64,000 nt of DNA from Lachnospiraceae bacterium. GTDB lineage: Bacteria; Bacillota; Clostridia; Lachnospirales; Lachnospiraceae. The stretch spans positions 124,001-188,000 of the forward strand of contig CAJTHM010000011.1 in the NCBI GenBank assembly GCA_910576125.1, read 5' to 3'. Each line of letters opens with the position of its first letter. The stretch's first letter is position 1. Of the stretch, positions 1-64,000 are shown in pieces. Made by a program: the position numbers and the translations under genes. Below the pieces are notes generated by a model. It worked only from the letters and a program-made list of their open reading frames with translations. It was not told the DNA's origin and did not search any database.

Positions 1-403
1 CATTGGCCGAGGAGCCCAGAAACGTCATCACGCAGTCCATGACGATCACCAGCGCTATCCCTAAGGACGCCGCCCGCAGAGCGCTTCCCGCCAAAGGCGT
101 CAGCAGATCCACCCGCAGAAACGCAAAAGCCAGAATGGACACGCCCCAGGCAAGATAACCTCCGCAGATAAAGGCTTTCCGCTTACCCACATAGTCCGTA
201 AAAGCTCCCACCAGGATAGTCGTCACCGTAGCTGCCACGGAACTGGCCCCCACCATCAGAGAAATGTCCGCCGCGGTGGCGTGGAACATCTTATAGATGA
301 AGACGTTGAAGTACATATTCTCCACCACCCAGGCCACCTGGCCCGTGAGGCTGAAGATGAACAATGCCGCCCAGAATTTCCTGTTCTTTCCTTTTGATTC
401 CAT
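1..403 (-). CDS. MFS transporter, N-terminal part (cut by window edge)
   Basis: The first 134 codons of a polytopic membrane protein are present and the rest lies beyond the window start. The protein begins MESKGKNRKFWAALFIFSLT and shows at least four hydrophobic helices. A typical MFS loop A motif (DYVGKRK) follows the second/third helix, which supports the major facilitator superfamily. The start ATG is at 401-403, only 11 bases after the stop of the other MFS gene, so the two are probably one transcription unit. The substrate cannot be told from this fragment. Confidence 0.8.
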   Translation of the reverse strand, partial: MESKGKNRKFWAALFIFSLTGQVAWVVENMYFNVFIYKMFHATAADISLMVGASSVAATVTTILVGAFTDYVGKRKAFICGGYLAWGVSILAFAFLRVDLLTPLAGSALRAASLGIALVIVMDCVMTFLGSSAN

Positions 404-414
404 TCCTTTCCCCC

Positions 415-1740
415 TCACTCCTGCCTTTCCAGCTCCCAGATATGACGGTTCCTGCGGAAGTACAGGCACACCCCGATTCCCGCAAAGGCAATCACGAAGA
501 AAAGGAATGCCGCGCCTGAGCCCTTGCCGCTGCCAAAGAGCCGCGTCAGTACGCTGCCCGCATCCTGAACCGCCATCAGAGGCTCGAATACCTGATCCAC
601 CAGGAATCCTCCCAGGAAATACCCGATGGGTATCGTAAAGAACTGCAGGGAATTCCGCACGGAGTACACTCTTCCCTGCATCTGCTCCGGTACGCGCAGC
701 CGCATAAGGGCATCCAGATTGGCGCTCATCAGCGGTATGGAAATCCATCCCAGAAATCCGCCGATGCACCAGACAAACGGTGTCCTGCCCAGGGCCAGGA
801 AGAAATTCTCGAAGCTCATGGAAAACAGCAGGCAGTTGCAGATGACCCGCACCCGGCTCTTTGGCACTTTCACGAAAGAGGCAATGACGCTCCCCGCCAG
901 AGTGGAGACACCGATGACCGCGTTCACCAGCCCCATAACCTTCTCGCTCCCGCCCTCCCTGGAGAGCATCATGGCCGGGAAAGCCGCATCATAGATGGAA
1001 GCGACCAGGTTGATGGCAGCCAGGAACAGAATCAGCCCCATTATCCCTTTCTGCTCCTGCAGATAGGCCAGCCCCTTCTTCACCGAAGTCCACAGCTTCT
1101 CTTTCTCCTCTTCCTCCACTGTCTCTTTCGGGATGCGGATGCAAAAGGCCAGAGTCAGGAAAGCGATGCCGAAAGTGCCTAAGTCAAAGGCCACCACTGC
1201 CCCCATCCCCGCAATGCCCAGCACGGCCGTGGCGATGACGGGCGTCATGATGGAATTCAGGGCGCTGGAGAGATACCTGAGGCCCCCCACCCGCTGGTAG
1301 TATTTCCTGGGCAGGACTTTCGTCACCGCCACCTCCGAGGCCGGCTGCTGAACCGTGTTCATCAGCCCGTTGATGCCGTTGATCAGATACAGATGCCATA
1401 TCTGCAGCCTGCCGCCGCGCAGCAGAATCAGCATGACTACCGTGGTGGCCGCCGCCAGGGTGTCGCAGACCAGCATGGTGGCTTTCTTGTTCCACTTATC
1501 GCTCAGGGCGCCCGCGAAAATGCTCAGAAGCACATAAGGCGTGTAGGAGCTCACCATCAAAAGCGCCGTCATCAGGGCGGAGCCTTTCTGGGTGTAAGAC
1601 CAGATGACCAGCGCATAGCTGGTCATGGCGCTTCCGAGCCCGGAAAAAGACTGGGTGAGCCACAGCAGCAGAAATGTGCGCATTTCCTGAATCGTGTTCC
1701 TCAAATTCCTGATATTTTTGATATGTTCAATGTTTTTCAT
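415..1740 (-). CDS. MFS efflux transporter, DHA3/MFS_3 (MefA-like) type
   Basis: This is a 441-residue membrane protein with about twelve hydrophobic helices. The DKWNKK motif between helices 2 and 3 fits the MFS_3/DHA3 drug-exporter group that includes macrolide efflux pumps. Length is normal for the family. The ATG is preceded by AAGGAG at good spacing, but the SD sits in a strong stem and a leader peptide lies upstream (separate entries), an arrangement known for genes induced by ribosome-targeting antibiotics. The last ~27 codons have a second, 89 % similar copy at 12091-12178. Export of a ribosome-acting drug is inferred from family and leader, not shown. An alternative is a multidrug or metabolite exporter. 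Confidence 0.82.
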   Translation of the reverse strand: MKNIEHIKNIRNLRNTIQEMRTFLLLWLTQSFSGLGSAMTSYALVIWSYTQKGSALMTALLMVSSYTPYVLLSIFAGALSDKWNKKATMLVCDTLAAATTVVMLILLRGGRLQIWHLYLINGINGLMNTVQQPASEVAVTKVLPRKYYQRVGGLRYLSSALNSIMTPVIATAVLGIAGMGAVVAFDLGTFGIAFLTLAFCIRIPKETVEEEEKEKLWTSVKKGLAYLQEQKGIMGLILFLAAINLVASIYDAAFPAMMLSREGGSEKVMGLVNAVIGVSTLAGSVIASFVKVPKSRVRVICNCLLFSMSFENFFLALGRTPFVWCIGGFLGWISIPLMSANLDALMRLRVPEQMQGRVYSVRNSLQFFTIPIGYFLGGFLVDQVFEPLMAVQDAGSVLTRLFGSGKGSGAAFLFFVIAFAGIGVCLYFRRNRHIWELERQE

Positions 1741-1864
1741 AGACTTTGCTCCTTATCTGATTTCATGATTGTTTTTTAGTCAATAACAATACGGTAAATC
1801 AAGCAAAGTCCCAGAGCAGTCATTCTACTCCATGCAATCCTGCCCTACAAGACTTTGCATGGAG
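1741..1864 (-). promoter_or_regulatory. Translational attenuator in front of the MFS pump
   Basis: Read on the minus strand, the leader contains two stems. The upstream one pairs TCCATGCAA (1855-1863 on the plus strand, read as its complement) with TTGCATGGA (1829-1837) and includes the 3' end of the leader peptide. The downstream one pairs GACTTTGCT (1802-1810) with AGCAAAGTC (1742-1750), extended inward by TGATTT/AAATCA and ATTGTT/AACAAT, and holds the SD of the pump gene (AAGGAG) at its base. A third segment inside the leader peptide, GCAAAGTC, can pair with the GACTTTGC arm and would free the SD. This is the geometry of erm-type attenuation. The folding is read by eye. Confidence 0.7.
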
Positions 1865-1886
1865 CTGATGCAATCATTAGCAGCAT
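1845..1886 (-). CDS. Leader peptide (13 aa) of the MFS attenuator
   Basis: A 13-codon frame reads MLLMIASAPCKVL and stops with TAG. It has a near-perfect SD (GAGGAGG) eight bases before its ATG, stronger than that of most genes here. It lies between the promoter at 1947-1975 and the MFS pump, and its last codons form one arm of the first attenuator stem. That placement suggests a cis-acting peptide whose stalled translation rearranges the leader. Its sequence matches no leader I recognise by name. It is inferred to act in cis, not as a product. Confidence 0.65.
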   Translation of the reverse strand: MLLMIASAPCKVL

Positions 1887-1946
1887 AATTCTTTCCTCCT
1901 CATATTTCATCTGTTGTGAAAGCCTGAAGCCATCATAATGCCCTTT

Positions 1947-1975
1947 ATTATATGCAATTTTGAAGCATATGGCAA
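1947..1975 (-). promoter_or_regulatory. Sigma-A type promoter of the MFS leader and pump
   Basis: On the minus strand there is TTGCCA (1970-1975), a 17-base spacer and a perfect TATAAT (1947-1952). A start near 1940 would give a leader of about 200 bases containing the peptide and both stems. Confidence 0.7.
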
Positions 1976-2091
1976 GCTATATCTTTCAATTTTAATCCCG
2001 TTTTTCCGTCCTTGAACACCACGATTCTGTCGCCCGGGACGGCGTCCGGGACATTCTGGTTGATGAGTTCCAAGGCTTTCGATTCCTGCTA
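1948..2091 (-). pseudogene. Possible 3' remnant of an unidentified gene
   Basis: An open frame of 46 codons without a start codon, bounded by TAG at 2089-2091 and TAA at 1948-1950, reads like true protein (it contains the segment VPGDRIVVFKDGKTGLKLKD). The promoter of the MFS leader lies inside its last codons. I do not recognise the family. It could also be a chance frame. The rest of the interval 1887-2299 holds only a perfect 14-base palindrome at 2121-2134. Confidence 0.3.
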
Positions 2092-2299
2092 TCCTCTGTT
2101 TACAGGGTTTTCGTCTTGTGTTACAATATTGTAAAAGAATCCGGTTCCAGATTCCGTACAAAAGAACAATAAGGTGAATGAGGGCGTTTTTTAAAAGGCA
2201 GAATGACCCGGAGCACGCCATATGGGACAAGGACTTTTAGGACTCGCTGTACCTGAAGTACGGCCTGTGACAGTATATGCAAGGTACCAGGAGGAAAAC

Positions 2300-2788
2300 A
2301 TGGACAGAAAAGCAATGGCCAGGGAGACCCTTCGTGTGCGGTCAGGGTGGGATAGAGGGCGCTGGACACCGCCAGTCGTGTTCTTCCGAGATGAGAGCTT
2401 CCGGTTGACAGAGACCCCTGTGAAAGCTTCCGTGCTGACCTTGCCGGCAGTCAATATGGGGCAAGTGCTTTTGAAGGGAGAGAATGTACAGGAAGCCAAA
2501 AAGGCCATGCGCCGGAGAATGAGGCTGGCTCTGGGAATCTTTGCAGAGCAGAAAGCAAAGCATCTGGTGCTTGGAGCCTATGGATGCGGCGTATTCCGAA
2601 ACGACCCCGGGGAGGTGGCGGTTTGGTGGAGAGAGCTTCTGGAAGAAGGAATGGGCCGGTATTTCGATTCTGTGTTTCATGCTGTGTTAGACCATTCTAA
2701 AGAAAAAAACTGTATCAAGGCATTTCAGGAGCTGTCCGCACATCCCATAGCAGGCTCTCAGGGAATCATGCGAAGCGTCCAGGGGTAA
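2300..2788 (+). pseudogene. Internally truncated TIGR02452 (macro-domain-like) protein
   Basis: The frame encodes 162 residues from an ATG with AGGAGG five bases upstream. Residues 1-13 resemble the N-terminus of TIGR02452 proteins (MARETL) and residues 20-150 resemble their last third, including LGAYGCGVFRNDP at 91-103. The family is normally about 260-290 residues. The segment with the glycine-rich ADP-ribose-binding loop is missing, so an internal deletion near base 2340 is likely. The protein could still be made but should lack the complete macro-domain pocket. It converges on, and overlaps by about 30 bases, the gene ending at 2758. Confidence 0.6.
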
Positions 2789-4056
2789 ATGCAACGGGCG
2801 GGAACCAGGTCATTGTTTTCCGGGCAGAATACGGATATGCTGTACCCGGAAAAGGAATACTGGTCATAGGGCGGCAGCTGCCAGCCGCCGTCCTGATCCA
2901 GCAGACGGATTCCCTCGCTGCTGTACCATATGCGGCTTCCGTAGTAAAGGATTCCGAAGCACTCCTCTCCATTCCACTCTTCCACCGTTTCCCGCAGCGG
3001 CATCACGCTGACTCCCTCCACCAACGGAGCCAGGGCGCGGCTTTCGTCATAGGAAGCCGAGGATGCGCCGTGCAGATAAACGGTTATCTTTCCGGAATGC
3101 GCCCTGTTGTAGCTGATCAGATAGCTGTCCACGAAATCCCCCTTCTCGTCGAAGCCATAGAGCATGGTGTCCAGGGTGATGATTTCGCCGTCCGGGGCGA
3201 AATGCAGGTTGAAGCTGGTGGCCAGGCACAGGGCCTCCGGCAGGTTTACCTTTTCCCTGACATCCTCCAGAATGCCTTCTATCCCCCATTCGTATATATT
3301 GTCATGTTTTAACGTACATGTCCTCTTATCTTTTAAATCGTCCAGGTACCATGCCAGTTTTCCCTGGTAGGGAACGGCGCTCTCCGCCACCAGCCGCCCT
3401 CCGCACAGCGTGACCGCTGCCAGGAAGATTCCGGCAGCCGCCCGCCAGATTCCTTTGCCCAGGAAGCTTACAGCCGACAGCTTCACGTCCAGGAAGTCCC
3501 GCTCTTCCCCGGTCAGCCCCCGCAGATCCAGCAGCAGAACCTCTTTCTCCTTCAGGAAAAGCTGGCAGAAATGCCGTCTTTTCACATACCATTTCACGGA
3601 GCCTTCCGGAATCGGCTTGGTTTCCCGCATCTCTGTTTCGGCTGCCCCGCCGGGCACTGTCTCCTTCGCGCTATCCGCTCTGACCGCCGCTTCTTCCGCG
3701 CCCTCTCCCGCGGCCAGTACCAGCCCTTTCTCCCGGGGCAGCAGCTTACGGAAGACGGCGGAGCGCCTCCCCTTTTTATAACGCCCCCACAGCCATAGCC
3801 CATACCCTATGGCGCCAAGCCACCACACAAGGCACACCGCCAGAACCGGCACATTCCTGTAAAGTCTGCCATATCTGCACAGGGAGCACAGATGGCGCCA
3901 GGAAAGCCAGTACAGGACAAGATTGACCGGTCTGGTCAGCACATGGAACGCCGCTTTCCAAAAAAGGGAAGTTCCGCTATTTTCGCAGAACAAGTCCTTT
4001 GTATTCCCAGGTGTTTCCCTGGTCTGTGGATTCGTATTTCGCTTTTTCCCCGCCAT
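2758..4056 (-). CDS. Membrane protein of unknown function, partner of the beta-propeller gene
   Basis: This is about 430 residues. Hydrophobic segments lie near the N-terminus (VLYWLSWRHL and the run around VPVLAVCLVWWLGAIGYGL) and again mid-protein (GIWRAAAGIFLAAVTL), followed by a large extracytoplasmic-looking C-terminal domain of ~220 residues. I recognise no catalytic motif. The ATG at 4056 has GGAGG 12 bases upstream but lies about 80 bases inside the preceding gene. A GTG at 3942 is another possible start. Overlap with the beta-propeller gene suggests translational coupling and a joint surface function. Confidence 0.55.
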   Translation of the reverse strand: MAGKKRNTNPQTRETPGNTKDLFCENSGTSLFWKAAFHVLTRPVNLVLYWLSWRHLCSLCRYGRLYRNVPVLAVCLVWWLGAIGYGLWLWGRYKKGRRSAVFRKLLPREKGLVLAAGEGAEEAAVRADSAKETVPGGAAETEMRETKPIPEGSVKWYVKRRHFCQLFLKEKEVLLLDLRGLTGEERDFLDVKLSAVSFLGKGIWRAAAGIFLAAVTLCGGRLVAESAVPYQGKLAWYLDDLKDKRTCTLKHDNIYEWGIEGILEDVREKVNLPEALCLATSFNLHFAPDGEIITLDTMLYGFDEKGDFVDSYLISYNRAHSGKITVYLHGASSASYDESRALAPLVEGVSVMPLRETVEEWNGEECFGILYYGSRIWYSSEGIRLLDQDGGWQLPPYDQYSFSGYSISVFCPENNDLVPARCIYPWTLRMIP

Positions 4057-4963
4057 ATTTCGAATAATCCTCCATCCCAACATAGAGCGCCAGCACGTCC
4101 CCCTGGCGCTCCGGCGCGTACGCAATGGAATACCCTTCCGGCACATGGGGGAGCGCAAGCTTCTCCCAATGCTCCCCGCCATCGGCCGTCCGCCAGATAT
4201 CCGGCTCCTCCGAAGACCGGATGGTCACGAAGCCCACCTGATTGTCCAGGAACGCGGCATCCATGGTCAGGGAATGGCTCTGGTTCCAGTCCGGCCCGGC
4301 GGCTCCCACCTCCTGCCAGGTCTCTCCGCCGTCCCTGGTGCGAAAGAGGATGGAGGTTTCCTGCCATACTACCCGCTCCCCTGTGAAAATCAGGAAGCCG
4401 TCCTGGCTGTTTTCCGGGAAATCCACGAATATCCGTCTGCCTCCTACATATTTTTCCGTCACCACGGAGTTCCGGAAGTCTCCCTTCTCCTGGTCATAAT
4501 ACACCACGGCAAAGGGAGTCCCGCTGTCGCCGCCGTAAGCGATGATCTGCTTGCGCGCGTCCATCTGACAGCTTTCAGGCGGCAGGGAAGCCAGCTGCCC
4601 GTCCATTTCGTCCCCTCTGGTCAGGAGCTCTTCCATGGGCACAGGCACCTCCCGGAACACGCCGTCCCCGCCGCTGACCCACAGAGCGCCATCCCTCATC
4701 TCCATCCGATAGGATTCCGCCGACTCTGTACCGGCAGCTGCACTAGATGGATTCTCTTCCAGACCGGGCCACCGCACCTCATTGGCCAGATTCAGCGCCG
4801 GCACATCCGAAAAATCCGCCTGCCCATACTTTTCCCGGAATGCCCCCAGAACCTGTCCAGTCTCTGCGATGCCCTCCAGCCGGAACACATAGTCCTTCAC
4901 CATGCGTATCTGCAGCGCCCAGTCAAAATAAGCATAATAGAGGATGCCGTATCCCCTGCCCTG
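3977..4963 (-). CDS. YCF48/sialidase-like beta-propeller protein, 5' end probably lost
   Basis: The frame encodes repeated sialidase-type motifs (RTRDGGETWQEV, RTADGGEHWEKL, STDQGNTWEYK), a mark of Asp-box/YCF48-like propellers, usually extracytoplasmic. The first ATG is at 4901-4903 (308 residues), but the frame stays protein-like for 20 more codons upstream (…YYAYFDWALQIR) until a TGA at 4964-4966. No start codon or signal sequence occurs there. I infer that the original signal or membrane anchor was removed where the fragment zone begins. It may be a 5'-truncated pseudogene. Confidence 0.6.
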   Translation of the reverse strand, partial: QGRGYGILYYAYFDWALQIRMVKDYVFRLEGIAETGQVLGAFREKYGQADFSDVPALNLANEVRWPGLEENPSSAAAGTESAESYRMEMRDGALWVSGGDGVFREVPVPMEELLTRGDEMDGQLASLPPESCQMDARKQIIAYGGDSGTPFAVVYYDQEKGDFRNSVVTEKYVGGRRIFVDFPENSQDGFLIFTGERVVWQETSILFRTRDGGETWQEVGAAGPDWNQSHSLTMDAAFLDNQVGFVTIRSSEEPDIWRTADGGEHWEKLALPHVPEGYSIAYAPERQGDVLALYVGMEDYSKYGGEKAKYESTDQGNTWEYKGLVLRK

Positions 4964-5055
4964 TCAACGATAATTTGGCATTGGCTATGCAGGTGCTACT
5001 CAGCAAAATACGTAATCTTTATCATCCGTTATTTCCTTGCTTTATGACTGCTGCC

Positions 5056-5403
5056 CTACACTGTCGGAAGTCCTGCAAGCTGTTCTACTTCTGCAACACT
5101 AAGACCTGAATATTCTGCAATATCCTCAATTGCCAATTTCCCTCGTTTCAGCATTCTAAGCGCGATATTCCTCTTTGCTTCATTTTCTGCTTCGTTTTTT
5201 AATCTCCTTGCACTTGTTTCAATCAATGCGCCTCTCATCATATCACCTACGCCTTTCTGCACATTTTGATACTTCTGTGCGATTTCGTGAATCACATCCC
5301 CGGATAAATCAATAAGCGTCCGTTTGTCAAATGCCCCAATCACTCCCTGCTGTTCCAGTCCGTCAAGCCTTACTAAAATTTCCTGATACTCTCGTACCCT
5401 GCA
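5056..5403 (-). pseudogene. C-terminal fragment of an Rpn-type (PD-(D/E)XK) transposase-like protein
   Basis: About 110 codons remain, ending in ALRMLKRGKLAIEDIAEYSG and GLSVAEVEQL, the charged helical tail seen on Rpn/PD-(D/E)XK family putative transposases. The frame is open up to a TAG near 5405 with no ATG; only an internal GTG (5341-5343) could start translation. The nuclease domain is absent. It abuts, head to head, the MerR remnant that begins at the same point, so the junction near 5403 is probably a recombination breakpoint. Confidence 0.55.
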
Positions 5404-5942
5404 ATACTACGATAAAGAAGGGCTTTTCTCTGGACGATATCAAACAACGCCTGATCTCTTTAGAGACGCCCGCCGACGTGGCAGACGCTCTTACGGAACA
5501 GGCAAATGACATCCGCCAGAAAATAGAACAGCTCAAGGCTTCCCTGCTGGCAATCGAACAGCTAAAAACCGAAGTTCTACAAATGCAGACAGTCAACTTC
5601 AAGATGTATGCAGATATCATCGTCAACCTGTAGATGAAGAATGACGCCTACTGTCATATCAAACGCTTCGATGACGATACGCTGGATCATATCCGCAGTC
5701 AGTTCGATAAGGAAAGCGGCCTGGATTTTATGGACAGATTCAACCGTCTCAGCGATGAAATCATACAGCTTCAAACACAAAACATACCGCCAGAAAGCGA
5801 AAAATGCCAGCAGATCGTAAAAGAATATTGGGGCCTGATCATGGAGTTCACAAACGGTGATACGAGCATGCTTCCAAAATTGGTGGAAATCGGCGATATC
5901 GATACCGCCACAACCCCATGGGAACAGCGGCAAAAGCCGTAA
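5403..5942 (+). pseudogene. MerR-family regulator remnant with an amber stop
   Basis: The reading frame starts abruptly at TIKKGFSLDDIKQRLISLET, which fits the last helix of a MerR HTH, followed by the dimerisation helix and a C-terminal effector-type region. The N-terminal DNA-binding half is missing. An in-frame TAG at 5631-5633 breaks the frame where related proteins would have a sense codon (…IVNL*MKNDAY…). Two lesions make this a clear pseudogene. A palindromic element begins seven bases after its final stop. Confidence 0.65.
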
Positions 5943-5948
5943 ACGACT

Positions 5949-6057
5949 ATTTATACTGCTTAACAGTTAAAATTTCTGAGCAACTCGCCTACATAACGCC
6001 AGCCATATACGTTTGACCAGTGAGATACGGTAAATTCTGGCGTTATGCTGTGGTATG
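5949..6057 (+). repeat. Palindromic 108-bp element, copy A
   Basis: The outer end TTTATACTGCTTAAC (from 5950) is followed by an inner palindrome CATAACGCCA (5992-6001) / TGGCGTTATG (6038-6047). It is about 90 % identical to copy C at 27931-28038 read on the other strand. Its right end is degenerate (GCTGTGGTATG instead of GCAGTATAAG). No coding capacity. It starts just after the stop of the MerR remnant. Confidence 0.85.
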
Positions 6058-6167
6058 TGGAATCCTTCTGAGCAGACAAAAATCCAAATAGCCTGGGGAA
6101 ATTTTTCAAACCGTCTCATTGCATGGAGTCTGCCGCTAGCTTATAATGAAGGCAGGAGGTGTCAGAT

Positions 6168-6659
6168 ATGGCAGACGAAGACAGGAAAGATTTTAACGCT
6201 ATGCTGCATGACAGCAAGGATATGCCCAAGATCCAGACCATTACCGACCAAAAAAGCATCGAGAAATACGGCGGGAGCAGAATGTACTTTGCCCCGCCCA
6301 TAGACTATGACAAGGTGATGAAACGGATTCCCTATGGCAAAGTGATCACCGTGGGAAAAATCCGTGAACATTTCGCGGCGCTGAATGGGGCGGATTTCAC
6401 AGAACCGATTACAGCCGGGATATTCGTATCGATTGCGGCCTGGGCCAGTCACCAGCGTACCGAAGACAAAACTCCGTATTGGCGGACATTGAAAGCGGGC
6501 GGCGAGCTCAACGCCAAATACCCCGGCGGCGTAGAAGCACAGAAAGAAATGCTGGAGGCAGAAGGTCATACCATCGTTCAAAAAGGGCGCAAAAATATCA
6601 GATACTATGTGCAGGATTATAAAAAGGCGCTGTTCCAATTGAACGGAACATGCCCATAG
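6168..6659 (+). CDS. MGMT/alkyltransferase-like DNA-binding protein
   Basis: 163 residues. Residues ~50-130 resemble the DNA-binding domain of O6-alkylguanine-DNA alkyltransferases (IPYGKVITVGKIREHF, then AGIFVSIAAWAS). Where the active enzyme has PCHR, this protein has PYWRTL with no cysteine, as in alkyltransferase-like (ATL) proteins that bind damaged bases and recruit excision repair. AGGAGG at 6153-6158 fits the ATG at 6168 and is too close to the GTG at 6159. It stands alone, downstream of repeat copy A. Binding of alkylated DNA is inferred from the family. Confidence 0.65.
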   Translation: MADEDRKDFNAMLHDSKDMPKIQTITDQKSIEKYGGSRMYFAPPIDYDKVMKRIPYGKVITVGKIREHFAALNGADFTEPITAGIFVSIAAWASHQRTEDKTPYWRTLKAGGELNAKYPGGVEAQKEMLEAEGHTIVQKGRKNIRYYVQDYKKALFQLNGTCP

Positions 6660-6802
6660 CGCGCTGGCCTGCTTCCTTTCCGTCAAATGGCGCAGAATGA
6701 ATCATCTATCTGCAAGGCGGAGAAGAGGGGCCATACATTGTGGATGAATGAACTGTGTTATCCCCAATTAGCAGGAACAATACAGCGGTCTGCCGGGCGG
6801 GT

Positions 6803-7081
6803 TTATTGTAAATCATCTTTAGAAATTGCTATTGAAGGATAATGAGAAAGTTCCGTCAAATCAACATTTAGTGGTACACTATAAACCATGTAATAATTAT
6901 CAGGATTGGCCGCAATCAATTCATTCATTTTTTGCTCTGCTAAGTCTTTATCATTTGTAGCATACACAACTGATACAACACCTGCTTTATCATTTTCCGT
7001 CCCCTGTATATTTCCGCATAAAATTAATTTTAATGGGGCATTCCCATTCAAACCTTGCTTAATATAGTCCTTATATTCCAT
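6803..7081 (-). CDS. Conserved hypothetical protein, 92 aa
   Basis: A small soluble, acidic protein beginning MEYKDYIKQGLNGNAPLKLI with a good SD (GGAGGGT) before the ATG. It has no membrane segment and no motif I can assign, though similar short proteins occur in Firmicutes. It is AT-rich compared with the flanking core genes and is first in a run of AT-rich genes (to 9238), which suggests horizontal arrival. Confidence 0.5.
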   Translation of the reverse strand: MEYKDYIKQGLNGNAPLKLILCGNIQGTENDKAGVVSVVYATNDKDLAEQKMNELIAANPDNYYMVYSVPLNVDLTELSHYPSIAISKDDLQ

Positions 7082-7263
7082 AGTTTACCCTCCATCAATT
7101 CCGATTTTACGCTGGCTCTATTATACAGCTTTGACTTGCTAAATGAAATAGGCTTTCTGAAAGATTTTCGGGCGTCAAAACCACAAAGGGGTAGCTGGCA
7201 GAGCCAGCGCAGGGGAAGGGTGGCTTCCCCTGTGATGATTGAAGCAGATTGGAACTTCATAAG

Positions 7264-7833
7264 CTATTCTTCTTCATAAGCCCAATACATAAAAGGAACG
7301 CCACCTTTCCATTTACTTTCGGGAACAGTTTCAAGCCTGTTTATATGTATATAAATAATGCTGGGTTTATCTAAAAGTTCATCATATTCCTCATCGGTCA
7401 GTTTTTCTTTCATAGCAAATTTAGGCTGTTCTCCAGAAAATGTCAAATGATAGAAACCCGGTTCTACTTCGATTTGTTGTTCTTTTGGACAGTCATTTTG
7501 CCAGTCCATCAAATCATACAAATCAGCTACATTTATTTCATTTCCCATGACTTCAATAAAAAGGCGCAAATGTGCTGGATATTTTTCCGCAATTTCATCA
7601 TCTGGATATCCGCTGCGGAATCGAAGTTCATATTCTTCAGAGTCACACCCTGTACATATTGCTACAATATCCCCTTTTCTAATGTGATCTCCAACATTTT
7701 GGGCATCCCAATACTCTTTGTTCAAAAAATCTTCCCCACTGGGAATATCTTTAACAGCGCCTTCTGAATAAAAAATAATTCCCATTCCTGTTGGCGATAA
7801 CATCATATCTTTGTTTATATTTTCCCATCTCAT
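7264..7833 (-). CDS. Hypothetical protein, 189 aa
   Basis: Start chosen at MRWENINKDMMLSPTGMG, with GGAAG eight bases upstream; earlier in-frame codons look unlike the rest. The protein is acidic, soluble and without a recognised domain. The AT-rich composition matches its neighbours at 6803, 7877 and 8471. It begins 43 bases after the stop of the DUF1697 gene and may be co-transcribed with it. Confidence 0.5.
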   Translation of the reverse strand: MRWENINKDMMLSPTGMGIIFYSEGAVKDIPSGEDFLNKEYWDAQNVGDHIRKGDIVAICTGCDSEEYELRFRSGYPDDEIAEKYPAHLRLFIEVMGNEINVADLYDLMDWQNDCPKEQQIEVEPGFYHLTFSGEQPKFAMKEKLTDEEYDELLDKPSIIYIHINRLETVPESKWKGGVPFMYWAYEEE

Positions 7834-7876
7834 AAACAATCTTCCGCAAATTGGCAAACGGTAATTTGAAAAACAA

Positions 7877-8416
7877 TTACATGCCAACAATTTTTCTAAC
7901 TGTATTCGCCGTTCTTATCGTCAATTTACTGCCGATATTTGCGCTTGCTGTTTTAGACCACCAGTTTGTTTTTTGATAGTCTTTCCGACTGAAAGACCAG
8001 AATACAGTTTCTTTGTATTCCATAATCTTTTCCAATCCCTCTTTAGGCTCTCCGATTTCGTTATATACATCTTTGAATGTAGCGGGAGGCATGATAAAGA
8101 TTAGATTGTCATAAATCTCCTTGCTTTCATCTCCCCACCAGTCGGGCGCATGGCATAAAATGTCCTCAAGTTCTTCCCTTGATATGACAAAAACAGGAAT
8201 ATCTAAACTAAATTGATTTTTAATCATTTCCTCAATTCGGCCTGTCGTTTTGATTGTATCGGCTTCATCACTTGAAAAAATCACATTACCGCTACTCAAA
8301 TAGGTTTTGACCTCTGCATAATCAAGTCTTTCAAAGCCCTGTTTTAATTCTGCCATTGGCACTTTGTTTTTGCCACTTATATTGATACCTCGCAAAAAAG
8401 CAATATATCTTTTCAT
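7877..8416 (-). CDS. DUF1697 family protein
   Basis: 179 residues starting MKRYIAFLRGINISGKNKVP, the hallmark N-terminus of DUF1697 (FLRGINVGG…), followed by the conserved YLSSGNVIF segment. GGAGG lies 12 bases before the ATG. The biochemical role of the family is unknown. The protein is full length and soluble. The gene lies in the AT-rich block and is often carried as cargo in other genomes, so horizontal transfer is plausible. Confidence 0.85.
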   Translation of the reverse strand: MKRYIAFLRGINISGKNKVPMAELKQGFERLDYAEVKTYLSSGNVIFSSDEADTIKTTGRIEEMIKNQFSLDIPVFVISREELEDILCHAPDWWGDESKEIYDNLIFIMPPATFKDVYNEIGEPKEGLEKIMEYKETVFWSFSRKDYQKTNWWSKTASANIGSKLTIRTANTVRKIVGM

Positions 8417-8470
8417 CTATACTGATACCTCCACGCAAATTTCGATTTAAGCTTATAACCACATAACCCG

Positions 8471-9238
8471 TTACAATTTCTTTATAATTTCGATTGCAGA
8501 GATAATTAAATCATATCGGATATTCTTTTGCGTATTCCAATTTCGGGAATCCCACTCCTCTCCGCTTACATCATCACCGGCATATAATAACTGAGCAAGC
8601 GGAATATTGTAATACTGAGACACCGCAAAAAAGGCTGCCGCCTCCATTTCCACAGTTATACATCCCTCGTTTCGCCTTAATTCAACCATATCAGGAGTTT
8701 CTCTGTATATAGCGTCGCTTGTCCATGTTTTCCCGGTTTTAAATGGAATCCCCATCTGTTCCAAACACAAAACAACAGTCTTAACCGTTTCTTTATGGCA
8801 TTCCACTTCACGGGATGGCTCTAAATAATGATAGGATGTCCCCTCATCTCTAACCGCAGAAACAGGGATAATGATTTCTCCCACTTTACTGTCCTTTGTC
8901 AATGCCCCTGCGCCCCCGCAGATTATAAATTTCTCACATCCCATAGCATGAAGTTCTTCAATCGCTACAGCCGCACCCGGCGCACCACAAAATGCCATTG
9001 TAATACAAAGCTTATCTGTACCATATCCATATTCATAAATCGGTATATCAAGCACTTCTGAATTAAGATAGCCAATGACAGGAAGATTGTTTTCCGAAAC
9101 AAACTGTTCCAATTCCTTTCTGAAAAAGGTAACCACACATTTTTCAGGAAGGCTTTTAGCCAAAAAATTCGCTGCCTGAATAATCGGATTTTTACCGGTG
9201 TCAAATTCACATACAGGATATTTATTCTTCAATATCAT
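8471..9238 (-). CDS. Nucleoside phosphorylase (PNP/UDP family)
   Basis: 255 residues with the PNP_UDP_1 fold signature: CGGAGAL near the middle, the VEMEAAAFFAVSQYYNIP substrate-binding helix, and LLYAGDDVSGEEWDSRNW near the end. It should cleave a purine or uridine nucleoside with phosphate; the substrate cannot be decided. The ATG at 9238 has GGAGG eight bases upstream. An ATG five codons earlier lies in front of that SD and is less likely. It is the last of the AT-rich group. Confidence 0.8.
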   Translation of the reverse strand: MILKNKYPVCEFDTGKNPIIQAANFLAKSLPEKCVVTFFRKELEQFVSENNLPVIGYLNSEVLDIPIYEYGYGTDKLCITMAFCGAPGAAVAIEELHAMGCEKFIICGGAGALTKDSKVGEIIIPVSAVRDEGTSYHYLEPSREVECHKETVKTVVLCLEQMGIPFKTGKTWTSDAIYRETPDMVELRRNEGCITVEMEAAAFFAVSQYYNIPLAQLLYAGDDVSGEEWDSRNWNTQKNIRYDLIISAIEIIKKL

Positions 9239-9274
9239 GTCTTTTACCTCCATTTCGACTTGTCAATGGCTCCA

Positions 9275-9451
9275 TTATACCGCAATCACTTTCCAGAGGG
9301 AATAGACTTTACAAAAAATCCATTTCACGGTGATTTTGTCCCCTGCGGAGAATCCGGCCTGTTCCAGCCAGTTCCCCTGTAAAAGAATCTGCGGCGGCGA
9401 TTTCTTGAAAGTATCTCGCCCATTATATACGGTCAGTTTGCGGTCGTCCAT
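9275..9451 (-). CDS. SymE-like toxin domain protein, 58 aa
   Basis: The core KSPPQILLQGNWLEQAGFSA-GDKITVK matches the SymE-type (AbrB-like fold) toxin motif …ITMKGQWLEAAGF…. The start MDDRKLTVYNG has AGGAGG four bases upstream and overlaps the preceding gene's stop by 19 bases. The C-terminal ~14 residues (WIFCKVYSLWKVIAV) replace the usual CIVL tail, so it may be frameshifted or divergent. In SymE systems the protein is SOS- and antisense-controlled and binds nucleic acid; neither is shown here. Confidence 0.55.
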   Translation of the reverse strand: MDDRKLTVYNGRDTFKKSPPQILLQGNWLEQAGFSAGDKITVKWIFCKVYSLWKVIAV

Positions 9452-9621
9452 CCGTCCTCCTTCCCCGCTGCCTGTCGGCACACGATTTCAAATACATCCC
9501 CATCCTCTGTCCTGACAGTGAGCAGGCTGTTCCGCTCGTCTGCGTTCAGGTCGGCAATCCTCATCCCTTCGCTGTCATTCAGTAAATCAAAAAGGTGGTT
9601 CCTAAAATAATTCAGTTCCAT
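9433..9621 (-). CDS. Small protein, partner of the SymE-like gene, 62 aa
   Basis: It encodes MELNYFRNHLFDLLNDSEGM followed by an acidic domain ending in VFEIVCRQAAGKEDGW. Its 3' end overlaps the SymE-like gene by 19 bases, implying translational coupling. The family is unnamed to me. Position and size suit an antitoxin or accessory factor, which is only inference. A divergent XRE regulator gene begins 140 bases upstream. Confidence 0.5.
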   Translation of the reverse strand: MELNYFRNHLFDLLNDSEGMRIADLNADERNSLLTVRTEDGDVFEIVCRQAAGKEDGWTTAN

Positions 9622-9760
9622 TCTGTTGTTCCCCTTTCATGGTTTATAGTCTATTAGCTAATATTATATATACTTTTAGAATCTATTGCAATCCCTATGC
9701 GTGATGTAGTCTAAAAGTGAACAAAATAAATGCTAGTAGCTTATGAAGTGGGTGGGCATT

Positions 9761-10087
9761 ATGGAAGGAAAAGGATTAGGCAGACGTATCAACACGGTAA
9801 GGAAAGACCGGGGATTCACGGCAGACAGGCTCTCGGAACTTTGCAATATCAACGCAACTTACCTCCGGCAGATTGAGGGCGGGACAAAGGTTCCCAGTCT
9901 GCCCGTATTTATCAATATCTGCAACGCACTGAAAATCTCCCCTGATTATCTGCTGCAGGATGCGCTGGAAGATAATGAAGTCAGTGAAATACGGGAACTG
10001 GCGGAACTGTGGGAAAGCACATCGCCCAGCCAGCAGGAAATCGCCGCTGCCATGATTCGGGCGGTATTGGAGCGCAGGGAAGATTAG
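9761..10087 (+). CDS. XRE-family transcriptional regulator
   Basis: 108 residues. The N-terminal Cro/C1-type HTH (GLGRRINTVRKDRGFTADRL … NINATYLRQIEGGTKVPSLP) runs over residues ~4-62, followed by a short helical tail (REL-AELWESTSPSQQEIAAAM). It is divergent from the SymE-like pair, with 140 AT-rich bases between them, so it probably controls that pair. The ATG at 9761 has only a weak SD. A terminator hairpin follows immediately. Confidence 0.8.
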   Translation: MEGKGLGRRINTVRKDRGFTADRLSELCNINATYLRQIEGGTKVPSLPVFINICNALKISPDYLLQDALEDNEVSEIRELAELWESTSPSQQEIAAAMIRAVLERRED

Positions 10088-10116
10088 AAAGGCCAGCCGG
10101 TAATTGGCTGGCCTTT
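10088..10116 (+). terminator. Terminator after the XRE gene
   Basis: A perfect 11-base stem, AAAGGCCAGCC (10088-10098) and GGCTGGCCTTT (10106-10116), begins right after the XRE stop codon. The T-run is only three bases. Confidence 0.6.
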
Positions 10117-10142
10117 GCATATCCAATCAAATATAAATCAGT

Positions 10143-10379
10143 TCACTGTTTACGATTTCCTCTGCCCGGTTGCGGATATTGTTCATCCGGCCATTTCCCG
10201 GTCAGGATAAGGGAGCTGTACCGTGCCGGGTGTTCCTGTTTGAGATATTCCCGGTGCAGTCGCCCATAGCGTCCGATGGGGCGGTTCTCCTCAGGCAGCT
10301 TCAAGTCCGGGATATAGTAGTCGCCTGCCAGAATATAATCAATGCCGTTCTCTGTGATTCTTTCTTTCAGTTTTTCCAT
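10143..10379 (-). pseudogene. TnpV transposon protein, truncated
   Basis: The frame MEKLKERITENGIDYILAGD … RPIGRYGRLHREYLKQEHPA … LILTGK is the N-terminal ~62 residues of TnpV, a ~120-residue protein carried by clostridial transposons. After LILTGK the frame continues with 16 unrelated residues and stops, so the C-terminal half has been lost. AGGAGG upstream of the ATG is intact. It marks the scar of a former mobile element. Confidence 0.7.
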
Positions 10380-10515
10380 TATCGTTCCCTCCTGTGGCGG
10401 AAAGCCCATCACTGACCAGTTCAATCACGTCCATGATGCGACAATCCAGCGTTTCGCAGATTCGTGCCAGCGTGTCCATGCTGATATCTTTGAACCTCCA
10501 GTCTGCCAAGCGAGC
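10339..10515 (-). pseudogene. XRE regulator remnant (3' half), overlapping tnpV
   Basis: The frame contains DISMDTLARICETLDCRIMD-VIEL, the second half of a short Cro/C1 HTH protein of the kind that precedes tnpV in transposons. Upstream codons do not look like the rest of the family. It overlaps the TnpV start by ~40 bases, as intact pairs can. The N-terminal helices appear replaced where the DUF6512-like gene's promoter region begins. Confidence 0.4.
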
Positions 10516-10594
10516 ATTCCGGCAGGATATGTCCGGAATCTGCGCCGCACATATCTGCCGCAAAGTTACATATACTATCCGCGGAGGAGTTTTT

Positions 10595-11143
10595 ATGAAG
10601 ACTTTGAGACGATATACCGTTATCGGCATCCTTTTTGTCATGCTCACCGGCACGCTGGCACACTTCCTGTATGATTGGAGCGGAAGGCACGCTGTGGTCG
10701 GCCTTTTCTCCCCGGTCAATGAATCGGTCTGGGAGCATATGAAGCTGCTGTTCTTTCCCATGCTCCTGTACTCGCTGTTCCTGATCGGCAGGCTGAAAGG
10801 AGACTTCCCCTGTCTCCCTTCTTCCCTTTGGGCGGGGCTTTTGGCCGGGACATTGGCGATTCCGCTCTTATACTATGGCTATACCTGTATCCTGGGCAGG
10901 GACCTGTTCCTTCTGGATCTCGGCACCTTTCTTCTGAGCGTCCTGATCGCGTTCCGGATTGCCTGCCGTCTCGCCCTGTCCTGCAGGGGAAAGCCCTATG
11001 GCATTTTGTTGGGCTGCTTTGTCTGCATCCTTTTGGCCTGCTTCCTGTGGTTCACCTATCACCCGCCGAAGGCCGGGCTCTTCACGGATCCCACCGCCCG
11101 GGAGGAGGCTGTTCTGCCGCCTCTCTTTTTTGTGCAAGGATAG
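10595..11143 (+). CDS. DUF6512-like polytopic membrane protein, 182 aa
   Basis: It begins MKTLRRYTVIGILFVMLTGT and has about five to six hydrophobic helices. The segment SPVNESVWEHMKLLFFPML just after the first helix is characteristic of the small DUF6512 family. GGAGGAG lies before the ATG at 10595; the long frame upstream of it overlaps the XRE remnant and is not coding. Function unknown. The AraC-GyrI regulator follows 83 bases later on the same strand. Confidence 0.65.
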   Translation: MKTLRRYTVIGILFVMLTGTLAHFLYDWSGRHAVVGLFSPVNESVWEHMKLLFFPMLLYSLFLIGRLKGDFPCLPSSLWAGLLAGTLAIPLLYYGYTCILGRDLFLLDLGTFLLSVLIAFRIACRLALSCRGKPYGILLGCFVCILLACFLWFTYHPPKAGLFTDPTAREEAVLPPLFFVQG

Positions 11144-11226
11144 AGAGGAAAAATGTAAGAAAATGTCTTATAATGATAAAGACACATTTAAATCCGCAAA
11201 GCACAATACATACGAGGAGGTATCTC

Positions 11227-12078
11227 ATGGAATGGGTCGAAAGATTAAACCAAAGCATGGATTATATTGAAGAACATTTGACAGGCGAAATCGACTATGA
11301 ACAGCTGGGGCGGATTGCCTGCTGCTCCACCTATCACTATCAGAGGATGTTTACCTATATGGCGGGCATCACTCTGGCAGAGTATATCCGACGGAGAAAA
11401 ATGTCTTTAGCGGCGGTAGATTTGCAGGGCGGGGATTCACGGATCATCGATATCGCAGAGAAGTACGGCTACCGTTCCCCCACCGCATTCAACAGGGCGT
11501 TCCAGTCTTTTCACGGGATAGCCCCCTCGTCCGTGAAAGACGAGGGCGTATCCGTGAAGTCTTTTTCTCCCATTGTGTTTACAATTGCTGTGAAAGGAGC
11601 GACAGAGATGAATTATCGGATTGAAACAAAAGAAGCCTTCCGCATTATCGGCGTATCCGCGCCGCTTGACAGGGAAATCGAAAGCAACTTTATGGTGGTG
11701 CCCAAGATGTGGCAGGAGGCGTCCGCAAACGGAACCATACAGAAGCTGGCAGGAATGATGGATACGCCGCCAATGGGCCTTTTGGGCATAAGCGTCTGCA
11801 ACGAGGAAGAACAATGGAAATATTTCATTGCCGTTTCCAGTACAAAGACAGGCGGCGGGTTTGAAGAATATACCGTTCCTGCGTCCACTTGGGCAATCTT
11901 TCCCGGAACGGGCACGAACCAGTCGATACAGGAATTGGAGCGGCGAATCATAACAGAGTGGCTTCCGGCCTCCGGATATGAATATGCCAACGCCCCTGAT
12001 ATTGAGGTTTACTTAAATCCGGATCCGCAGAACGCGCAATACGAGGTATGGATACCCGTAACAAAGAAAAAGGCGTAA
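11227..12078 (+). CDS. AraC-family regulator with GyrI-like effector domain
   Basis: 283 residues. Residues ~1-105 carry two AraC-type HTH motifs (DYEQLGRIACCSTYHYQRMF and IIDIAEKYGYRSPTAFNRAF). Residues ~125-283 form a GyrI/effector-binding domain (MNYRIETKEAFRIIGVSAPL … PASTWAIFPGTG … EVWIPV). This Rob/MarA-plus-SOUL-like layout binds small hydrophobic ligands in relatives. GAGGAGG precedes the ATG. Targets unknown; the upstream membrane gene or an adjacent MFS gene, now reduced to a tail, are candidates. Confidence 0.85.
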   Translation: MEWVERLNQSMDYIEEHLTGEIDYEQLGRIACCSTYHYQRMFTYMAGITLAEYIRRRKMSLAAVDLQGGDSRIIDIAEKYGYRSPTAFNRAFQSFHGIAPSSVKDEGVSVKSFSPIVFTIAVKGATEMNYRIETKEAFRIIGVSAPLDREIESNFMVVPKMWQEASANGTIQKLAGMMDTPPMGLLGISVCNEEEQWKYFIAVSSTKTGGGFEEYTVPASTWAIFPGTGTNQSIQELERRIITEWLPASGYEYANAPDIEVYLNPDPQNAQYEVWIPVTKKKA

Positions 12079-12090
12079 CAGGGAAATCGT

Positions 12091-12180
12091 TCAGTCCTCC
12101 CGCCTCTCCAGCTCCCAGGTATGCCTGTTCCTGCGGAAATACAGGCATACCCCGATGCCCGCAAAAGCGACTGCGGCTTT
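12091..12180 (-). pseudogene. C-terminal tail of a lost MFS gene (duplicate of 415-500)
   Basis: A 28-codon frame ends FAGIGVCLYFRRNRHTWELE-RRED and stop. It matches the end of the MFS pump at 415 (FAGIGVCLYFRRNRHIWELE-RQE), with about 48 of 54 bases identical in the best part. It is fused directly to the stop codon of the ATPase gene at 12181. The rest of that MFS gene is absent. The two tails lie in the same orientation and bracket the 11.6-kb island. Confidence 0.75.
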
Positions 12181-13899
12181 TCAGGATTCCCGCAGCAGCA
12201 GCTTCGTGTAGTCCTCCCGGGGATGCTCGAATATCTCTTCCGTCTCCCCAATCTCAATGATCCGCCCCTCTTTCATCACCATGATCCTGTCGCACATGCG
12301 GTAGACTACATTGATGTCGTGGGAAATGAAGAGATAGGCCAGGCGCATCTCCTGTTGGAGACGCTGCAGCAGCTCCATGATCTGAGCCTGTATGGTCACG
12401 TCCAGGGCCGACACGGGCTCGTCCGCCACCAAAAAGCCCGGGCTCGTGATCAGCGCCTGGCCGATGCTCACCCGCTGGCGCTGGCCGCCGGAAAGCTGGG
12501 ATGGCCTGCGGCTAAAATAGCTCTCCTCCAGCCCCACCTTGCGCAGCATATCGTAGGCGGCGGCCACCATGTCCCCTTTGGTCATGGCTCTGGATTTGTC
12601 CAGGGCTCCCGCCGCCCTTAAGGGCTCCTGGAGGAGCCATCCGATGGTCTTCGTGGGGTTCAGGCTGCTGTAGGGATCCTGGAATATCATCTGGGGGCGT
12701 ATGCTATGGTGCCGGATTTCCCCCTGGATATGGCAGTTCATGCCTAAGATTGCCTTGGACAGGGAGGTCTTGCCGCAGCCGCTCTCCCCCACCAGCCCTA
12801 AGCTCTCCCCGGGATAAATCTCGAAATCCGCCCCGGACACCACCCATTCCTTCTTCGTCCCGGACAGCCGCTCCCTCAGGGAAAGCCGCTCTCCCTGCCA
12901 GTTCTTCCTGTCTCCGGAAAGAAAACTCACGTTCCCGTCCTGATAGTACACGGACAGATTCCTGACCTCCAGGACAGGAGCGGCAGACTGCGCAGATTCC
13001 TGAGACGTTCTCTCCTCTGCCCCGGAAACTGCCACTTTTCTTTTCGTATATTCCTCTTTTGTATTTCGGAAGTCCCCTTTGACTGGCTCCTGAAACACCT
13101 CTCGGATATCTTTCCTGCGTTCCATCCTGGAGGGAACGGCTTCTATGAGCCTTCTCGTGTATTCCTCCTTCGGATTTCGGAAAATCTCCTCCACAGGCCC
13201 CTGTTCCACCACCCGGCCGTCCTTCATCACCGCCACCCTGTGGCACAGCCGCCTGGCCAGGTTCAGGTCATGGGTGATGAAAAGCATGGCGTTCTTCTGG
13301 GTTTCGTTGATTTTACGCAGCAGCTCTATGATCTGGTTCTGTATGGTCACGTCCAGGGCCGTGGTGGGCTCGTCCGCCACGATCAGCTCCGGCTCCAGAA
13401 TCACCGCCATGGCGATCATCACCCGCTGGCGCATGCCGCCGGAGAGCTGGTGGGGATAGCTTGCGTACACTTTCTCAGGCTCCCGCAGCCCTACCGCCCG
13501 GAAAGCCTCCAGCACCTTTTCCTTCCTCTCCGCAGCCGCCAGCCCGGTGTGGAGCCGCAGCGTCTCCTCCACCTGCCGCCCTGCCCTCTGGGTAGGGTTC
13601 AGGGAAGTCATAGGCTCCTGGAACACCATGGACATCCTGGCTCCCTGGTAGCTGCGGTAAAGCCTTTTATCACAGGGGCTGCCCGCTTCCCGCAACGTCA
13701 CGCCGTCAAAAAGTATTCGGCCTGTGGTGACACGCGCCGTATCCGCCGCCAGCCCCATGAGGGTCAGGGCCGTGACGGACTTGCCGGAGCCGGATTCCCC
13801 CACCACGCCCAGGATCTCTCCTTCCACCAAGTCCAGATTCACATGTCTCACCGCTTCCGTCTCGCCGAAGGCAACGGACAAATCCTCTATCTTAATCAA
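12181..13899 (-). CDS. Oligopeptide ABC transporter, fused DppD-DppF ATPases
   Basis: 572 residues hold two complete ABC ATPase domains. The first has GESGSGKS at ~34-41 and LSGGMRQRV; the second has GESGCGKT near 370 and LSGGQRQRV, each followed by the conserved ADEP Walker B. Between them lies a ~100-residue linker. Peptide importers normally use two separate ATPases, so one chain supplies both. The start is TTG, with GGAGG ten bases upstream. It is the last gene of the operon running from 21553. The linker contains a repeated segment (FRNPKEEYTRR / FRNTKEEYTKR). Confidence 0.9.
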   Translation of the reverse strand: MIKIEDLSVAFGETEAVRHVNLDLVEGEILGVVGESGSGKSVTALTLMGLAADTARVTTGRILFDGVTLREAGSPCDKRLYRSYQGARMSMVFQEPMTSLNPTQRAGRQVEETLRLHTGLAAAERKEKVLEAFRAVGLREPEKVYASYPHQLSGGMRQRVMIAMAVILEPELIVADEPTTALDVTIQNQIIELLRKINETQKNAMLFITHDLNLARRLCHRVAVMKDGRVVEQGPVEEIFRNPKEEYTRRLIEAVPSRMERRKDIREVFQEPVKGDFRNTKEEYTKRKVAVSGAEERTSQESAQSAAPVLEVRNLSVYYQDGNVSFLSGDRKNWQGERLSLRERLSGTKKEWVVSGADFEIYPGESLGLVGESGCGKTSLSKAILGMNCHIQGEIRHHSIRPQMIFQDPYSSLNPTKTIGWLLQEPLRAAGALDKSRAMTKGDMVAAAYDMLRKVGLEESYFSRRPSQLSGGQRQRVSIGQALITSPGFLVADEPVSALDVTIQAQIMELLQRLQQEMRLAYLFISHDINVVYRMCDRIMVMKEGRIIEIGETEEIFEHPREDYTKLLLRES

Positions 13900-13989
13900 A
13901 ACGCTGTGCCTCCTTTCGGGCTGTCAGGCTTCTGGAGAGTTCCTCATTCTCTCGTTCCCGAATCCCCGTAGCTTCCCTTCCGGGTTTCC

Positions 13990-15957
13990 TCACTGTCTCC
14001 GGAGAGTAAAGCCGCCCACCAGGCCTTTCAGCACCGCTGCCTGATTGGAGAGTTCCTCGCTGGTGGCCGCGCTCTCCTGGGCCGTGGCGGAATTGGACTG
14101 CACCACTTCGGAAATCTGGCCCACGGCCATGCTGACCTGGTCGATGGCACCGGTCTGGCGCTCCACGGCCTTTGCCATCACTTCCATCTGCTCCGCCGCC
14201 TGCCCTGCCAGCACTACCACGTCGGACACGGATACGGTGACATTGGACACGGCCTGGCTGCCGCTGCCCACGGCCTGGATGGAGCGGCGAATCATCTCCA
14301 TGGTGGCCTTGGTGGCCTCGTCGGACTTATTGGCCAGCTCCCGGACTTCATTGGCCACCACCGCAAAGCCCTTGCCCGCTTCCCCGGCCCTGGCGGCCTC
14401 CACGGAGGCGTTCAGGGCCAAAATGTTGGTCTGGAGGGCGATGTCCTCGATAGTGTCTATGATGCGCTTGATTTCGTTGGAGGAGGCAGTGATGGACTCC
14501 ATGGCTTCGTTCAGATCCTGGATATACTGGCTGCTCTCCTGGAGCTTATCCTCCGCCCCCTGCACTGCCATCCTGGTCTCCTCCGCTACCTGAGCCGTCT
14601 CCTTCGCGTCCCTGTCCATGTCCCCAAGGGTAGCGGAAAGCTCCTCCACGGCGCTGGCCTGCTCCGTGGCTCCCTGGGAAAGGGACATGCCGGAGGATGC
14701 CACCTGGGCGGAACCGCTGGATACCCGGGCCGTGGCCGCCGCTATGCCTCCCAGGGTCTGGTTCAGCTTATCGCCGATGGTCTCCAGATCCTTCTGCAGT
14801 TCCTGAAAATCTCCGGGGTACCGGGCGCTGTCGCTCTCTTTGGTCAAATCGCCCTCGGCAATGCTGCCCAGCACCGCGCCAATCTCCGCCAGAATGCCCC
14901 TGAAAGTCTCCACCAGCTGGGCGGTGGAATCCGCCAGCACCCTGGTCTCGTCCCTGCCTTTCACCTCAGGAAGAGGGCTCTTCAGGTCTCCCTGGGAAAG
15001 AGCCCGCAGACGCGTGGCGCACTTCACGATGGGGCCCGTGATGGTGCGGCATACGAATGCCGAAATCAATATCACCAGCAGACAGAGAGCCAGGCTGACT
15101 GCTATCTGTATGTTATTGCCCACATAGGCGGAACGCATGAATTCATCCTCGCTAATCGTCACGCCCACGCTCCAGCCGTCCGTGCCCGGGATAGGGGCGT
15201 AGCCCTGGATATAGTCGCTGCCGTCCTCATAGGTATAGGTTCCCACGCCGCTTTCCCCTGCAACCATCTTTGCCTCGATGGCGCCCAGTTCCCGGACAAA
15301 GCTGTCGCCCGGATTCTCCGCCATCTCCCGCAGAAGGTTCTCCTGGCTCAGCACTTCCTCCACCTCCACGGCGGCGATGGTGGTGCCCTCCTTATCCAGT
15401 ATGTAGGCGTCCGCGTCCTCGCCTATCTGGATGCCCTCTACGATGGACTGCAGGATATTGGTATCGCAGTGGAAATAGACCACGCCCTGCACGCTGCCCC
15501 CGCTCGTCACCGGCGCAGATACTACCAGGTACATGTCGTCGCCGTCCATATAGGGGATGGACATATAGGCATTCCCTGCAAGAGCCGCCTGGAAGAACGG
15601 CTCCCCCGAGACGTCCGCATCATGGATTGCGTCGTAGCCGGAGACATCCGCCATGCCCCCGAACCGCATGTAATAAGCGTCCACCTTGGACTGGAGGAAC
15701 GCCTGTCTCTCCTCGGCCGTGGACTCCGGATCCGAGAGCACGGGATAAGAGGCCACTTCCGCGATGGTGAGGGTATAGGTGGATATCATGTTCTCGGCTG
15801 AAAGAGCCGCCAGCTTCGCCGTCTCGCCCACAGTCTTCTCCAGAGCCGTCACGGTGGAGTTGCGGGTAATCACCGTACCCAGCAGCACATTCACCAAAGA
15901 GACTCCCAATGTGGCAAGTACAACCAAAATCATAATCTTCGTCTGAATCTTCTTCAT
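13990..15957 (-). CDS. Methyl-accepting chemotaxis protein
   Basis: 655 residues: TM1 at ~8-30, a Cache-type periplasmic sensor domain to ~280, TM2 at ~282-302, HAMP, then a long coiled-coil signalling domain. The hairpin tip (LNASVEAARAGEAGKGFAVV) and ANEVRELANKS are canonical. Its position inside an oligopeptide transporter operon, 91 bases before the ATPase gene, suggests sensing of peptides or of the loaded binding protein; that is inference. A palindromic element lies just upstream of its start. Confidence 0.92.
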   Translation of the reverse strand: MKKIQTKIMILVVLATLGVSLVNVLLGTVITRNSTVTALEKTVGETAKLAALSAENMISTYTLTIAEVASYPVLSDPESTAEERQAFLQSKVDAYYMRFGGMADVSGYDAIHDADVSGEPFFQAALAGNAYMSIPYMDGDDMYLVVSAPVTSGGSVQGVVYFHCDTNILQSIVEGIQIGEDADAYILDKEGTTIAAVEVEEVLSQENLLREMAENPGDSFVRELGAIEAKMVAGESGVGTYTYEDGSDYIQGYAPIPGTDGWSVGVTISEDEFMRSAYVGNNIQIAVSLALCLLVILISAFVCRTITGPIVKCATRLRALSQGDLKSPLPEVKGRDETRVLADSTAQLVETFRGILAEIGAVLGSIAEGDLTKESDSARYPGDFQELQKDLETIGDKLNQTLGGIAAATARVSSGSAQVASSGMSLSQGATEQASAVEELSATLGDMDRDAKETAQVAEETRMAVQGAEDKLQESSQYIQDLNEAMESITASSNEIKRIIDTIEDIALQTNILALNASVEAARAGEAGKGFAVVANEVRELANKSDEATKATMEMIRRSIQAVGSGSQAVSNVTVSVSDVVVLAGQAAEQMEVMAKAVERQTGAIDQVSMAVGQISEVVQSNSATAQESAATSEELSNQAAVLKGLVGGFTLRRQ

Positions 15958-16042
15958 TTTACATTTGCCGGCTCCTGTGCGCTACTGTGCCAGGCTGCGG
16001 CTCAACCTCCTGTCTTTGAAAATTTTTTAACAATTCCTTACC

Positions 16043-16126
16043 GTATAAACAGTAACCGGACTATATAACGCCAACCATATCCGTTTAACCAATGCAGTAT
16101 GGTAAATTCTGGCGTTATGTAGTATA
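16043..16126 (-). repeat. Palindromic element, copy B (short form)
   Basis: It holds the inner palindrome (TATAACGCCA 16064-16073 / TGGCGTTATG 16110-16119) and the AGTAAC..GACTA flank seen in copies A and C, but lacks the full outer arm. Its edge touches the stop codon of the Imm5-domain gene (TGA followed directly by TATACTACATAACGCCA on the minus strand). It may also serve as a 3'-end hairpin for that gene. Confidence 0.8.
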
Positions 16127-17761
16127 TCAGCCTTGCTGCGCGATGGGAGTGGGCAGAATCCTGCACTCCACTCCCCCCGCTTCAAGGGTGGCCTGGAACC
16201 GGATAGCTTCAGGCCGGGTCAGGCCGGACAGAGGCTCCAGTTCATAATCCCTTGAAACAGGCTTGGCGGTCCGAAGGGATTCTTTTACCTGCTCTGGCGT
16301 CATTCCCCGCAGCTCGGCCAACAGTTTGGGCAGAAAAGAATTCTTATCCGGCTTCCCCGCGACCCAGATGGCAAACCGCGTGGTGAGCATGGCCCGCTTG
16401 GGCCGGCCAGCCTCGTCCATCCAGATCCGGACCCAGAGACGGAAAAGCTCTATCTCAATACTGCCATCCTCCAGCTGCCGAACCTGGTCAGGATAATAGC
16501 GGAAATACTGCTCCAAAGTGCAGCTGTGGAGGAAGAAATTGGGAAGAAACGGGGCCACGTCAAAGGCATATTGTTCCATTTCCCTGTCCACCCAGCCCGC
16601 ATTGGTCAGATGAAGCTCTTCCCAGTGGTTCGCCAGATATTCCACCTCCACCCCCTGGATGTTCAGCATCCGGGGAAGACGGTTCTCCAGCTGCTCCACG
16701 AACGCCTGCTTGCGGCCAGGGCCCTTCCAGTAGTCTTTAAGGGCCGCGTTGTAGTTGGAGACCAGCTCGGCGGACGGCGGGAAAATGAACGGGATATCCG
16801 GGTGGTCGGGACAGCGGAAGTTTGGCATGATCCGATGCACCTCCAGTTTCCGGCCGCCCGGCAGGGGAATCTCCCACAGGCAGCAATCCCCATGGACAAT
16901 ATCAACCAGTTCCGTCTCCTTGTGGCATACGGGGCATATGCCGCGATCCCCGTCGAACCAGAGACTCACAGTGTAGGTTCCCGGCTCCCGGTCATAGCCC
17001 TCCCGCAGCGAAGCATAGGTATGGAACTGGTATCTGCCGCCCATATATCCGGCGAAGCTCTCCAGGGTGACTTCCTGGGGCACAGGCCGGGCCGGAGCCT
17101 GCTTCTCCTGAAAGGCCCTGATGTACCTGGGCGGGAACCGGTAGTCCTCCGCCCCCAGCAGCCTTGCCCACTCCTCCAGATACCAGGCCCAGTATTTCAT
17201 CTCCCGCACCGCCCGCTTGCCCGGATCGCCCCCGGAACCTGCGTCCCGCCAGGCCATGGCGGCGTTTTTCGCGGCGTCCCAGTCGTAGGGATCCAGATCG
17301 GCGTCAGTGGCATCGGCACACCAGGGTTCCAGCAGGGACTCGTCCTCCAGAGCCACTACCAGGGCATCCCAGGCGGCCAGAGCCGCAGCGGTGGCACTGT
17401 CGCCCTCATCCTCCACGATGATCATGAAGTCATCAATGACATCGCTCTCAGCGCTAAGGGCTTCCGCGGAAATTTTTCCGTCCAGGTAGGCCCGGGTCTG
17501 CTTCATCAGATGCTGGGGCCGCTTGTCTTCCCCATCAAAGGCGCACCAGATGCGGGACACCTTTTTGGCACAAGCCAGCGCCAGCTCCGCCCGTTTCTTC
17601 AGCGGTCCGGTGAGAGAACGGGGCGTGCCGGAATCCTGCTCCCTGGGTTCCAGCGGCCCCATGGCCTCCCACAACCTCCGGCGGCCCGGAAAGCTGAGCG
17701 CTCCGGTCTCTGCAATCTCCTTCTCCGCCAGCTCCAAAGCAGATTTTTCTGTATTTTCCAT
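16127..17761 (-). CDS. Imm5-domain protein with a C-terminal zinc-ribbon-like region
   Basis: 544 residues. The first ~190 resemble the Imm5 immunity family (GALSFPGRRRLWEAMGP, ALACAKKVSRIWC, AWDAAKNAAMAW style segments, ending in …YWAWYLEEWA). The remaining ~330 residues are unfamiliar, with CPVCHKE near 300 and scattered cysteines suggesting metal binding. The start MENTEKSAL has GGAG seven bases upstream and lies 22 bases after the permease gene, so it belongs to the operon. No polymorphic toxin is visible nearby. Imm5 proteins outside toxin loci have unclear roles. Confidence 0.6.
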   Translation of the reverse strand: MENTEKSALELAEKEIAETGALSFPGRRRLWEAMGPLEPREQDSGTPRSLTGPLKKRAELALACAKKVSRIWCAFDGEDKRPQHLMKQTRAYLDGKISAEALSAESDVIDDFMIIVEDEGDSATAAALAAWDALVVALEDESLLEPWCADATDADLDPYDWDAAKNAAMAWRDAGSGGDPGKRAVREMKYWAWYLEEWARLLGAEDYRFPPRYIRAFQEKQAPARPVPQEVTLESFAGYMGGRYQFHTYASLREGYDREPGTYTVSLWFDGDRGICPVCHKETELVDIVHGDCCLWEIPLPGGRKLEVHRIMPNFRCPDHPDIPFIFPPSAELVSNYNAALKDYWKGPGRKQAFVEQLENRLPRMLNIQGVEVEYLANHWEELHLTNAGWVDREMEQYAFDVAPFLPNFFLHSCTLEQYFRYYPDQVRQLEDGSIEIELFRLWVRIWMDEAGRPKRAMLTTRFAIWVAGKPDKNSFLPKLLAELRGMTPEQVKESLRTAKPVSRDYELEPLSGLTRPEAIRFQATLEAGGVECRILPTPIAQQG

Positions 17762-17783
17762 CAAAACATCTCCTTTGCCAAAC

Positions 17784-18647
17784 CTATTCACACTTTCCTC
17801 TGCGTATCCCCTCACTGAACAGGGAGAATCCCAGCACCACCCAGACGATGGACAGGCCAACGGACAGGGCGTACCAGGGCGCTGCCTGGAGGTAGCCCTG
17901 GGCGTCCGAGAGCATGTTGCCCAGGCTGGCCTCCGGGGGCTGTACGCCTATCCCCAGATAGCTCATGCCAGACTCCGCCAGGATGGCGTTGTTGAAGCCT
18001 ATCATGACAGATACCCAGAACACGGAGAAGATATTGGGCAGAATGTGGACAAAGAGGATGCGGACATCCTTAACGCCCAGCAGCCTTGCCCGCCTGATAT
18101 AGTCCGCGTCCCGCAGCTTCAGGTATTCGCTCCGCACGATGCGCACGTAGCTTGGCACGAACACTATCCCTAAGGAGATGATCACATTCTGCCTGCCGCT
18201 GCCCAGGAGACTGATGATGACCAAGGTCAGGAGGATGCTGGGGAACCCGTTGACGGCATCCGTGACCCGCATTACGATTTCATCCGCCAGGCCGCCGAAA
18301 TACCCTGTCAGCGCCCCCAGGAGGATGCCCGCAGAACCGGAAAAGAGCACTACCAGGCCGCTGATGCCGATGGTGGTGCCCAGTCCTTTCATGACCCTGG
18401 AGAAAATGTCCCGGCCGAAATTGTCCGTGCCGAAGATGTGGAGCAGGGACGGCGGATCGAACTTTTCCGATGCCGACATGGCCGTAGTGCTGTAGGGCGT
18501 CCAGAACAGCCCCAGGATGCCCAGTGCCAGGGCAAGGCCTGTCATGACCAGCCCTGCCAGAAAATACTTATTCCATGGAATCCTGTCCTTCCACGAACCC
18601 CCTTCTTCTCGTGGGGTTCTTTCCATTTCCCGGAACGTCCTGCCCAT
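17784..18647 (-). CDS. Oligopeptide ABC transporter permease, DppC type
   Basis: 287 residues with an N-terminal helix, then DNFGRDIFSRVMKGLGTTIG, the typical DppC/OppC entry to the permease domain, and the EAA loop YIRRARLLGVKDVRILFVHI-LPN. About six membrane helices. The ATG at 18647 has AAGGAGG upstream. It pairs with the DppB-type permease and is followed by the Imm5-domain gene. Confidence 0.92.
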   Translation of the reverse strand: MGRTFREMERTPREEGGSWKDRIPWNKYFLAGLVMTGLALALGILGLFWTPYSTTAMSASEKFDPPSLLHIFGTDNFGRDIFSRVMKGLGTTIGISGLVVLFSGSAGILLGALTGYFGGLADEIVMRVTDAVNGFPSILLTLVIISLLGSGRQNVIISLGIVFVPSYVRIVRSEYLKLRDADYIRRARLLGVKDVRILFVHILPNIFSVFWVSVMIGFNNAILAESGMSYLGIGVQPPEASLGNMLSDAQGYLQAAPWYALSVGLSIVWVVLGFSLFSEGIRRGKCE

Positions 18648-18731
18648 AAATGCCTCCTTACCGTCATTTCCCGCTGATCCGCAGGGCAACCGCCGCCCCC
18701 ACCCGTCTCATGCCATTTGATGACCCGGCAG

Positions 18732-19691
18732 TCACTTCCCGCTGATCCGCGGATCGATCACCCGGTACAGAATATCTACCAGGAAATACACAAAAATCAC
18801 CACAAAAGTGATATACAAAATCAAAATCTGCACCACCGGGAAATCCCTGGTGGAGATGGCGCTGATCAGGAGCCTTCCGATGCCGGGCAGACTGAACACC
18901 TGTTCGATTACGATACTGCCCGCCACGATTTCCGCCACAATCATGCCCAGAAAGGTGACCACAGGCATCATGGCGTTGCGCAGCACATGGACATACATGA
19001 CCCGCCGCTTGGTGCAGCCCTTGCTGTAGGCCGTGCGCACATAGTCCGTGCCCACTTCCGTCAGCATAGAGTTACGAAGAAATCTGGCCGTCATGGCAAT
19101 CTTCGGCAGCGCGATGGACAGCGCCGGGAACAGCAGGTATCCCAGGAAACCAGAGAAATCCTCCTGATAGCTGATATAGCCGCCGGGGGCGAAAAATTTC
19201 AGAATGATGCCGAACACGAATGTCACCAGGATGCCCAGAAAGAAAGAGGGCACCGCCATGGTGGCCTGGGTGATGACGCCTAATGCCGCGTCCAGCACAC
19301 GGCTGCCGCTCCTGACCCAGAGCACCCCCAGAGGGATGGACACCAGCACGATCAGCGCCAGCGAAACGGCCGCCAGCCACAGCGTCACAGGCAGTTTGTC
19401 CCCTATGAGCTCCGCCACCGGCATCATCTCGTTCATGTTCTTGGAGTAGCGATAGCTGACTCCCAAATCGCCCTTCAGCACCCCCGTCATCCAGTTCAGG
19501 TACCGGACTGCCGGCGGGTCGCCTAATCCCAGCTCTTCCCGAAGCTGCTCCTCCCTCTCGGGAGTGGCTTCCGTCCCCAGGATGGACATGACCACGTCCC
19601 CGGGGATGATCTGGAACGCAAGAAAAGCGGCAACGGAAACAAGGAACAATGTCATAATGAGAGTGATGGTTTTCTTACCCAGATATTTCAC
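18732..19691 (-). CDS. Oligopeptide ABC transporter permease, DppB type
   Basis: 319 residues with the DppB/OppB N-terminus (PGDVVMSILG … LREELGLGDPPAVRYLNW) and the EAA motif DYVRTAYSKGCTKRRVMYVH-VLRN. The start codon is GTG, preceded by AAGGAGG. It forms the membrane channel with the DppC-type protein. A long spacer with hairpins separates it from the binding-protein gene. Confidence 0.93.
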   Translation of the reverse strand: MKYLGKKTITLIMTLFLVSVAAFLAFQIIPGDVVMSILGTEATPEREEQLREELGLGDPPAVRYLNWMTGVLKGDLGVSYRYSKNMNEMMPVAELIGDKLPVTLWLAAVSLALIVLVSIPLGVLWVRSGSRVLDAALGVITQATMAVPSFFLGILVTFVFGIILKFFAPGGYISYQEDFSGFLGYLLFPALSIALPKIAMTARFLRNSMLTEVGTDYVRTAYSKGCTKRRVMYVHVLRNAMMPVVTFLGMIVAEIVAGSIVIEQVFSLPGIGRLLISAISTRDFPVVQILILYITFVVIFVYFLVDILYRVIDPRISGK

Positions 19692-19858
19692 GCTGCCGCC
19701 TCCTTTTCATTCCCGGGACAGGCGGGCTCCCCAAATCGGCAGATGCCACGACTGCGGATGCCCCAATTGGGGTTGCCTCTATCGAGGCTGCCCCGCCCGT
19801 CCCTTTTTTTACAAATTGTCGCCTGCGGCAGTAGCGCCGCAGCCCCAAAGCCCACACA
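19692..19858 (-). promoter_or_regulatory. Intercistronic spacer with hairpins, binding protein to permease
   Basis: The 167-base spacer contains a GC stem CTGCGGC/GCCGCAG (19823-19829 and 19836-19842) and further G/C-rich inverted segments near 19760. Such spacers after binding-protein genes often protect mRNA 3' ends or partly terminate transcription, giving more binding protein than permease. That role is inferred. Confidence 0.35.
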
Positions 19859-21553
19859 CTATTCCGTGATGTACACCGTGCTCATATCCTGCACGTACAC
19901 GGGATAAAACTTATAGCCCTCCAGCTTGCTGCTGATGGCCGTCTGGTTGGCCGGAGCCTGGATGAACACGCTGCCCGCCTGGTCACAGAGAATCTTCTGC
20001 AGCTCCTTGTAGTATCCGGCTTTCTCGTCCGGATCCAGAGCAGCCTGTGCCTTCGCGTAGATTTCATCATACTCCGCGCTCTGGAAATTGATGAAGTTCT
20101 TGCTGGATTCGGTCTGGAACCGGTTCATCAGGTATCCCGGCGTCATGTCGCAGGTCAGGGCGGTGATGGTGGCGTCGAACTGCCGTCCGTTGTACACCTC
20201 GTCCAGCCAGCTGCTGTTCTCCATGCCCTTGATGGTGGCGTTGATGCCGATCTCCTTAAGCTGCTCCACGATCACCTCGCCGGTCTGCATATGGAATTCA
20301 TAGGTGGAGACAATGGCGATCTCCATGTCGAATCCATCCGCGTAGCCCGCGTCCGCCATAAGCTCTTTGGCTTTCTCCACATTGGCCGTGGTGCCGTAGG
20401 TGTCGTTCAGGTCCACATAATACTCCTTCAGTGTAGGCAGCATGGCCGAGCTGAGCAGGGTGCCGTTGCCGCCGCCCACGAAGTCATTGATGGACTCTTT
20501 GTCCAGGGCATAAGAAATCGCCTGGCGCACCCGCACGTCGTTCAGGGGCTCCACCGCATTGTTCAGGAACAGCGCCTGCACCATGTTAGTAGGGGACGAG
20601 ATCACCTGGTGGCTGCCCTGCAGGGCCTGGGCCTGGGAATCCGTCAGGTAGGCATAGAAGTCGATGGTGCCGCCCTGGAGCTCCAACAGGGCCGTGTCGG
20701 CGCTGTTGATGATCTTGAACTCCACCTGATCCAGATAGGGCAGCCCCTCCTGCCAGTAGTCCGGGTTCTTCGCCAGGACGATTCCCTGCTGAGGCTTATA
20801 GGAGACAAAAGAAAACGGCCCGGTACCGATGGGGTCCGCCGTCTCGTCCTCTCCGCTGCCCGCGGGGATGATGGCCGCCACGAAGCTGTAAATCAGCTCC
20901 GTATTCGCGTTCTCCACTGTCACCTGAACCGTCTTTTCGTCAAGTATGTCTACGGATTTGATCGTGCTCAGCGTGGAAATCAGGGGAGTGCCATCCAGCA
21001 GTCCCGATACCCTCTCCAGAGAGTATTTCACGTCCTCAGCCGTCACGACATTGCCATTGTGGAACTTCACGTTGTCCCTCAAGGTGAACGTATAGACCAA
21101 TCCATCCTCGGAGATCGTGTAATCACTGGCTACCGCATTGATCAGATTGCCATTCTCATCGGGCTTCACCAAGCCTTCGAAAATGTTGAAGATAATTTCT
21201 TTCGTTCCTGCCGCCGTCGCTTTGTGAGGGTCAAGACTGTCGATATCCTGTTGTACTCCTACAACGATGGAGCCGCCGTACCTATCCCCGGTTTCCTGTC
21301 CGGACGCGGCGTCTTCTGCCGAACCGGATTCGCTGCCCTCCGGCTCTGTGCTCTCTCCGGAAGCGTCAGCTCCCGTGGTTTCGCCGGATTCCGCAGAGTC
21401 AGTCTGCGTGGATTCTACTGTGGACTCCTTAGAGGAATTATCCTCCGAAGACTCTCCTGTGCCGTCTGCGCATCCGCCCAGTACAGCCATTGCCAGAAGC
21501 GCCGTAACCAGAAGAACACAAAGGCTCTTCTTTCCATGAAAACATCTTTTCAT
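19859..21553 (-). CDS. Oligopeptide-binding lipoprotein (SBP_bac_5)
   Basis: 564 residues. The signal peptide ends in the lipobox VLGGC (Cys28), so it is membrane-anchored. A ~75-residue Ser/Glu/Thr-rich linker follows (SSEDNSSKES…), then a family 5 solute-binding domain (GGSIVVGVQQDIDSLDPHKA … DPIGTGPFSFVSY … NPDYWQEGLPYLD). The start MKRCFHGKK fits the lipoprotein signal and has GGAG upstream. First gene of the operon, behind a good promoter. Confidence 0.92.
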   Translation of the reverse strand: MKRCFHGKKSLCVLLVTALLAMAVLGGCADGTGESSEDNSSKESTVESTQTDSAESGETTGADASGESTEPEGSESGSAEDAASGQETGDRYGGSIVVGVQQDIDSLDPHKATAAGTKEIIFNIFEGLVKPDENGNLINAVASDYTISEDGLVYTFTLRDNVKFHNGNVVTAEDVKYSLERVSGLLDGTPLISTLSTIKSVDILDEKTVQVTVENANTELIYSFVAAIIPAGSGEDETADPIGTGPFSFVSYKPQQGIVLAKNPDYWQEGLPYLDQVEFKIINSADTALLELQGGTIDFYAYLTDSQAQALQGSHQVISSPTNMVQALFLNNAVEPLNDVRVRQAISYALDKESINDFVGGGNGTLLSSAMLPTLKEYYVDLNDTYGTTANVEKAKELMADAGYADGFDMEIAIVSTYEFHMQTGEVIVEQLKEIGINATIKGMENSSWLDEVYNGRQFDATITALTCDMTPGYLMNRFQTESSKNFINFQSAEYDEIYAKAQAALDPDEKAGYYKELQKILCDQAGSVFIQAPANQTAISSKLEGYKFYPVYVQDMSTVYITE

Positions 21554-21646
21554 TACGCTCTTCTCCTCTTCGTCGCAATGGAACGCTTTTATGTATGCTT
21601 TCCATTGGCATGATGATAAACCTCTCATTATTCGATTGTCACCCTC

Positions 21647-21674
21647 ATTTTACCATAGAACAGGGGAAAAGCAA
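21647..21674 (-). promoter_or_regulatory. Promoter of the oligopeptide transporter operon
   Basis: On the minus strand there is TTGCTT (21669-21674), a 16-base spacer and TAAAAT (21647-21652), about 90 bases upstream of the binding-protein start. Confidence 0.55.
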
Positions 21675-21761
21675 GTATTTTCTAAAATACAAAGGGATTT
21701 CTTTCATCAATCCGGGGCACTCCGCAGACCTGCCACAGGCCGGAAGCGGAACCTCCACCGT

Positions 21762-24267
21762 TTACGCATACCACTTGGCCTGTTCCCGCCAGATCCTGGC
21801 GTATTCACCCTGTTTTTCCAGCAGCTCCTCATGCCGTCCGCATTCTGCCATTTTTCCGCCCTTTATGACGATAATCTTGTCTGCGCTGCGGCAGATTCCC
21901 ACCCGGTGGGAGATGATCACCGAGGTCTTGTCCTGAATCATTTCCACGAATTTCGACAGAATATCGTACTCCACCAGCGGATCCAGGGCGCTGGTGGGCT
22001 CATCCAGGATAATGATGTCACTGTCTTTCCAAAGGCCTCTGGCGATGGCGATTTTCTGCCACTCCCCGCCGGACAGCTCCTCGCCGCCGAATTCCCTGCC
22101 TATCTGGACATCCAGTCCGCCTATCTTCTGCAGGAAATCCTTGCCCGCCACACGGCTCACCAGCTCTTCCATGGTCATTCTGTCTGTCCCGGCTTTCTTC
22201 TCTGCCCTGGCCGTCTCCTCAGCCATGCGTCTCAGGCAGCTGATGCCGATGTTTTCCCGCAGAGTGAACTGATAATGCACAAAATCCTGAAGCACTACAG
22301 AAATATGGTCGTAAAGGCTCCGGCGCCGCAGTTCCCCCGTCTTCTGCCTGTCATAGGACACATGCCCTGCCGAGGGCAGATAGGCTCCCGTGAGAATCTT
22401 GGCAAAAGTCGTCTTGCCGGAGCCGTTCTCCCCTACAATCACCACATGTTCCCCTTTCTGAATCCGGCAGGAAAGGCCTTTCAATGCGTCCCTGTCACTG
22501 CCGCTGTAGCGGAAATAAACATCCTCCACTGAGATGGCATCCTGAAAGGGCCGATACCCCCTGCTGCCGTCCTCTTCCACGGGGACAGTGAAATAGTCAT
22601 AATAATCCTCCACCACATGATAAGTCGCCACAGCGTCGAACAGCATGGCGATAAAGGTCTGCAGGCTGCTGTCATAGGCAGTGAACGCCGACAGGCAGGC
22701 GGCAAAAGCCCCCGGGGAAATCCTGCCCTGCACCAGCAGGAAAAAAGCCACCCCAATATTAAAGGCATAGCAGCAGATTTGCCGCCTTCCACCGCTGATC
22801 CTCCAGGGCCGCCAGTTGGATTTTCTCCGAAAAAGCAACCAGTTTTCCGCCAAAATAGCGCTCGCCCTGCACATTTGCCCGCTTGGAAAGAGTGCGGAAG
22901 AACACTTCCACCACTGGGGCACAGGCCAGACAGAGCCCATACAATAGAATCGCTCCGGCAAGCGCCCTTCCACTGCCGCTTTCCTCCCCCGCCAGCTCCA
23001 GAATCCGTGCCAGCAGCACCGGCGCCGCCACTGCGGTCAGTATGCCGATTGAATCCAGCACAAAACCCAGCACAAAAAACCCCGGGAACGCCCTGTAGCA
23101 ATCTGTGAAAATATGAAATTCAGTGACGTTTTTCAGGATATCCCGTTCCGTCCCCGGGTACCGGAAACTTACGTTCTCAAAGGCGATATCATAGTAGGAC
23201 AGCTTTTCCACCGTTCCCATGTCCTTTCTGGTCTCCAGTTTCAGAAAATCCATGTAATAATGAATCCCCATGGCATTGGCGAACAGCCATATCACCTGAC
23301 GGCTCCCATCGTTCAAACCACTGCCGATTCCCGCCACACCGTTCAGGGCCGCGGTAAACTGCCCCAGCGTCAGGCTGCCGCCCAACAGCCCCGCTGCCGC
23401 CATGAAGACCACGAATATCAGGTAGATCACATTCAGAAGCCTGCTGCAGATATCCAGCTTCATTACTTCCCGATTCTCCCTCAGGGCTATGTCCGCGTAT
23501 TCCGTGCTGTAATGATTCCACTTTTCCCCAAACAGCTGCGCCGCGTCGAACAGCTTCATCTCGAACATGGCATGCTTATTGGTAAGCAGGCTCTTCAAGT
23601 CGGCCATTCTGCGCCTGGCGTCCGCCCCTTCCTCCATCATGGTCATGCTGTGGCCCGCCGCGTAATACCCAAGAACCATCATGGGGATGCCGATTACGAT
23701 GATTCCCAGCCCCATCCACGGTGAGATTGCGAAAATCACGGCCATGGAAAAGAAAAGGTTGATAGTCCTCTGTATGACAAACATAGTGCTCAGGCAGCAG
23801 TTGAAGATTCCCGTCTCCGGGCTCCCGGACATTTTCTGGAAAAGCTCCTGGGTGTCCTGCTGCTCAAAGGAAGCATATTCCAGTTCGGTCAGCCGTCCGG
23901 CAATGTCCGGGGCCATCCGCTCCATGAGCTTCACGCTGGCCAGATCCATCTGGCAGGTGCCGATTCGCTGCATGGAAGTGCCCAGAGTCAGGAGCGCCAC
24001 CAGACAGATGCCCCACATGACCATGGCCTCCATGGCCTCCGCTCCCCCGGCCCCACCCCGCACATACGCGAGGGCATTGTCCACGATTCGCTGCAGCAGA
24101 AGCACCTGAAGCCCCGCAAAGGTGGCCGGTACGAGCAGGCAGACCATCGCTGCCAGTGTATTGAACGGAACATAACGGAAAACCGTTTTCAGGCAAAACA
24201 GGCAGTTTCCCGGAATGCTCTTTTTCCCTGATATGCTTTTCCTCCATAGTATCCTCATTGTTTTCAT
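21762..24267 (-). pseudogene. Collapsed pair of tandem ABC exporters
   Basis: The frame from 24267 encodes a full exporter membrane domain and the first strand of its ATPase domain (FENVSFRYPGTERDILKNV), then jumps without its Walker A into the membrane domain of a second exporter (CYRAFPGFFVLGFVLDSIGI…). That part shifts frame near 22780 after ALEDQRWKAANLL. The other frame carries the rest of the second exporter: its last helices and a complete ATPase (GENGSGKTT, LSGGEWQK, DEPTSALDP) to 21762. Two deletions thus merged two genes. The last frame could yield only a C-terminal ATPase piece. Confidence 0.75.
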
Positions 24268-24564
24268 TCCTCTCTCCAGAAAAGATTCTATATCAAAAGC
24301 AGATTCTATTATCTAAGTGCTATTATAGCAGAAGAATTGTACTGAATGTTGGGATTCCGCTGATTTCTATTATAACCCTAAGCCGACACCGTACCATGCC
24401 GCCATGCCATGATTCCCCCATACAGATATTGAATTCCAGCCATTCGATATGTATAATAAGCGTAATGGAAAGGCCGCACTGCCGGATTCGGAAAGAGGAC
24501 ATGGGCTGGACGGCAAAAACGGTTTGACAGAAACACTTACTTCTGGCCAAGGAGGACAATCATT

Positions 24565-25263
24565 ATGAATGTGGCATTAATCGTCCCTAACCAAAATGAC
24601 AGTATACAAGAGTTGCATTACTTCTTATCCCAAAAAGAAGCAGACCTTTATATCTTTCCGGAGGGTTTTTTAGATAGCAATAGCTTGCGGGCAGCAATCG
24701 ATATCATAAAGGGAAAAGAAAAATATGTGATTACAGGTTTTAAGGATTTGGATTATAACGGACAGCAAAAGGCATTGGTAATTGACGGCGGTAAAATCGT
24801 TGACGAATACACAAAATGCATTTTGACGAAAGGCGAAAAGCAAAAAGGAAAAAAGAACGGTGAAAAAATCACTTGTGTCAATACGAAATTCGGAAAAGTT
24901 GGAATCCCCATCTGCTATGAAATACATTTTCCGGAAGTGGCAAGAATCATGTGTTTAGAGAATCCGGTCTTACTAATCAACCCAATCGGAACAGGAATGT
25001 ATCATGCCTTACAGCTTGAACAATGGACTTCGTTAGCGAAAGCGCGTGCCATTGAGAACGAAGTATATGTCATGGGCTGTTCTCATTTTGCAGGGGAAAT
25101 TCCATTGGCATATATCTATGACCCATCCGGAAGATGCGTTTTCATAAGACAAAATGAATATGGGGGATTTATGGCTGAAATCGACTTAGAGAAAAGCAAA
25201 GAAAAAGCCATCGACTATTGCGATGACAGAATCCCCGGCTTATTCTATCGACTGGCAGAATAG
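24565..25263 (+). CDS. Carbon-nitrogen hydrolase (nitrilase superfamily)
   Basis: 232 residues with the catalytic triad of the superfamily: Glu33 in FPEGF, Lys84 in EYTKCILT, and Cys117 in GIPICYEIHFPE. It should hydrolyse a small amide or nitrile; the substrate is unknown. An AAGGAGG SD lies eleven bases before the ATG. The gene is clearly AT-richer than its neighbours, stands alone on the plus strand between two decayed loci, and is probably a recent arrival. Confidence 0.85.
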   Translation: MNVALIVPNQNDSIQELHYFLSQKEADLYIFPEGFLDSNSLRAAIDIIKGKEKYVITGFKDLDYNGQQKALVIDGGKIVDEYTKCILTKGEKQKGKKNGEKITCVNTKFGKVGIPICYEIHFPEVARIMCLENPVLLINPIGTGMYHALQLEQWTSLAKARAIENEVYVMGCSHFAGEIPLAYIYDPSGRCVFIRQNEYGGFMAEIDLEKSKEKAIDYCDDRIPGLFYRLAE

Positions 25264-25311
25264 TTTTCCGGTTTGTGTCCGCAATTTCCCTCGCGGAAAG
25301 ATTTTTGCAAA

Positions 25312-26030
25312 TCAGATGTATGATACAGGAATGCGCGGCAGCCGCACCACTGCCGTGAACTGGCTTTCCGTGCGCTCCACCGCCAGTTCTCCGCCGCAGG
25401 CGTGGACGATGCGCTCTATGCTGCGCAGCCCCAGCCCGTGCCCTACCTGATTGCGCATAATAGCCCGCCAAAAGCAGCAGCAGAAAAAAACAGGCGCAGT
25501 GCCACCGACAAACCATCCCTGCCGCCCCTCATGCATTCCACCGCCAATATCACAGAAAATACGCCTATGCCCACTGTCAGGCCATCCAGATACTGCCAGC
25601 CCCTCTGCATCTGACCTGATTGCCCTGGCCCGGCTCCCTGAGGTTTTTCCACGTACCAGTCCCTGCTTCTGCCGCCTGTCATTCCTCCATCAAATTGCGC
25701 TTCTAATCCAGCCCCGGTCTTTCCGTCAAACCCCCGCCTTATTATCGTCCACGCCGTCAGCCCAATCACCACAATGCTTTTGGAAATGAGAATCCCCATC
25801 AGCTGGAACACCATTTCCGCCTCCGTCCCAATGCTGCCGAAGCCTGCCGGAACCGAATAACAGCCGACGGCTGCATTTTTCATAATCAGATAGAAGATGC
25901 TGTCCGGATAAAAAGCAATCGAAAAAAAGCCCATGCCCAAAACGCCGGCTTTCGTATCATCGTATTTTCTCTGACCATACACCGCACATATAGTCAACAG
26001 CCCTGTCAGGCATAAACTGAATATCTGCAT
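25312..26030 (-). pseudogene. Sensor histidine kinase (GHKL type), deleted
   Basis: The 5' frame encodes a membrane-rich segment (MQIFSLCLTGLLTICAVYGQ …, helices to AAAFGGLLCAIR). A different frame supplies only the last ~45 residues of the kinase (GHGLGLRSIERIVHACGG-ELAVERTESQFTAVVRLP), the G2-box end of a GHKL ATPase. The dimerisation and most of the ATPase domain are gone. It begins directly after the broken response-regulator gene, as in agr/LytS-like pairs. Confidence 0.65.
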
Positions 26031-26047
26031 TCTCTTCCCATGCTCCG

Positions 26048-26743
26048 TCACTTCATCTCCAGCATCAGCCTCTGCTTCACCGCTTTCCCATAGGAACGGC
26101 TGATTGGAATCGTGATATCGCCCTCCAGCACGATTTCATTGCTGGAATATTTCCGAATTCAATCCATATTTACCAGAAAGCTCCTGTGGCAGCGCAGGAA
26201 AGATTCCCCCAGTTCCCGCGCCGCATGCTCCAGATTGTCGTAAAAGCTGTACTCCCTCTCCGCCGTCACCAGACGCAGAATCCGGATACGGCTCTCCAGA
26301 TACAGGATGTCACGTTTCTCTACCCGCAAGGACTCTCTGCCCGCCTGAAAAAAATAGGAACTGCCGGAAAGCTCCCGCCTGATATCCCCGAGCACCCTGG
26401 GCAGGCTTTCGTTTATCTGGCCTTTCAGCAGATAACGGAACGCCCTTACCTCGTACCCTATCTGCACATAGTCGATAAATCCTGTGATATAGACAATCAA
26501 CCCTCTTTCACCGCGCCTGCGCAGCTCCCGGCCGACCCAGATGCCGTCCTCACCGCCGGACATCTGGATATCCAGAAAAAACACATCGGCAGAATATCCC
26601 TTTTCCGTCGCTGCCGGAAGTTCCGCGGCACTTTCGTATTCCGAAATCTCCGTCTCGTAGTCGCAGCAGATGCTGTCCTGCAGCAGCTTCTCATGTATCA
26701 GTTGTCTGTATTGGAGTTCATCATCGCATATGGCTATCCGCAT
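26048..26743 (-). pseudogene. LytTR-family response regulator with premature stop
   Basis: It encodes a receiver domain (MRIAICDDELQYRQLIHEK … DVFFLDIQMSGGEDG … FRYLLKGQINESLP) and a LytTR DNA-binding domain, but TGA at 26159-26161 interrupts it after FLRCHRSFLVNMD. Reading through, the expected end (IRKYSSNEIVLEGDITIPIS…GKAVKQRL) continues in frame to 26048. A single CGA-to-TGA change could explain the lesion. The LytTR domain lacks its last third, so DNA binding is doubtful. Its partner kinase is also broken. Confidence 0.75.
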
Positions 26744-26880
26744 TCTTTCCCGCTCCTCCATCGATTTCACTCTCTGCCTTATCTCACTCAGCGCCACACA
26801 GCGAACCCGCTCTCCCCCGGACAGGCTGTTAAAACCAGCAGCACAATGTCCGTCAGCTCTGCCATCAGCTCCTTGGCCTT

Positions 26881-27873
26881 CTATATTGGCTTCTTATATC
26901 CGGCTTTTGTCATTTTGGTGCAAAAAGCATCTTTCGACAGCTTTGCCCTCCTGGCAGCTTCCCCCACATTGAGCAGCCCATCGTTTACCAGTGAGAACAA
27001 CATCATCAAAGCACCTTGCTTTACTCCTTGCTTTACTCCTTTCTTTAATCCACGCTTTACCGCATTTCTTTCTATCTCGTCCAATGCTTTACACATATTT
27101 GTTTCCTCCTCTCCGCTTTCCGCATTGAATGTATATTCCAGCTTTTCCGTGATATTCTTTATATTTGTGCATGCATCTATCACATCCACAGCACTTTTGG
27201 GCATCTTACTGAAATATGCCCTATTCTTCCAGATATATTCCCTATATTGCTTTGGAGAAGCAGTCCGCTTCATGATACCTAACACATACCTTAAATCGGA
27301 ATCCATCTTCTGAATGTCTTCATCCGGAATCTCCCGCATGCACACCATATGGACTCGGTAATCCCCCGCCAAACGCTGCAGCTTTTTCGGCAGTCTCTCC
27401 ATGCTGCCCATCATATCTTTCAGCGTCTGCGGCTTCTTCCACTTCTTCCTGCCCCAATATAAAGTCAGATTCAGTACAGGCCTCAGGCAATCGTCTTTTC
27501 TGTATCGATACTTGAAGTCGTCCTCTACCCCATATTTAACCTCGTTATAAACATTCCTCTCCTGTATCCGTTCAATCTCCCTCCCATAGGTCAGGTAGTC
27601 CAATTCCATCAGCCGCCAGGGATAGGTCAGATTGATGCTGTCCTGGTTCTCCAGCCCAAGCAGGAAACGAACTCCCCAGGCCTGCGCTTTCCCCAGGAAA
27701 TCTCTTTCACGAAAGGACAGTTTTCCTTTGGAATTCCTGACAGTCACAAACCCTCCTGTCGCTTCGCATTTCCAGTCCGATGGCAGCCTCGCCCCCAGAT
27801 AATACTCCAGCACAGACTTGATTCTGTCAGGTCTGTTCATGTAGACTTTCAGCGCATTGTTCGGCTCTCCCAT
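26881..27873 (-). CDS. Rpn/PD-(D/E)XK family putative transposase-like protein
   Basis: 330 residues, apparently intact, starting MGEPNNALKVYMNRPDRIKS. The middle (LNLTLYWGRKKWKKPQTLKD) and the charged helical tail with repeated KRGLKKGVKQGVKQG before a small HTH-like end resemble the Rpn-related nuclease family common in Clostridia. I cannot place the catalytic residues with certainty. Related fragments lie at 5056 and 49311. Palindromic copy C lies 58 bases upstream of the start. Confidence 0.55.
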   Translation of the reverse strand: MGEPNNALKVYMNRPDRIKSVLEYYLGARLPSDWKCEATGGFVTVRNSKGKLSFRERDFLGKAQAWGVRFLLGLENQDSINLTYPWRLMELDYLTYGREIERIQERNVYNEVKYGVEDDFKYRYRKDDCLRPVLNLTLYWGRKKWKKPQTLKDMMGSMERLPKKLQRLAGDYRVHMVCMREIPDEDIQKMDSDLRYVLGIMKRTASPKQYREYIWKNRAYFSKMPKSAVDVIDACTNIKNITEKLEYTFNAESGEEETNMCKALDEIERNAVKRGLKKGVKQGVKQGALMMLFSLVNDGLLNVGEAARRAKLSKDAFCTKMTKAGYKKPI

Positions 27874-27930
27874 TTTCTCCTTTCCGCGGGAGGACAGGAC
27901 GCAGAAAGCCGGAAACTTTCTTGCAAAAAC

Positions 27931-28038
27931 CTTATACTACATAACGCCAAAATTTACCGTACCGCACTGGTTGAACGTATATGGCTGGCGTTATGTAGTC
28001 GAGTTACTCAGAAATTGTAACTGTTAAGCAGTATAAAT
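27931..28038 (-). repeat. Palindromic 108-bp element, copy C
   Basis: The ends CTTATACTAC and GCAGTATAAAT flank the inner palindrome CATAACGCCA (27940-27949) / TGGCGTTATG (27986-27995). Read on the minus strand it aligns with copy A over its whole length with about ten differences. Together with copy D it fixes the element length at 108 bases. Confidence 0.88.
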
Positions 28039-28442
28039 CCCAGTCTCATCCCCGCATGATTTATAAATTTGAGTTTAAGCAGGGATCTTTGACAAATAGA
28101 AAATCTGAATTTAAGTTCTGCGGAATATTGACCGCAGCAAGAATATCCTGCTTACTGAATAAATTATTACAAAAAAGTATATCACATCCCCGCATAGAAC
28201 GCAATCAAAAACTTTCTTTTAATCGGCAATTTCTTGTGCCTGAATCATGCAATCTGGGCAAAATTCTATTGCGCTATGCTGCAAATCTGTGTACAATCAA
28301 GACAGCAACGGCACCAGCAAATGAAACTCCCCGCAGCAAGCTGCGGGGAGTGAACCCCTTTGTGATTCAAATCTGGTATCTCCGTTTCCACTATATCCCG
28401 CCCCTCACACAACACATAACATTGATTTTGCTCCCACAGGCC
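28039..28442. other. Gene-free AT-rich stretch
   Basis: About 400 bases between copy C and folD. The only structure I see is the hairpin repeat at 28326-28351. A plus-strand open frame here has no SD and no recognisable protein, and part of it is simply a translation of that hairpin. Confidence 0.5.
28326..28351. repeat. Perfect hairpin repeat
   Basis: Two 12-base arms, ACTCCCCGCAGC and its exact complement, surround AA. From memory its translation in one frame (ETPRSKLRG) turns up in many spurious small proteins of Clostridia, so it may be a dispersed intergenic repeat. It follows no gene closely enough to be a simple terminator. Confidence 0.5.
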
Positions 28443-29282
28443 CTAATCCGATAGCCCCTCCACGCAGTTGGCCATCAGCATGGCAATGGTCATAGGGCCT
28501 ACGCCGCCGGGGACGGGCGTGATGTATGATGTCTTCGGCGCCACGCTGTCGAAGTCCACATCTCCGCAGAGCTTGTTCTCCTCATTCCTGTGAATTCCCA
28601 CATCAACGACTACTGCTCCGTCTTTCACATAGCTTTCATCCACCATCTTAGGCCTGCCCACGGCCACCACCAGGATATCCGCCCGCTTCGTGACCTCTTT
28701 CAGGTTCTTCGTCCGGGAATGGCATACCGTCACCGTGCCGTTCTCCCGAAGCAGCAGCATGGCCATGGGTTTGCCCACGATGTTGCTCCGGCCCAGCACC
28801 ACACACTCTTTCCCCTCTATGGAAATGCCCGAGCGCTTCAGCAGCTGAATCACCCCAGCCGGCGTACAGGACAGAAAGCCCGGCCTGCCGATACTCAGGT
28901 TCCCTACGCTCACAGGATGGAAGCCGTCCACGTCTTTCTCCGGCGTGATGGACAACAGCACCCTGTCCTCATTGATATGTGCCGGAAGAGGCAGCTGTAC
29001 CAATATACCGTTTACATCTTCACGTCCATTCAGTTCCCTGATGATGCCAAGCAGTTCCTCCTCCCTGGTCTCCTCTGGCAGTTCGTAGGAAAGGGAACGG
29101 ATTCCCACATACTCGCAGGCTTTTTTCTTATTCCTGACATACACAGAAGACGCCAGGTCTGCCCCCACCTGTATCACGGCCAGGCACCGCTCTGTCCCCT
29201 GCTCTTTCAAGGCCGCGGCTTTCTCCCGCATCTCGTCTTTTATCTCCTGAGAAATCTTTTTTCCGTCTATTATCTGGTACAT
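28443..29282 (-). CDS. folD: Methylenetetrahydrofolate dehydrogenase / cyclohydrolase
   Basis: 279 residues, normal for FolD. It shows the substrate lysine region SSVYVRNKKKACEYVGI, GILVQLPLP, PEKDVDGFHP, the Rossmann motif VVLGRSNIVGKP and the C-terminal TPVPGGVGPMT. It interconverts methylene-, methenyl- and formyl-tetrahydrofolate in the cytoplasm. The start at MYQIIDGKK has AGGAGAAGG upstream. It seems monocistronic. Confidence 0.97.
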   Translation of the reverse strand: MYQIIDGKKISQEIKDEMREKAAALKEQGTERCLAVIQVGADLASSVYVRNKKKACEYVGIRSLSYELPEETREEELLGIIRELNGREDVNGILVQLPLPAHINEDRVLLSITPEKDVDGFHPVSVGNLSIGRPGFLSCTPAGVIQLLKRSGISIEGKECVVLGRSNIVGKPMAMLLLRENGTVTVCHSRTKNLKEVTKRADILVVAVGRPKMVDESYVKDGAVVVDVGIHRNEENKLCGDVDFDSVAPKTSYITPVPGGVGPMTIAMLMANCVEGLSD

Positions 29283-29372
29283 TTCCTTCTCCTTTCGCAT
29301 AACAGCTCATGTCTGCCGCCTGTAACCAGTATAACATTGCCGCGGAGGTTTCTCAACGTTTCTTTCCAAAAT

Positions 29373-31745
29373 TCACCTGTTTTCCTCCACATACATCCGG
29401 ACGCGGTTCTGTATCACTTCTGCCACATCCTCCGCGCTCTTCTGTCCGCTGTAATAGCCCTGGGCTTCTTCCCGGATGATTTTGATGATTTCATCATTTT
29501 CCAGGTCAAAAGCGGGAGTCGCGTCTTTCACCAGATTCAGTATAGTCTCGATTTCATCCTGCATCACCATATGGTAATCAAAGCTCCAGCCGTCCTCATA
29601 GCTTCTGCCGCCCAAATCCTCATGTCCTCTCTCCAGCCATGCCTGGTCTTCCTGTGTCCTGTACTCTATGATCATATCCAGCGTACTTTTCAGGGCAGGA
29701 AATCTGTCCGGAATACTATACCACAGATAGACATCCTGCAGCTCCATCCCCTCCCTGACCTTCCAGTCCGGAATGCTCTCTACGAATTTCCAGGCCCCGT
29801 CTTTGTTCTCCGAACCTGCGAAAATTCCAAACGCGCCGTCGCTGTACAATAAAGTCCCGCCCTTTCCGTCCCCGGTGGGAAAGCCCACGCAGGCGGCTGT
29901 TTCCCCGAATATGGCCTTATAGAGCTGAAAATCTTTAATATCGTCCATACGCGCCAGGGCAAACAGCACCTGGCCGCTTTGCAGCCTGGTGGGCAGAGAA
30001 ACCTCCGATTCGGAACCGTTCCGGACAGCGGCTGCATCGCCGTCAGGATAGCGGCTGCACAGCTCCAATACTGCCTGGAAAGTCTCCGAATCAAAACGGC
30101 ATTCCCCCGTATCCCAGTCGATAAAGACATCCTCGCCAAATATCATAAGGTACTGCATCACTTCCTCCCTGGTCAGTCTCTCGTTATAAGACCCCTCGAA
30201 AGGCAGCGCCCCGGGATTCCGGGAAAGCGCCTGGAACAGCCCGTCCAGCGACAGGCCCTCTCCTCCGGTCTGCGTCCCATCCCCCACCAGTGTCAGCATC
30301 GTAAAGCCCTCCGGAATCCCCACCAGGACTCCGTCAAATGTATATGCCTCCAATATGCCGTCCACGAAATCGGAGGATCCCCATTTCTCCGACTGTTCCA
30401 GATAAGGGGACAGATCCGCGAATACCCCCTGTTTTGAAAGCTTCTCCACATTGACTCCTGACAAATCAATGATATCGATGGGTTCCTTTGCCAGTATGGC
30501 AATATACAAATCCGTCAGGGACTCGTAATTCTTTACAGCGAGATGGTACTGGGGATTGGCCCTGTTGAAGCGCACCACCATGGCCGCCTGCTCGCCCCCT
30601 TCGTTCACAGCGGCAAGGGTCATATTGACTTTCCTCGGTGCGTCTTCCGCTTTTGTTCTATTCAGAAATATTACGCATCTGTCGTCATACTGCCAGTCTT
30701 CCACTGTACAGAAATATCTGCCGTCTCCCATTACCCCCAGGTTCGTCACATAATATCCGTTCACATCGCTGTCCGCCCAGGCAAACAGCTCTTCCACCAC
30801 TGGTTCTGTGCCGTTTTTCTGGCCAGAGAGATTGCATCCATAGGCGTTCGTGTGGTCATACAGCAGGAAGTCGTATTGCTCTGGAGAAGCGCTGTCCTCC
30901 CCGGCCGCAGACAGACTCCCGTCCAACCGTCTTCCCGAACAAAATCCATCGATATACGGCATATCCTCCGTCAGTACGCTGGCCTGGCAGCCCTCGAAGT
31001 CCACTTCCAACAGGGTACAGCGCTCCCGCTCCTGCCCTTCGCTGTAACAGACATAGAACTTTCCATCCTCCGTCTCTGCGGTCCCCTTTACGAAAACCGT
31101 CTCCGAAGCATCGAATCCAATGAAGCCGTGAAAACTTCCATCGCCTGTGTACAGCCAGATACCGGCCACATCAGAGTATTCACTGGAACAGATAAAGAGC
31201 CGCCCCTGCCTGTCCACAACCATGTCGCCTACGGAGATGCCCCTCCCCAGCTGTTCCGTGATCTCCCGGGCGAAAATCAGCTTCCCCTCCGAATCGAACC
31301 GGCACAGGAAACGCATAAGCTGGCTATAATCCTCGGAATAGACATTCGCTATCAGCCATACATTACAGTCCTTGTCAAGAGCATAGGCGTGCTTTTCCCA
31401 GAAATCCCCTTCCGACTGCCAGTCGATGTCCACTGACTGCAAGGCTTTGTCTGTCATGGAATACCGGCAGATTTTCTTCCCGCTGCCCTCATCCTCCCCG
31501 GGCACCTGCATATAGCAGAGCGTATCTCCAATCAGCCGCATGTCTCCGTAGTCCGCCCGCTCATCCCCTACCCAGAGCACCTCCGGCACATAGACCCATT
31601 CCTTTCCCCCTGCGGCATCAGTGTCCCCGGCCGCGCCGATCTCCCGGGACATGCCGCTCTGTTGATTCCCGCCGGCATCGCCCCTGCCGCAGGCTGTCAG
31701 AAACAAAAGAGCACATAACATTAAAATTCTTCCTGCTTTTTTCAT
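29373..31745 (-). CDS. Lipoprotein with propeller-like N-half and solute-binding C-half
   Basis: About 790 residues. The signal peptide ends in LTAC (Cys19). Residues ~60-370 contain repeated short strands typical of a beta-propeller (…SEYSDVAGIWLYTGDGSF…). Residues ~380-790 resemble a family 1 extracellular solute-binding protein (VVRFNRANPQYHLAVKNYES … IDIIDLSGVNVEKLSKQGVF-ADLSPYL … GVLVGIPEGF). No permease genes are nearby. It is third in an operon after an ECF sigma factor and anti-sigma factor, which points to envelope sensing more than to transport. Start uncertain by up to eight codons. Confidence 0.75.
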   Translation of the reverse strand: MKKAGRILMLCALLFLTACGRGDAGGNQQSGMSREIGAAGDTDAAGGKEWVYVPEVLWVGDERADYGDMRLIGDTLCYMQVPGEDEGSGKKICRYSMTDKALQSVDIDWQSEGDFWEKHAYALDKDCNVWLIANVYSEDYSQLMRFLCRFDSEGKLIFAREITEQLGRGISVGDMVVDRQGRLFICSSEYSDVAGIWLYTGDGSFHGFIGFDASETVFVKGTAETEDGKFYVCYSEGQERERCTLLEVDFEGCQASVLTEDMPYIDGFCSGRRLDGSLSAAGEDSASPEQYDFLLYDHTNAYGCNLSGQKNGTEPVVEELFAWADSDVNGYYVTNLGVMGDGRYFCTVEDWQYDDRCVIFLNRTKAEDAPRKVNMTLAAVNEGGEQAAMVVRFNRANPQYHLAVKNYESLTDLYIAILAKEPIDIIDLSGVNVEKLSKQGVFADLSPYLEQSEKWGSSDFVDGILEAYTFDGVLVGIPEGFTMLTLVGDGTQTGGEGLSLDGLFQALSRNPGALPFEGSYNERLTREEVMQYLMIFGEDVFIDWDTGECRFDSETFQAVLELCSRYPDGDAAAVRNGSESEVSLPTRLQSGQVLFALARMDDIKDFQLYKAIFGETAACVGFPTGDGKGGTLLYSDGAFGIFAGSENKDGAWKFVESIPDWKVREGMELQDVYLWYSIPDRFPALKSTLDMIIEYRTQEDQAWLERGHEDLGGRSYEDGWSFDYHMVMQDEIETILNLVKDATPAFDLENDEIIKIIREEAQGYYSGQKSAEDVAEVIQNRVRMYVEENR

Positions 31746-31813
31746 GTATGATTCCATTCTTCCTTTCATCAGTTTTTTAACGTAATATCATTCAAAATTT
31801 CCAATTTATACGA

Positions 31814-32761
31814 TTATTGAAATGTATCCAAAATACTTCCATCCATAGCGTCAACGGCACATAAATAGGAAGAGAGATCCTCCGGATTGCTGAAAGCTAC
31901 ATAGTATACAAGATATCTCTCCTCATCATCGTCCACTTTCAACCATTCTGTCAAAGTCACCCTGATTTCGACTTTTCCCTCAGCCGCCGCGCCAATCTCC
32001 TCTTTCATCTGATTCGCCGCCAGTTCCACTGCTGTCTCTTCGCTGATTCCTCCCGCCGCCTGCAGCCGCGCCTTAAGCCGTTCCTGTTCTTCCTGCTGCT
32101 CCTTACGCGCCGCCTGGGCCGCCGCGCTCTGCTCAACGGCATAGCTTCTGGCATAATTGAAATCAATAATCTCCAAAATCTCCTCATCCGTCAGTTCCCG
32201 ATCCTCCGGCAGACAGAAAAGCCCTGTGGTGTTGAGATAGCATAGCGCTCCCTCCTCCACATCCTCCGCGTCATCCACCTGCAAGAGAGTTTTTTCCGGG
32301 AATCTCCCATTTCGATACGCTTTCCCCAGTTCTTTCATGCGCGCGTTTTCTCCGTCGGTATATTCCCTGGAAAAGCTGTCGGCTTCCACATTCAGCTCCC
32401 GAATCTGATTCTCCATTTCCTGCACTCTCTCCTTTGGGATATCCTCCATCCGCGCCCTCACCATATTTTGAACCAGAGCCTGCACCGGAACGGCCGCAAG
32501 GCCTGCCGCCAGCGCAAATGCCGCCACGGCTGCCGCTCTCCTCCGGGCGCTGTGTGCCCTCTGAGTACCGTGCGCCTTCTGAGCACTGTAAGCCCTGCGG
32601 TTTCCTGTTTTGGCCCCTCCAGCCGTTTCTGCCTGTCCTGTTCCGTCCCCTCCGGCTGTCCCGGCTTTCATCCTGTCCCGGACATTTAAAATAATCTGCT
32701 CCCGCATCTCTTCCGGAATGTGTATCTGCTCCATGGTTTCCTTTACCCTAAGCCCGCTCAT
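31814..32761 (-). CDS. Anti-sigma-factor-like membrane protein with PepSY-like tail
   Basis: 315 residues: a cytoplasmic N-terminus (~70 residues, MSGLRVKETMEQIHIPEEMR…), one membrane helix (AAVAAFALAAGLAAVPVQAL), an Ala/Glu-rich coiled coil, and a C-terminal PepSY-like domain (LVYYVAFSNPEDLSSYLCAV-DAMDGSILDTF). GGAGG precedes the ATG, which lies just after the sigma gene's stop. Arrangement and topology suit an ECF anti-sigma factor; no zinc-binding HxxxCxxC motif is present. Confidence 0.65.
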   Translation of the reverse strand: MSGLRVKETMEQIHIPEEMREQIILNVRDRMKAGTAGGDGTGQAETAGGAKTGNRRAYSAQKAHGTQRAHSARRRAAAVAAFALAAGLAAVPVQALVQNMVRARMEDIPKERVQEMENQIRELNVEADSFSREYTDGENARMKELGKAYRNGRFPEKTLLQVDDAEDVEEGALCYLNTTGLFCLPEDRELTDEEILEIIDFNYARSYAVEQSAAAQAARKEQQEEQERLKARLQAAGGISEETAVELAANQMKEEIGAAAEGKVEIRVTLTEWLKVDDDEERYLVYYVAFSNPEDLSSYLCAVDAMDGSILDTFQ

Positions 32762-32766
32762 CTGTC

Positions 32767-33234
32767 CTATCCCTCCTTCCACAGCAGTCTCATCTGCTCT
32801 TTGCCGCGCCGGAGCCTCATTTTCACCGCGCCCTCAGTAATCCCCAGGATATCGGCTATTTCCCTGATATGGTATCCCTCTACATAGTACAGATAAATCA
32901 CCGTCTTCTGCTTCACCGGCAGTTCCAGCAACTCCCTCAGCGTCTCTTTCTGCTCAGGTATCACAATCTTGTCTTCTAATCCGTCAATGGAAACCTTCGG
33001 ATGCCGAATCCGGAACCGCATCATGTCCCGGCAGATATTCGTAGCCACCCGAATCAGCCAGGCTTTCCTGTGTTCCTCATCGCGAAAGTCCGGCCTCTTC
33101 TCCAGATATCGGCAAAAGGTATCCTGGATGGCGTCCTGCACATCCTGCTCATTGCAAAGCATGACGATGCAGATTCTGTAGAGCATGTCGCTGTATTTCA
33201 TGACCGCCTCCCGCAGCTCCTGCTCCATGTCCAT
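32767..33234 (-). CDS. ECF-type RNA polymerase sigma factor
   Basis: 155 residues with region 2 (MLYRICIVMLCNEQDVQDAI-QDTFCRYL, AWLIRVATNICRDMMR) and region 4 (LELPVKQKTVIYLYYVEGYH-IREIADILGITEGAVKMRLRR-GKEQM). AGGAGG lies seven bases before the ATG at 33234. It heads an operon with the anti-sigma and lipoprotein genes. Many ECF operons are self-activated, but I could not identify its promoter by eye. Confidence 0.9.
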   Translation of the reverse strand: MDMEQELREAVMKYSDMLYRICIVMLCNEQDVQDAIQDTFCRYLEKRPDFRDEEHRKAWLIRVATNICRDMMRFRIRHPKVSIDGLEDKIVIPEQKETLRELLELPVKQKTVIYLYYVEGYHIREIADILGITEGAVKMRLRRGKEQMRLLWKEG

Positions 33235-33477
33235 GTGTCCACCTCCTTTGTCTGAAACACGTCCGAAGAGGGTAAAAAGTAACATATTTGGAAAAAATAA
33301 AAATGCCCTCTTCCGGGCGACAAGCGGCTCCCGCTTCACTTGTCTGCCCAAAAGAGAGCATATAAGACTTTCATCCTGCTGCATTCTGCGCTGCCTCTGG
33401 CCAAAGCCCTTTGCCAATTTCCTGTCTTCGGCCGCCGCAGGCGCAGGCGCATGACAGGATGCACATTTCCCTGCCGT

Positions 33478-33900
33478 CTATTCCTGTATTTCCATCAATT
33501 GCCCCATTCCGGTGGAACGGACCACGAACCCGAACTTTTCGTAAAAAGGCTCTTTCCCCTTCACTGCCGTCAGGCCTATATCTATGATCGTGCCGGGCAT
33601 GGCAGCGCTTCTGATATGCTCCAGGAGCCTGTTCACGATGCTTTTCCCGATTCTCTTTCCCTGGTATTCCGGCAGGACAACGATTTCCTGCAGGTACCAG
33701 TACATGGCTCCGTCACCCACAAGCCTCCCCATTCCCACGACTTGCCCGTCGCATATGGCGGAGACGTTGAACAGTCCGTTTTTCAGCGCTTTTTCGACTT
33801 GGGGTAAAGGCCTCTCTATAAATCCGGCGGCCATTTTCAGCCGGACAAAATCTTCTGCGCTCAATACATTGTCCACCAGTTCATACCGTATCTCTTCCAT
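33478..33900 (-). CDS. GNAT-family N-acetyltransferase
   Basis: 140 residues with the acetyl-CoA site VLPEYQGKRIGKSIVNRL and the late strand FYEKFGFVVRSTGMGQLM. AGGAGG lies ten bases before the ATG at 33900; earlier in-frame codons look non-coding. Substrate unknown. It ends an apparent pair with the amidohydrolase gene, whose stop is 58 bases upstream. Confidence 0.85.
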   Translation of the reverse strand: MEEIRYELVDNVLSAEDFVRLKMAAGFIERPLPQVEKALKNGLFNVSAICDGQVVGMGRLVGDGAMYWYLQEIVVLPEYQGKRIGKSIVNRLLEHIRSAAMPGTIIDIGLTAVKGKEPFYEKFGFVVRSTGMGQLMEIQE

Positions 33901-33958
33901 TGGCGCCTGCCTCCTGTTCTCGCGTTTCCTGCATTCGCACAGCCCGTCCGGCTCACAA

Positions 33959-35128
33959 TCACTCTGTGCAGACTCTCTTCCCGTCAATGAACACATGCTT
34001 CACTTTCGTGGATACTTCAAAAGGACACCCGTCCGTGATGACGATGTCCGCGTCCTTCCCTACTTCCAGAGATCCTACCCTGTCCGCAATCCCCGCGTGC
34101 TTCGCGGGATTGATGGTGATGGCCTGGAGGGCGGCAAAGGGATCCATACCGGCCTGTACCGCCAGTCCCGCGCACAGGGGCAGATACTCCTGGGGAATCA
34201 CCGGGGAGTCCGTGATGATGGACACCTGGCAGCCCGCAGCCGCCAGCACGCCCGGCGTCGTCCAGCTTTTATTGCGCAGCTCGAACTTGGAGGCGCTGGT
34301 AAGGGTAGGCCCCACCGCCAGCGGCACGTTCTCCTTCGCCAGCTCCTCTACGATTAGATGCCCCTCCGTGACATGCTCCAGCGTAATCTTCAGGTCGAAT
34401 TCCCGTGCGATCCGCAGGGCAGTGAACAGATCCTCCGCAGCATGGGCATGGGCCTTTAAAGGAATCTCCTTTTTCATCACAGGAATCATGGCCTCCAGCT
34501 TCATGTCAAAGGCCGGGCGCTTGGAAATGTCGTCTCCTGCCGCTTCTTTTTTCTCCATATACTCTTTCGCTTTGAACAGAGTCTCCCGAAGAAGCGCCGC
34601 CGTGGTCATGCGGCTGGAGTCCTTCTTGTCCCGGTACACACGCTTGGGATTCTCGCCGAAAGCGCATTTCATGGCCACACCGTCCCGGACTACCATGTCG
34701 TCCACCCGTTTGCCCACAGTCTTAATTGTGGTAAAAGTACCTCCCAGCACGTTTGCGCTGCCAGGCCCCACGCAGACACAGGTCACCCCTGCCGCAGCCG
34801 CCTTGGGAAGCGCCGGATCCATGGGTTTCACGCCGTCGATGCCCCGCATCTGGGGACTGATGATATCGTTGAGCTCATTGTAATCCATCCCCTCATAGCC
34901 GATGCCGTAGCCGTCCAGGCCGATGTGCCCGTGAGCCTCCACGAAGCCCGGATACACCTGCAGCCCTTCCGCGTCCACTATTTCCGCTCCCGCCGGCACT
35001 TCCATGGAATGCCCTTCTTCCATATGTTTCCTAATCGCCTTGATTTTACCGTCCTCCACCAGAATGTCTCCGGGAAACCCTTCCCTGTGCACACCGTCGT
35101 GCACCATGCCGTTTTTGATATAGAGCAT
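33959..35128 (-). CDS. Metal-dependent amidohydrolase
   Basis: 389 residues of the imidazolonepropionase/dihydroorotase-like superfamily: FVEAHGHIGLDG (metal HxH), KAHAHAAEDL, LEHVTEGH, IITDSPVI (the catalytic Asp region) and GKDADIVITDG at the end. The start MLYIKNGMVHDGV has GGAGG nine bases upstream. The substrate is not predictable. The protein lacks a signal peptide and should be cytoplasmic. Confidence 0.88.
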   Translation of the reverse strand: MLYIKNGMVHDGVHREGFPGDILVEDGKIKAIRKHMEEGHSMEVPAGAEIVDAEGLQVYPGFVEAHGHIGLDGYGIGYEGMDYNELNDIISPQMRGIDGVKPMDPALPKAAAAGVTCVCVGPGSANVLGGTFTTIKTVGKRVDDMVVRDGVAMKCAFGENPKRVYRDKKDSSRMTTAALLRETLFKAKEYMEKKEAAGDDISKRPAFDMKLEAMIPVMKKEIPLKAHAHAAEDLFTALRIAREFDLKITLEHVTEGHLIVEELAKENVPLAVGPTLTSASKFELRNKSWTTPGVLAAAGCQVSIITDSPVIPQEYLPLCAGLAVQAGMDPFAALQAITINPAKHAGIADRVGSLEVGKDADIVITDGCPFEVSTKVKHVFIDGKRVCTE

Positions 35129-35273
35129 CCTTTTTTTCCTCCTCGATTCTGCCCGTTTTACAACTGCGTCCACAAAACACTCTTCCCAACCATTTCTGCT
35201 GTCCGCCAAGGCATCCGCGCACAGAATCCATCTCCATGCAGCAATGCCAGAACCGTTTCATCACATATCGCTC

Positions 35274-36875
35274 TTAATACACATACGGCCGCCTGCCCGT
35301 AATCTCCTCATAGCAGGACAATATCCCATCCAGCGGAATGCACCAATATCGTATAGGCTCTACGGAATAGGCAAATGCCATGCCTATCAGGTTCCCATAA
35401 CCATCCAGCACCGCGGAACCGGAATCTCCATGCACCAGCTCGATGGTCACCTCTGTATGAGGCAGATATTCATACCAGTCAAATTCCTGTTTTATCTTAA
35501 TCAGATTCCCCTTGCTTTTATGCAGCAGTCCGCCCTCTTTGTCCACCCGCTCCAGCGCCAGCTCAATCTCCTGATCGTCCAGACTCTCCCAATAGGTCCT
35601 GTCGATATGCACCGTCATCAGCCGGTCCAGCAGCTCCTCCGGCACATCCTCCCGGGCAACTTTCGCCACGCCCACGTCATAAATCTCGCTGGCTCCCACC
35701 GCTTCACCGTGCAGCTTCGTCCCATCATAAAAATAAACATCCCAATCCTCATATTTCTCCACTACATGATTGTTGGTACAGATATAAATGGCATCCTCCG
35801 TTATCTCCACGATATAGCCCGAACCGGAACTGTATCCGCCTCTGCCCAGACCGTGATAGAGCTGCACCAATGCCGGACGCATATATTCCAGCGTTTCCTC
35901 CATATCCTCATACTCCGAGACCCCGCCGTCATAGATATTTGGCGCTCCCAGGATACAGTCCACCCGGTAGTCAATCTGGCGGTGCCCTATCAGTTCCTGT
36001 ATCTCCTCCGGAGAGCCCACCATCACCAGCGCTTCTTCCACAGTCTCCAGCCCATAGCTGTCCTCGGCCAGGTAACGGAGCGTGTACCTGCCCTCCTGAT
36101 TCAATTTCACATCAGAATCGTCTATTCGTATATATTCAGTCAAATCTCCGTCTATATCATCTCTGGCGCCAACTTCCGCCTGATAATCCGGCTCACTTCC
36201 CGGGATGACATAGAAATCATGGATTCCCTCAAAAGCCGGGGGCGTGTCCACAATGACACGGATTTCCCCTCTTGTCTCATTTCCGGCCCGGTCCCTGGCG
36301 CCGATTTCCAACGTATATTCCCCTACACTGCCAAACCGTATTTCATCCAGAGCATCGTTTCCCTCCAGAAAAAAGGCCTCCGCCTCCCTGTCCGCATCCC
36401 GCACTCCTGTAATCACATCCGTAACGGTACAGTCCCTGTCCGCAGCCAGATAAATCTGACCCTCTTTCCACAGAATCTCCGGCGGCACCGTGTCCTGAAT
36501 CGTAATCCGGTAGACGTACTCCTCTCTTCCATGAATCACCACCGCCTCATAAGTGCCTGTCTCCGACTCATCCACCCCGGACAGATCCAACTCCCCCAGA
36601 TGGACAGACCAGTCCGTGCCGGCCAGATAATCCGTGATATCCCGGCTGACCGCGTCCCCATATTCATATGTAATCTCCGTAAATACCGGCTCCACCCGAT
36701 AGACACGGAAATAGAAATACAGTCCCCCTGCCGCCAGCAAAAAAAGAACTGCCAGAATAAAGCCTGTCCTTCGGCCCCTGCGCTTTGTGCCCGCGTTTCT
36801 CACCTTTCTTTTCCCGTCCTTTGTCCGTTCTGTCTTGATTCTGCTCCTGAATCTCTTCCCAAATAAGAGTATCAT
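35274..36875 (-). CDS. Membrane-anchored trypsin-like serine protease with Ig-like domains
   Basis: 533 residues. A basic N-terminus is followed by one helix (FILAVLFLLAAGGLYFYF). Two or three cadherin/Ig-like modules come next (DTVPPEI…, DTPPAFEG…DGDLTEYI). The C-terminus is a trypsin-like peptidase with His370 in TNNHVV, Asp400 in YDVGVAKV and Ser485 in GDSGSAVL. All three catalytic residues are present. The active domain should face outward. The ATG at 36875 has no good SD; a GTG about 25 codons later (after AAAGGACGGG) is an alternative. Confidence 0.75.
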   Translation of the reverse strand: MILLFGKRFRSRIKTERTKDGKRKVRNAGTKRRGRRTGFILAVLFLLAAGGLYFYFRVYRVEPVFTEITYEYGDAVSRDITDYLAGTDWSVHLGELDLSGVDESETGTYEAVVIHGREEYVYRITIQDTVPPEILWKEGQIYLAADRDCTVTDVITGVRDADREAEAFFLEGNDALDEIRFGSVGEYTLEIGARDRAGNETRGEIRVIVDTPPAFEGIHDFYVIPGSEPDYQAEVGARDDIDGDLTEYIRIDDSDVKLNQEGRYTLRYLAEDSYGLETVEEALVMVGSPEEIQELIGHRQIDYRVDCILGAPNIYDGGVSEYEDMEETLEYMRPALVQLYHGLGRGGYSSGSGYIVEITEDAIYICTNNHVVEKYEDWDVYFYDGTKLHGEAVGASEIYDVGVAKVAREDVPEELLDRLMTVHIDRTYWESLDDQEIELALERVDKEGGLLHKSKGNLIKIKQEFDWYEYLPHTEVTIELVHGDSGSAVLDGYGNLIGMAFAYSVEPIRYWCIPLDGILSCYEEITGRRPYVY

Positions 36876-36982
36876 TCAGAGACATTTTTGTCAACGGCAG
36901 AGCGTCTCCGGGGCTGCCTGAAAAAGCGTCTCCTCTCACACTGTTTCTGATTCAAATTTCGTTCGATTTCAACTATCTGTTC

Positions 36983-37011
36983 TTGTTTTTCTTCTGCCGC
37001 TGATATAAAAT
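36983..37011 (+). promoter_or_regulatory. Promoter of the thiamine pyrophosphokinase gene
   Basis: TTGTTT (36983-36988), 17-base spacer, TAAAAT (37006-37011), about 50 bases before the start codon. Confidence 0.5.
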
Positions 37012-37061
37012 AGAGTAAATGGTAAAGGATGTTGACCATAAACAGAAAGGAGCTCCTCTAT

Positions 37062-37727
37062 ATGAAACAGGGAATCTGCTACTTGGTATGCGCAGGCAGG
37101 AACACAGGGCTTGACTTCACCCCTACCGCAAATGATTATGTAATCGCCGTGGACGGCGGATTGCGCTATCTGGAGGAAGCCCGTATCACGCCGAACCTGA
37201 TTATCGGAGATTTCGATACCCTGGGGTACTGCCCCACCCATTCCAACGTGGTCCGGCTCAATCCCCAGAAAGATGAGACGGACACTCTGGCCGCCCTGAA
37301 AGAGGGCATCCTGGAGGGCTTTTCCCAGTTCCATCTCTGCTGCGGCACAGGGGGACGCATCGAGCATACCATCGCCAACATCCAGCTCCTGGCCTTCCTG
37401 TCCCAGAACGGCAGACAGGGCTTCCTCCATGACGGGGAAAATGTCCTGACCACTATTACCGACTGCCAGCTGACGCTGCCCAGGAGAGACCAGGGATTCC
37501 TGTCCGTTTTTTCCCACTCGGATGAATGTCAGGGCGTAAATCTCCACGGTCTGAAATACGAGCTCAACAATGCCTTTCTGCGCAGCACTTTCCCCCTTGG
37601 CATCAGCAATGAATTCAAGGGGATGGAGAGCTCCATTTCCGTAAAAAAGGGCACTCTGCTGCTGGTCCTGCCCAGGGACATCCTGCCCGGCATCAGAATT
37701 CTGCCGTCCTTGGCAAAATCACCGTAA
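37062..37727 (+). CDS. Thiamine diphosphokinase
   Basis: 221 residues. The N-terminal domain has VIAVDGGLRYLEEARITPNL-IIGDFDTL, followed by KDETDTLAALKEGI (metal and ATP binding) and GTGGRIEHTIAN, all typical of the enzyme that makes thiamine diphosphate from thiamine and ATP. AAAGGAGC precedes the ATG at 37062. It converges on spoVAC, with palindromic copy D filling the 96 bases between the stops. Confidence 0.9.
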   Translation: MKQGICYLVCAGRNTGLDFTPTANDYVIAVDGGLRYLEEARITPNLIIGDFDTLGYCPTHSNVVRLNPQKDETDTLAALKEGILEGFSQFHLCCGTGGRIEHTIANIQLLAFLSQNGRQGFLHDGENVLTTITDCQLTLPRRDQGFLSVFSHSDECQGVNLHGLKYELNNAFLRSTFPLGISNEFKGMESSISVKKGTLLLVLPRDILPGIRILPSLAKSP

Positions 37728-37730
37728 AGC

Positions 37731-37838
37731 GCTTATACTGCATAACGCTGAATACTGCCTAATGCAATCATGCGATTGAACCAGTCAGCGTTATGCAGTC
37801 TTGTTTCACGGCAAGCGAAATCGTTAAGCAGTATAAAT
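37731..37838 (-). repeat. Palindromic 108-bp element, copy D, between convergent genes
   Basis: The ends GCTTATACTGC and GCAGTATAAAT are 9-base perfect inverted repeats. The inner palindrome is CATAACGCTG (37741-37750) / CAGCGTTATG (37786-37795), i.e. both arms differ from copies A-C in a matched way. The right end runs into spoVAC and carries its stop codon. Lying between two convergent genes, it could act as a two-way terminator. Confidence 0.85.
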
Positions 37839-38330
37839 AATCCCCAGCGTCTTCCCAACCCAGTAAGCCACACCCAGCACCCAGCTGGAGAAAATCCCAT
37901 AAAGAATCACCGGCCCTGCGATAGTGAAAATCTTGCACCCAATCCCAAAGACCTGCCCCTCTGCCTTGTACTCTATGGCCGGAGCCGCCACGCTGTTGGC
38001 GAAGCCCGTAATGGGCACCAAAGCTCCCGCGCCGCCCCATTTCGCAATCTTCGGAAAGATGCCGAAACCGGTCAGGACCACTGACAGCAGCACCAGTATC
38101 AGAGAACACCAGCTGCCTGCAGACTGCTTGTCCAGCCCCAGGCTGCCTGCGTAATTCAGGATGCACTGCCCGATGCAGCAGATAATGCCCCCCGTAATAA
38201 AGGCATGCAGCATCTGCCGCCACAGGCTGTGGGTGGGAGTCACCGCCTTGACATACTGTTCATAGGCTTTCTGCTGCTCTTTCTCTTTTTTCTGCTCTTG
38301 TGCCTCTATGTTTGTCTCTTTTTCTTTCAT
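37824..38330 (-). CDS. spoVAC: Stage V sporulation protein AC
   Basis: 168 residues: a charged N-terminus (MKEKETNIEAQEQKKEKEQQ), then SpoVAC helices (FITGGIICCIGQCILNYAGS, VLTGFGIFPKIAKWGGAGAL-VPITGFANSVAAPAIEYKAEG). It forms part of the dipicolinic acid channel in the inner forespore membrane. The last residues IYTA and the stop codon are encoded by the end of palindromic copy D. spoVAD and spoVAE, usual next genes, are absent here. Confidence 0.9.
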   Translation of the reverse strand: MKEKETNIEAQEQKKEKEQQKAYEQYVKAVTPTHSLWRQMLHAFITGGIICCIGQCILNYAGSLGLDKQSAGSWCSLILVLLSVVLTGFGIFPKIAKWGGAGALVPITGFANSVAAPAIEYKAEGQVFGIGCKIFTIAGPVILYGIFSSWVLGVAYWVGKTLGIIYTA

Positions 38331-38494
38331 ACTCTGTTTTTCCTCGCTTTCCCCAAACCTATGCCGTCTCCCGCCATTCTCCGGCTTTCCCACATGCTGC
38401 CCCGTCGCGGCATAAGCAAATCCCCCGGCAGGCCTTTCCCATACCGGCGGCATTTCACTGCACTCTGTTCTCAGTATGCGCAGACAGGAGGATA

Positions 38495-39136
38495 TTATTC
38501 CTCCCCGGAGCCGCCCTGCTCCGTTTTCCCCTCTCTTCCGGCCGTAGCGATAAGAGCCTTGTCCACATCCTCCTCATAGTTGCGCATGGCCACCTCTATG
38601 GGCGTGGGGTCCTTTGTGAGCCGCCTGCCCCCCACATGGTTGAAGAAAAGAATGATGCCCGCCGCAAGGCCGATGGAATAGGACACCTCCAGCACATTCA
38701 GCCCCTGTGGCTCCCTGTCCATCACCATACGATAGATTTCCGTGAACACATCGTTGATGCCTACATCATTGTGATACGCCATAATCGTAAAAGCCGTGCC
38801 GAAGAAACTCACCAGACAGACCAGCGCACACTTCGCCCATTGCTGCCAGCCCTTATGCTTATCCACACTGATCTGCTCCACCAGCACATCCGGCTCCCCC
38901 ACAATCTGCACCGTGATATTCGGGCACGTCTCCTCCATCAGCTTCACCAGATACAGGGAACTGATGACGCACCGTTTCGTATCCCCACTGCTGAAATGGT
39001 GTACTTTCAAAGCTTTCAGCCTGGCCGCTATGACAGAGTCTATACAGCGCAGGGAACCCACATCCGACAGGAACACGTCCTCCGACCGCACCTCCACATT
39101 CCTGTCGCATTTCAAATAGACTGTCACATTTGCCAT
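38495..39136 (-). CDS. spoVAA: Stage V sporulation protein AA
   Basis: 213 residues. The C-terminal half is diagnostic: FTIMAYHNDVGINDVFTEIY … VSYSIGLAAGIILFFNHVGG-RRLTKDPTPIEVAMRNYEED. Two membrane helices follow a soluble N-terminal domain. AAGGAG precedes the ATG at 39136. It lies between spoVAB and spoVAC, an order different from the AA-AB-AC order of Bacillus. Confidence 0.92.
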   Translation of the reverse strand: MANVTVYLKCDRNVEVRSEDVFLSDVGSLRCIDSVIAARLKALKVHHFSSGDTKRCVISSLYLVKLMEETCPNITVQIVGEPDVLVEQISVDKHKGWQQWAKCALVCLVSFFGTAFTIMAYHNDVGINDVFTEIYRMVMDREPQGLNVLEVSYSIGLAAGIILFFNHVGGRRLTKDPTPIEVAMRNYEEDVDKALIATAGREGKTEQGGSGEE

Positions 39137-39205
39137 AAGAACTCTCCTTCCCGAATCAATACCCATCGTCCGGCTTCACGCCCAAAATTCCCTCTGCCTT
39201 TCCTT

Positions 39206-39688
39206 TCACCCCACCGTCCGGTGCAGCTCCGTCAGGAAATAAAACAGAGAACCGCAGATTTTTCCAGCCGCCATGCTGATGATTGCCAGCCCCAGACCAT
39301 GCCTGAAAGAAATACGGCGGGTAAGGATCGGGATACTGTCCAGCATCTCCGCAATAGCCAGCGCCAGGCATCCCACGAACATCCCGGCGAACAGTCCGAC
39401 GACCGCCTGACAGAACACGCCCGCCATCTCCAGGACCGGCTCATACTGAGGACAGCGCTGCTGCCACCAGGCCCGGAACCGGCAGTACCTGGAAAAAACA
39501 CTGAGCACACAGCCTGTCAATGTGCCGAATATCACCATCTCCTCATATATCGTCACATGCTCCGCCGTGTGGGTCTTGCCCGCGAACCGCGGCACCAGCC
39601 CCACTGCAGCCAGCACGGTGAAGACCCCTGCCGCCGCCAGCAGACCATAACTTCCCCCTGTCAAAATCAATAAAAAATTCCGCATCAT
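39206..39688 (-). CDS. spoVAB: Stage V sporulation protein AB
   Basis: 160 residues, four or more helices. Segments such as GVFTVLAAVGLVPRFAGKT, VGLFAGMFVGCLALAIAEML-DSIPILTRRI and GKICGSLFYF match SpoVAB. It is upstream of spoVAA here. The operon is presumably read by sigma G in the forespore, inferred from the known regulon. I did not identify a sigma-G promoter by eye. Confidence 0.9.
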   Translation of the reverse strand: MMRNFLLILTGGSYGLLAAAGVFTVLAAVGLVPRFAGKTHTAEHVTIYEEMVIFGTLTGCVLSVFSRYCRFRAWWQQRCPQYEPVLEMAGVFCQAVVGLFAGMFVGCLALAIAEMLDSIPILTRRISFRHGLGLAIISMAAGKICGSLFYFLTELHRTVG

Positions 39689-39821
39689 CCCATCAGCTTT
39701 CCTTTCCGGATTTACTGACTATTATGATACGGAATCTTGAAAATTATTCTTTGTTCTTATATCTGCAAGTCAAAGCAGTCCTTAATCTGTGTCCTTTGCA
39801 ACCTCAGAACATCCTCTCTCG

Positions 39822-40988
39822 TTACCACAAAGGCTCAAAACTGATATTCAAATCCACCTCCGTGGAAATCCCCTGCACCGTCCCTGACTGGGAATACTGC
39901 CATATCTGATACGCATATGGGTAATAAAAGCTGTCCCTATACGCCGCGAACCATTTGTCGTATCCCTCCAGCGCCTCCAGCCCCAGCATCATGGCGCCCA
40001 TCTCCGTATTGTAGTACAGCATGGTCCTGTATCCCGCGTCTTCAATGGTCTGGCAGAAAAGCTGTGTCAATGCGGTGCGCTCCTCTATGGAAAGGGCGTT
40101 CATCCGGCCGTCCGCCCCGGAGACCTTTTCCACATCGAACACAATGGGACATTCCATTGTATAGGGAGCGACTTTTTCCAGCACCAGATTCGCCTCCTCC
40201 ACCGCCTCTTCTTCGGTGATGGCCTGGCTGTAGATATAGGCCCCTACCTTAATGCCCGCCGCCTGGGCCCCCTGCACATTGGCGTCGAAATATGTATCCT
40301 CCACCAGCTTCCCGGTTCCGTACCCTCTGTAACCCGCCCGGATGAAAGCGAATTCCACGCCGTCCTGGGCCACCAGGTTCCAGTCGATGTCGCCCTGGTG
40401 CTCGGACACGTCTATGCCCTTGTGGGAAATTACCTGGCCGTCCCGGAGATACTGATACTCGCCGGTCTCCAGGATATTCAGGTTCGCATTGTCCCACTGG
40501 TTCTGTGCCAGGCTGTAGTCGATGGGAACCACATGGTACTGTCCGCCGCTGTATACCACCAGGTCATCCGGATACAGCGGCTGCAGGATATCCAGAATCG
40601 AGTCCCCGTCGTTGATCCTGGTCCGGATGCCCTCCAGCACTTCCGTGGCCGCCTCCTGCCTGGCGTTGGCCACCTGAACCTCCACCTCCTCCGGAGTAAG
40701 GCCCACGGAGCCCGAGAACACGCCGACTACATTTCCTTCTTCATCCACCACGTTTCCATTCTCATCGATGCTTACCACGCTGCTCCCATCCACCACATCC
40801 CCTCCGGAAGCCGCGGCAGCATCTCCTGCCCGCTCCCTGATCCACGCATAGACGGAAATCACCGAGAACATCACTGCCACCATCGCCACCAGGCAAGCCA
40901 GCATGGCATATATCCGGCGGCGCACCCCCTTTCTGACATACATTCTCCCCATTCTGCCTGCATCTCTACGTCCTGTCCTGTCTCTCAT
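39822..40988 (-). CDS. GH25 lysozyme, membrane-anchored
   Basis: 388 residues. Start taken at MRDRTGRRDAGRMGR, with GGAGGAG before it; two earlier ATGs lack an SD. One membrane helix (~residues 28-50) and a ~130-residue linker precede a GH25 domain: KGIDVSEHQGDIDW, FAFIRAGYRGYGTG, CPIVFDVEKV (catalytic acids) and YDKWFAAY. It should cleave the muramic acid linkage of peptidoglycan. Sitting between spoIIA and spoVA genes it may act in spore development, but that is only positional. Confidence 0.9.
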   Translation of the reverse strand: MRDRTGRRDAGRMGRMYVRKGVRRRIYAMLACLVAMVAVMFSVISVYAWIRERAGDAAAASGGDVVDGSSVVSIDENGNVVDEEGNVVGVFSGSVGLTPEEVEVQVANARQEAATEVLEGIRTRINDGDSILDILQPLYPDDLVVYSGGQYHVVPIDYSLAQNQWDNANLNILETGEYQYLRDGQVISHKGIDVSEHQGDIDWNLVAQDGVEFAFIRAGYRGYGTGKLVEDTYFDANVQGAQAAGIKVGAYIYSQAITEEEAVEEANLVLEKVAPYTMECPIVFDVEKVSGADGRMNALSIEERTALTQLFCQTIEDAGYRTMLYYNTEMGAMMLGLEALEGYDKWFAAYRDSFYYPYAYQIWQYSQSGTVQGISTEVDLNISFEPLW

Positions 40989-41174
40989 ACAATCCTCTCC
41001 TCCGGAGCAATCCGCCTGCCTTATGCAAATCTGTCTTCCCTGCATATTTTCAGACATACCGCATGCAGCACTGGAAGTACCCGGAAAGCTTTCTTATACT
41101 TCCATAGTAAACGAATTGGCGCAGGAAGAAAAGGGCTTTTTCGCGATTTCAAAAATTTTACAGAAAATTAAAGT

Positions 41175-41939
41175 TCAACGGACCTTTTCCCGCAGGTTCA
41201 GCAGAATCCTTTTCTCCATGCGGCTGACCTGCACCTGGCTGACCCCGAGCCTGGCGGCGATTTCCGTCTGGGTCTTGTTCTGGAAATAACGCATATAAAT
41301 CAGATTCCTGTCTTTGGGCTCCAGGCTGTCCAGAAGCTGGCCAAGCAGCATATGGTTGAGGACCTCCTCCTTTTCCGCGTCCTCTCCGTCGCAGCCGCTC
41401 ATCACGCTGCTGCCTATGCTGCCCCCTCTTCCCCGGACCACCTTGTCTACCAGATAGACCTCGCTGCCGTCATCCTGATACACGGCGGAATAGATGGATT
41501 CCACCTCTATAGAGGCCTCCATGGCCAGCACCACGTCCTCCGCGGACAGCCCGGCCTCCTGCGCGATTTCCTGCACGGTCGGCTCACGGTTTTCCCTTCC
41601 CTGGAGCTTCTGCCTGGCAAGCTTTACCTTCAGCCCGTTCTCCTTGATGGTCCGGGACACCTTCACCGGCCCGTCATCCCGCAGGAACCGCTTGATTTCC
41701 CCGGTGATCATGGGCACCGCGTAGGTGGAAAATTTCAGCCCCAGCTTTAAGTCGAATTTATCGATGGCTTTCATGAGCCCTATGGTCCCTATCTGGAAAA
41801 GGTCCTCCAGATCGTGTCCCCGGCCCGCGAACCGCCTCACGATATGGCGCACCAGCCCCAGATTACTCTCTATCAGTACCTCTCGCGCTTCGCTTTCTCC
41901 CGCCTGTGACCTGGCAATCAGCACTGATGTTCTATCCAT
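41175..41939 (-). CDS. sigF: Sporulation sigma factor F
   Basis: 254 residues with sigma-70 regions 2 ([38 protein letters not shown]), 3 and 4 ([29 protein letters not shown]). Identity rests on the sequence plus its place after spoIIAA and spoIIAB, whose gene it overlaps by 22 bases. It directs early forespore transcription. AGGAG precedes the ATG. Confidence 0.95.
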
Positions 41940-42418
41940 CCGCCCACTCCTATTTTCTTAATCATGCGGACTGTCGTCCCCTGGCCCGGAGCGCTCTCCA
42001 CCTCCAGCTCGTCCATGAACGCCTCCATGAATGCAAATCCCATCCCGGAGCGCTCCAGCTCCGGCTTCGTGGTATACAGTGGCTCCATGGCCCGCTCCAC
42101 ATCCTCGATCCCTTTTCCGCTGTCTGTCACTTCGATATGTAGGATGTTCTTCTCCAGCACGCAGCGCAGCTTTACCTTGCCCGGGTTCGCCTTTTCACAG
42201 GCACTGCCCTCATCCTGCCCGCCAGGCCTCCCATAGCCGCACAGATTCTCATAGCCGTGTATGATGGAATTGGTCACTGCCTCCGACACAGCGGTCTTGA
42301 TATCCGCCATCTCCTCCATGGTGGGGTTCAGATGGGTGATGAAAGCCGCCACCGCCACTCTGGCAAATCCCTCGTTGTCCGAAAGGGCATCAAAGATAAT
42401 CTCCATTTCATTTCTCAT
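41918..42418 (-). CDS. spoIIAB: Anti-sigma F factor
   Basis: 166 residues, slightly longer than usual. GHKL ATPase motifs: [13 protein letters not shown] (N box), [23 protein letters not shown] (G1 and lid) and [15 protein letters not shown] (G2). An insertion after the N box ([18 protein letters not shown]) is unusual. It holds sigma F inactive and phosphorylates SpoIIAA. The start overlaps the spoIIAA stop by four bases. Confidence 0.95.
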
Positions 42419-42738
42419 GATTCCAGTACCTCCACTATTTTATTCAACCCTGACAGCCTGAAGATTCTCTCTATCTGCCTGTCCACATGTATGGCATAGA
42501 CCTTGCCTCCGAAACAGGATATCTTGCGGTAGCGCCCCATGATGATGCCTATCCCGGAGGAATCCATGAACCTGGTCCTTCCGAAATCGAACACCACGTC
42601 GCGCACTTCCTCCCTGACCAGATACCGGTCCGCGCACTCACAGATGAAGCCCGCTCCATGATGGTCTATCTCCTCCGGCAGCTGAATCAGGAGGCAGTTG
42701 TCTATGACCTGAAAATCCCCTGTAGTGACCTGTTCCAT
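42415..42738 (-). CDS. spoIIAA: Anti-sigma F factor antagonist
   Basis: 107 residues, STAS domain. The phosphorylated serine motif [15 protein letters not shown] is present. Together with SpoIIAB and SigF it forms the partner-switch that activates the first forespore sigma factor. First gene of the operon. Confidence 0.95.
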
Positions 42739-42800
42739 AACTTACACCCTTCCTTTCTGAAATCTGTTGCGGCATGGGAAGCCCGCATAAATACGTACAA

Positions 42801-42831
42801 AAAAGAACCCATAGCGCCTACAGGTTCTTTT
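42801..42831 (-). terminator. Terminator between the TPR gene and spoIIAA
   Basis: On the minus strand AAAAGAACC (42823-42831 complement) pairs with GGTTCTTTT (42801-42809 complement), and the T-run continues (TTCTTTTTTG). It should stop transcripts from the valS operon before spoIIAA. Confidence 0.65.
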
Positions 42832-42909
42832 CTTTCGTACTTTTTATGATTTCTCCATCCAAAACACTTGGTGCGAGACCTGGAAGAACGCTGTCCTTGC
42901 GTTCTTTCG

Positions 42910-42968
42910 TGTGTAACTTAGAACTTCTTAGCGGGCGCACTTTGGCCGCTTAGAAGTTCTTTACACAC
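42910..42968 (-). repeat. Long imperfect hairpin after the TPR gene
   Basis: GTGTGTAA (42910-42917) pairs with TTACACAC (42961-42968), and AGAACTTCTTAGCGG (42920-42934) pairs with CCGCTTAGAAGTTCT (42946-42960) with one mismatch. The structure begins at the stop codon and has no T-run. A smaller hairpin (AAGAACGC/GCGTTCTT, 42884-42906) follows. This could stabilise the mRNA end or be a repeat. Confidence 0.55.
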
Positions 42969-44372
42969 TTAGCCGGCATTCAGGCTGTCCTTGCGGTACT
43001 TAGCCAGCCTGGCATTTTCGGTGTCAGGGGACAGTTCTATTACCTTGTCATAGGTCGTGATGGCGTTTGCCGTATCGCCGCTGGAGCGGTATGCCTCCCC
43101 CAAAAGATAGAGAGCGTCTATGTTGGCAGCATCATACTGCACCGCCTTTCCAAGCGTCTCCAGCGCTTCCTCGAACCGGTTTGTATAGTACTGCTGATAT
43201 CCCTCATCGAAATACTCCTTGGAAAGCTCAGGCCCGATGACGGAAGTCATTGACTGATACAGTCGCTGGAATCCTTCGGGCATGGCCGCCATATCCACCC
43301 GCTCTGCAAGTTCCTCCAACTGATCCATTGCCACATACATATCGCCAGACTCCGTATATGCCGCAGCTATCTGGAAGAGTTCTTCTGTGGTCTGTATGGT
43401 TCCGCCTGCCCCCACATAGCCCTCAATCTCTGTGTACAGGTTCTGGACATTTCCGTTCAAATCCTCTATCCGGTCCTCCAGCTCCTGGATGCGGGCAGTC
43501 TTCGCATCCGATTCGTTGCTGATTTTCGTAATGGTCTGCTGCTCCTCATTCCGGACCCGGGACTGGGCTGCCGGCACCACCAGGAAATACATGGCTGCGA
43601 TACCGATGATAAGGCCGATCACCATATTCAGCACAGTGGCGAAACCGCCTCCCCTTTTTGGCTCCTTAACGTTCAGGGGCTGGATGATGATTTCATTCTC
43701 GCTCCGATATCTGACGGACTCGTCCTTCCTCCGCCTTTTTATCCCTTCCTCCGGCATCAGGGCCTGCTCCACCTCTTTCAGGTAGCGGAGAGTCAGGAGA
43801 TTGTTCTTGTCAATATCCATGCATTTGCGCAGTTCGCGCTCCGCATGGTCCCATTCCTCCTGCTTCATATACAGCAGCGCCAGCAACTGGTGGGCCCTTA
43901 TGAATCTGGGGTTCATGGACAAGACCTTGCGCAGCTGTATCACCGCCAGATCCTCGCCGTCCTGGTTGCACAGGGCCAGCGCCCTGTTATATTTCTTGAC
44001 TGTCTGGTTGATGGAATCCAGCCTGGCGGAATTGGAGCGCATCTTGTCGATGTACTCGTCCGCGATATTCTTCTCCGGGCTCATATTCTTGCTGATGACC
44101 CATTCCCTTAAGGCAGAGGCTGCCTCACCCATCTCAAAGTACACCAGTCCCAGCAGATTCCTTGCCTTGATATTGTTCTTATTAAATTGCAGGCTCCGGC
44201 GCAGGCTGACAACGGCGCCGCTCAAATCCCTGACGCCGGCCTTTTCCAGCCCCTCGTTATAATACATGTTGGACACCTGCAGCACTTTTTTATATAAGGA
44301 GACATCGGCCCCACAGGAAGTGCAGAAGTCGTGCTCCGAAAGGCGGCGGCCACAATTATAACAAAACATCAT
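42969..44372 (-). CDS. Zinc-ribbon, TPR and single-pass membrane protein
   Basis: 467 residues. An N-terminal zinc ribbon (Cys4, Cys7, Cys17, Cys20) precedes several TPR repeats to ~205, a basic stretch, a membrane helix near 250-270 (MVIGLIIGIAAMYFLVV), a coiled coil, and further TPR repeats to the end. The N-half is probably cytoplasmic and the C-half outside. Function unknown; TPR repeats suggest a scaffold. Last gene of the valS operon, starting two bases after the 53-residue gene. Confidence 0.8.
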   Translation of the reverse strand: MMFCYNCGRRLSEHDFCTSCGADVSLYKKVLQVSNMYYNEGLEKAGVRDLSGAVVSLRRSLQFNKNNIKARNLLGLVYFEMGEAASALREWVISKNMSPEKNIADEYIDKMRSNSARLDSINQTVKKYNRALALCNQDGEDLAVIQLRKVLSMNPRFIRAHQLLALLYMKQEEWDHAERELRKCMDIDKNNLLTLRYLKEVEQALMPEEGIKRRRKDESVRYRSENEIIIQPLNVKEPKRGGGFATVLNMVIGLIIGIAAMYFLVVPAAQSRVRNEEQQTITKISNESDAKTARIQELEDRIEDLNGNVQNLYTEIEGYVGAGGTIQTTEELFQIAAAYTESGDMYVAMDQLEELAERVDMAAMPEGFQRLYQSMTSVIGPELSKEYFDEGYQQYYTNRFEEALETLGKAVQYDAANIDALYLLGEAYRSSGDTANAITTYDKVIELSPDTENARLAKYRKDSLNAG

Positions 44373-44374
44373 TA

Positions 44375-44536
44375 TTATTCTTCATACTCCTGTTCTAATC
44401 CACCATCAGTCTCGGTAATCTTCTTAATCAGCAAATCGGCTATGTCCGTCAGATCTTGGCTGTAGATAGCATCCTCCACATCCTCCACCTCAAGGCTGGG
44501 ATGGAATTTTTTCAGTTCGTCTTCAAAATTTATCAT
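44375..44536 (-). CDS. Small acidic protein, 53 aa
   Basis: The frame reads MINFEDELKKFHPSLEVEDV-EDAIYSQDLTDIADLLIKKI-TETDGGLEQEYEE. AGGAG lies 11 bases before its ATG, which overlaps the folC stop (ATGA). Its own stop lies two bases before the TPR gene's ATG. Both junctions imply tight translational coupling. No family is recognised. It is rich in Asp/Glu and probably helical. Confidence 0.7.
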   Translation of the reverse strand: MINFEDELKKFHPSLEVEDVEDAIYSQDLTDIADLLIKKITETDGGLEQEYEE

Positions 44537-45852
44537 GATTCAAGCAACTCCTTAATCTCACCGACTAAATACAGGCTCCCTGCCACATAGATGCGTTCTC
44601 CGCTCCCGCGTTTTTCCAGCAGCTTACGGAAAGCTTCCCCGGCGTCTCCGCATATCTCACAGGAACAATTCGGATATCTGTCAAACTGCGCTGCCAGCTC
44701 TTCCGCATCCAGCGCCCGGCTGCTGTGCATATGCGTCACTACGATTCTGCGGAACAGACCTCCGAGAACCAGCTTCTCTACCATGCTTCTGTAATCCTTA
44801 TCCTTCACAACACCAAACAAGAGGCTTCTTGAACCCGGATGCCCGTCCGCGGACACTGTCTCCAGAAAGGCGCGTACGCCGTCCTCATTGTGGGCGCCGT
44901 CCACATAGACCTCCGGAAGAACCTCTTCCATGCGTCCCGCCCAGAAGCACTCCGCCACCCCCCTGCGCATCTGCTCCATCGTAATCGTCCTGCCGCCATC
45001 CACCACTTCAATGGCTTTGCAGGCCAGCGCACAGTTCTCCATCTGATAGGCGGCAATCGTACGGAGCGAAAAAGTAACATCTCTATCATACAGATTGTGT
45101 ACGCAAAAATCAATGGTTTTTCTTTTAAAATTTGAAAAAGAATAGTCATTTTCCGACACGGAATATGCGGAAATCCCAAGTTCCTCCGCCCGCCTCCGAA
45201 ATACGGCCGTAGTCTCAGGGCAGGTATCCCACCAGACCGCCGGCGCGCCGGCGCACATGATACCTGCTTTCTCATAGGCGATTTTATCCAGTGTATCTCC
45301 CAGGACCCCCACATGGTCCAGACCGATATGCGTAATTATGGATATTTCCTTTCGGTAAACTGAATTCGTGGCATCCAGCCTGCCTCCCACACCTGTCTCC
45401 AGGATACAGAAATCCGGCTTTTTCTCCGGGAAGAGCACCATGGCGATGAAAAAAAGGTATTCAAAGTATGTGGGATGATAGGCGCCTGCCTCTTCCCGCT
45501 CCAGGGCCTCCCAGTCCAGCAGATTGTATATGTGCAGGAATGCTCTCAGAAAGTCCTCCTCGGAAACCATCTCTCCATCCGCCAGGAACCGCTCCCTGAT
45601 GCATACCAGATGAGGAGATGTGAACAGAGCCACCCTGTAGCCCGCCGCCTCCAGGATGCTGCGCAAATAGGCACAAACGGAGCCTTTTCCGTTTGTGCCT
45701 GCCACATGGATAATGCGCATCTTCCTGTCCGGATTGCCCAGCTGCCGCAGGAACCCCTTCGTTTCCTCCACATCATGCTTTGAAGTAAAACGGGGCACAT
45801 CTTCCATGTACTCTGCTGCCTGCCGGAATGTGGTAATATTCTGTCTCTCCAT
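44533..45852 (-). CDS. folC: Folylpolyglutamate / dihydrofolate synthase
   Basis: 439 residues with the Mur-ligase-type ATP site VAGTNGKGSVCAYL, SPHLVCIRERF, the metal-binding ETGVGGRLDATNSV, HIGLDHVGVLGDTL and the C-terminal VYVDGAHNEDGVRAF. It adds glutamate to folates in the cytoplasm. GGAGG lies nine bases before the ATG at 45852. It is co-transcribed with valS. Confidence 0.95.
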   Translation of the reverse strand: MERQNITTFRQAAEYMEDVPRFTSKHDVEETKGFLRQLGNPDRKMRIIHVAGTNGKGSVCAYLRSILEAAGYRVALFTSPHLVCIRERFLADGEMVSEEDFLRAFLHIYNLLDWEALEREEAGAYHPTYFEYLFFIAMVLFPEKKPDFCILETGVGGRLDATNSVYRKEISIITHIGLDHVGVLGDTLDKIAYEKAGIMCAGAPAVWWDTCPETTAVFRRRAEELGISAYSVSENDYSFSNFKRKTIDFCVHNLYDRDVTFSLRTIAAYQMENCALACKAIEVVDGGRTITMEQMRRGVAECFWAGRMEEVLPEVYVDGAHNEDGVRAFLETVSADGHPGSRSLLFGVVKDKDYRSMVEKLVLGGLFRRIVVTHMHSSRALDAEELAAQFDRYPNCSCEICGDAGEAFRKLLEKRGSGERIYVAGSLYLVGEIKELLES

Positions 45853-45871
45853 GACATGGTGCCTCCACAAG

Positions 45872-45903
45872 CCAGTAGGAATTGCTAAAGCAATCCCTAC
45901 TGG
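45872..45903. repeat. Hairpin between valS and folC
   Basis: A 15-base stem with one mismatch: CCAGTAGGAATTGCT (45872-45886) and AGCAATCCCTACTGG (45889-45903), with a two-base loop. There is no T-run in the direction of the operon, so it is probably an intercistronic processing or stability element. It lies just upstream of the folC SD. Confidence 0.55.
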
Positions 45904-45918
45904 AATGACTCTTATTTT

Positions 45919-48684
45919 TTATGCATTTTGCAGCTGCCCAAGCCGCAGTTCCACCTGCTCCATCATTTGCGTGTACTTCGCCAGCTTCTCCTTCTCCTGG
46001 GCAATCTTCTCTTCCGGTGCCTTGGAGAGGAACCGCTCGTTGGAAAGCATGCCGTTCACCCGGGCCAGCTCCCCTTCCAGCCGCTTCTTCTCCTTCTGCA
46101 GGCGCTCTGTCTCCTGGGCCACGTCCACCAGCTCCGCGAAAGGAATGTACAGCATCGCCCCGGGAATCACCACGGACACTGCGTCTTTGGTGATATCGTC
46201 CATGTTCGCGTCAACGGCAGAGCCGTCTTCTGTTATCGTTTTTGCGTCATCTCCGGCTTTGCGGACCATAGTCACCTCGTTGGCATAGGCCAGGGAGGCG
46301 AAGAACAGCTTGCCCTCCGTGAAGGTCCTCAGGCATTCATCGCTTTCGCTGACCAGGAACAGATGGGTCCTGCGGCTGGGAGCCACGTTCCTCTCGCTGC
46401 GGACATTGCGGATGGCCCGCACGGCTTCCTTGATGATTCCGATGTCCTTCTCCTCTTTCGGGAAGCTTCTCTCCTCCCGGTACTCCGGCCATCTGCTGAT
46501 GACGATGGACTCTTCCATGGAACGCGCTTCTTCCGCCTGGGAGCAGTCCCTCTCCTGCAAGGTACAGAAAATCTCCTCCGTGATGAAAGGCATATAAGGG
46601 TGCAGCAGCTTCAAAGCATCGACCAGGACTGTCTTCAGCGTCCAGAGGGCCGCGTTCTGGCTTGCGGCGTCGTCCGTATTGTACAGGCGAGGCTTCACCA
46701 TCTCAATGTACCAGTCGCAGAACTCATCCCAGAGGTAGTCTACGACCTTCTGCACTGCGATGCCCAGCTCATAGCTCTCCATATTGCCGGTGACATCCTT
46801 TATCAGGGTGTTCAGCTTCGACAGGATCCATTTGTCCACCGGCTGCAGCTGGGAAGCGGCAGGCTCCGTCACGGTCTTGCCATCCATATTCATCATGATG
46901 AAACGGGAGGCGTTCCACACCTTGTTGGCGAAATTACGGCTGTTTTCTACCCTTTCATAGTAGAAGCGCATGTCGTTCCCGGGGGCGTTGCCGGTGATCA
47001 GCGTAAGCCGCAGGGCATCCGCGCCGTACTTGTCGATGATCTCCAGCGGGTCGATGCCGTTGCCCAGGGATTTGGACATCTTCCGTCCCTGGCCGTCCCG
47101 AATCAGTCCGTGGAACAGCACTGTATGGAACGGCTTCTGGCCCATGTGCTCGAAACCGGAGAAGATCATCCGGATGACCCAGAAAAAGATGATGTCGTAG
47201 CCCGTCACCAGCACGTCCGTGGGATAGAAATACTTTAACTCCTCGGTGTCCTCCGGCCACCCCAGCGTCTCAAAGGGCCACAGGGCGGAGGAGAACCAGG
47301 TGTCCAGCACGTCAGGATCCTGTGTCAGGTGGGTGCAGCCGCATTTAGGGCATTTTTCCGGCGTTTCCCCTGCCACCGTCACTTCCCCGCACTCATCGCA
47401 AGTATACGCGGGAATCCTGTGCCCCCACCACAGCTGGCGGCTGATGCACCAGTCGCGGATATTGTCCGTCCAGTTGAAATAGCTCTTCTCCATGCGCTCC
47501 GGCACCAGGCGGATGTCCCCGTTCTTCACCGCTGCCACGGCGGGCTTAATCAGCTCCTCCATCTTCACGAACCACTGCTCTTTCACCAGAGGCTCTATGG
47601 TCGTGCCACAGCGGTCATGGGTGCCCACATTGTGGGAATAGTCCTCAATTTTGACCAAAAGTCCCAGGGCATCCAGTTCCTGTACGATGGCTTTCCTGGC
47701 TTCATAGCGATCCATTCCGGCGTATTTCCCGCCGTTCTCGTTGATGGTGGCATCGTCATTCATGATGTTGATGACGGGAAGGTCATGGCGCTTTCCCACC
47801 TCAAAGTCGTTGGGGTCATGGGCGGGGGTAATCTTCACCACGCCCGTGCCGAACTCCCTGTCCACGTATGTGTCGGTGACCACGGGAATCACCCGGTTCA
47901 TCAGGGGCAGCATCACGCTCTTTCCGATCAGATGGCTGTATCTTTCATCCTCGGGATGGATGGCCACGGCGGTATCGCCCAGCATGGTCTCCGGACGGGT
48001 GGTGGCAAAGGTCAGGAACCGGGTGGTGCTGGGCGTTCCGTCCTCCTCCATCACCGGGTACCTGATATGCCACAGATGTCCGGCCTGTTCCTGGTATACC
48101 ACCTCTGCGTCGGAGATGGAGGTATTGCAGACAGGGCACCAGTTGATGATGCGGGCCCCCTTGTAGATATAGCCCTTTTCGTGCATCTTTACGAAGACTT
48201 CTGTCACGGCTTTGTTGCAGCCATCGTCCATAGTGAAGCGCTCTCTGTCCCAGTCACAGGAGGAGCCCAGTTTCTTCAGCTGTTCCACGATGCGTCCGCC
48301 GTATTCTTTTTTCCAGTCCCAGGCACGCTCCAAAAATTTCTCACGTCCCAGCTGGTACTTGTCGATGCCTTCTTCTTTCAGTTTCTCGATAATCTTGACC
48401 TCCGTGGAGATGGCCGCGTGATCCGTGCCCGGCAGCCACAGCGCGTTGTAGCCCTGCATCCTTTTGAAACGGGTCAGGATATCCTGCATGGTCTCGTCCA
48501 GGGCATGGCCCATGTGCAGCTTGCCTGTGATGTTTGGCGGGGGAATCACGATGGTAAAGGGTTTTCTGTTGTAATCCACTTCCGCGTGGAAATATTTCTT
48601 GTCAAGCCATTTTTTGTAGAGCCTGTCTTCCAGGCCCTTGGGGTCGTAGGTCTTTGCCAGTTCTTTGGAACGGTTTTCTTCCAT
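45919..48684 (-). CDS. valS: Valyl-tRNA synthetase
   Basis: 921 residues, full length. Class I motifs are present: PPPNITGKLHMGHAL and GRKMSKSLGNGIDPLEI. A zinc-ribbon insert (CDECGEVTVAGETPEKCPKC) lies in the editing/catalytic region, and a C-terminal coiled coil (ETERLQKEKKRLEGELARVN) completes the ValRS architecture. Start at MEENRSKEL, after AGGAG. Controlled by the upstream T-box. Confidence 0.97.
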   Translation of the reverse strand: MEENRSKELAKTYDPKGLEDRLYKKWLDKKYFHAEVDYNRKPFTIVIPPPNITGKLHMGHALDETMQDILTRFKRMQGYNALWLPGTDHAAISTEVKIIEKLKEEGIDKYQLGREKFLERAWDWKKEYGGRIVEQLKKLGSSCDWDRERFTMDDGCNKAVTEVFVKMHEKGYIYKGARIINWCPVCNTSISDAEVVYQEQAGHLWHIRYPVMEEDGTPSTTRFLTFATTRPETMLGDTAVAIHPEDERYSHLIGKSVMLPLMNRVIPVVTDTYVDREFGTGVVKITPAHDPNDFEVGKRHDLPVINIMNDDATINENGGKYAGMDRYEARKAIVQELDALGLLVKIEDYSHNVGTHDRCGTTIEPLVKEQWFVKMEELIKPAVAAVKNGDIRLVPERMEKSYFNWTDNIRDWCISRQLWWGHRIPAYTCDECGEVTVAGETPEKCPKCGCTHLTQDPDVLDTWFSSALWPFETLGWPEDTEELKYFYPTDVLVTGYDIIFFWVIRMIFSGFEHMGQKPFHTVLFHGLIRDGQGRKMSKSLGNGIDPLEIIDKYGADALRLTLITGNAPGNDMRFYYERVENSRNFANKVWNASRFIMMNMDGKTVTEPAASQLQPVDKWILSKLNTLIKDVTGNMESYELGIAVQKVVDYLWDEFCDWYIEMVKPRLYNTDDAASQNAALWTLKTVLVDALKLLHPYMPFITEEIFCTLQERDCSQAEEARSMEESIVISRWPEYREERSFPKEEKDIGIIKEAVRAIRNVRSERNVAPSRRTHLFLVSESDECLRTFTEGKLFFASLAYANEVTMVRKAGDDAKTITEDGSAVDANMDDITKDAVSVVIPGAMLYIPFAELVDVAQETERLQKEKKRLEGELARVNGMLSNERFLSKAPEEKIAQEKEKLAKYTQMMEQVELRLGQLQNA

Positions 48685-48867
48685 TTCGTTTCTTTTCTCC
48701 TTTCCTGTCAATTACCGCGTCTGATTTTCACAACGCTTTTCTGCCAGAACGCCTCCGCACAATCGTCTCTGCCTGGTGTTTCCACAAAGCCCTTTCTGCC
48801 GGATGCTCTCCGTAGGAATATTCTTGCCGGGCAGTCTTCACAGAGCCATTCTGCTTTCCTCTGCATC

Positions 48868-48903
48868 AAAAAAGCCCTCTGCCGACTCTCATCAGCAAAG
48901 GGC
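48868..48903 (-). terminator. T-box-controlled terminator before valS
   Basis: GCCCTTTGCTG … CAGAGGGC stem followed by TTTTTT on the minus strand. It is the regulated terminator of the T-box leader. Confidence 0.85.
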
Positions 48904-49240
48904 GTCATTAACGCGGTACCACCTTTGTTCACAGCGGGAGTTTTATGCATCCGCGCTGTCTCAGTGACTTCTACTAAAGTCCTATCCTGTAACGGGGATA
49001 ACTCGTGAAGCCCTACTTTCCCGAATCCCAATGGCAGAGACATCAATGAAGACACCTGCGTCTTCACGCCTTCTGCGCCTTAGGATTTCCGGCCTGCTTT
49101 CAGGCTCCCGGCTTGGAAGCTACCTTCCGCATCCTTTCCTTTAAGCCGTCTTTCAGCATCCCTTTTCCGGGATAACAGCCTTCTCTGTCAAGGGGCAATG
49201 CGTACTCCTCTTCGTCACAGCCTTTTTCGTTTCTATTGCT
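48868..49240 (-). promoter_or_regulatory. T-box riboswitch of the valS operon
   Basis: The T-box core AAAGGTGGTACCGCG lies at 48912-48926 (read on the minus strand) just before the terminator. The ~310 bases upstream form the stem I-III region, including a GATAACTCG-like and CAGGATAGGAC segment near 48990. It should bind uncharged tRNA-Val and read through into valS, folC, the 53-residue gene and the TPR gene. I could not place the specifier codon securely. Confidence 0.9.
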
Positions 49241-49242
49241 TT

Positions 49243-49271
49243 ACTATATTCTATGGGCAGGATTTTGTCAA
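49243..49271 (-). promoter_or_regulatory. Promoter of the valS T-box operon
   Basis: TTGACA (49266-49271), 17-base spacer and TATAGT (49243-49248) on the minus strand, directly in front of the leader. Confidence 0.75.
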
Positions 49272-49310
49272 GGGTATTTTCTCAGAATCTGCATATTGGA
49301 CATCCCCCTT

Positions 49311-49637
49311 TCAAAAAGCGACAGCGTCACCTCCCTTGAACAGCTTCTCCACCTGATACAGGGTCTTCCCGGCCTTCCGCAAATCCTTCCCGCTGATGCA
49401 TATGATGTACACTTCCGGCATATCATAGTACTCTTTCCCCTTCTCCAGACACTGGCTGTCAATCATTGCCGCACAGAGCCTGCTCCTCCCGGCATGGCCG
49501 ATGGTCTCCTTCCGCTGGATTTCCAGGTTCACCAGCCGCCCCTGGCCGTCCCCGCCAGTACACCGAGGATTGCATCACGGGCCGTGGCCTTCGATATTCG
49601 GTACTGCGTCCGCACCTCCTTCACTGTCAGATCCCGC
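49311..49637 (-). pseudogene. Rpn/PD-(D/E)XK transposase-like remnant with frameshift
   Basis: The frame encodes DGQGRLVNLEIQRKETIGHAG … EVYIICISGKDLRKAGKTLY-QVEKLF, the core of the Rpn-type nuclease domain (the E-I-Q-R strand is typical). The upstream part (LTVKEVRTQYRISKATARDA-ILGVLAG) lies in a different frame, so there is a frameshift near 49555. Both ends are missing: it starts at the stop codon of the YdcF-like gene and ends after ~110 residues. Confidence 0.65.
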
Positions 49638-49639
49638 AG

Positions 49640-50653
49640 CTATACAATCACCGCAGCGGCGCAGGCTGTCAGCACGGCCACGAGAGCATGCCTTTTCCAT
49701 GTCAGGCTCAGGTATCCGATGAATTCCCGAATCAGGGCATTCAGCGTAAAATACCACTTTGTCCTGGCCCCGAATCCGATGCACTTCATCCCCTGCTGCC
49801 TGGCCAGGATCAATGCCCGGAACACATGGTAGGCCGTGGTGACAACGATGACTTTCGCTTTCTTTTTGCCCATCAGCTCCCTTGAGAACAGCAGATTCTC
49901 CTCTGTGGATTTGGATTGATTTTCTACTACGATTCTATCTTCATCAACACCTTTCTGAACCGCGTAGGCGGCCATGGCCTCGCCCTCGGCCATATCCTCC
50001 CCCGGCCCCTGGCCGCCGGACATGATCAATACCGCATTCTGGTTGTAGCGCAGCAGCTCTATGCCCTTATCAATCCGGGCAGCCAGCAGCGGCGTGACCC
50101 TGGTACCCAGCAGCCCCGCCCCCAGGACGATGATGTAATCCGCTTTCCGCCTCTTTCTCAGGTGAATCAGGTTCAGGATGGCGGAAAGGGAATAAACGGC
50201 CAGCAGCACCAGAAGATATGCCGCAAAAATGCTGATGAACGCATACAGTTTCGTGCCCAGAATGTCCCGGCCCAGGCCGCCTATGAAAGGCCAGACCGTC
50301 AGGTAGCCGAAGAGCAGGACGGAAAACGCCATGGACAGCAGATTGGCCGGTTTCATCCCCTCATGCCGGATGACCTTGAGGCCCTCCACGAAGAACATGA
50401 GAATCAGGACCGCGGGCATCGCAAGGATGCTGAACATCGCCAGGAACATCAGCCCGATGAGGAGATACCGGAGCACGCTGTGGGAGTTCAGCCAGTCCAA
50501 ATACCTGGCTAAAACTAAAAACATGGCAATGGCCAGGCAGACCATCATCCAGAAAAAGGCCACGCCGCTCCATAATGTCCTGGGCTCGCGCACCATCACC
50601 CCCGCAAAGATACAAAGTGAAATTCCAAAAAGAACTATCAAAATCTGCCACAT
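49640..50653 (-). CDS. YdcF/SanA-like membrane protein (DUF218)
   Basis: 337 residues. Five or six helices occupy the first ~165 residues, followed by a DUF218 domain (ADYIIVLGAGLLGTRVTPLL-AARIDKG … SGGQGPGEDMAEGEAMAAYA … ENQSKSTEENLLFSRELM) and a final helix. In other bacteria such proteins affect envelope precursor metabolism, but their reaction is uncertain. It stands alone. Upstream are paired CCTTACAAT direct repeats. Confidence 0.85.
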   Translation of the reverse strand: MWQILIVLFGISLCIFAGVMVREPRTLWSGVAFFWMMVCLAIAMFLVLARYLDWLNSHSVLRYLLIGLMFLAMFSILAMPAVLILMFFVEGLKVIRHEGMKPANLLSMAFSVLLFGYLTVWPFIGGLGRDILGTKLYAFISIFAAYLLVLLAVYSLSAILNLIHLRKRRKADYIIVLGAGLLGTRVTPLLAARIDKGIELLRYNQNAVLIMSGGQGPGEDMAEGEAMAAYAVQKGVDEDRIVVENQSKSTEENLLFSRELMGKKKAKVIVVTTAYHVFRALILARQQGMKCIGFGARTKWYFTLNALIREFIGYLSLTWKRHALVAVLTACAAAVIV

Positions 50654-50709
50654 ATCTGACTGCCCCCTTATACTATATAACCGTAATCCTATCCCGGCTT
50701 CTTCAATTC

Positions 50710-50740
50710 CATATCATGGGCCCAGACCGCCCATGATATG
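50710..50740. repeat. Perfect 12-base inverted repeat upstream of the YdcF-like gene
   Basis: CATATCATGGGC (50710-50721) and GCCCATGATATG (50729-50740), loop of seven. It lies between the alpha-galactosidase stop and the YdcF-like start. No T-run, so either an operator or a 3'-end hairpin. Confidence 0.5.
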
Positions 50741-50872
50741 CACGGACATCCGGCAACGCGTATCCTCTATAAAGATATGATATCACAATTATGGCACAGT
50801 AACCTTACAATCAGGTGACATTTTCCTTACAATTTTGTAGCAGCATGGCAGTTCATGCAGCACGCCGGGCCA

Positions 50873-52198
50873 TCATTTTGCAGCAGGCAACGGGTCGAAA
50901 ACAATCCGGTACACCTTCACCCCGTGGGCCTCCACCGCCGCCGTCACTTTCCGTCCGGCAGCCCGGCCCTCTGTGCGATCCCACAGCTCCCGGAGCGCCG
51001 GTTCTTCCTCCCGGAACTCCTCTTCCAGCCCGGAAAGACTGACGGAGAGTTCCGCGTCCTCATCGCTCAGGTTGAACAGCGCCACGCATATCCTGCCGCT
51101 CTTTTCGTCCTTGTTCTTCCAGACGGCCATGTCATCGGTGCGCAGAATCTGGGTCCCACGGCAGTCCTCCTGCATCAAATCCAGCACTTCCCTGTTGGTG
51201 AGCAAAGACAGCGTCCAGTCATCCAGCTTCGTCAGTTCCGCGCCCAGCATCAGGGGAGAGCGGAACATGCACCACAGCGTCATCATGGTCCTCTGCTCGG
51301 CTTTCGTAAAATTCGTCTGCCGTTCATGCCCAAACCCTTTTCCCAGATATCCCAGGGGCAGCATATCGCAGTCGGGGTAGCAGCCTTTTTTCACATGATC
51401 CTGCCACAGCTCGCAGCGCCAGAACATGGCCTTCAGCAGCTCCCATTTATCCCAGAAATCATCGGTAATCCGCCACATATTGGCGTATTTTCCGTATTCC
51501 CACGCCCGGTCTATATGGGCGGGGCCGGGGGAAAGGCTCAGCACGATGGGACGCCCGCATTTTTCGATGGCGCGGTGGAGCATTCTGGTCTCCTCCCAGC
51601 CGCTGAAATGGTCGTTCCGGTAAAGCCAGCTGTCGCAGATGTCATCGCATTTGATGTAGTCCACGCCCCACCGGGCATACATTTCTATCAGGGAGTTGTA
51701 GTACGCCTGCCCCTCCTCTGTGGCCCGCACGCCGTACATATCCGGATTCCAGCCGCAGATGGAAGAGGGGTCTGCCACCATGTCCGCCGTGGTATCCGTG
51801 CCCGGCACGGGGCAGTGGTTCCAGGCTGCCCTGCGGGAAATGCCCCGCATGATGTGGATGCCGAATTTCAGGCCCAGGCTGTGGACGTAGTCCGCCAGAG
51901 GGCCAAAGCCTTTCCCGCCCGCGGAGGAGGGAAACCGGGCAGGGCTGGGCTGCAGTCTGCCGAATTCATCCATCTCCTGGTCTCCGAAGGGGATGTACTG
52001 GAACTTATCCCGCATGGTCCCCGCGTCATTGGCGTACCACTGGATGTCTATCACCACGTACTCCCAGCCGTATTCCTTTAAATGGGCCGCCATGTAATCC
52101 GCGTTGGCCCTCACCTGTTCTTCGTTCACCGTAGTGTCGTAATAGTCGTAGCTGTTCCAGCCCATGGGCGGCGTCTTCGCAAATTCGTTCTTGTTCAT
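50873..52198 (-). CDS. GH27 alpha-galactosidase-like glycosidase
   Basis: 441 residues without a signal peptide. TPPMGWNSYDYYDTTVNEEQ, VVIDIQWYAND, the nucleophile region YIKCDDICDSW and the acid/base region NMWRITDDFWDKWE match the GH27 clan-D barrel, followed by a C-terminal beta domain. It should release alpha-galactosyl (or a related alpha-linked) residue in the cytoplasm. AGGAGA precedes the ATG at 52198. An AraC regulator is divergent. Confidence 0.88.
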   Translation of the reverse strand: MNKNEFAKTPPMGWNSYDYYDTTVNEEQVRANADYMAAHLKEYGWEYVVIDIQWYANDAGTMRDKFQYIPFGDQEMDEFGRLQPSPARFPSSAGGKGFGPLADYVHSLGLKFGIHIMRGISRRAAWNHCPVPGTDTTADMVADPSSICGWNPDMYGVRATEEGQAYYNSLIEMYARWGVDYIKCDDICDSWLYRNDHFSGWEETRMLHRAIEKCGRPIVLSLSPGPAHIDRAWEYGKYANMWRITDDFWDKWELLKAMFWRCELWQDHVKKGCYPDCDMLPLGYLGKGFGHERQTNFTKAEQRTMMTLWCMFRSPLMLGAELTKLDDWTLSLLTNREVLDLMQEDCRGTQILRTDDMAVWKNKDEKSGRICVALFNLSDEDAELSVSLSGLEEEFREEEPALRELWDRTEGRAAGRKVTAAVEAHGVKVYRIVFDPLPAAK

Positions 52199-52337
52199 GA
52201 AAATCTCTCCTTTCAGGTAATTTTTTGATATGAATGCGGATAAGAAACTTCTTTTCTTCAATATCCTATGTTACAATTATATAGAAAGAGGATGGAAGAA
52301 ACAAGGATACTTCTTTGATGGAAAGGGTAATTTTTTG
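52199..52337. promoter_or_regulatory. Divergent control region, alpha-galactosidase and AraC genes
   Basis: 139 AT-rich bases separate the two start codons. A plausible -10 (TACAAT, near 52272) lies on the plus strand. I cannot assign the AraC binding sites by eye. Confidence 0.4.
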
Positions 52338-53219
52338 ATGGAATATGCTTATGGAAATTTTGGATTTCTGAAACAGGGACGGATGGAACAGCCGCCTCTC
52401 GTCCTGCTGGATCTGGGCATTGAGCGGCGCTTCCGCGAAACTTATTATTTTGAGAACTCTGTCCGCGCTTCCTATGGCGGATATCTGCTGCAGTTTACGT
52501 TGAAAGGATGCGGTATTTATGAAGCATACGGGCATACCTGCCATAAGCTGACTCCCGGATGGGGCTTTTTTTCCAAAATGCCGGAGGACAGCCGCTATTA
52601 TCTGCCGTCGCCGGATATTTCCCCTGAATCTTCCGATGAGGGCTGGGAATTTTTCTATCTGCACTTCGACGGCCCCGCTGCCCGGCCCTTTTACGAGACC
52701 GTCCGGACCCTGACCGGCCCCGTCTTCTCCCTCGCGGCATCCTGTCCCCCCACTGCGCTGTTTCTCCGGCTCTTTGAAAAGCTGAAAAATAAGGAGACTC
52801 TCGCGCTCTATGAGGGAAGCGAATTTCTCTACCGATTTCTCGCACAGCTCCTAAGCGAGCTGGAAGCGCCTTCCGCAAAAGGCTCTCTCCTGGTACAGCA
52901 GGCCGTTTCCTATTTCAAGAATCATTTTTCAGAGCGAAAGGGAATCGGGGAAGCGGCAGAACTCTGCAATGTCTCCCAGGCACATCTGACCCGGATTTTC
53001 CGCCAGGAGACCGGGCAGACCCCTCTTCAATATCTGACGAGAATTCGGATGGAATATGCGTTGTTCCTGCTGTTGAACACGCAGGACAGCATGGAAAGCA
53101 TCTCCGAAGCCTGCGGTTTTTTGAACAGGAATTATTTTGCGAAAGTGTTCCGGCGGCACCTGGGCTGTTCGCCCACGGAATACAGGAACCGCAGCGCTTC
53201 CCTCACCCGCTCCACATAA
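52338..53219 (+). CDS. AraC-family regulator of the alpha-galactosidase gene
   Basis: 293 residues: an N-terminal cupin-like sensor domain (to ~165), then two HTH motifs at the C-terminus (GIGEAAELCNVSQAHLTRIF and SISEACGFLNRNYFAKVF-RRHLGCSPTEYR). Start taken at MEYAYGNFGFL; the frame upstream has another ATG at 52230 but looks non-coding. Divergence from the GH27 gene makes sugar-dependent control likely; this is inferred. Confidence 0.85.
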   Translation: MEYAYGNFGFLKQGRMEQPPLVLLDLGIERRFRETYYFENSVRASYGGYLLQFTLKGCGIYEAYGHTCHKLTPGWGFFSKMPEDSRYYLPSPDISPESSDEGWEFFYLHFDGPAARPFYETVRTLTGPVFSLAASCPPTALFLRLFEKLKNKETLALYEGSEFLYRFLAQLLSELEAPSAKGSLLVQQAVSYFKNHFSERKGIGEAAELCNVSQAHLTRIFRQETGQTPLQYLTRIRMEYALFLLLNTQDSMESISEACGFLNRNYFAKVFRRHLGCSPTEYRNRSASLTRST

Positions 53220-53486
53220 AGGGCGCGCACTCTCCCCCAGCCCCCGGAACACCGGCTCCGGCAGGACTCCCGCATCCCGCACTGCGGCAAGCAAGCTGCC
53301 CTCCCCGCCCGCCATATCTTTTTTCGCATGGTCGCCTGCCACGAGCATCAGCGGAAGCAGCTTCGCCCGCCGGGCCCCCTGGCGGACCAGGTCCTCTACC
53401 GCATCCGAAAAAGAGGGCGCCCCGTACACACTGCCGATGAATGCCGGATACTTCTTTTCCGCAAAGACGTCCTGCATGATATGATA
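53180..53486 (-). pseudogene. cbiK-like (sirohydrochlorin cobaltochelatase) 3' remnant
   Basis: The frame FIGSVYGAPSFSDAVEDLVR-QGARRAKLLPLMLVAGDHAK-KDMAGG … VFRGLGES matches the second half of CbiK, including the metal-binding LVAGDHA. After GLGES near 53230 the sequence shifts frame and continues RALYVERVREAL. The N-terminal ~150 residues are missing. It converges on and overlaps the AraC gene. With an ECF S-component next door, it hints at a lost cobalt or corrinoid locus. Confidence 0.7.
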
Positions 53487-53659
53487 GATTTCATTGCCAA
53501 AATGTCAGGCAGATTGCAACACTCTGTACTCCGCCTTGCCGCAACTGGTCTGGCAAAAAAGTTCTATTCTGGCACTTTTTGTCATGCCACTTTTCCGCTA
53601 CACTGTCAATAATACAGTGAGGCCTCGCTGATTCGTAAGTATATAAGGAGATTACAATC

Positions 53660-54586
53660 ATGAGCGACAATAAGAACAAGATGGAAAAAAAGAAAAGCTA
53701 CAGCCTGTTGATCATCGGAGCAGTCCTGTTGATTGCGGGCATCATTTTCGCGGTATACGCGTACAATACCAGTTATCAGGCTTCCACCAGCCTGGGGAAG
53801 CAGCTGTCCGAAGCCAAAGACCAGCTGAGCGCCGTGAAAGAGGGCGCCGGGGAGGGAGACCCGGAGGCCCTGGAGGCGGAAGTCGCCAGGCTGTCCGAGG
53901 AAAAGCTGTCGCTGGAGCGTCCCTATTCCTACGGCCTGACGTTGGTCTTCTTCGCCGTCCTGCTGACTGTAAAGGGCATCTGCAACGCGGTGATCGGCAT
54001 GCGCAGATCCGGGAAAGCCGACATAAAGCGCCTGACCCAGGCAGGTCTTCTGGCGGCGCTGTGCTACATCGGCTTTGCCTTTTTCAAAATCGACATTCCC
54101 ATAGGGCCTGAGAAGACCGCTTTCCACTTCGGCAATGTGTTCTGCGTGCTGGCGGCGCTGCTGCTGGGCGGCTACTGGGGCGGCCTTGCGGGGGCCGTGG
54201 GCATGACCATCGGCGACCTGACCACCTCCTACGTGACCAGCGCGCCCAAGACTTTCTTCCTGAAGCTCTGCATCGGCCTGATCACAGGCCTGGTGGCCCA
54301 TAAAATCTTCCATATCAGCGACGCCCATGACCCTAAGAAAGTCACTGCCGCCACCATCGCCGCCTGCTTCTGCGGCATGGCCTTCAACGTGGTGGCAGAC
54401 CCCGTGGTGGGCTATTTCTACAAGACCTATCTGCTGGGAGTGCCCCAGGACATCTCCGCGGCGCTGGCGAAAATCGCCACCCTCACCACCGGAGTGAACG
54501 CGGTCGTGGCAGTCATAGCCGCCTCCATAATCTACCTGGGACTACGGCCCGCCCTGAAAAAATCCGGATTGTTCGTGGAACCGTAA
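53660..54586 (+). CDS. ECF transporter S-component with coiled-coil N-terminal extension
   Basis: 308 residues. The last ~190 look like an ECF S-component (GLLAALCYIGFAFFKIDIPI … LLLGGYWGGLAGAVGMTIGD-L … AHKIFHI), about six helices. Unusually, ~115 residues precede it: two helices separated by an acidic coiled coil (LGKQLSEAKDQLSAVKEGAG … LEAEVARLSEEKLSLERP). AAGGAG precedes the ATG. It would need the shared ECF ATPase/T module, not seen here. Substrate unknown; vitamin or metal. Confidence 0.75.
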   Translation: MSDNKNKMEKKKSYSLLIIGAVLLIAGIIFAVYAYNTSYQASTSLGKQLSEAKDQLSAVKEGAGEGDPEALEAEVARLSEEKLSLERPYSYGLTLVFFAVLLTVKGICNAVIGMRRSGKADIKRLTQAGLLAALCYIGFAFFKIDIPIGPEKTAFHFGNVFCVLAALLLGGYWGGLAGAVGMTIGDLTTSYVTSAPKTFFLKLCIGLITGLVAHKIFHISDAHDPKKVTAATIAACFCGMAFNVVADPVVGYFYKTYLLGVPQDISAALAKIATLTTGVNAVVAVIAASIIYLGLRPALKKSGLFVEP

Positions 54587-54635
54587 AGCTTCACAGGGAT
54601 CCGGGCTTATGGGAAAGAGGAACCGGATGCGCGAA

Positions 54636-54679
54636 AACGGCGGCCCCGCCGGACGTAACCACGCCGCGGGGCCGCCGTT
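54636..54679 (-). terminator. Terminator after the DUF4097 gene
   Basis: A 14-base perfect stem AACGGCGGCCCCGC (54636-54649) / GCGGGGCCGCCGTT (54666-54679), followed on the minus strand by TTTTCG. It is 25 bases after the DUF4097 stop, and the facing ECF gene could also use it. Confidence 0.75.
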
Positions 54680-54703
54680 GACACAGCAGAAACCGTTCCA
54701 TGA

Positions 54704-55735
54704 CTATTCCGTGAAAAGGATGGTTATGTTCCCCATAGAGCATTCCGCCTCTATGTTTTTGGAGGCGCCGTTCACTATCTTCTTCTCCTGGCCGAAACCG
54801 CTGAAACTCATGTCTCCTATCTCTACATTGCCCATGGAGCCTCCCAGATCATAGTTGAAATCACTCTCTTTTCCACTCAGGTACATCTCCACATATCCCA
54901 TGGCGCATTCGATATCCGCCTCCTCGTTTAACTTTCCGCCCGTCTGAAAGCTTCCCATTCCCACCTCTGCCTCCAGCCGGTCCACGCTCATATCATCAAT
55001 GACTACAGAACCCGCGCCCACGGATATCTCCGCTTTCCGCGCCTCCAGATAGGTGATATCAATCTCCCCTGCTCCCACTTCCAGAGAGAGTTCATCCGTA
55101 TACAGATCTCCGAAGTTCAGATATCCCATGCCTAAATCGGCCTCCACCTTTTCAAACCGGTACCCATGGGGCACATACAAAATAATCTCGCATCTGTCCG
55201 ACTCCGTCCAGTTCACGCCGGATTTGCTTTCGGACTTGACATGCAGGGTAGCCCCTTTCAGGTAGCTCTGAAATTTATAGGCGTTGTATGCCTCCAGATA
55301 CAGGAAGTCATCCTCCGATTCCAACACCGTGAAGGCGCAGCCGCCCGCATCGATTTCCAGATTGCGGATATCCGCGCCGGGACAGAATTTCTCCACATCG
55401 CCCTTGGCAATTTCATATTCGCTTACAAACGTGACCGGATCATCCTCCACAGGTTCCTGGTACTCGCCAGCAACATCATCGACACTACTGTCTCCATACT
55501 CCGGCAGCAGCTCGTCGAAATCCGCAATCCCGGCATCTATAATATCGTCGCCCATACCGACTTGCCAAATCCACCATCTGTACGGATCCACATGGACCCT
55601 GCCTTTCGTTACAGTCTCCACTACCTGTCCAATCGTGGTCCTGCCCGCCACGCTGCTGCCCACGAACGCCAGCGCCGACCCCAGGACAGCGAATATCAGC
55701 GCGGTGACTGCGCAGCCTTTCATGAAATTCTTCAT
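54704..55735 (-). CDS. DUF4097 cell-surface beta-strand protein
   Basis: 343 residues: an N-terminal helix/signal anchor (GCAVTALIFAVLGSALAFVG), an acidic linker, then a DUF4097 beta-helix-like domain with repeated short strands (LGMGYLNFGDLYTDELSLEV, GAGEIDITYLEARKAEISVG-AGSVVIDD). GGAGG precedes the ATG. Third gene of the PadR-DUF1700-DUF4097 operon, which in many Firmicutes is linked to envelope stress. The molecular role is unknown. Confidence 0.85.
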   Translation of the reverse strand: MKNFMKGCAVTALIFAVLGSALAFVGSSVAGRTTIGQVVETVTKGRVHVDPYRWWIWQVGMGDDIIDAGIADFDELLPEYGDSSVDDVAGEYQEPVEDDPVTFVSEYEIAKGDVEKFCPGADIRNLEIDAGGCAFTVLESEDDFLYLEAYNAYKFQSYLKGATLHVKSESKSGVNWTESDRCEIILYVPHGYRFEKVEADLGMGYLNFGDLYTDELSLEVGAGEIDITYLEARKAEISVGAGSVVIDDMSVDRLEAEVGMGSFQTGGKLNEEADIECAMGYVEMYLSGKESDFNYDLGGSMGNVEIGDMSFSGFGQEKKIVNGASKNIEAECSMGNITILFTE

Positions 55736-55802
55736 CTATCCTCTACCTCCATCTGAACATTTTTCAACCGCCGGGAAACCTACTCCTTCAGCAACAATCC
55801 GT

Positions 55803-56753
55803 CTATGCGCCGGCCGTCTTTTTCCTCATTTTCTTCAGGGAACGGAATATCCAGCCGATTCCCCTGAAGATGGCAGGCGTGACAATCCCTGCCATGGCCA
55901 CAGTCAGCATCAGGAAGACGAGCCCCAAGCAGCCGCATATCAGTCCGCCGCCCAGCATGGCCATCCCCACCCAGGGATTGGTAAAGCAGCATATGATGCC
56001 TGTGATCAGCAGCACCACGAACACCAGAAGCAGGCAGACCGCCGCCACGCCGAAGCCCAGAATCATACCGAACCATCCGGCAAGGCCGCCGAATACCACT
56101 CCCAGAATCGACAGGACTACTCCCGCCAGCACAGGCGAAGCCAATATCAGCACCGTCACAAGCGCTGCCACAGCCCAGACAGGCATTTTGCCTTTCCCGG
56201 ATTTTTCAGGCTTCTCCCCGAACCATCCTGCGGTGTCATGGCTCCATCTGTACGCGTCCTCTCCCGTATCGGACTCCTGGCTGCGCCCGTATCCGTCAAA
56301 GGGATTCCAGTTCTGCCGGGCCGTTTCCTTATCGGCATCCGCTTTCTCCTGCTGAAAATTCCAGGACGATTTTTCGCCTGCCCCGCCGGCTCCTCCCCGC
56401 CCATAGGCCGCATCGGCGTTCTGCCTGTTCCGGCCATTGTCTCCAATGCCGCTCCCCGCCTCCTGGGTCTGCTCCTGCTCGGCATCCGGCTCCTTGCCAT
56501 ATTCCATCAGGGCCCTGTCAGAGGCCTGGGCTTTCCGCACTGTCTTCTCGCCGTAGCCGTTCCCCAGCAGGTCGCGCTTGATATTCTCCGCCACTCTGGC
56601 CGGATTGCCGAGAGCCTCTATGACCTCCTGCTCATTCTCCTCACCGGCATCATCGAAGTAATCATTATAATATTGTATTGCCTCCTCCCGCTCCGCAGGC
56701 GCGATGCTCGTGAGCAGGCTTTCCAGTTGGTTCATAAAATCCGCTCTGTTCAT
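55803..56753 (-). CDS. DUF1700 membrane protein
   Basis: 316 residues. The N-terminal DUF1700 motif NRADFMNQLESLLTSIAPAE … YYNDYFDDAGEENEQEVIEA-LGNPARVAENI is followed by a ~90-residue low-complexity linker rich in Gly/Glu/Asn and four hydrophobic helices. It overlaps the padR stop by four bases, so the two are coupled. Partner of DUF4097 proteins; precise role unknown. Confidence 0.88.
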   Translation of the reverse strand: MNRADFMNQLESLLTSIAPAEREEAIQYYNDYFDDAGEENEQEVIEALGNPARVAENIKRDLLGNGYGEKTVRKAQASDRALMEYGKEPDAEQEQTQEAGSGIGDNGRNRQNADAAYGRGGAGGAGEKSSWNFQQEKADADKETARQNWNPFDGYGRSQESDTGEDAYRWSHDTAGWFGEKPEKSGKGKMPVWAVAALVTVLILASPVLAGVVLSILGVVFGGLAGWFGMILGFGVAAVCLLLVFVVLLITGIICCFTNPWVGMAMLGGGLICGCLGLVFLMLTVAMAGIVTPAIFRGIGWIFRSLKKMRKKTAGA

Positions 56754-57073
56754 AACCCTATCCTTCCTTCAAACAATCCCGTAATTTTGTCAGCGTACCG
56801 CCGCCACTCGCTCTCATACAGCTTCAGCTGTGCCCAGCCTCTGCTGGTTACCTTATAATACCGTCTGTTCCTGCCCGCGCACTCCATGTCATATACTTCC
56901 AGACATTCATCCTTCTGCAGCCTCCTCAGCACAGGATAAAGCGTGGACTCCGACAGCTCGATAACCTGCCGGACCTCCTGGGTGATTTTGTACCCATAGG
57001 TCCCCTCCGGCTCCTTGGACACGACGGCCAGCACGATGGCGTCTAATAGCGCCGCGCCTGTGTTAAATACCAT
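56750..57073 (-). CDS. PadR-family transcriptional regulator
   Basis: 107 residues, winged-helix: LLDAIVLAVVSKEPEGTYGY … LSESTLYPVLRRLQKDECLE, with GRNRRYYKVTSRGWAQL. It heads the operon and probably represses it through the palindromes in its own promoter. Confidence 0.92.
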   Translation of the reverse strand: MVFNTGAALLDAIVLAVVSKEPEGTYGYKITQEVRQVIELSESTLYPVLRRLQKDECLEVYDMECAGRNRRYYKVTSRGWAQLKLYESEWRRYADKITGLFEGRIGL

Positions 57074-57115
57074 CTGATCCGCTCCTTATCTATCCACATT
57101 ATTATATTTCGATGC

Positions 57116-57180
57116 AATATTATATGCTGTATAATATTACCTGATGCCTATACTATACGCCATATAATATTATATGTCAA
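57116..57180 (-). promoter_or_regulatory. Promoter and operators of the padR operon
   Basis: On the minus strand TTGACA (57175-57180), a 17-base spacer and TATAGT (57152-57157). The spacer contains the perfect palindrome ATATAATATTATAT (57162-57175). A second, AATATTATA-5-TATAATATT (57116-57138), lies just downstream. Binding of PadR to both would block RNA polymerase. The match to known PadR sites is by resemblance. Confidence 0.7.
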
Positions 57181-57279
57181 TATTTATTTTGCAGATTGTA
57201 TGAAAAAAAAGGCAGCGGAATACGGCGCGATTCTCATTGACCAGTCCAGTACCGTTTTTGGCCTTTTTAAGGGCCGTTT

Positions 57280-57420
57280 TGTGGATAACTTGATCCAAAT
57301 GTCATTTTATGGAAGTTCTGTCCCCAAAAAATCCACAAAATCCACAGAGTTATCCACATTTACACATCTGTCATTTTTATATAACCACATTGTCATTTCC
57401 AGATTTACCCAAAATCCACA
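57280..57420. other. Cluster of DnaA-box-like motifs
   Basis: Two perfect TTATCCACA boxes in opposite orientation (57280-57288 minus, 57350-57358 plus) and three more ATCCACA cores (57331-57337, 57340-57346, 57414-57420) lie within 141 AT-rich bases. A further ATCCACA is at 57092-57098. No gene is visible in 57181-57468. The cluster lies between padR and the helicase gene's 3' end. A DnaA-titrating or replication-related site is inferred. Confidence 0.5.
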
Positions 57421-57468
57421 AAAAGCCCTTCCCGCCCGATCCTGCCTGAAGCAAAAACCCGGAAACCC

Positions 57469-60339
57469 TCATAGCCACTGGTCCCAGAAGCGTTCCACAC
57501 GCTTCGCCGCTTCATTGACCGTCACGGTCTCGAACTGTTCCCACTCCCTGGGGAAGAGCCTGCGGTAAGCAGGCTGCAGGAAGCGTTCGTCCAGCAGCGC
57601 GATGATGCCCACATCCTCCGCGGTGCGGATGACCCGCCCGGCCGCCTGCAGGACTTTGTTCATACCGGGGTACCGGTAGGCATAGTCGAAGCCGTTCTCC
57701 CCGTTTTTGTCGAAATAGGCTTTCAGGATTTCCTTTTCCCGGGAGACCTGGGGCAGGCCGGTGCCCACGATCATCACGCCGATCAGGCTGTCATGCTTCA
57801 AATCGATGCCCTCGCTGAATATCCCGCCCAGCACACAGAAGCCGATCAGGATGCTGTCCTCCTCTTCCGGACTCTTAAGCCTGCGGAACCTGTCCAGGAA
57901 AGCCTCCCTGTCCGCCTCGCTCATGGATTCGCTCTGCAGGATGCACTCCCGCCCCTCTCCCCCGAAGTTATCCACATATCTTAAGTGGACTGTCCGCAGG
58001 AAAGCATAGGAGGGGCAGAACACCATATAGTTGCCGTGGCGGTTTCTGACAATCTCTTCGATATACCGCGCAATGTTCCCGTATTCGTCCTCGGAGCGCC
58101 TGGTGTACTTGCTGGTCACATCGCTGGCCACGAGCAGGGCGCGCCTGTCCGGATGGAACACGGACCGGGCATAGACCTCATAATCCTCCGGCTCCCCTCC
58201 CAAAAGCTTCTTATAATACTGGATGGGCAGCAAGGTAGCGGAAAACAGGATAGTGCTGCGCCCGCGCAGCATACAGTTCGCCAGATTCCCCGCCGGATTC
58301 ACGCACAGCAGCTTCAGGAAAAACCTGCCGTCCTCGTCAAGCCGTGTGTACTTCACATAATTTTCATCCACAAGCTCATAGATGGCAAAGAAGTGGCTCA
58401 CCGCGAAATAGAAGTCCAGCAGCATGTCCCGGACAGGAGGCTGTCCGTCCTCCTGCTCTGAGAGATAATCCTCGCAGACCTCCTGAAATCTCATCAGCTT
58501 TTCCACAAAAGCCTCTATGCTCTCCACGAGACAGTAGTCCTCGCACTGCCGCTTCAGGGTCAAAAGCTCCCGGTTGCACTTCTCCAGATGGTACATCATC
58601 TTTTCGGCATAGCCCTGCCTGGCGAGGACGCTCCTTCTGCCATAGTGTCCATCCGCGGCCTGCGGCGGGGCCTCCCCATCCCCGTCAGCATCCGCGTCCT
58701 GCGTTTCCCGGTCCTCTCCTCCGTCCCCGGCATCCCCATTCCCGGCACCATGCCTCTCTGCAGCGCGCGATTCCCAATCAGCCGTCCCGTCCTCCTCATC
58801 ATACGCACCCGTTCCCCGCAATTGCCTGTGGATTTCCCTGTCCGGCCCTTCCTCCCGCTCTCTCTGGGCGGCATTTTCCGCTTCCGGGGAAACGGTACCT
58901 GTCTGGTCAATGGCATCCGGCTGCCCTCCGCCTATCCCGTCCGCACATGACACAGCTGTCGGAAACAGTGCCATGTCAAGGCTCATCTGCCCGGAAACAT
59001 CAGGTTTTTTCCCATTTCTCCTCTTCCTTTCTTTTTCTGACACAATTGTCTTTTTTAGCTCCCTGCGCAATTCCACGAATGCCTCTTTCTCCAGGACAGC
59101 GCTGTACATCTCCCTGCCCCGCTCCAGCAGATTGTGGGCCTCGTCAATCAGAAAAATGTAGTCCCCGGCCACGCTTTCCCCAAAGAAGCGCTTCAGATAC
59201 ACATGGGGATCGAAGAGATAATTGTAATCGCAGATAACAGCGTCCGCGAACACGCTGGCGTCCAGGCACATCTCAAAAGGACAGACCCTATGCTTTTCCG
59301 CGTAGGCCGCAATCGTCTCCCGGTCAAAGCTCTCCTCGGAAGTGAGCATGTCGAACACGGCATCGTTGACCCGGTCATAATGTCCTCTCGCATAGGGACA
59401 GCATTCCGGATTGCACTCCGCTTCGTCCATAAAGCATATTTTTTCCTTGGCGGTCAGAATGACGCTCTTCAGACGCAGGCCCTTATCCCGCAGGATGCGA
59501 ACCGCCTCCTCTGCCACCGTCCTGGTGATGGTCTTGGCCGTCAGATAGAAAACCTTCTCTCCCATCCCTTTTCCCATAGCCTGAACGGCCGGGTAGATGG
59601 TGGAAAGCGTCTTGCCCACGCCCGTGGGAGCCTCCAGGAACAGTTTCTTCTTATGGTAAATGGTGCGATACACATGGGCAGCCAGCTCTTTCTGTCCCTC
59701 TCTGTAGGGATAGGGGAATTCCAGCCCCGCAATGGAATCTGTCCGTACAGCGCGCCATTTCCAGGAATAGTCCGACCATTTCCGGTAAGCGGCAAGCAGG
59801 CCGTCAAACCACTCCGCCAGTTTTTCAAATTCATATTCCTCGTGGAAATACCGGATCTCCCCGGACGGCATATGGCAGTAGGTCATGCGCACGCCGATTT
59901 TTTCCAGGCCCTGCCGGGAACCATATATGTAGGCATAGCACTTGGCCTGCGCCACATGCAGCGGCATGGGCGCGATTATCCTGAACAGGTCACGGTAGGT
60001 TCCCTTAATCTCATCGATGGTCACGCTGCCGTCCTTCCGGATGATGCCGTCTGCCCGCCCCTCCACGCTGAGCATATATCCGTCCGCCGGAAAGGTCATC
60101 TTCAGCGGCACCTCCGCCTGATATTCCGCCCCCATCCTGCGCTGGATCATGCGGTGGATTCTGCCGCCCTCCTGCATGGCATTGTCCGGCGACGCATGAT
60201 AGCGGTTGTCGATGTCTCCGTGGCGCAGGATGAATTCCACCAGTCTGCGCACGGAGACCCGTACCTCCTCCGGATTCGCGCTGCCCTCTTTGGGCTCCTC
60301 CACTCCCGCCCGGACTTCCCTGAAACACTCTTCTTCCAT
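57469..60339 (-). CDS. DinG/XPD-type helicase with N-terminal RecB-like nuclease domain
   Basis: 956 residues. Residues ~55-140 resemble a RecB-family PD-(D/E)XK domain: Asp97 in GRADGI, Glu110-x-Lys112, and the Gln131…Tyr helix. The helicase follows with APTGVGKT (237-244), the cysteine-rich CFMDEAECNPECC / CPFEMC region (302-358) for an iron-sulfur cluster, DEAH (399-402) and the C-terminal QAAGRVIRT. Residues ~465-570 are an Asp/Gly/Glu-rich insert. AGGAG precedes the ATG at 60339. Likely acts in DNA repair; processing substrate unknown. Confidence 0.82.
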   Translation of the reverse strand: MEEECFREVRAGVEEPKEGSANPEEVRVSVRRLVEFILRHGDIDNRYHASPDNAMQEGGRIHRMIQRRMGAEYQAEVPLKMTFPADGYMLSVEGRADGIIRKDGSVTIDEIKGTYRDLFRIIAPMPLHVAQAKCYAYIYGSRQGLEKIGVRMTYCHMPSGEIRYFHEEYEFEKLAEWFDGLLAAYRKWSDYSWKWRAVRTDSIAGLEFPYPYREGQKELAAHVYRTIYHKKKLFLEAPTGVGKTLSTIYPAVQAMGKGMGEKVFYLTAKTITRTVAEEAVRILRDKGLRLKSVILTAKEKICFMDEAECNPECCPYARGHYDRVNDAVFDMLTSEESFDRETIAAYAEKHRVCPFEMCLDASVFADAVICDYNYLFDPHVYLKRFFGESVAGDYIFLIDEAHNLLERGREMYSAVLEKEAFVELRRELKKTIVSEKERKRRNGKKPDVSGQMSLDMALFPTAVSCADGIGGGQPDAIDQTGTVSPEAENAAQREREEGPDREIHRQLRGTGAYDEEDGTADWESRAAERHGAGNGDAGDGGEDRETQDADADGDGEAPPQAADGHYGRRSVLARQGYAEKMMYHLEKCNRELLTLKRQCEDYCLVESIEAFVEKLMRFQEVCEDYLSEQEDGQPPVRDMLLDFYFAVSHFFAIYELVDENYVKYTRLDEDGRFFLKLLCVNPAGNLANCMLRGRSTILFSATLLPIQYYKKLLGGEPEDYEVYARSVFHPDRRALLVASDVTSKYTRRSEDEYGNIARYIEEIVRNRHGNYMVFCPSYAFLRTVHLRYVDNFGGEGRECILQSESMSEADREAFLDRFRRLKSPEEEDSILIGFCVLGGIFSEGIDLKHDSLIGVMIVGTGLPQVSREKEILKAYFDKNGENGFDYAYRYPGMNKVLQAAGRVIRTAEDVGIIALLDERFLQPAYRRLFPREWEQFETVTVNEAAKRVERFWDQWL

Positions 60340-60386
60340 GGAATGTTCTCCTTCCATCTGTAAATTCCAACTGTTTGCAGTATAAC

Positions 60387-60435
60387 ACAAAACTCCCCGT
60401 GCAGATACCATAAATTCTATCTGACACAGGGAGTC
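60387..60435 (-). terminator. Terminator after the HPr-like gene
   Basis: GACTCCCTGTGTCAGATAG pairs with TATCTGCACGGGGAGT across a short loop, followed on the minus strand by TTTTGTG. It separates the HPr-like gene from the helicase gene. Confidence 0.55.
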
Positions 60436-60492
60436 ATTTTACTATCTTCGCCTTTTTGAAAATCCGTTCCGATATTTTCCGGCAGCCGTGAT

Positions 60493-60717
60493 TCAGTTTT
60501 CGAACGCAAGTGCTTTCAGCAGCTCCTCAAAATCCTTATCGTATCCCTCATAAGACACCTTCAAAGGTTTGCGGAAGTCCAGTCCGTACACTCCCAAAAA
60601 GGATTTTGCATCGACGATATATCTGTTGTAGGAAATATCGATTTCAAAATCACATCTGGAAGCCACATTGACGAAATGCTGGACTTCATTTGGGGTTAAC
60701 TGAATCTCCTTTATCAT
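60493..60717 (-). CDS. HPr-like protein without the active-site histidine
   Basis: 74 residues. The fold pattern of HPr is visible (NVASRCDFEIDISYNRYIVD-AKSFLGVYGLDFRKPLKVSY … FEELLKAL), but the HARPA motif of true phosphocarriers is absent (NEVQHFVNVA instead). It therefore cannot be phosphorylated at the usual site and may be regulatory. AAAGGAAGG precedes the ATG. It seems to be transcribed alone. Confidence 0.7.
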   Translation of the reverse strand: MIKEIQLTPNEVQHFVNVASRCDFEIDISYNRYIVDAKSFLGVYGLDFRKPLKVSYEGYDKDFEELLKALAFEN

Positions 60718-60893
60718 TTTTCCTTCCTTTCGCTGACAACCCGTCTGCCACGCTTTCCTCTCACAGTCCCAACCTTTTCCTCCAATTCTCATTATATCCT
60801 AAATGCCTGAAAAGTAAACAATTATTTTTACCAGCATTTTCACACGGCCGGCGGATGATTTCCGCCCTGGCAGGAGCCACTGCCATGCGCCCC

Positions 60894-61652
60894 TCACTGA
60901 AACTCCACCATATACTCCCGGAACCGCAGCGGCAGCATGCCCGCCTGGAGCTTTCTGTTCCTGCGCTCCTCTATGGTTATACTATGGCAGAATTGTCGGA
61001 ATAGTTCCTGATACTGCAACTCCTTATCCGAGAACCGAAGCCCTGCAGGCCTGTCCGCCTCCTCTCCCCGCAGCAGATACCACCGCCCCTGTCCGGGGTG
61101 GATTCCGAACAGATTCCTCTTCTCGTCATAAATGACGAAATTCTCTATGGACAGCCTGTCGGCAAAGTGGGGCATCAGAAAAACCATCACGTCATTCTTC
61201 GGCCCGATTCTGGAATACAGCATGCCTCCCTCCAGCTCCTGAAAGCGCAGGAACTGCTTCTGATGTCCTGCCTCTGTGGACACGCCTCTGGCAAGCGCAA
61301 AAGCTTTGTAGACCTGGCTGTCCGCCAGATTGTCGAACAGATGTCCCCTGCCGCATCTCCCCCGCAGTCCCTGTACTACGGTTCTATAGACGGCCTGGGC
61401 CTTTCCCTCGTCCTCCGAGGCCAGCGCCATGCAGAGTTTTTCACTGTCCTCCCAGCCGAAGCGCCGCCGCAAGGTTCCCATGACCTTACGGGTCTTCTCC
61501 TCATCTGCCACCACCGGGATATCCTCCGCAAACAGCATTGGGTCATCCGTCAGGCTTAAATAAGTGTCATTGTGATTCCGTTTTTCTTCATACGCCTGAT
61601 AGATAGCGGTAAAAACACTCTCCAGTGTATCTTCGCACCTGTATACAATCAT
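60894..61652 (-). CDS. TIGR03915 family protein, partner of the radical-SAM repair gene
   Basis: 252 residues. Start MIVYRCEDTLESVFTAIYQA and segments such as HFADRLSIENFVIYDEKRNL-FGIHPG match TIGR03915 (DUF4130), a putative DNA metabolism protein almost always next to a TIGR03916 radical-SAM protein. The ATG at 61652 has AAAGGGA upstream and lies about 130 bases after the partner's stop, so it is probably within the same LexA-controlled unit. Confidence 0.88.
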   Translation of the reverse strand: MIVYRCEDTLESVFTAIYQAYEEKRNHNDTYLSLTDDPMLFAEDIPVVADEEKTRKVMGTLRRRFGWEDSEKLCMALASEDEGKAQAVYRTVVQGLRGRCGRGHLFDNLADSQVYKAFALARGVSTEAGHQKQFLRFQELEGGMLYSRIGPKNDVMVFLMPHFADRLSIENFVIYDEKRNLFGIHPGQGRWYLLRGEEADRPAGLRFSDKELQYQELFRQFCHSITIEERRNRKLQAGMLPLRFREYMVEFQ

Positions 61653-61783
61653 ATATGTCCCTTTCCGCCTGCGCATCATCTCCTGCTCCCGGCCCGCTTC
61701 ATCCGCCGCAGAATGTCACCGGCTGAAGAACTGCCGGCGATACTGCCAATCCCGGTCACAGTCCTACTGTGGAACACCCTGTC

Positions 61784-63136
61784 TCACAGCTGCCCCACCG
61801 CGGCCTGCTGCCGCTCCTGCACTGTAACCGGACGCGTGAAAGCGGCGTCGTCAAACAGGGACAGCTGCCTGTAGCTCATGCCGTCGCTCCCGAACTGTAC
61901 CCTGTCCTTTTCGCTGGTAAGGCCTCGCACGATAGAATCCTCATCCAGCTTCACAGGATACATCATCCTGCCGTTGCAGGTGATAAAGTACAGCGCCCGC
62001 TTCAGCACGACTCCAATCTTCTTCAAATCCCCAAAGGCCAGGCTGCCGCTCCTGCGTGCCGCCACGATCCGCCGGGCGCTCTTCACGCCTATCCCGGGCA
62101 CCCGCAGCAGCTCCTCTATGGGAGCCCGGTTGATTTCCACCGGGAACCGCTCCAGATGGCGCACTGCCCAGTCTTCCTTGGGATCCAGCATCACGTTGAA
62201 GAAAGGCCGTTTCTCGTCCAGCAGTTCCTCCGCCCTGAATCCGTAGAACCGCAGCAGCCAGTCCGCCTGATACAGCCTGTGCTCCCGCAGCAGGGGCGGC
62301 CCTCCGGGCAAGGCGGGCAGGCTCTTATCCCCTGTCACATTCACGAAAGCCGAATAAAAGACTCTTTTCAATTCAAATTTCCGATACAGATTCTCCGCCA
62401 CATTGATAATCTGGTAATCGCTCTCGGGTGTGGCGCCGATAATCATCTGGGTGGACTGGCCTCCTCCCACGAATTTAGGGGCATTCCGGTACAGCACCAG
62501 ATCGCCCCTGTTTATCTGGATGCCATTCTGAATCTGCCGCATGGGCGTGAGGATGCTCTTTCGGTGCTTATTGGGCGCAAGACTGCGCAGGCCCTCTGCG
62601 GTGGGAAGCTCTAAATTGACGCTCATCCTGTCCACCAGGTAACCTGTCTGTTCGATGGCCTCCGGCGCCGCTCCCGGGATGGCCTTTACATGGACATAGC
62701 CGTTGAACCGGTAGCGGTTCCTCAGAAGCCAGACCGTGCGGTAAATCAGCTCCATGGTAAACGTGGGGCTGCCTATGATGCCGGAGCTTAGAAAAAGGCC
62801 CTCGATATAATTCCTGCGGTAAAATTCCATTGTCAGGGTGCAGACTTCCTCCGGGGTGAACGTGGCCCTGGGGATGTCGCTGGAATTGCGGTTGCGGCAG
62901 TATTTGCAATCGTAGACGCATTCGTTGGTCAGGAGAATCTTCAGCAGGGAAATACACCTCCCGTCGCCGGAAAAACTATGGCAGATGCCTGCCGCCACGC
63001 AGCTGCCGATGCTCTTCCCATCCCCCGGACGGTCCACGCCGCTGGAGGTGCAGGCCACGTCGTATTTCGCCGCGTCTGTCAGTATCTGCAGCTTGTCTTC
63101 TATGGCCTTATCCTGAGGATTCTTCAGATATTCCAT
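61784..63136 (-). CDS. Radical-SAM protein, putative DNA modification/repair (TIGR03916)
   Basis: 450 residues. The radical-SAM cluster motif is CVYDCKYC (near residue 76), preceded by an unusual cysteine-containing N-terminus (SCVAAGICHSF). A helix-hairpin-helix near 350 (EELLRVPGIGVKSARRIVAA-RR) suggests DNA binding. The family's reaction is unknown. It is followed by TIGR03915 and preceded by two LexA-type boxes, fitting a damage-repair role. Confidence 0.9.
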   Translation of the reverse strand: MEYLKNPQDKAIEDKLQILTDAAKYDVACTSSGVDRPGDGKSIGSCVAAGICHSFSGDGRCISLLKILLTNECVYDCKYCRNRNSSDIPRATFTPEEVCTLTMEFYRRNYIEGLFLSSGIIGSPTFTMELIYRTVWLLRNRYRFNGYVHVKAIPGAAPEAIEQTGYLVDRMSVNLELPTAEGLRSLAPNKHRKSILTPMRQIQNGIQINRGDLVLYRNAPKFVGGGQSTQMIIGATPESDYQIINVAENLYRKFELKRVFYSAFVNVTGDKSLPALPGGPPLLREHRLYQADWLLRFYGFRAEELLDEKRPFFNVMLDPKEDWAVRHLERFPVEINRAPIEELLRVPGIGVKSARRIVAARRSGSLAFGDLKKIGVVLKRALYFITCNGRMMYPVKLDEDSIVRGLTSEKDRVQFGSDGMSYRQLSLFDDAAFTRPVTVQERQQAAVGQL

Positions 63137-63178
63137 GTCCCTTGTACCTCTTGCTATCGCTTCTTTCTCGCAAAATTA

Positions 63179-63214
63179 GAACATATGTTCTTATTTAGTT
63201 TAGCACATATGTTC
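63179..63214 (-). promoter_or_regulatory. Two LexA (SOS) boxes over the repair operon promoter
   Basis: GAACATATGTTC (63179-63190) is a perfect palindrome and GAACATATGTGC (63203-63214, minus strand) a one-off copy, both fitting the Gram-positive LexA pattern GAAC-N4-GTTC. A likely promoter, TTGCAT-17-TAAACT on the minus strand (-35 near 63221, -10 near 63198-63203), is overlapped by them. Confidence 0.75.
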
Positions 63215-63324
63215 TTTTTATGCAAGGGCTTTTTTACATCTTCCAAAGCCGGTTAAAAGACCTTATGCCATCTTCTGAACTCCCGGCTTCCGTTTACAGC
63301 AGAGCATTGGGATGCATGGGATTT

Positions 63325-64000
63325 TCAATTCTTTGCCGATGAATAGAATTCTTCCCCTGTGTCAAGGCAGATTGCCGCAAGTCTTCCTCCCGGCACATAG
63401 CACTGGCAGTCGATTGCGATATGATTATTCTTGCGACAGATATAGCCGGGTTTCGGATTCCCTTCGATGTACTGCGTGGGCGTATGCCCTGTGACTACAT
63501 ATATATCATCGAAATATTGCGTCTCATAATCCGCCCTGTCCCACACAAGCTCTTCCAGTGAATAGTCCTCTATCTGCTTTTCAGGAGAATAGTTCCCCAG
63601 ACCTCCATGCACCAGCAGATAATCCTTTCCGTTCACGGTCAGTTCCTCATATATCAGGAGTTCCCTCAGAAACTCAATGACATCTTCCCGCGCCTCCCTA
63701 TCCAGTTTATGGAACTCATCTGTGGTGGTCACGCTCCCATTCCCCTGCCAGCTCAGCAGATTCCCGATCATCCTGGGATCCATTTCATCAATTGATTCCT
63801 CCGTGATTTCCTTGCAGAGGAACTCCAGGCACTCCAGCGCCATCAGTTCATGGTTTCCCACCAGGCAGATTGCATTGGGCATTTCCATGAGCTTTTGCAG
63901 CACTTTTACGGGATGCGGTCCTCTGTCAAGGATATCCCCCAGGATGTACAGGGTGTCCGTATCCTTTAACTTTATTCTCTCAAGCAATTCCAGAAACATA
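63325..64000 (-). CDS. Serine/threonine-phosphatase-like metallophosphoesterase (5' end outside window)
   Basis: The visible 225 residues lack the first metal-binding motif (DxH), which lies beyond the window. GDILDRGPHPVK and LVGNHELM (motifs 2 and 3), LLVHGGLG and VTGHTP (later histidines) are present, as in PrpA/ApaH-type phosphoesterases. The substrate is unknown. The upstream 190 bases towards the repair operon are a spacer. Confidence 0.88.
   Translation of the reverse strand, partial: MFLELLERIKLKDTDTLYILGDILDRGPHPVKVLQKLMEMPNAICLVGNHELMALECLEFLCKEITEESIDEMDPRMIGNLLSWQGNGSVTTTDEFHKLDREAREDVIEFLRELLIYEELTVNGKDYLLVHGGLGNYSPEKQIEDYSLEELVWDRADYETQYFDDIYVVTGHTPTQYIEGNPKPGYICRKNNHIAIDCQCYVPGGRLAAICLDTGEEFYSSAKN

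Follow-up and report, generated by a model that had tools for sequence, protein, structure and literature searches.

A predicted translational attenuator in front of MFS efflux pumps and occasional other resistance genes in gut bacteria and their relatives

Introduction

In the ermC leader RNA, segment 2 pairs with segment 3. Attenuators of the ermC type hold the ribosome-binding site of the target gene in a stem, and a ribosome stalled by the drug permits an alternative structure (PMC5418344). The cat, cmlA and fexA genes are listed as carrying phenicol-inducible attenuators (PMC5418344, Table 1). The target of the mef(E)/mel attenuator is an efflux pump from the superfamily of the pump studied here (PMC4335068). 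In Bacillus subtilis, the vmlR attenuator governs a factor that gives resistance to drugs of the peptidyl transferase centre, namely pleuromutilin, lincosamide and streptogramin A (PMC9226507).

Here we analyse a similar arrangement in a 64,000 nt stretch of DNA, hereafter the window. Its attenuator region spans 1738-1975 on the minus strand and consists of a promoter-like site, a leader and four segments capable of pairing, the last of which holds the Shine-Dalgarno sequence (SD) of a pump gene. Rfam covariance models gave no match to window 1500-2300 at E up to 1, and searches of open-access literature listings and Rfam returned no description of this attenuator family. The family belongs to a known kind, probably the translational attenuator, and no account of this family was found in the open-access literature searched.

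Results

The features of the locus are as follows.

1947..1975, minus strand: promoter-like site TTGCCA-17-TATAAT, with 11/12 consensus matches
1895..1900, minus strand: leader SD, AGGAGG
1845..1886, minus strand: leader ORF MLLMIASAPCKVL plus stop; ATG at 1886, stop at 1847-1845, 13 codons
1872..1874, minus strand: predicted P-site codon AUU (Ile5) of the putative activating stall, from footprint scans of 111 orthologues
1856..1864, minus strand: segment 1a, CTCCATGCA, within the leader; partner, segment 2
1840..1858, minus strand: segment 1b, GCAAAGTC...GGGCAG, the leader end and bases just past the stop; anti-sequestor arm; partner, segment 3
1828..1837, minus strand: segment 2, TTGCATGGAG; partner, segment 1a
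1803..1819, minus strand: segment 3, CTGCTCTGGGACTTTGC, including GACTTTGC at 1810-1803; partner, segment 1b or 4
1742..1752, minus strand: segment 4, GGAGCAAAGTC, holding the pump SD; partner, segment 3
415..1740, minus strand: MFS efflux pump, putatively DHA3-type, 441 aa, Mef-like; matches MFS_1/MFS_3 profiles, below all Mef cut-offs

The original prediction had placed a perfect sigma-A promoter, a 13-codon ORF with a strong SD and mutually exclusive complementary segments at this locus. The promoter-like site is strong and near consensus, one match short of perfect, and is one of three such sites in 1650-2150 (1.3 +/- 1.3 in shuffles). The ORF is present on the minus strand behind AGGAGG at 1900-1895, and the exclusive segments, the last pairing over the pump SD, were found by sequence, folding and covariation among orthologues. 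The segments can form either 1a:2 together with 3:4, whose stem includes the pump SD, or 1b:3; GCAAAGTC itself lies at 1858-1851 and its pairing extends to 1840. The duplex energies are -15.0 kcal/mol for 1a:2, -22.5 for 1b:3 and -13.6 for 3:4 (10 pairs counted). For 1720-1940 the minimum free energy (MFE) is -56.3, whereas shuffled sequences average -45.7 (z -2.7; as low in 2/200 shuffles), and both 1a:2 and 3:4 are formed in the MFE structure. Support for this arrangement is moderate from folding alone and strong from comparison.

The pump scores 77.1 with PF05977, over the cut-off of 27, and 156.8 with TIGR00900, below the cut-off of 319.6, two profiles that we take to stand for DHA3-type MFS proteins. 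Assignment as a macrolide-type Mef pump was rejected, the best Mef profile reaching 95.5 of 870 bits, far under the NCBIfam curated cut-off. A comparison with solved structures gave no sequence match. A second MFS-like gene lies at 1-403 on the minus strand, starting at about 403, some 12 bases past the pump stop, and running off the window edge; its open frame scores just under the Pfam MFS_1/MFS_2 cut-offs, and the two genes probably form one operon. A 25-residue remnant at 12097-12171 (minus strand) is 88% identical to the pump C-terminus and is the sole further pump piece that tblastn of the pump across the window detected (E 0.01). The window's genome contains one copy of the element.

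We looked for the same leader and stem in front of homologous pumps. Some pump match was present in 69/101 same-genus genomes, and the covariance model described below found the element at 20 of the 22 same-genus pump loci that match best (L003-L024, >=47% identity, the window's own included); by that model it is absent at the other two, L010 and L011. Among the next eight loci, a partial close homologue (L030) carries the main element type, and the seven others (L025-L029, L031, L032; about 38-40% identity) show by eye the same layout with different sequences, most having the leader MLC[HYR]-x-x-IDLS..LCT[RG]S; the model matched five of these seven weakly (E 5e-5 to 0.009). Shortened elements occur at L006 1453-1548 and L007 2772-2852. 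At L006, segment 2 overlaps the pump SD, so that a single hairpin would suffice for hiding it.

Scanning one genome from each species with a sequence pattern yielded at least 119 loci. Among those listed, an APC leader could be parsed together with its start at 116, and at 112 a homologous MFS pump (38-86% identity) follows on the same strand, no more than 1.8 kb away. The loci without a pump are L067 and L070 (Paenibacillus), which precede a CD3324-family gene, and L082, which precedes a CatA-like gene; L076, L098 and L106 offer just 41-230 bases of downstream sequence, and L085 has no pump match in its 613 downstream bases. Conservation of the APC codons and of ATTG at -9 (positions in bases from the GCT codon) in the 119 listed loci is by construction, as both were set by the search pattern. 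The leader and the paired segments are conserved in orthologous loci, contrary to what would have refuted the original prediction at the sequence level, and a leader-peptide attenuator before this putatively DHA3-type pump is well supported.

For comparison, we parsed 134 loci (119 from the pattern, the window and 14 of the same genus) and kept 115, setting aside 19 in which the leader or pump start was unparsed or low-scoring. Four same-genus loci (L004, L019, L020, L023) are exact duplicates of pattern loci. Six sequences with long spacers were omitted, 109 were carried on, and thinning of near-duplicates left alignment A1 with 86 sequences, window included, from which the covariance model was built. 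The share of paired cells in A1 is 96.0% for 1a:2, much of which the search pattern fixes, 87.7% for 1b:3 and 80.8% for 3:4. Cells changed on both sides number 118 for 1b:3 (46.4 in shuffles) and 23 for 3:4 (5.8 in shuffles). The covariation scores of all three helices exceed all 500 shuffles and all slid versions, although the sequences are related, so that these shuffle figures and the Fisher figure below overstate independence. Counted as pairs changed on both sides, the contrast is 12 vs 10.1 in shuffles for 1b:3 (reached by 32/500 shuffles), 4 vs 2.5 for 3:4 (52/500) and 1 vs 1.0 for the largely pattern-fixed 1a:2 (498/500).

Since segment 3 pairs with either 1b or 4, we also scored three-way agreement, with both pairings intact. 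Of five positions, three (columns 33/111/173, 35/109/175 and 36/108/176) have a higher count than every one of 2000 shuffles (85 sequences vs a mean of 80.2, 50 vs 37.0 and 57 vs 41.4), and the other two, which are nearly invariant, do not. RNAalifold alone recovers both 1a:2 and 3:4, although its covariation term is just -0.36. Among sequences that the search pattern did not fix, changes of CCA to CCG or to CTA in 1a are by eye matched in segment 2 (L163, L166, L169, L170; L159-L161). As the CTA change swaps the leader Pro for Leu and keeps the pairing, this part of the peptide seems to be held by pairing and not as a residue, and the conserved APC seems to be kept mainly for encoding the RNA arms 1a and 1b.

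In 111 of the 115 kept orthologues, the sequence upstream of a ribosome edge was removed and pairing was computed. The ribosome reaches 16 bases, by which the edge was converted to the P site. In equilibrium folding, a ribosome edge that leaves core+5 to core+7 as the first free base gives an open 3:4 (P <0.5) in 86-91/111 sequences, against 12/111 at core+8, 0-1 from +10 and none from +11; with edges further upstream 3:4 is open in 50-60/111 (core-8 to core+0) and 20-52/111 (core+1 to +4). The optimum P site is the codon nine bases before GCT (-9), where 3:4 is open in 79% of sequences against 41% without a ribosome; the figures are 50-54% at -21 or -18, 47% at -12 and 1% at -6. The GGAG of the SD is accessible (mean unpaired probability >0.5) in 15% without a ribosome, 46% at -9, 37-38% at -6 to +12 and, for the 20 sequences reaching +15, 70%. 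The equilibrium contrast between ribosome positions is therefore modest.

The nascent RNA, folded before segment 4 is made, shows a sharp contrast between ribosome positions: 1b:3 is formed (P >0.5) in 111/111 sequences with the P site at -9 and in 0/111 with the ribosome at GCT or the stop, the window being included in both counts. Without a ribosome, the mean probability of 1b:3 in nascent RNA is 0.81; as 1b:3 wins there, the off state would need translation of the leader. In the window, 3:4 never opens at equilibrium at any ribosome position, and 1b:3 does switch in nascent RNA. The window's switch would hence have to act during transcription. The GGAG bases of its pump SD are partly unpaired (0.44-0.45) at every ribosome position. 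With Met at the sensor position and a very strong 3:4 stem, the window copy is atypical.

The residues just before the predicted P-site codon are constrained. In 101 pattern loci, codon -15 encodes Leu in 95, using all six codons, and never Phe (Fisher p 2e-14, from related sequences). Codon -12 encodes Cys in 71, Ala in 15, Ile in 4, Thr in 3, Met in 3 and others in five; the window's Met is thus shared by just 3/101. A second leader set, found mostly without the pattern and in part by a model trained on pattern loci, which brings some bias, comprised 40 of 44 leaders (L016, L013, L171 and L175 were lost); with L005 mis-parsed and uncounted at -12 and -9, Cys or Ala occupies -12 in 26/39, and -9 is Ile in 32, Leu in 3, Ser in 2, Asn and Gln in the rest of the 39. 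All 32 Ile residues at -9 in that set are encoded by AUU, with no pairing or other reason apparent. The leaders of pumps L237-L239 read M[RK][LI]C[RS]G-x-APCKV. On this comparison, the peptide-level constraint is the Leu-(Cys/Ala) pair directly before the predicted P-site codon, conserved as amino acids. The core of the original prediction stands, with the role given to the peptide refined to this pair and the APC part seemingly kept mainly for RNA pairing. Chloramphenicol and linezolid stall ribosomes best with a penultimate Ala and less with Ser/Thr (PMC8987054), and Cys/Ala before the P site fits this reported preference for a small penultimate residue, though Cys is unnamed in the available text of that article (PMC8987054).

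The covariance model matched 28/391 genomes of the class, from 26/222 genera (own genome included), 4/299 in a draw from the phylum (own included) and 9/149 in the order of genome G703, which the likeness of L242 to L070 suggests to be a Paenibacillus-like group. Downstream of the 29 class-genome matches are 21 pump homologues (own included), a pump C-terminal remnant (L175), three CatA-like, two Cfr and one CD3324-family gene; L179 has no clear assignment. The phylum and G703-order draws add pumps (L234, L237-L240), a remnant (L235) and CD3324-family genes (L236, L241-L244). At L175, L235 and L048 the late part of a pump follows the leader directly, as if the pump front had been deleted; the remnants start at pump residue 391 in L175 and 396 in L235, and L048 was judged by eye. 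On 199 plasmid records the best places all have <60% identity to the pump. The element is visible by eye at the two best plasmid matches (Monoglobus, Subdoligranulum), and the Monoglobus record, with chromosome-like genes around the element locus, may be an assembly piece. By these matches, the predicted attenuator family precedes the same type of pump, now and then other resistance genes, across many gut bacteria and some relatives.

The CatA-like genes behind the element (L082, L171, L172, L176) are all over the PF00302 cut-off and, at 196-214 bits, all under the 270-bit NCBIfam CatA cut-off; that of L176 is followed by a Vat-like acetyltransferase gene (242 of 300 bits). Three of the 70 genomes having a CAT match carry the element before a CAT gene. 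In 30 CAT loci fetched, it was found at L201 (the L172 locus) alone, L199 being a chance match inside a gene, and no leader was recognizable by eye in 320 bases upstream of the single plasmid CatA-like match (Pusillibacter). Cfr exceeds its cut-off in 2/391 class genomes, and the element lies directly upstream in both. These element-Cfr units stand behind an ABC-F gene, which in G471 is Lsa family over cut-off. One Clostridia genome (L245 1603-4317) shows an Lsa-family ABC-F gene, then the attenuator, then cfr. Cfr leaders are less clear than pump leaders: that of L180, MAINMFNRNIKVTHNRLHAKPDVLGDACME, has a weak SD, and that of L178 was framed by eye, our script having parsed no SD. The plasmid cfr records (20 listed of 181) match L180 just from query base 190 or 245, outside the leader.

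Small proteins of the CD3324 family are encoded behind related attenuators at L067, L070, L173, L236 and L241-L244, all eight over the NF040785 cut-off, hinting at a role of this family in the response to ribosome-targeting drugs; its name was not found in the open-access literature searched. At Cfr and CD3324 loci (L067, L070, L180, L236, L241, L242) the core is read in another frame, as LHA[KRE][PS], and a third frame is used at L243 (parsed), L173 and L244 (by eye). The 38-40% pump clade has an LHAK-like frame (LCTR). The core thus seems, from these sequences, to be kept by its multiple pairings, with differing sensors upstream of it. This changed reading frame through a kept core is the basis on which we tentatively propose that a single attenuator chassis works as an exchangeable sensor of drugs in Clostridia and Paenibacillus alike. 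The core CTCCATGCA / GCAAAGTC / SD copy would stand before mechanistically unrelated defences against drugs of the peptidyl transferase centre (the MFS pump, the CatA-like acetyltransferase and the Cfr methyltransferase) and before the uncharacterised CD3324 family, the sensor peptide and frame would be exchanged, and specificity would evolve apart from the switch.

Discussion

The attenuator is probably worked by an early ribosome stall in the leader, as sequence conservation and modelled folding suggest. Without drug, the ribosome would read the leader to its stop and cover 1b, segment 3 would pair with 4 and place the pump SD in a stem, and 1a:2 could then keep 1b apart. A drug at the peptidyl transferase centre would stall the ribosome once about five residues have been joined, its P site lying nine bases before GCT. 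The stalled ribosome would mask 1a and leave 1b free, 1b would capture segment 3, and the pump SD would be released. The sequences and folding models show the conservation, the covariation, the folding geometry and the amino-acid constraint at the two residues before the predicted stall site; the stalling itself, the class of drug and the export of that drug by the pump are our inference.

The same attenuator could be induced by macrolides, as erm and mef/mel leaders are, an explanation that differs in the drug alone. The pump is Mef-like (E 3.4e-27 with the MefC profile), and mef/mel is induced by macrolides through attenuation (PMC4335068). We nevertheless consider macrolide induction improbable, as all Mef profiles stay far under their cut-offs for this pump and the element is common to CatA-like and Cfr genes. 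To our knowledge, neither CatA nor Cfr has a macrolide-specific function. Phenicols are the substrates of CatA, and the protection given by Cfr extends to phenicols, lincosamides, oxazolidinones, pleuromutilins and streptogramin A. Since CatA-like and Cfr genes share the element, its inducer is most simply a peptidyl-transferase-centre drug and not a macrolide. By this analogy, drugs of that class are on balance the favored inducers, with phenicols as a possible first candidate.

Control by structure alone, with a peptide that has no sensing role, would explain why the RNA core is kept where it is read in another frame (Cfr and CD3324 loci) and why CTA variants lose the leader Pro and retain the pairing. 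It seems unlikely in view of the Leu at -15 spelled by all six codons and the Cys/Ala at -12, which lie outside the paired segments. Transcription attenuation, in which one alternative stem would be an intrinsic terminator, is very unlikely. A T-rich stretch does follow segment 3 in many orthologues of the alignment, and the long-range 1b:3 stem is outside the reach of our terminator scan, which allowed loops of 3-8 only; yet that stretch is partly paired with the SD region, and a 1b:3 terminator would switch the pump off upon stalling. An intrinsic terminator was rejected on the scan of 1650-2150, which gave no minus-strand terminator-like site with loops of 3-8. A starvation attenuator sensing cysteine by its Cys codons is extremely improbable and was rejected on the footprint scan: Cys is at -12 in 71/101 loci and the APC Cys, pattern-fixed there, is kept in the set found without the pattern, but a ribosome waiting at the -12 Cys (edge about core+1 with the 16-base reach) opens 3:4 in just 20/111 and one at the APC Cys codon in 0/111, Ala replaces Cys at -12 in 15/101, and the downstream genes are of drug-resistance types.

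Should induction prove real, the element is a drug-sensing attenuator of wide distribution, present in 26/222 sampled genera of the class; it would give a probable drug class for a large group of uncharacterised pumps and predict inducible control of Cfr in some Clostridia. The predicted sensor residue, Cys/Ala before the P site, varies over about 100 natural copies, so that the way in which peptidyl-transferase-centre drugs read short nascent chains could be tested on them.

Among the described systems, the cat, cmlA and fexA attenuators resemble this family in acting on the translation of a gene for a chloramphenicol acetyltransferase or exporter, and respond to phenicols (PMC5418344). They differ from the present case, a single RNA family with a conserved core before unrelated genes (MFS pump, CatA-like, Cfr, CD3324). 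The mef(E)/mel attenuator is transcriptional and macrolide-induced (PMC4335068), whereas no terminator-like site was found here in 1650-2150 of the minus strand with loops of 3-8. The vmlR attenuator combines polymerase pausing with transcription and translation attenuation, and its target is an ABC-F protein (PMC9226507). Unlike in ermC, the leader tail 1b would here act as the anti-sequestor, and 1b and segment 4 have the same sequence, GCAAAGTC in the window.
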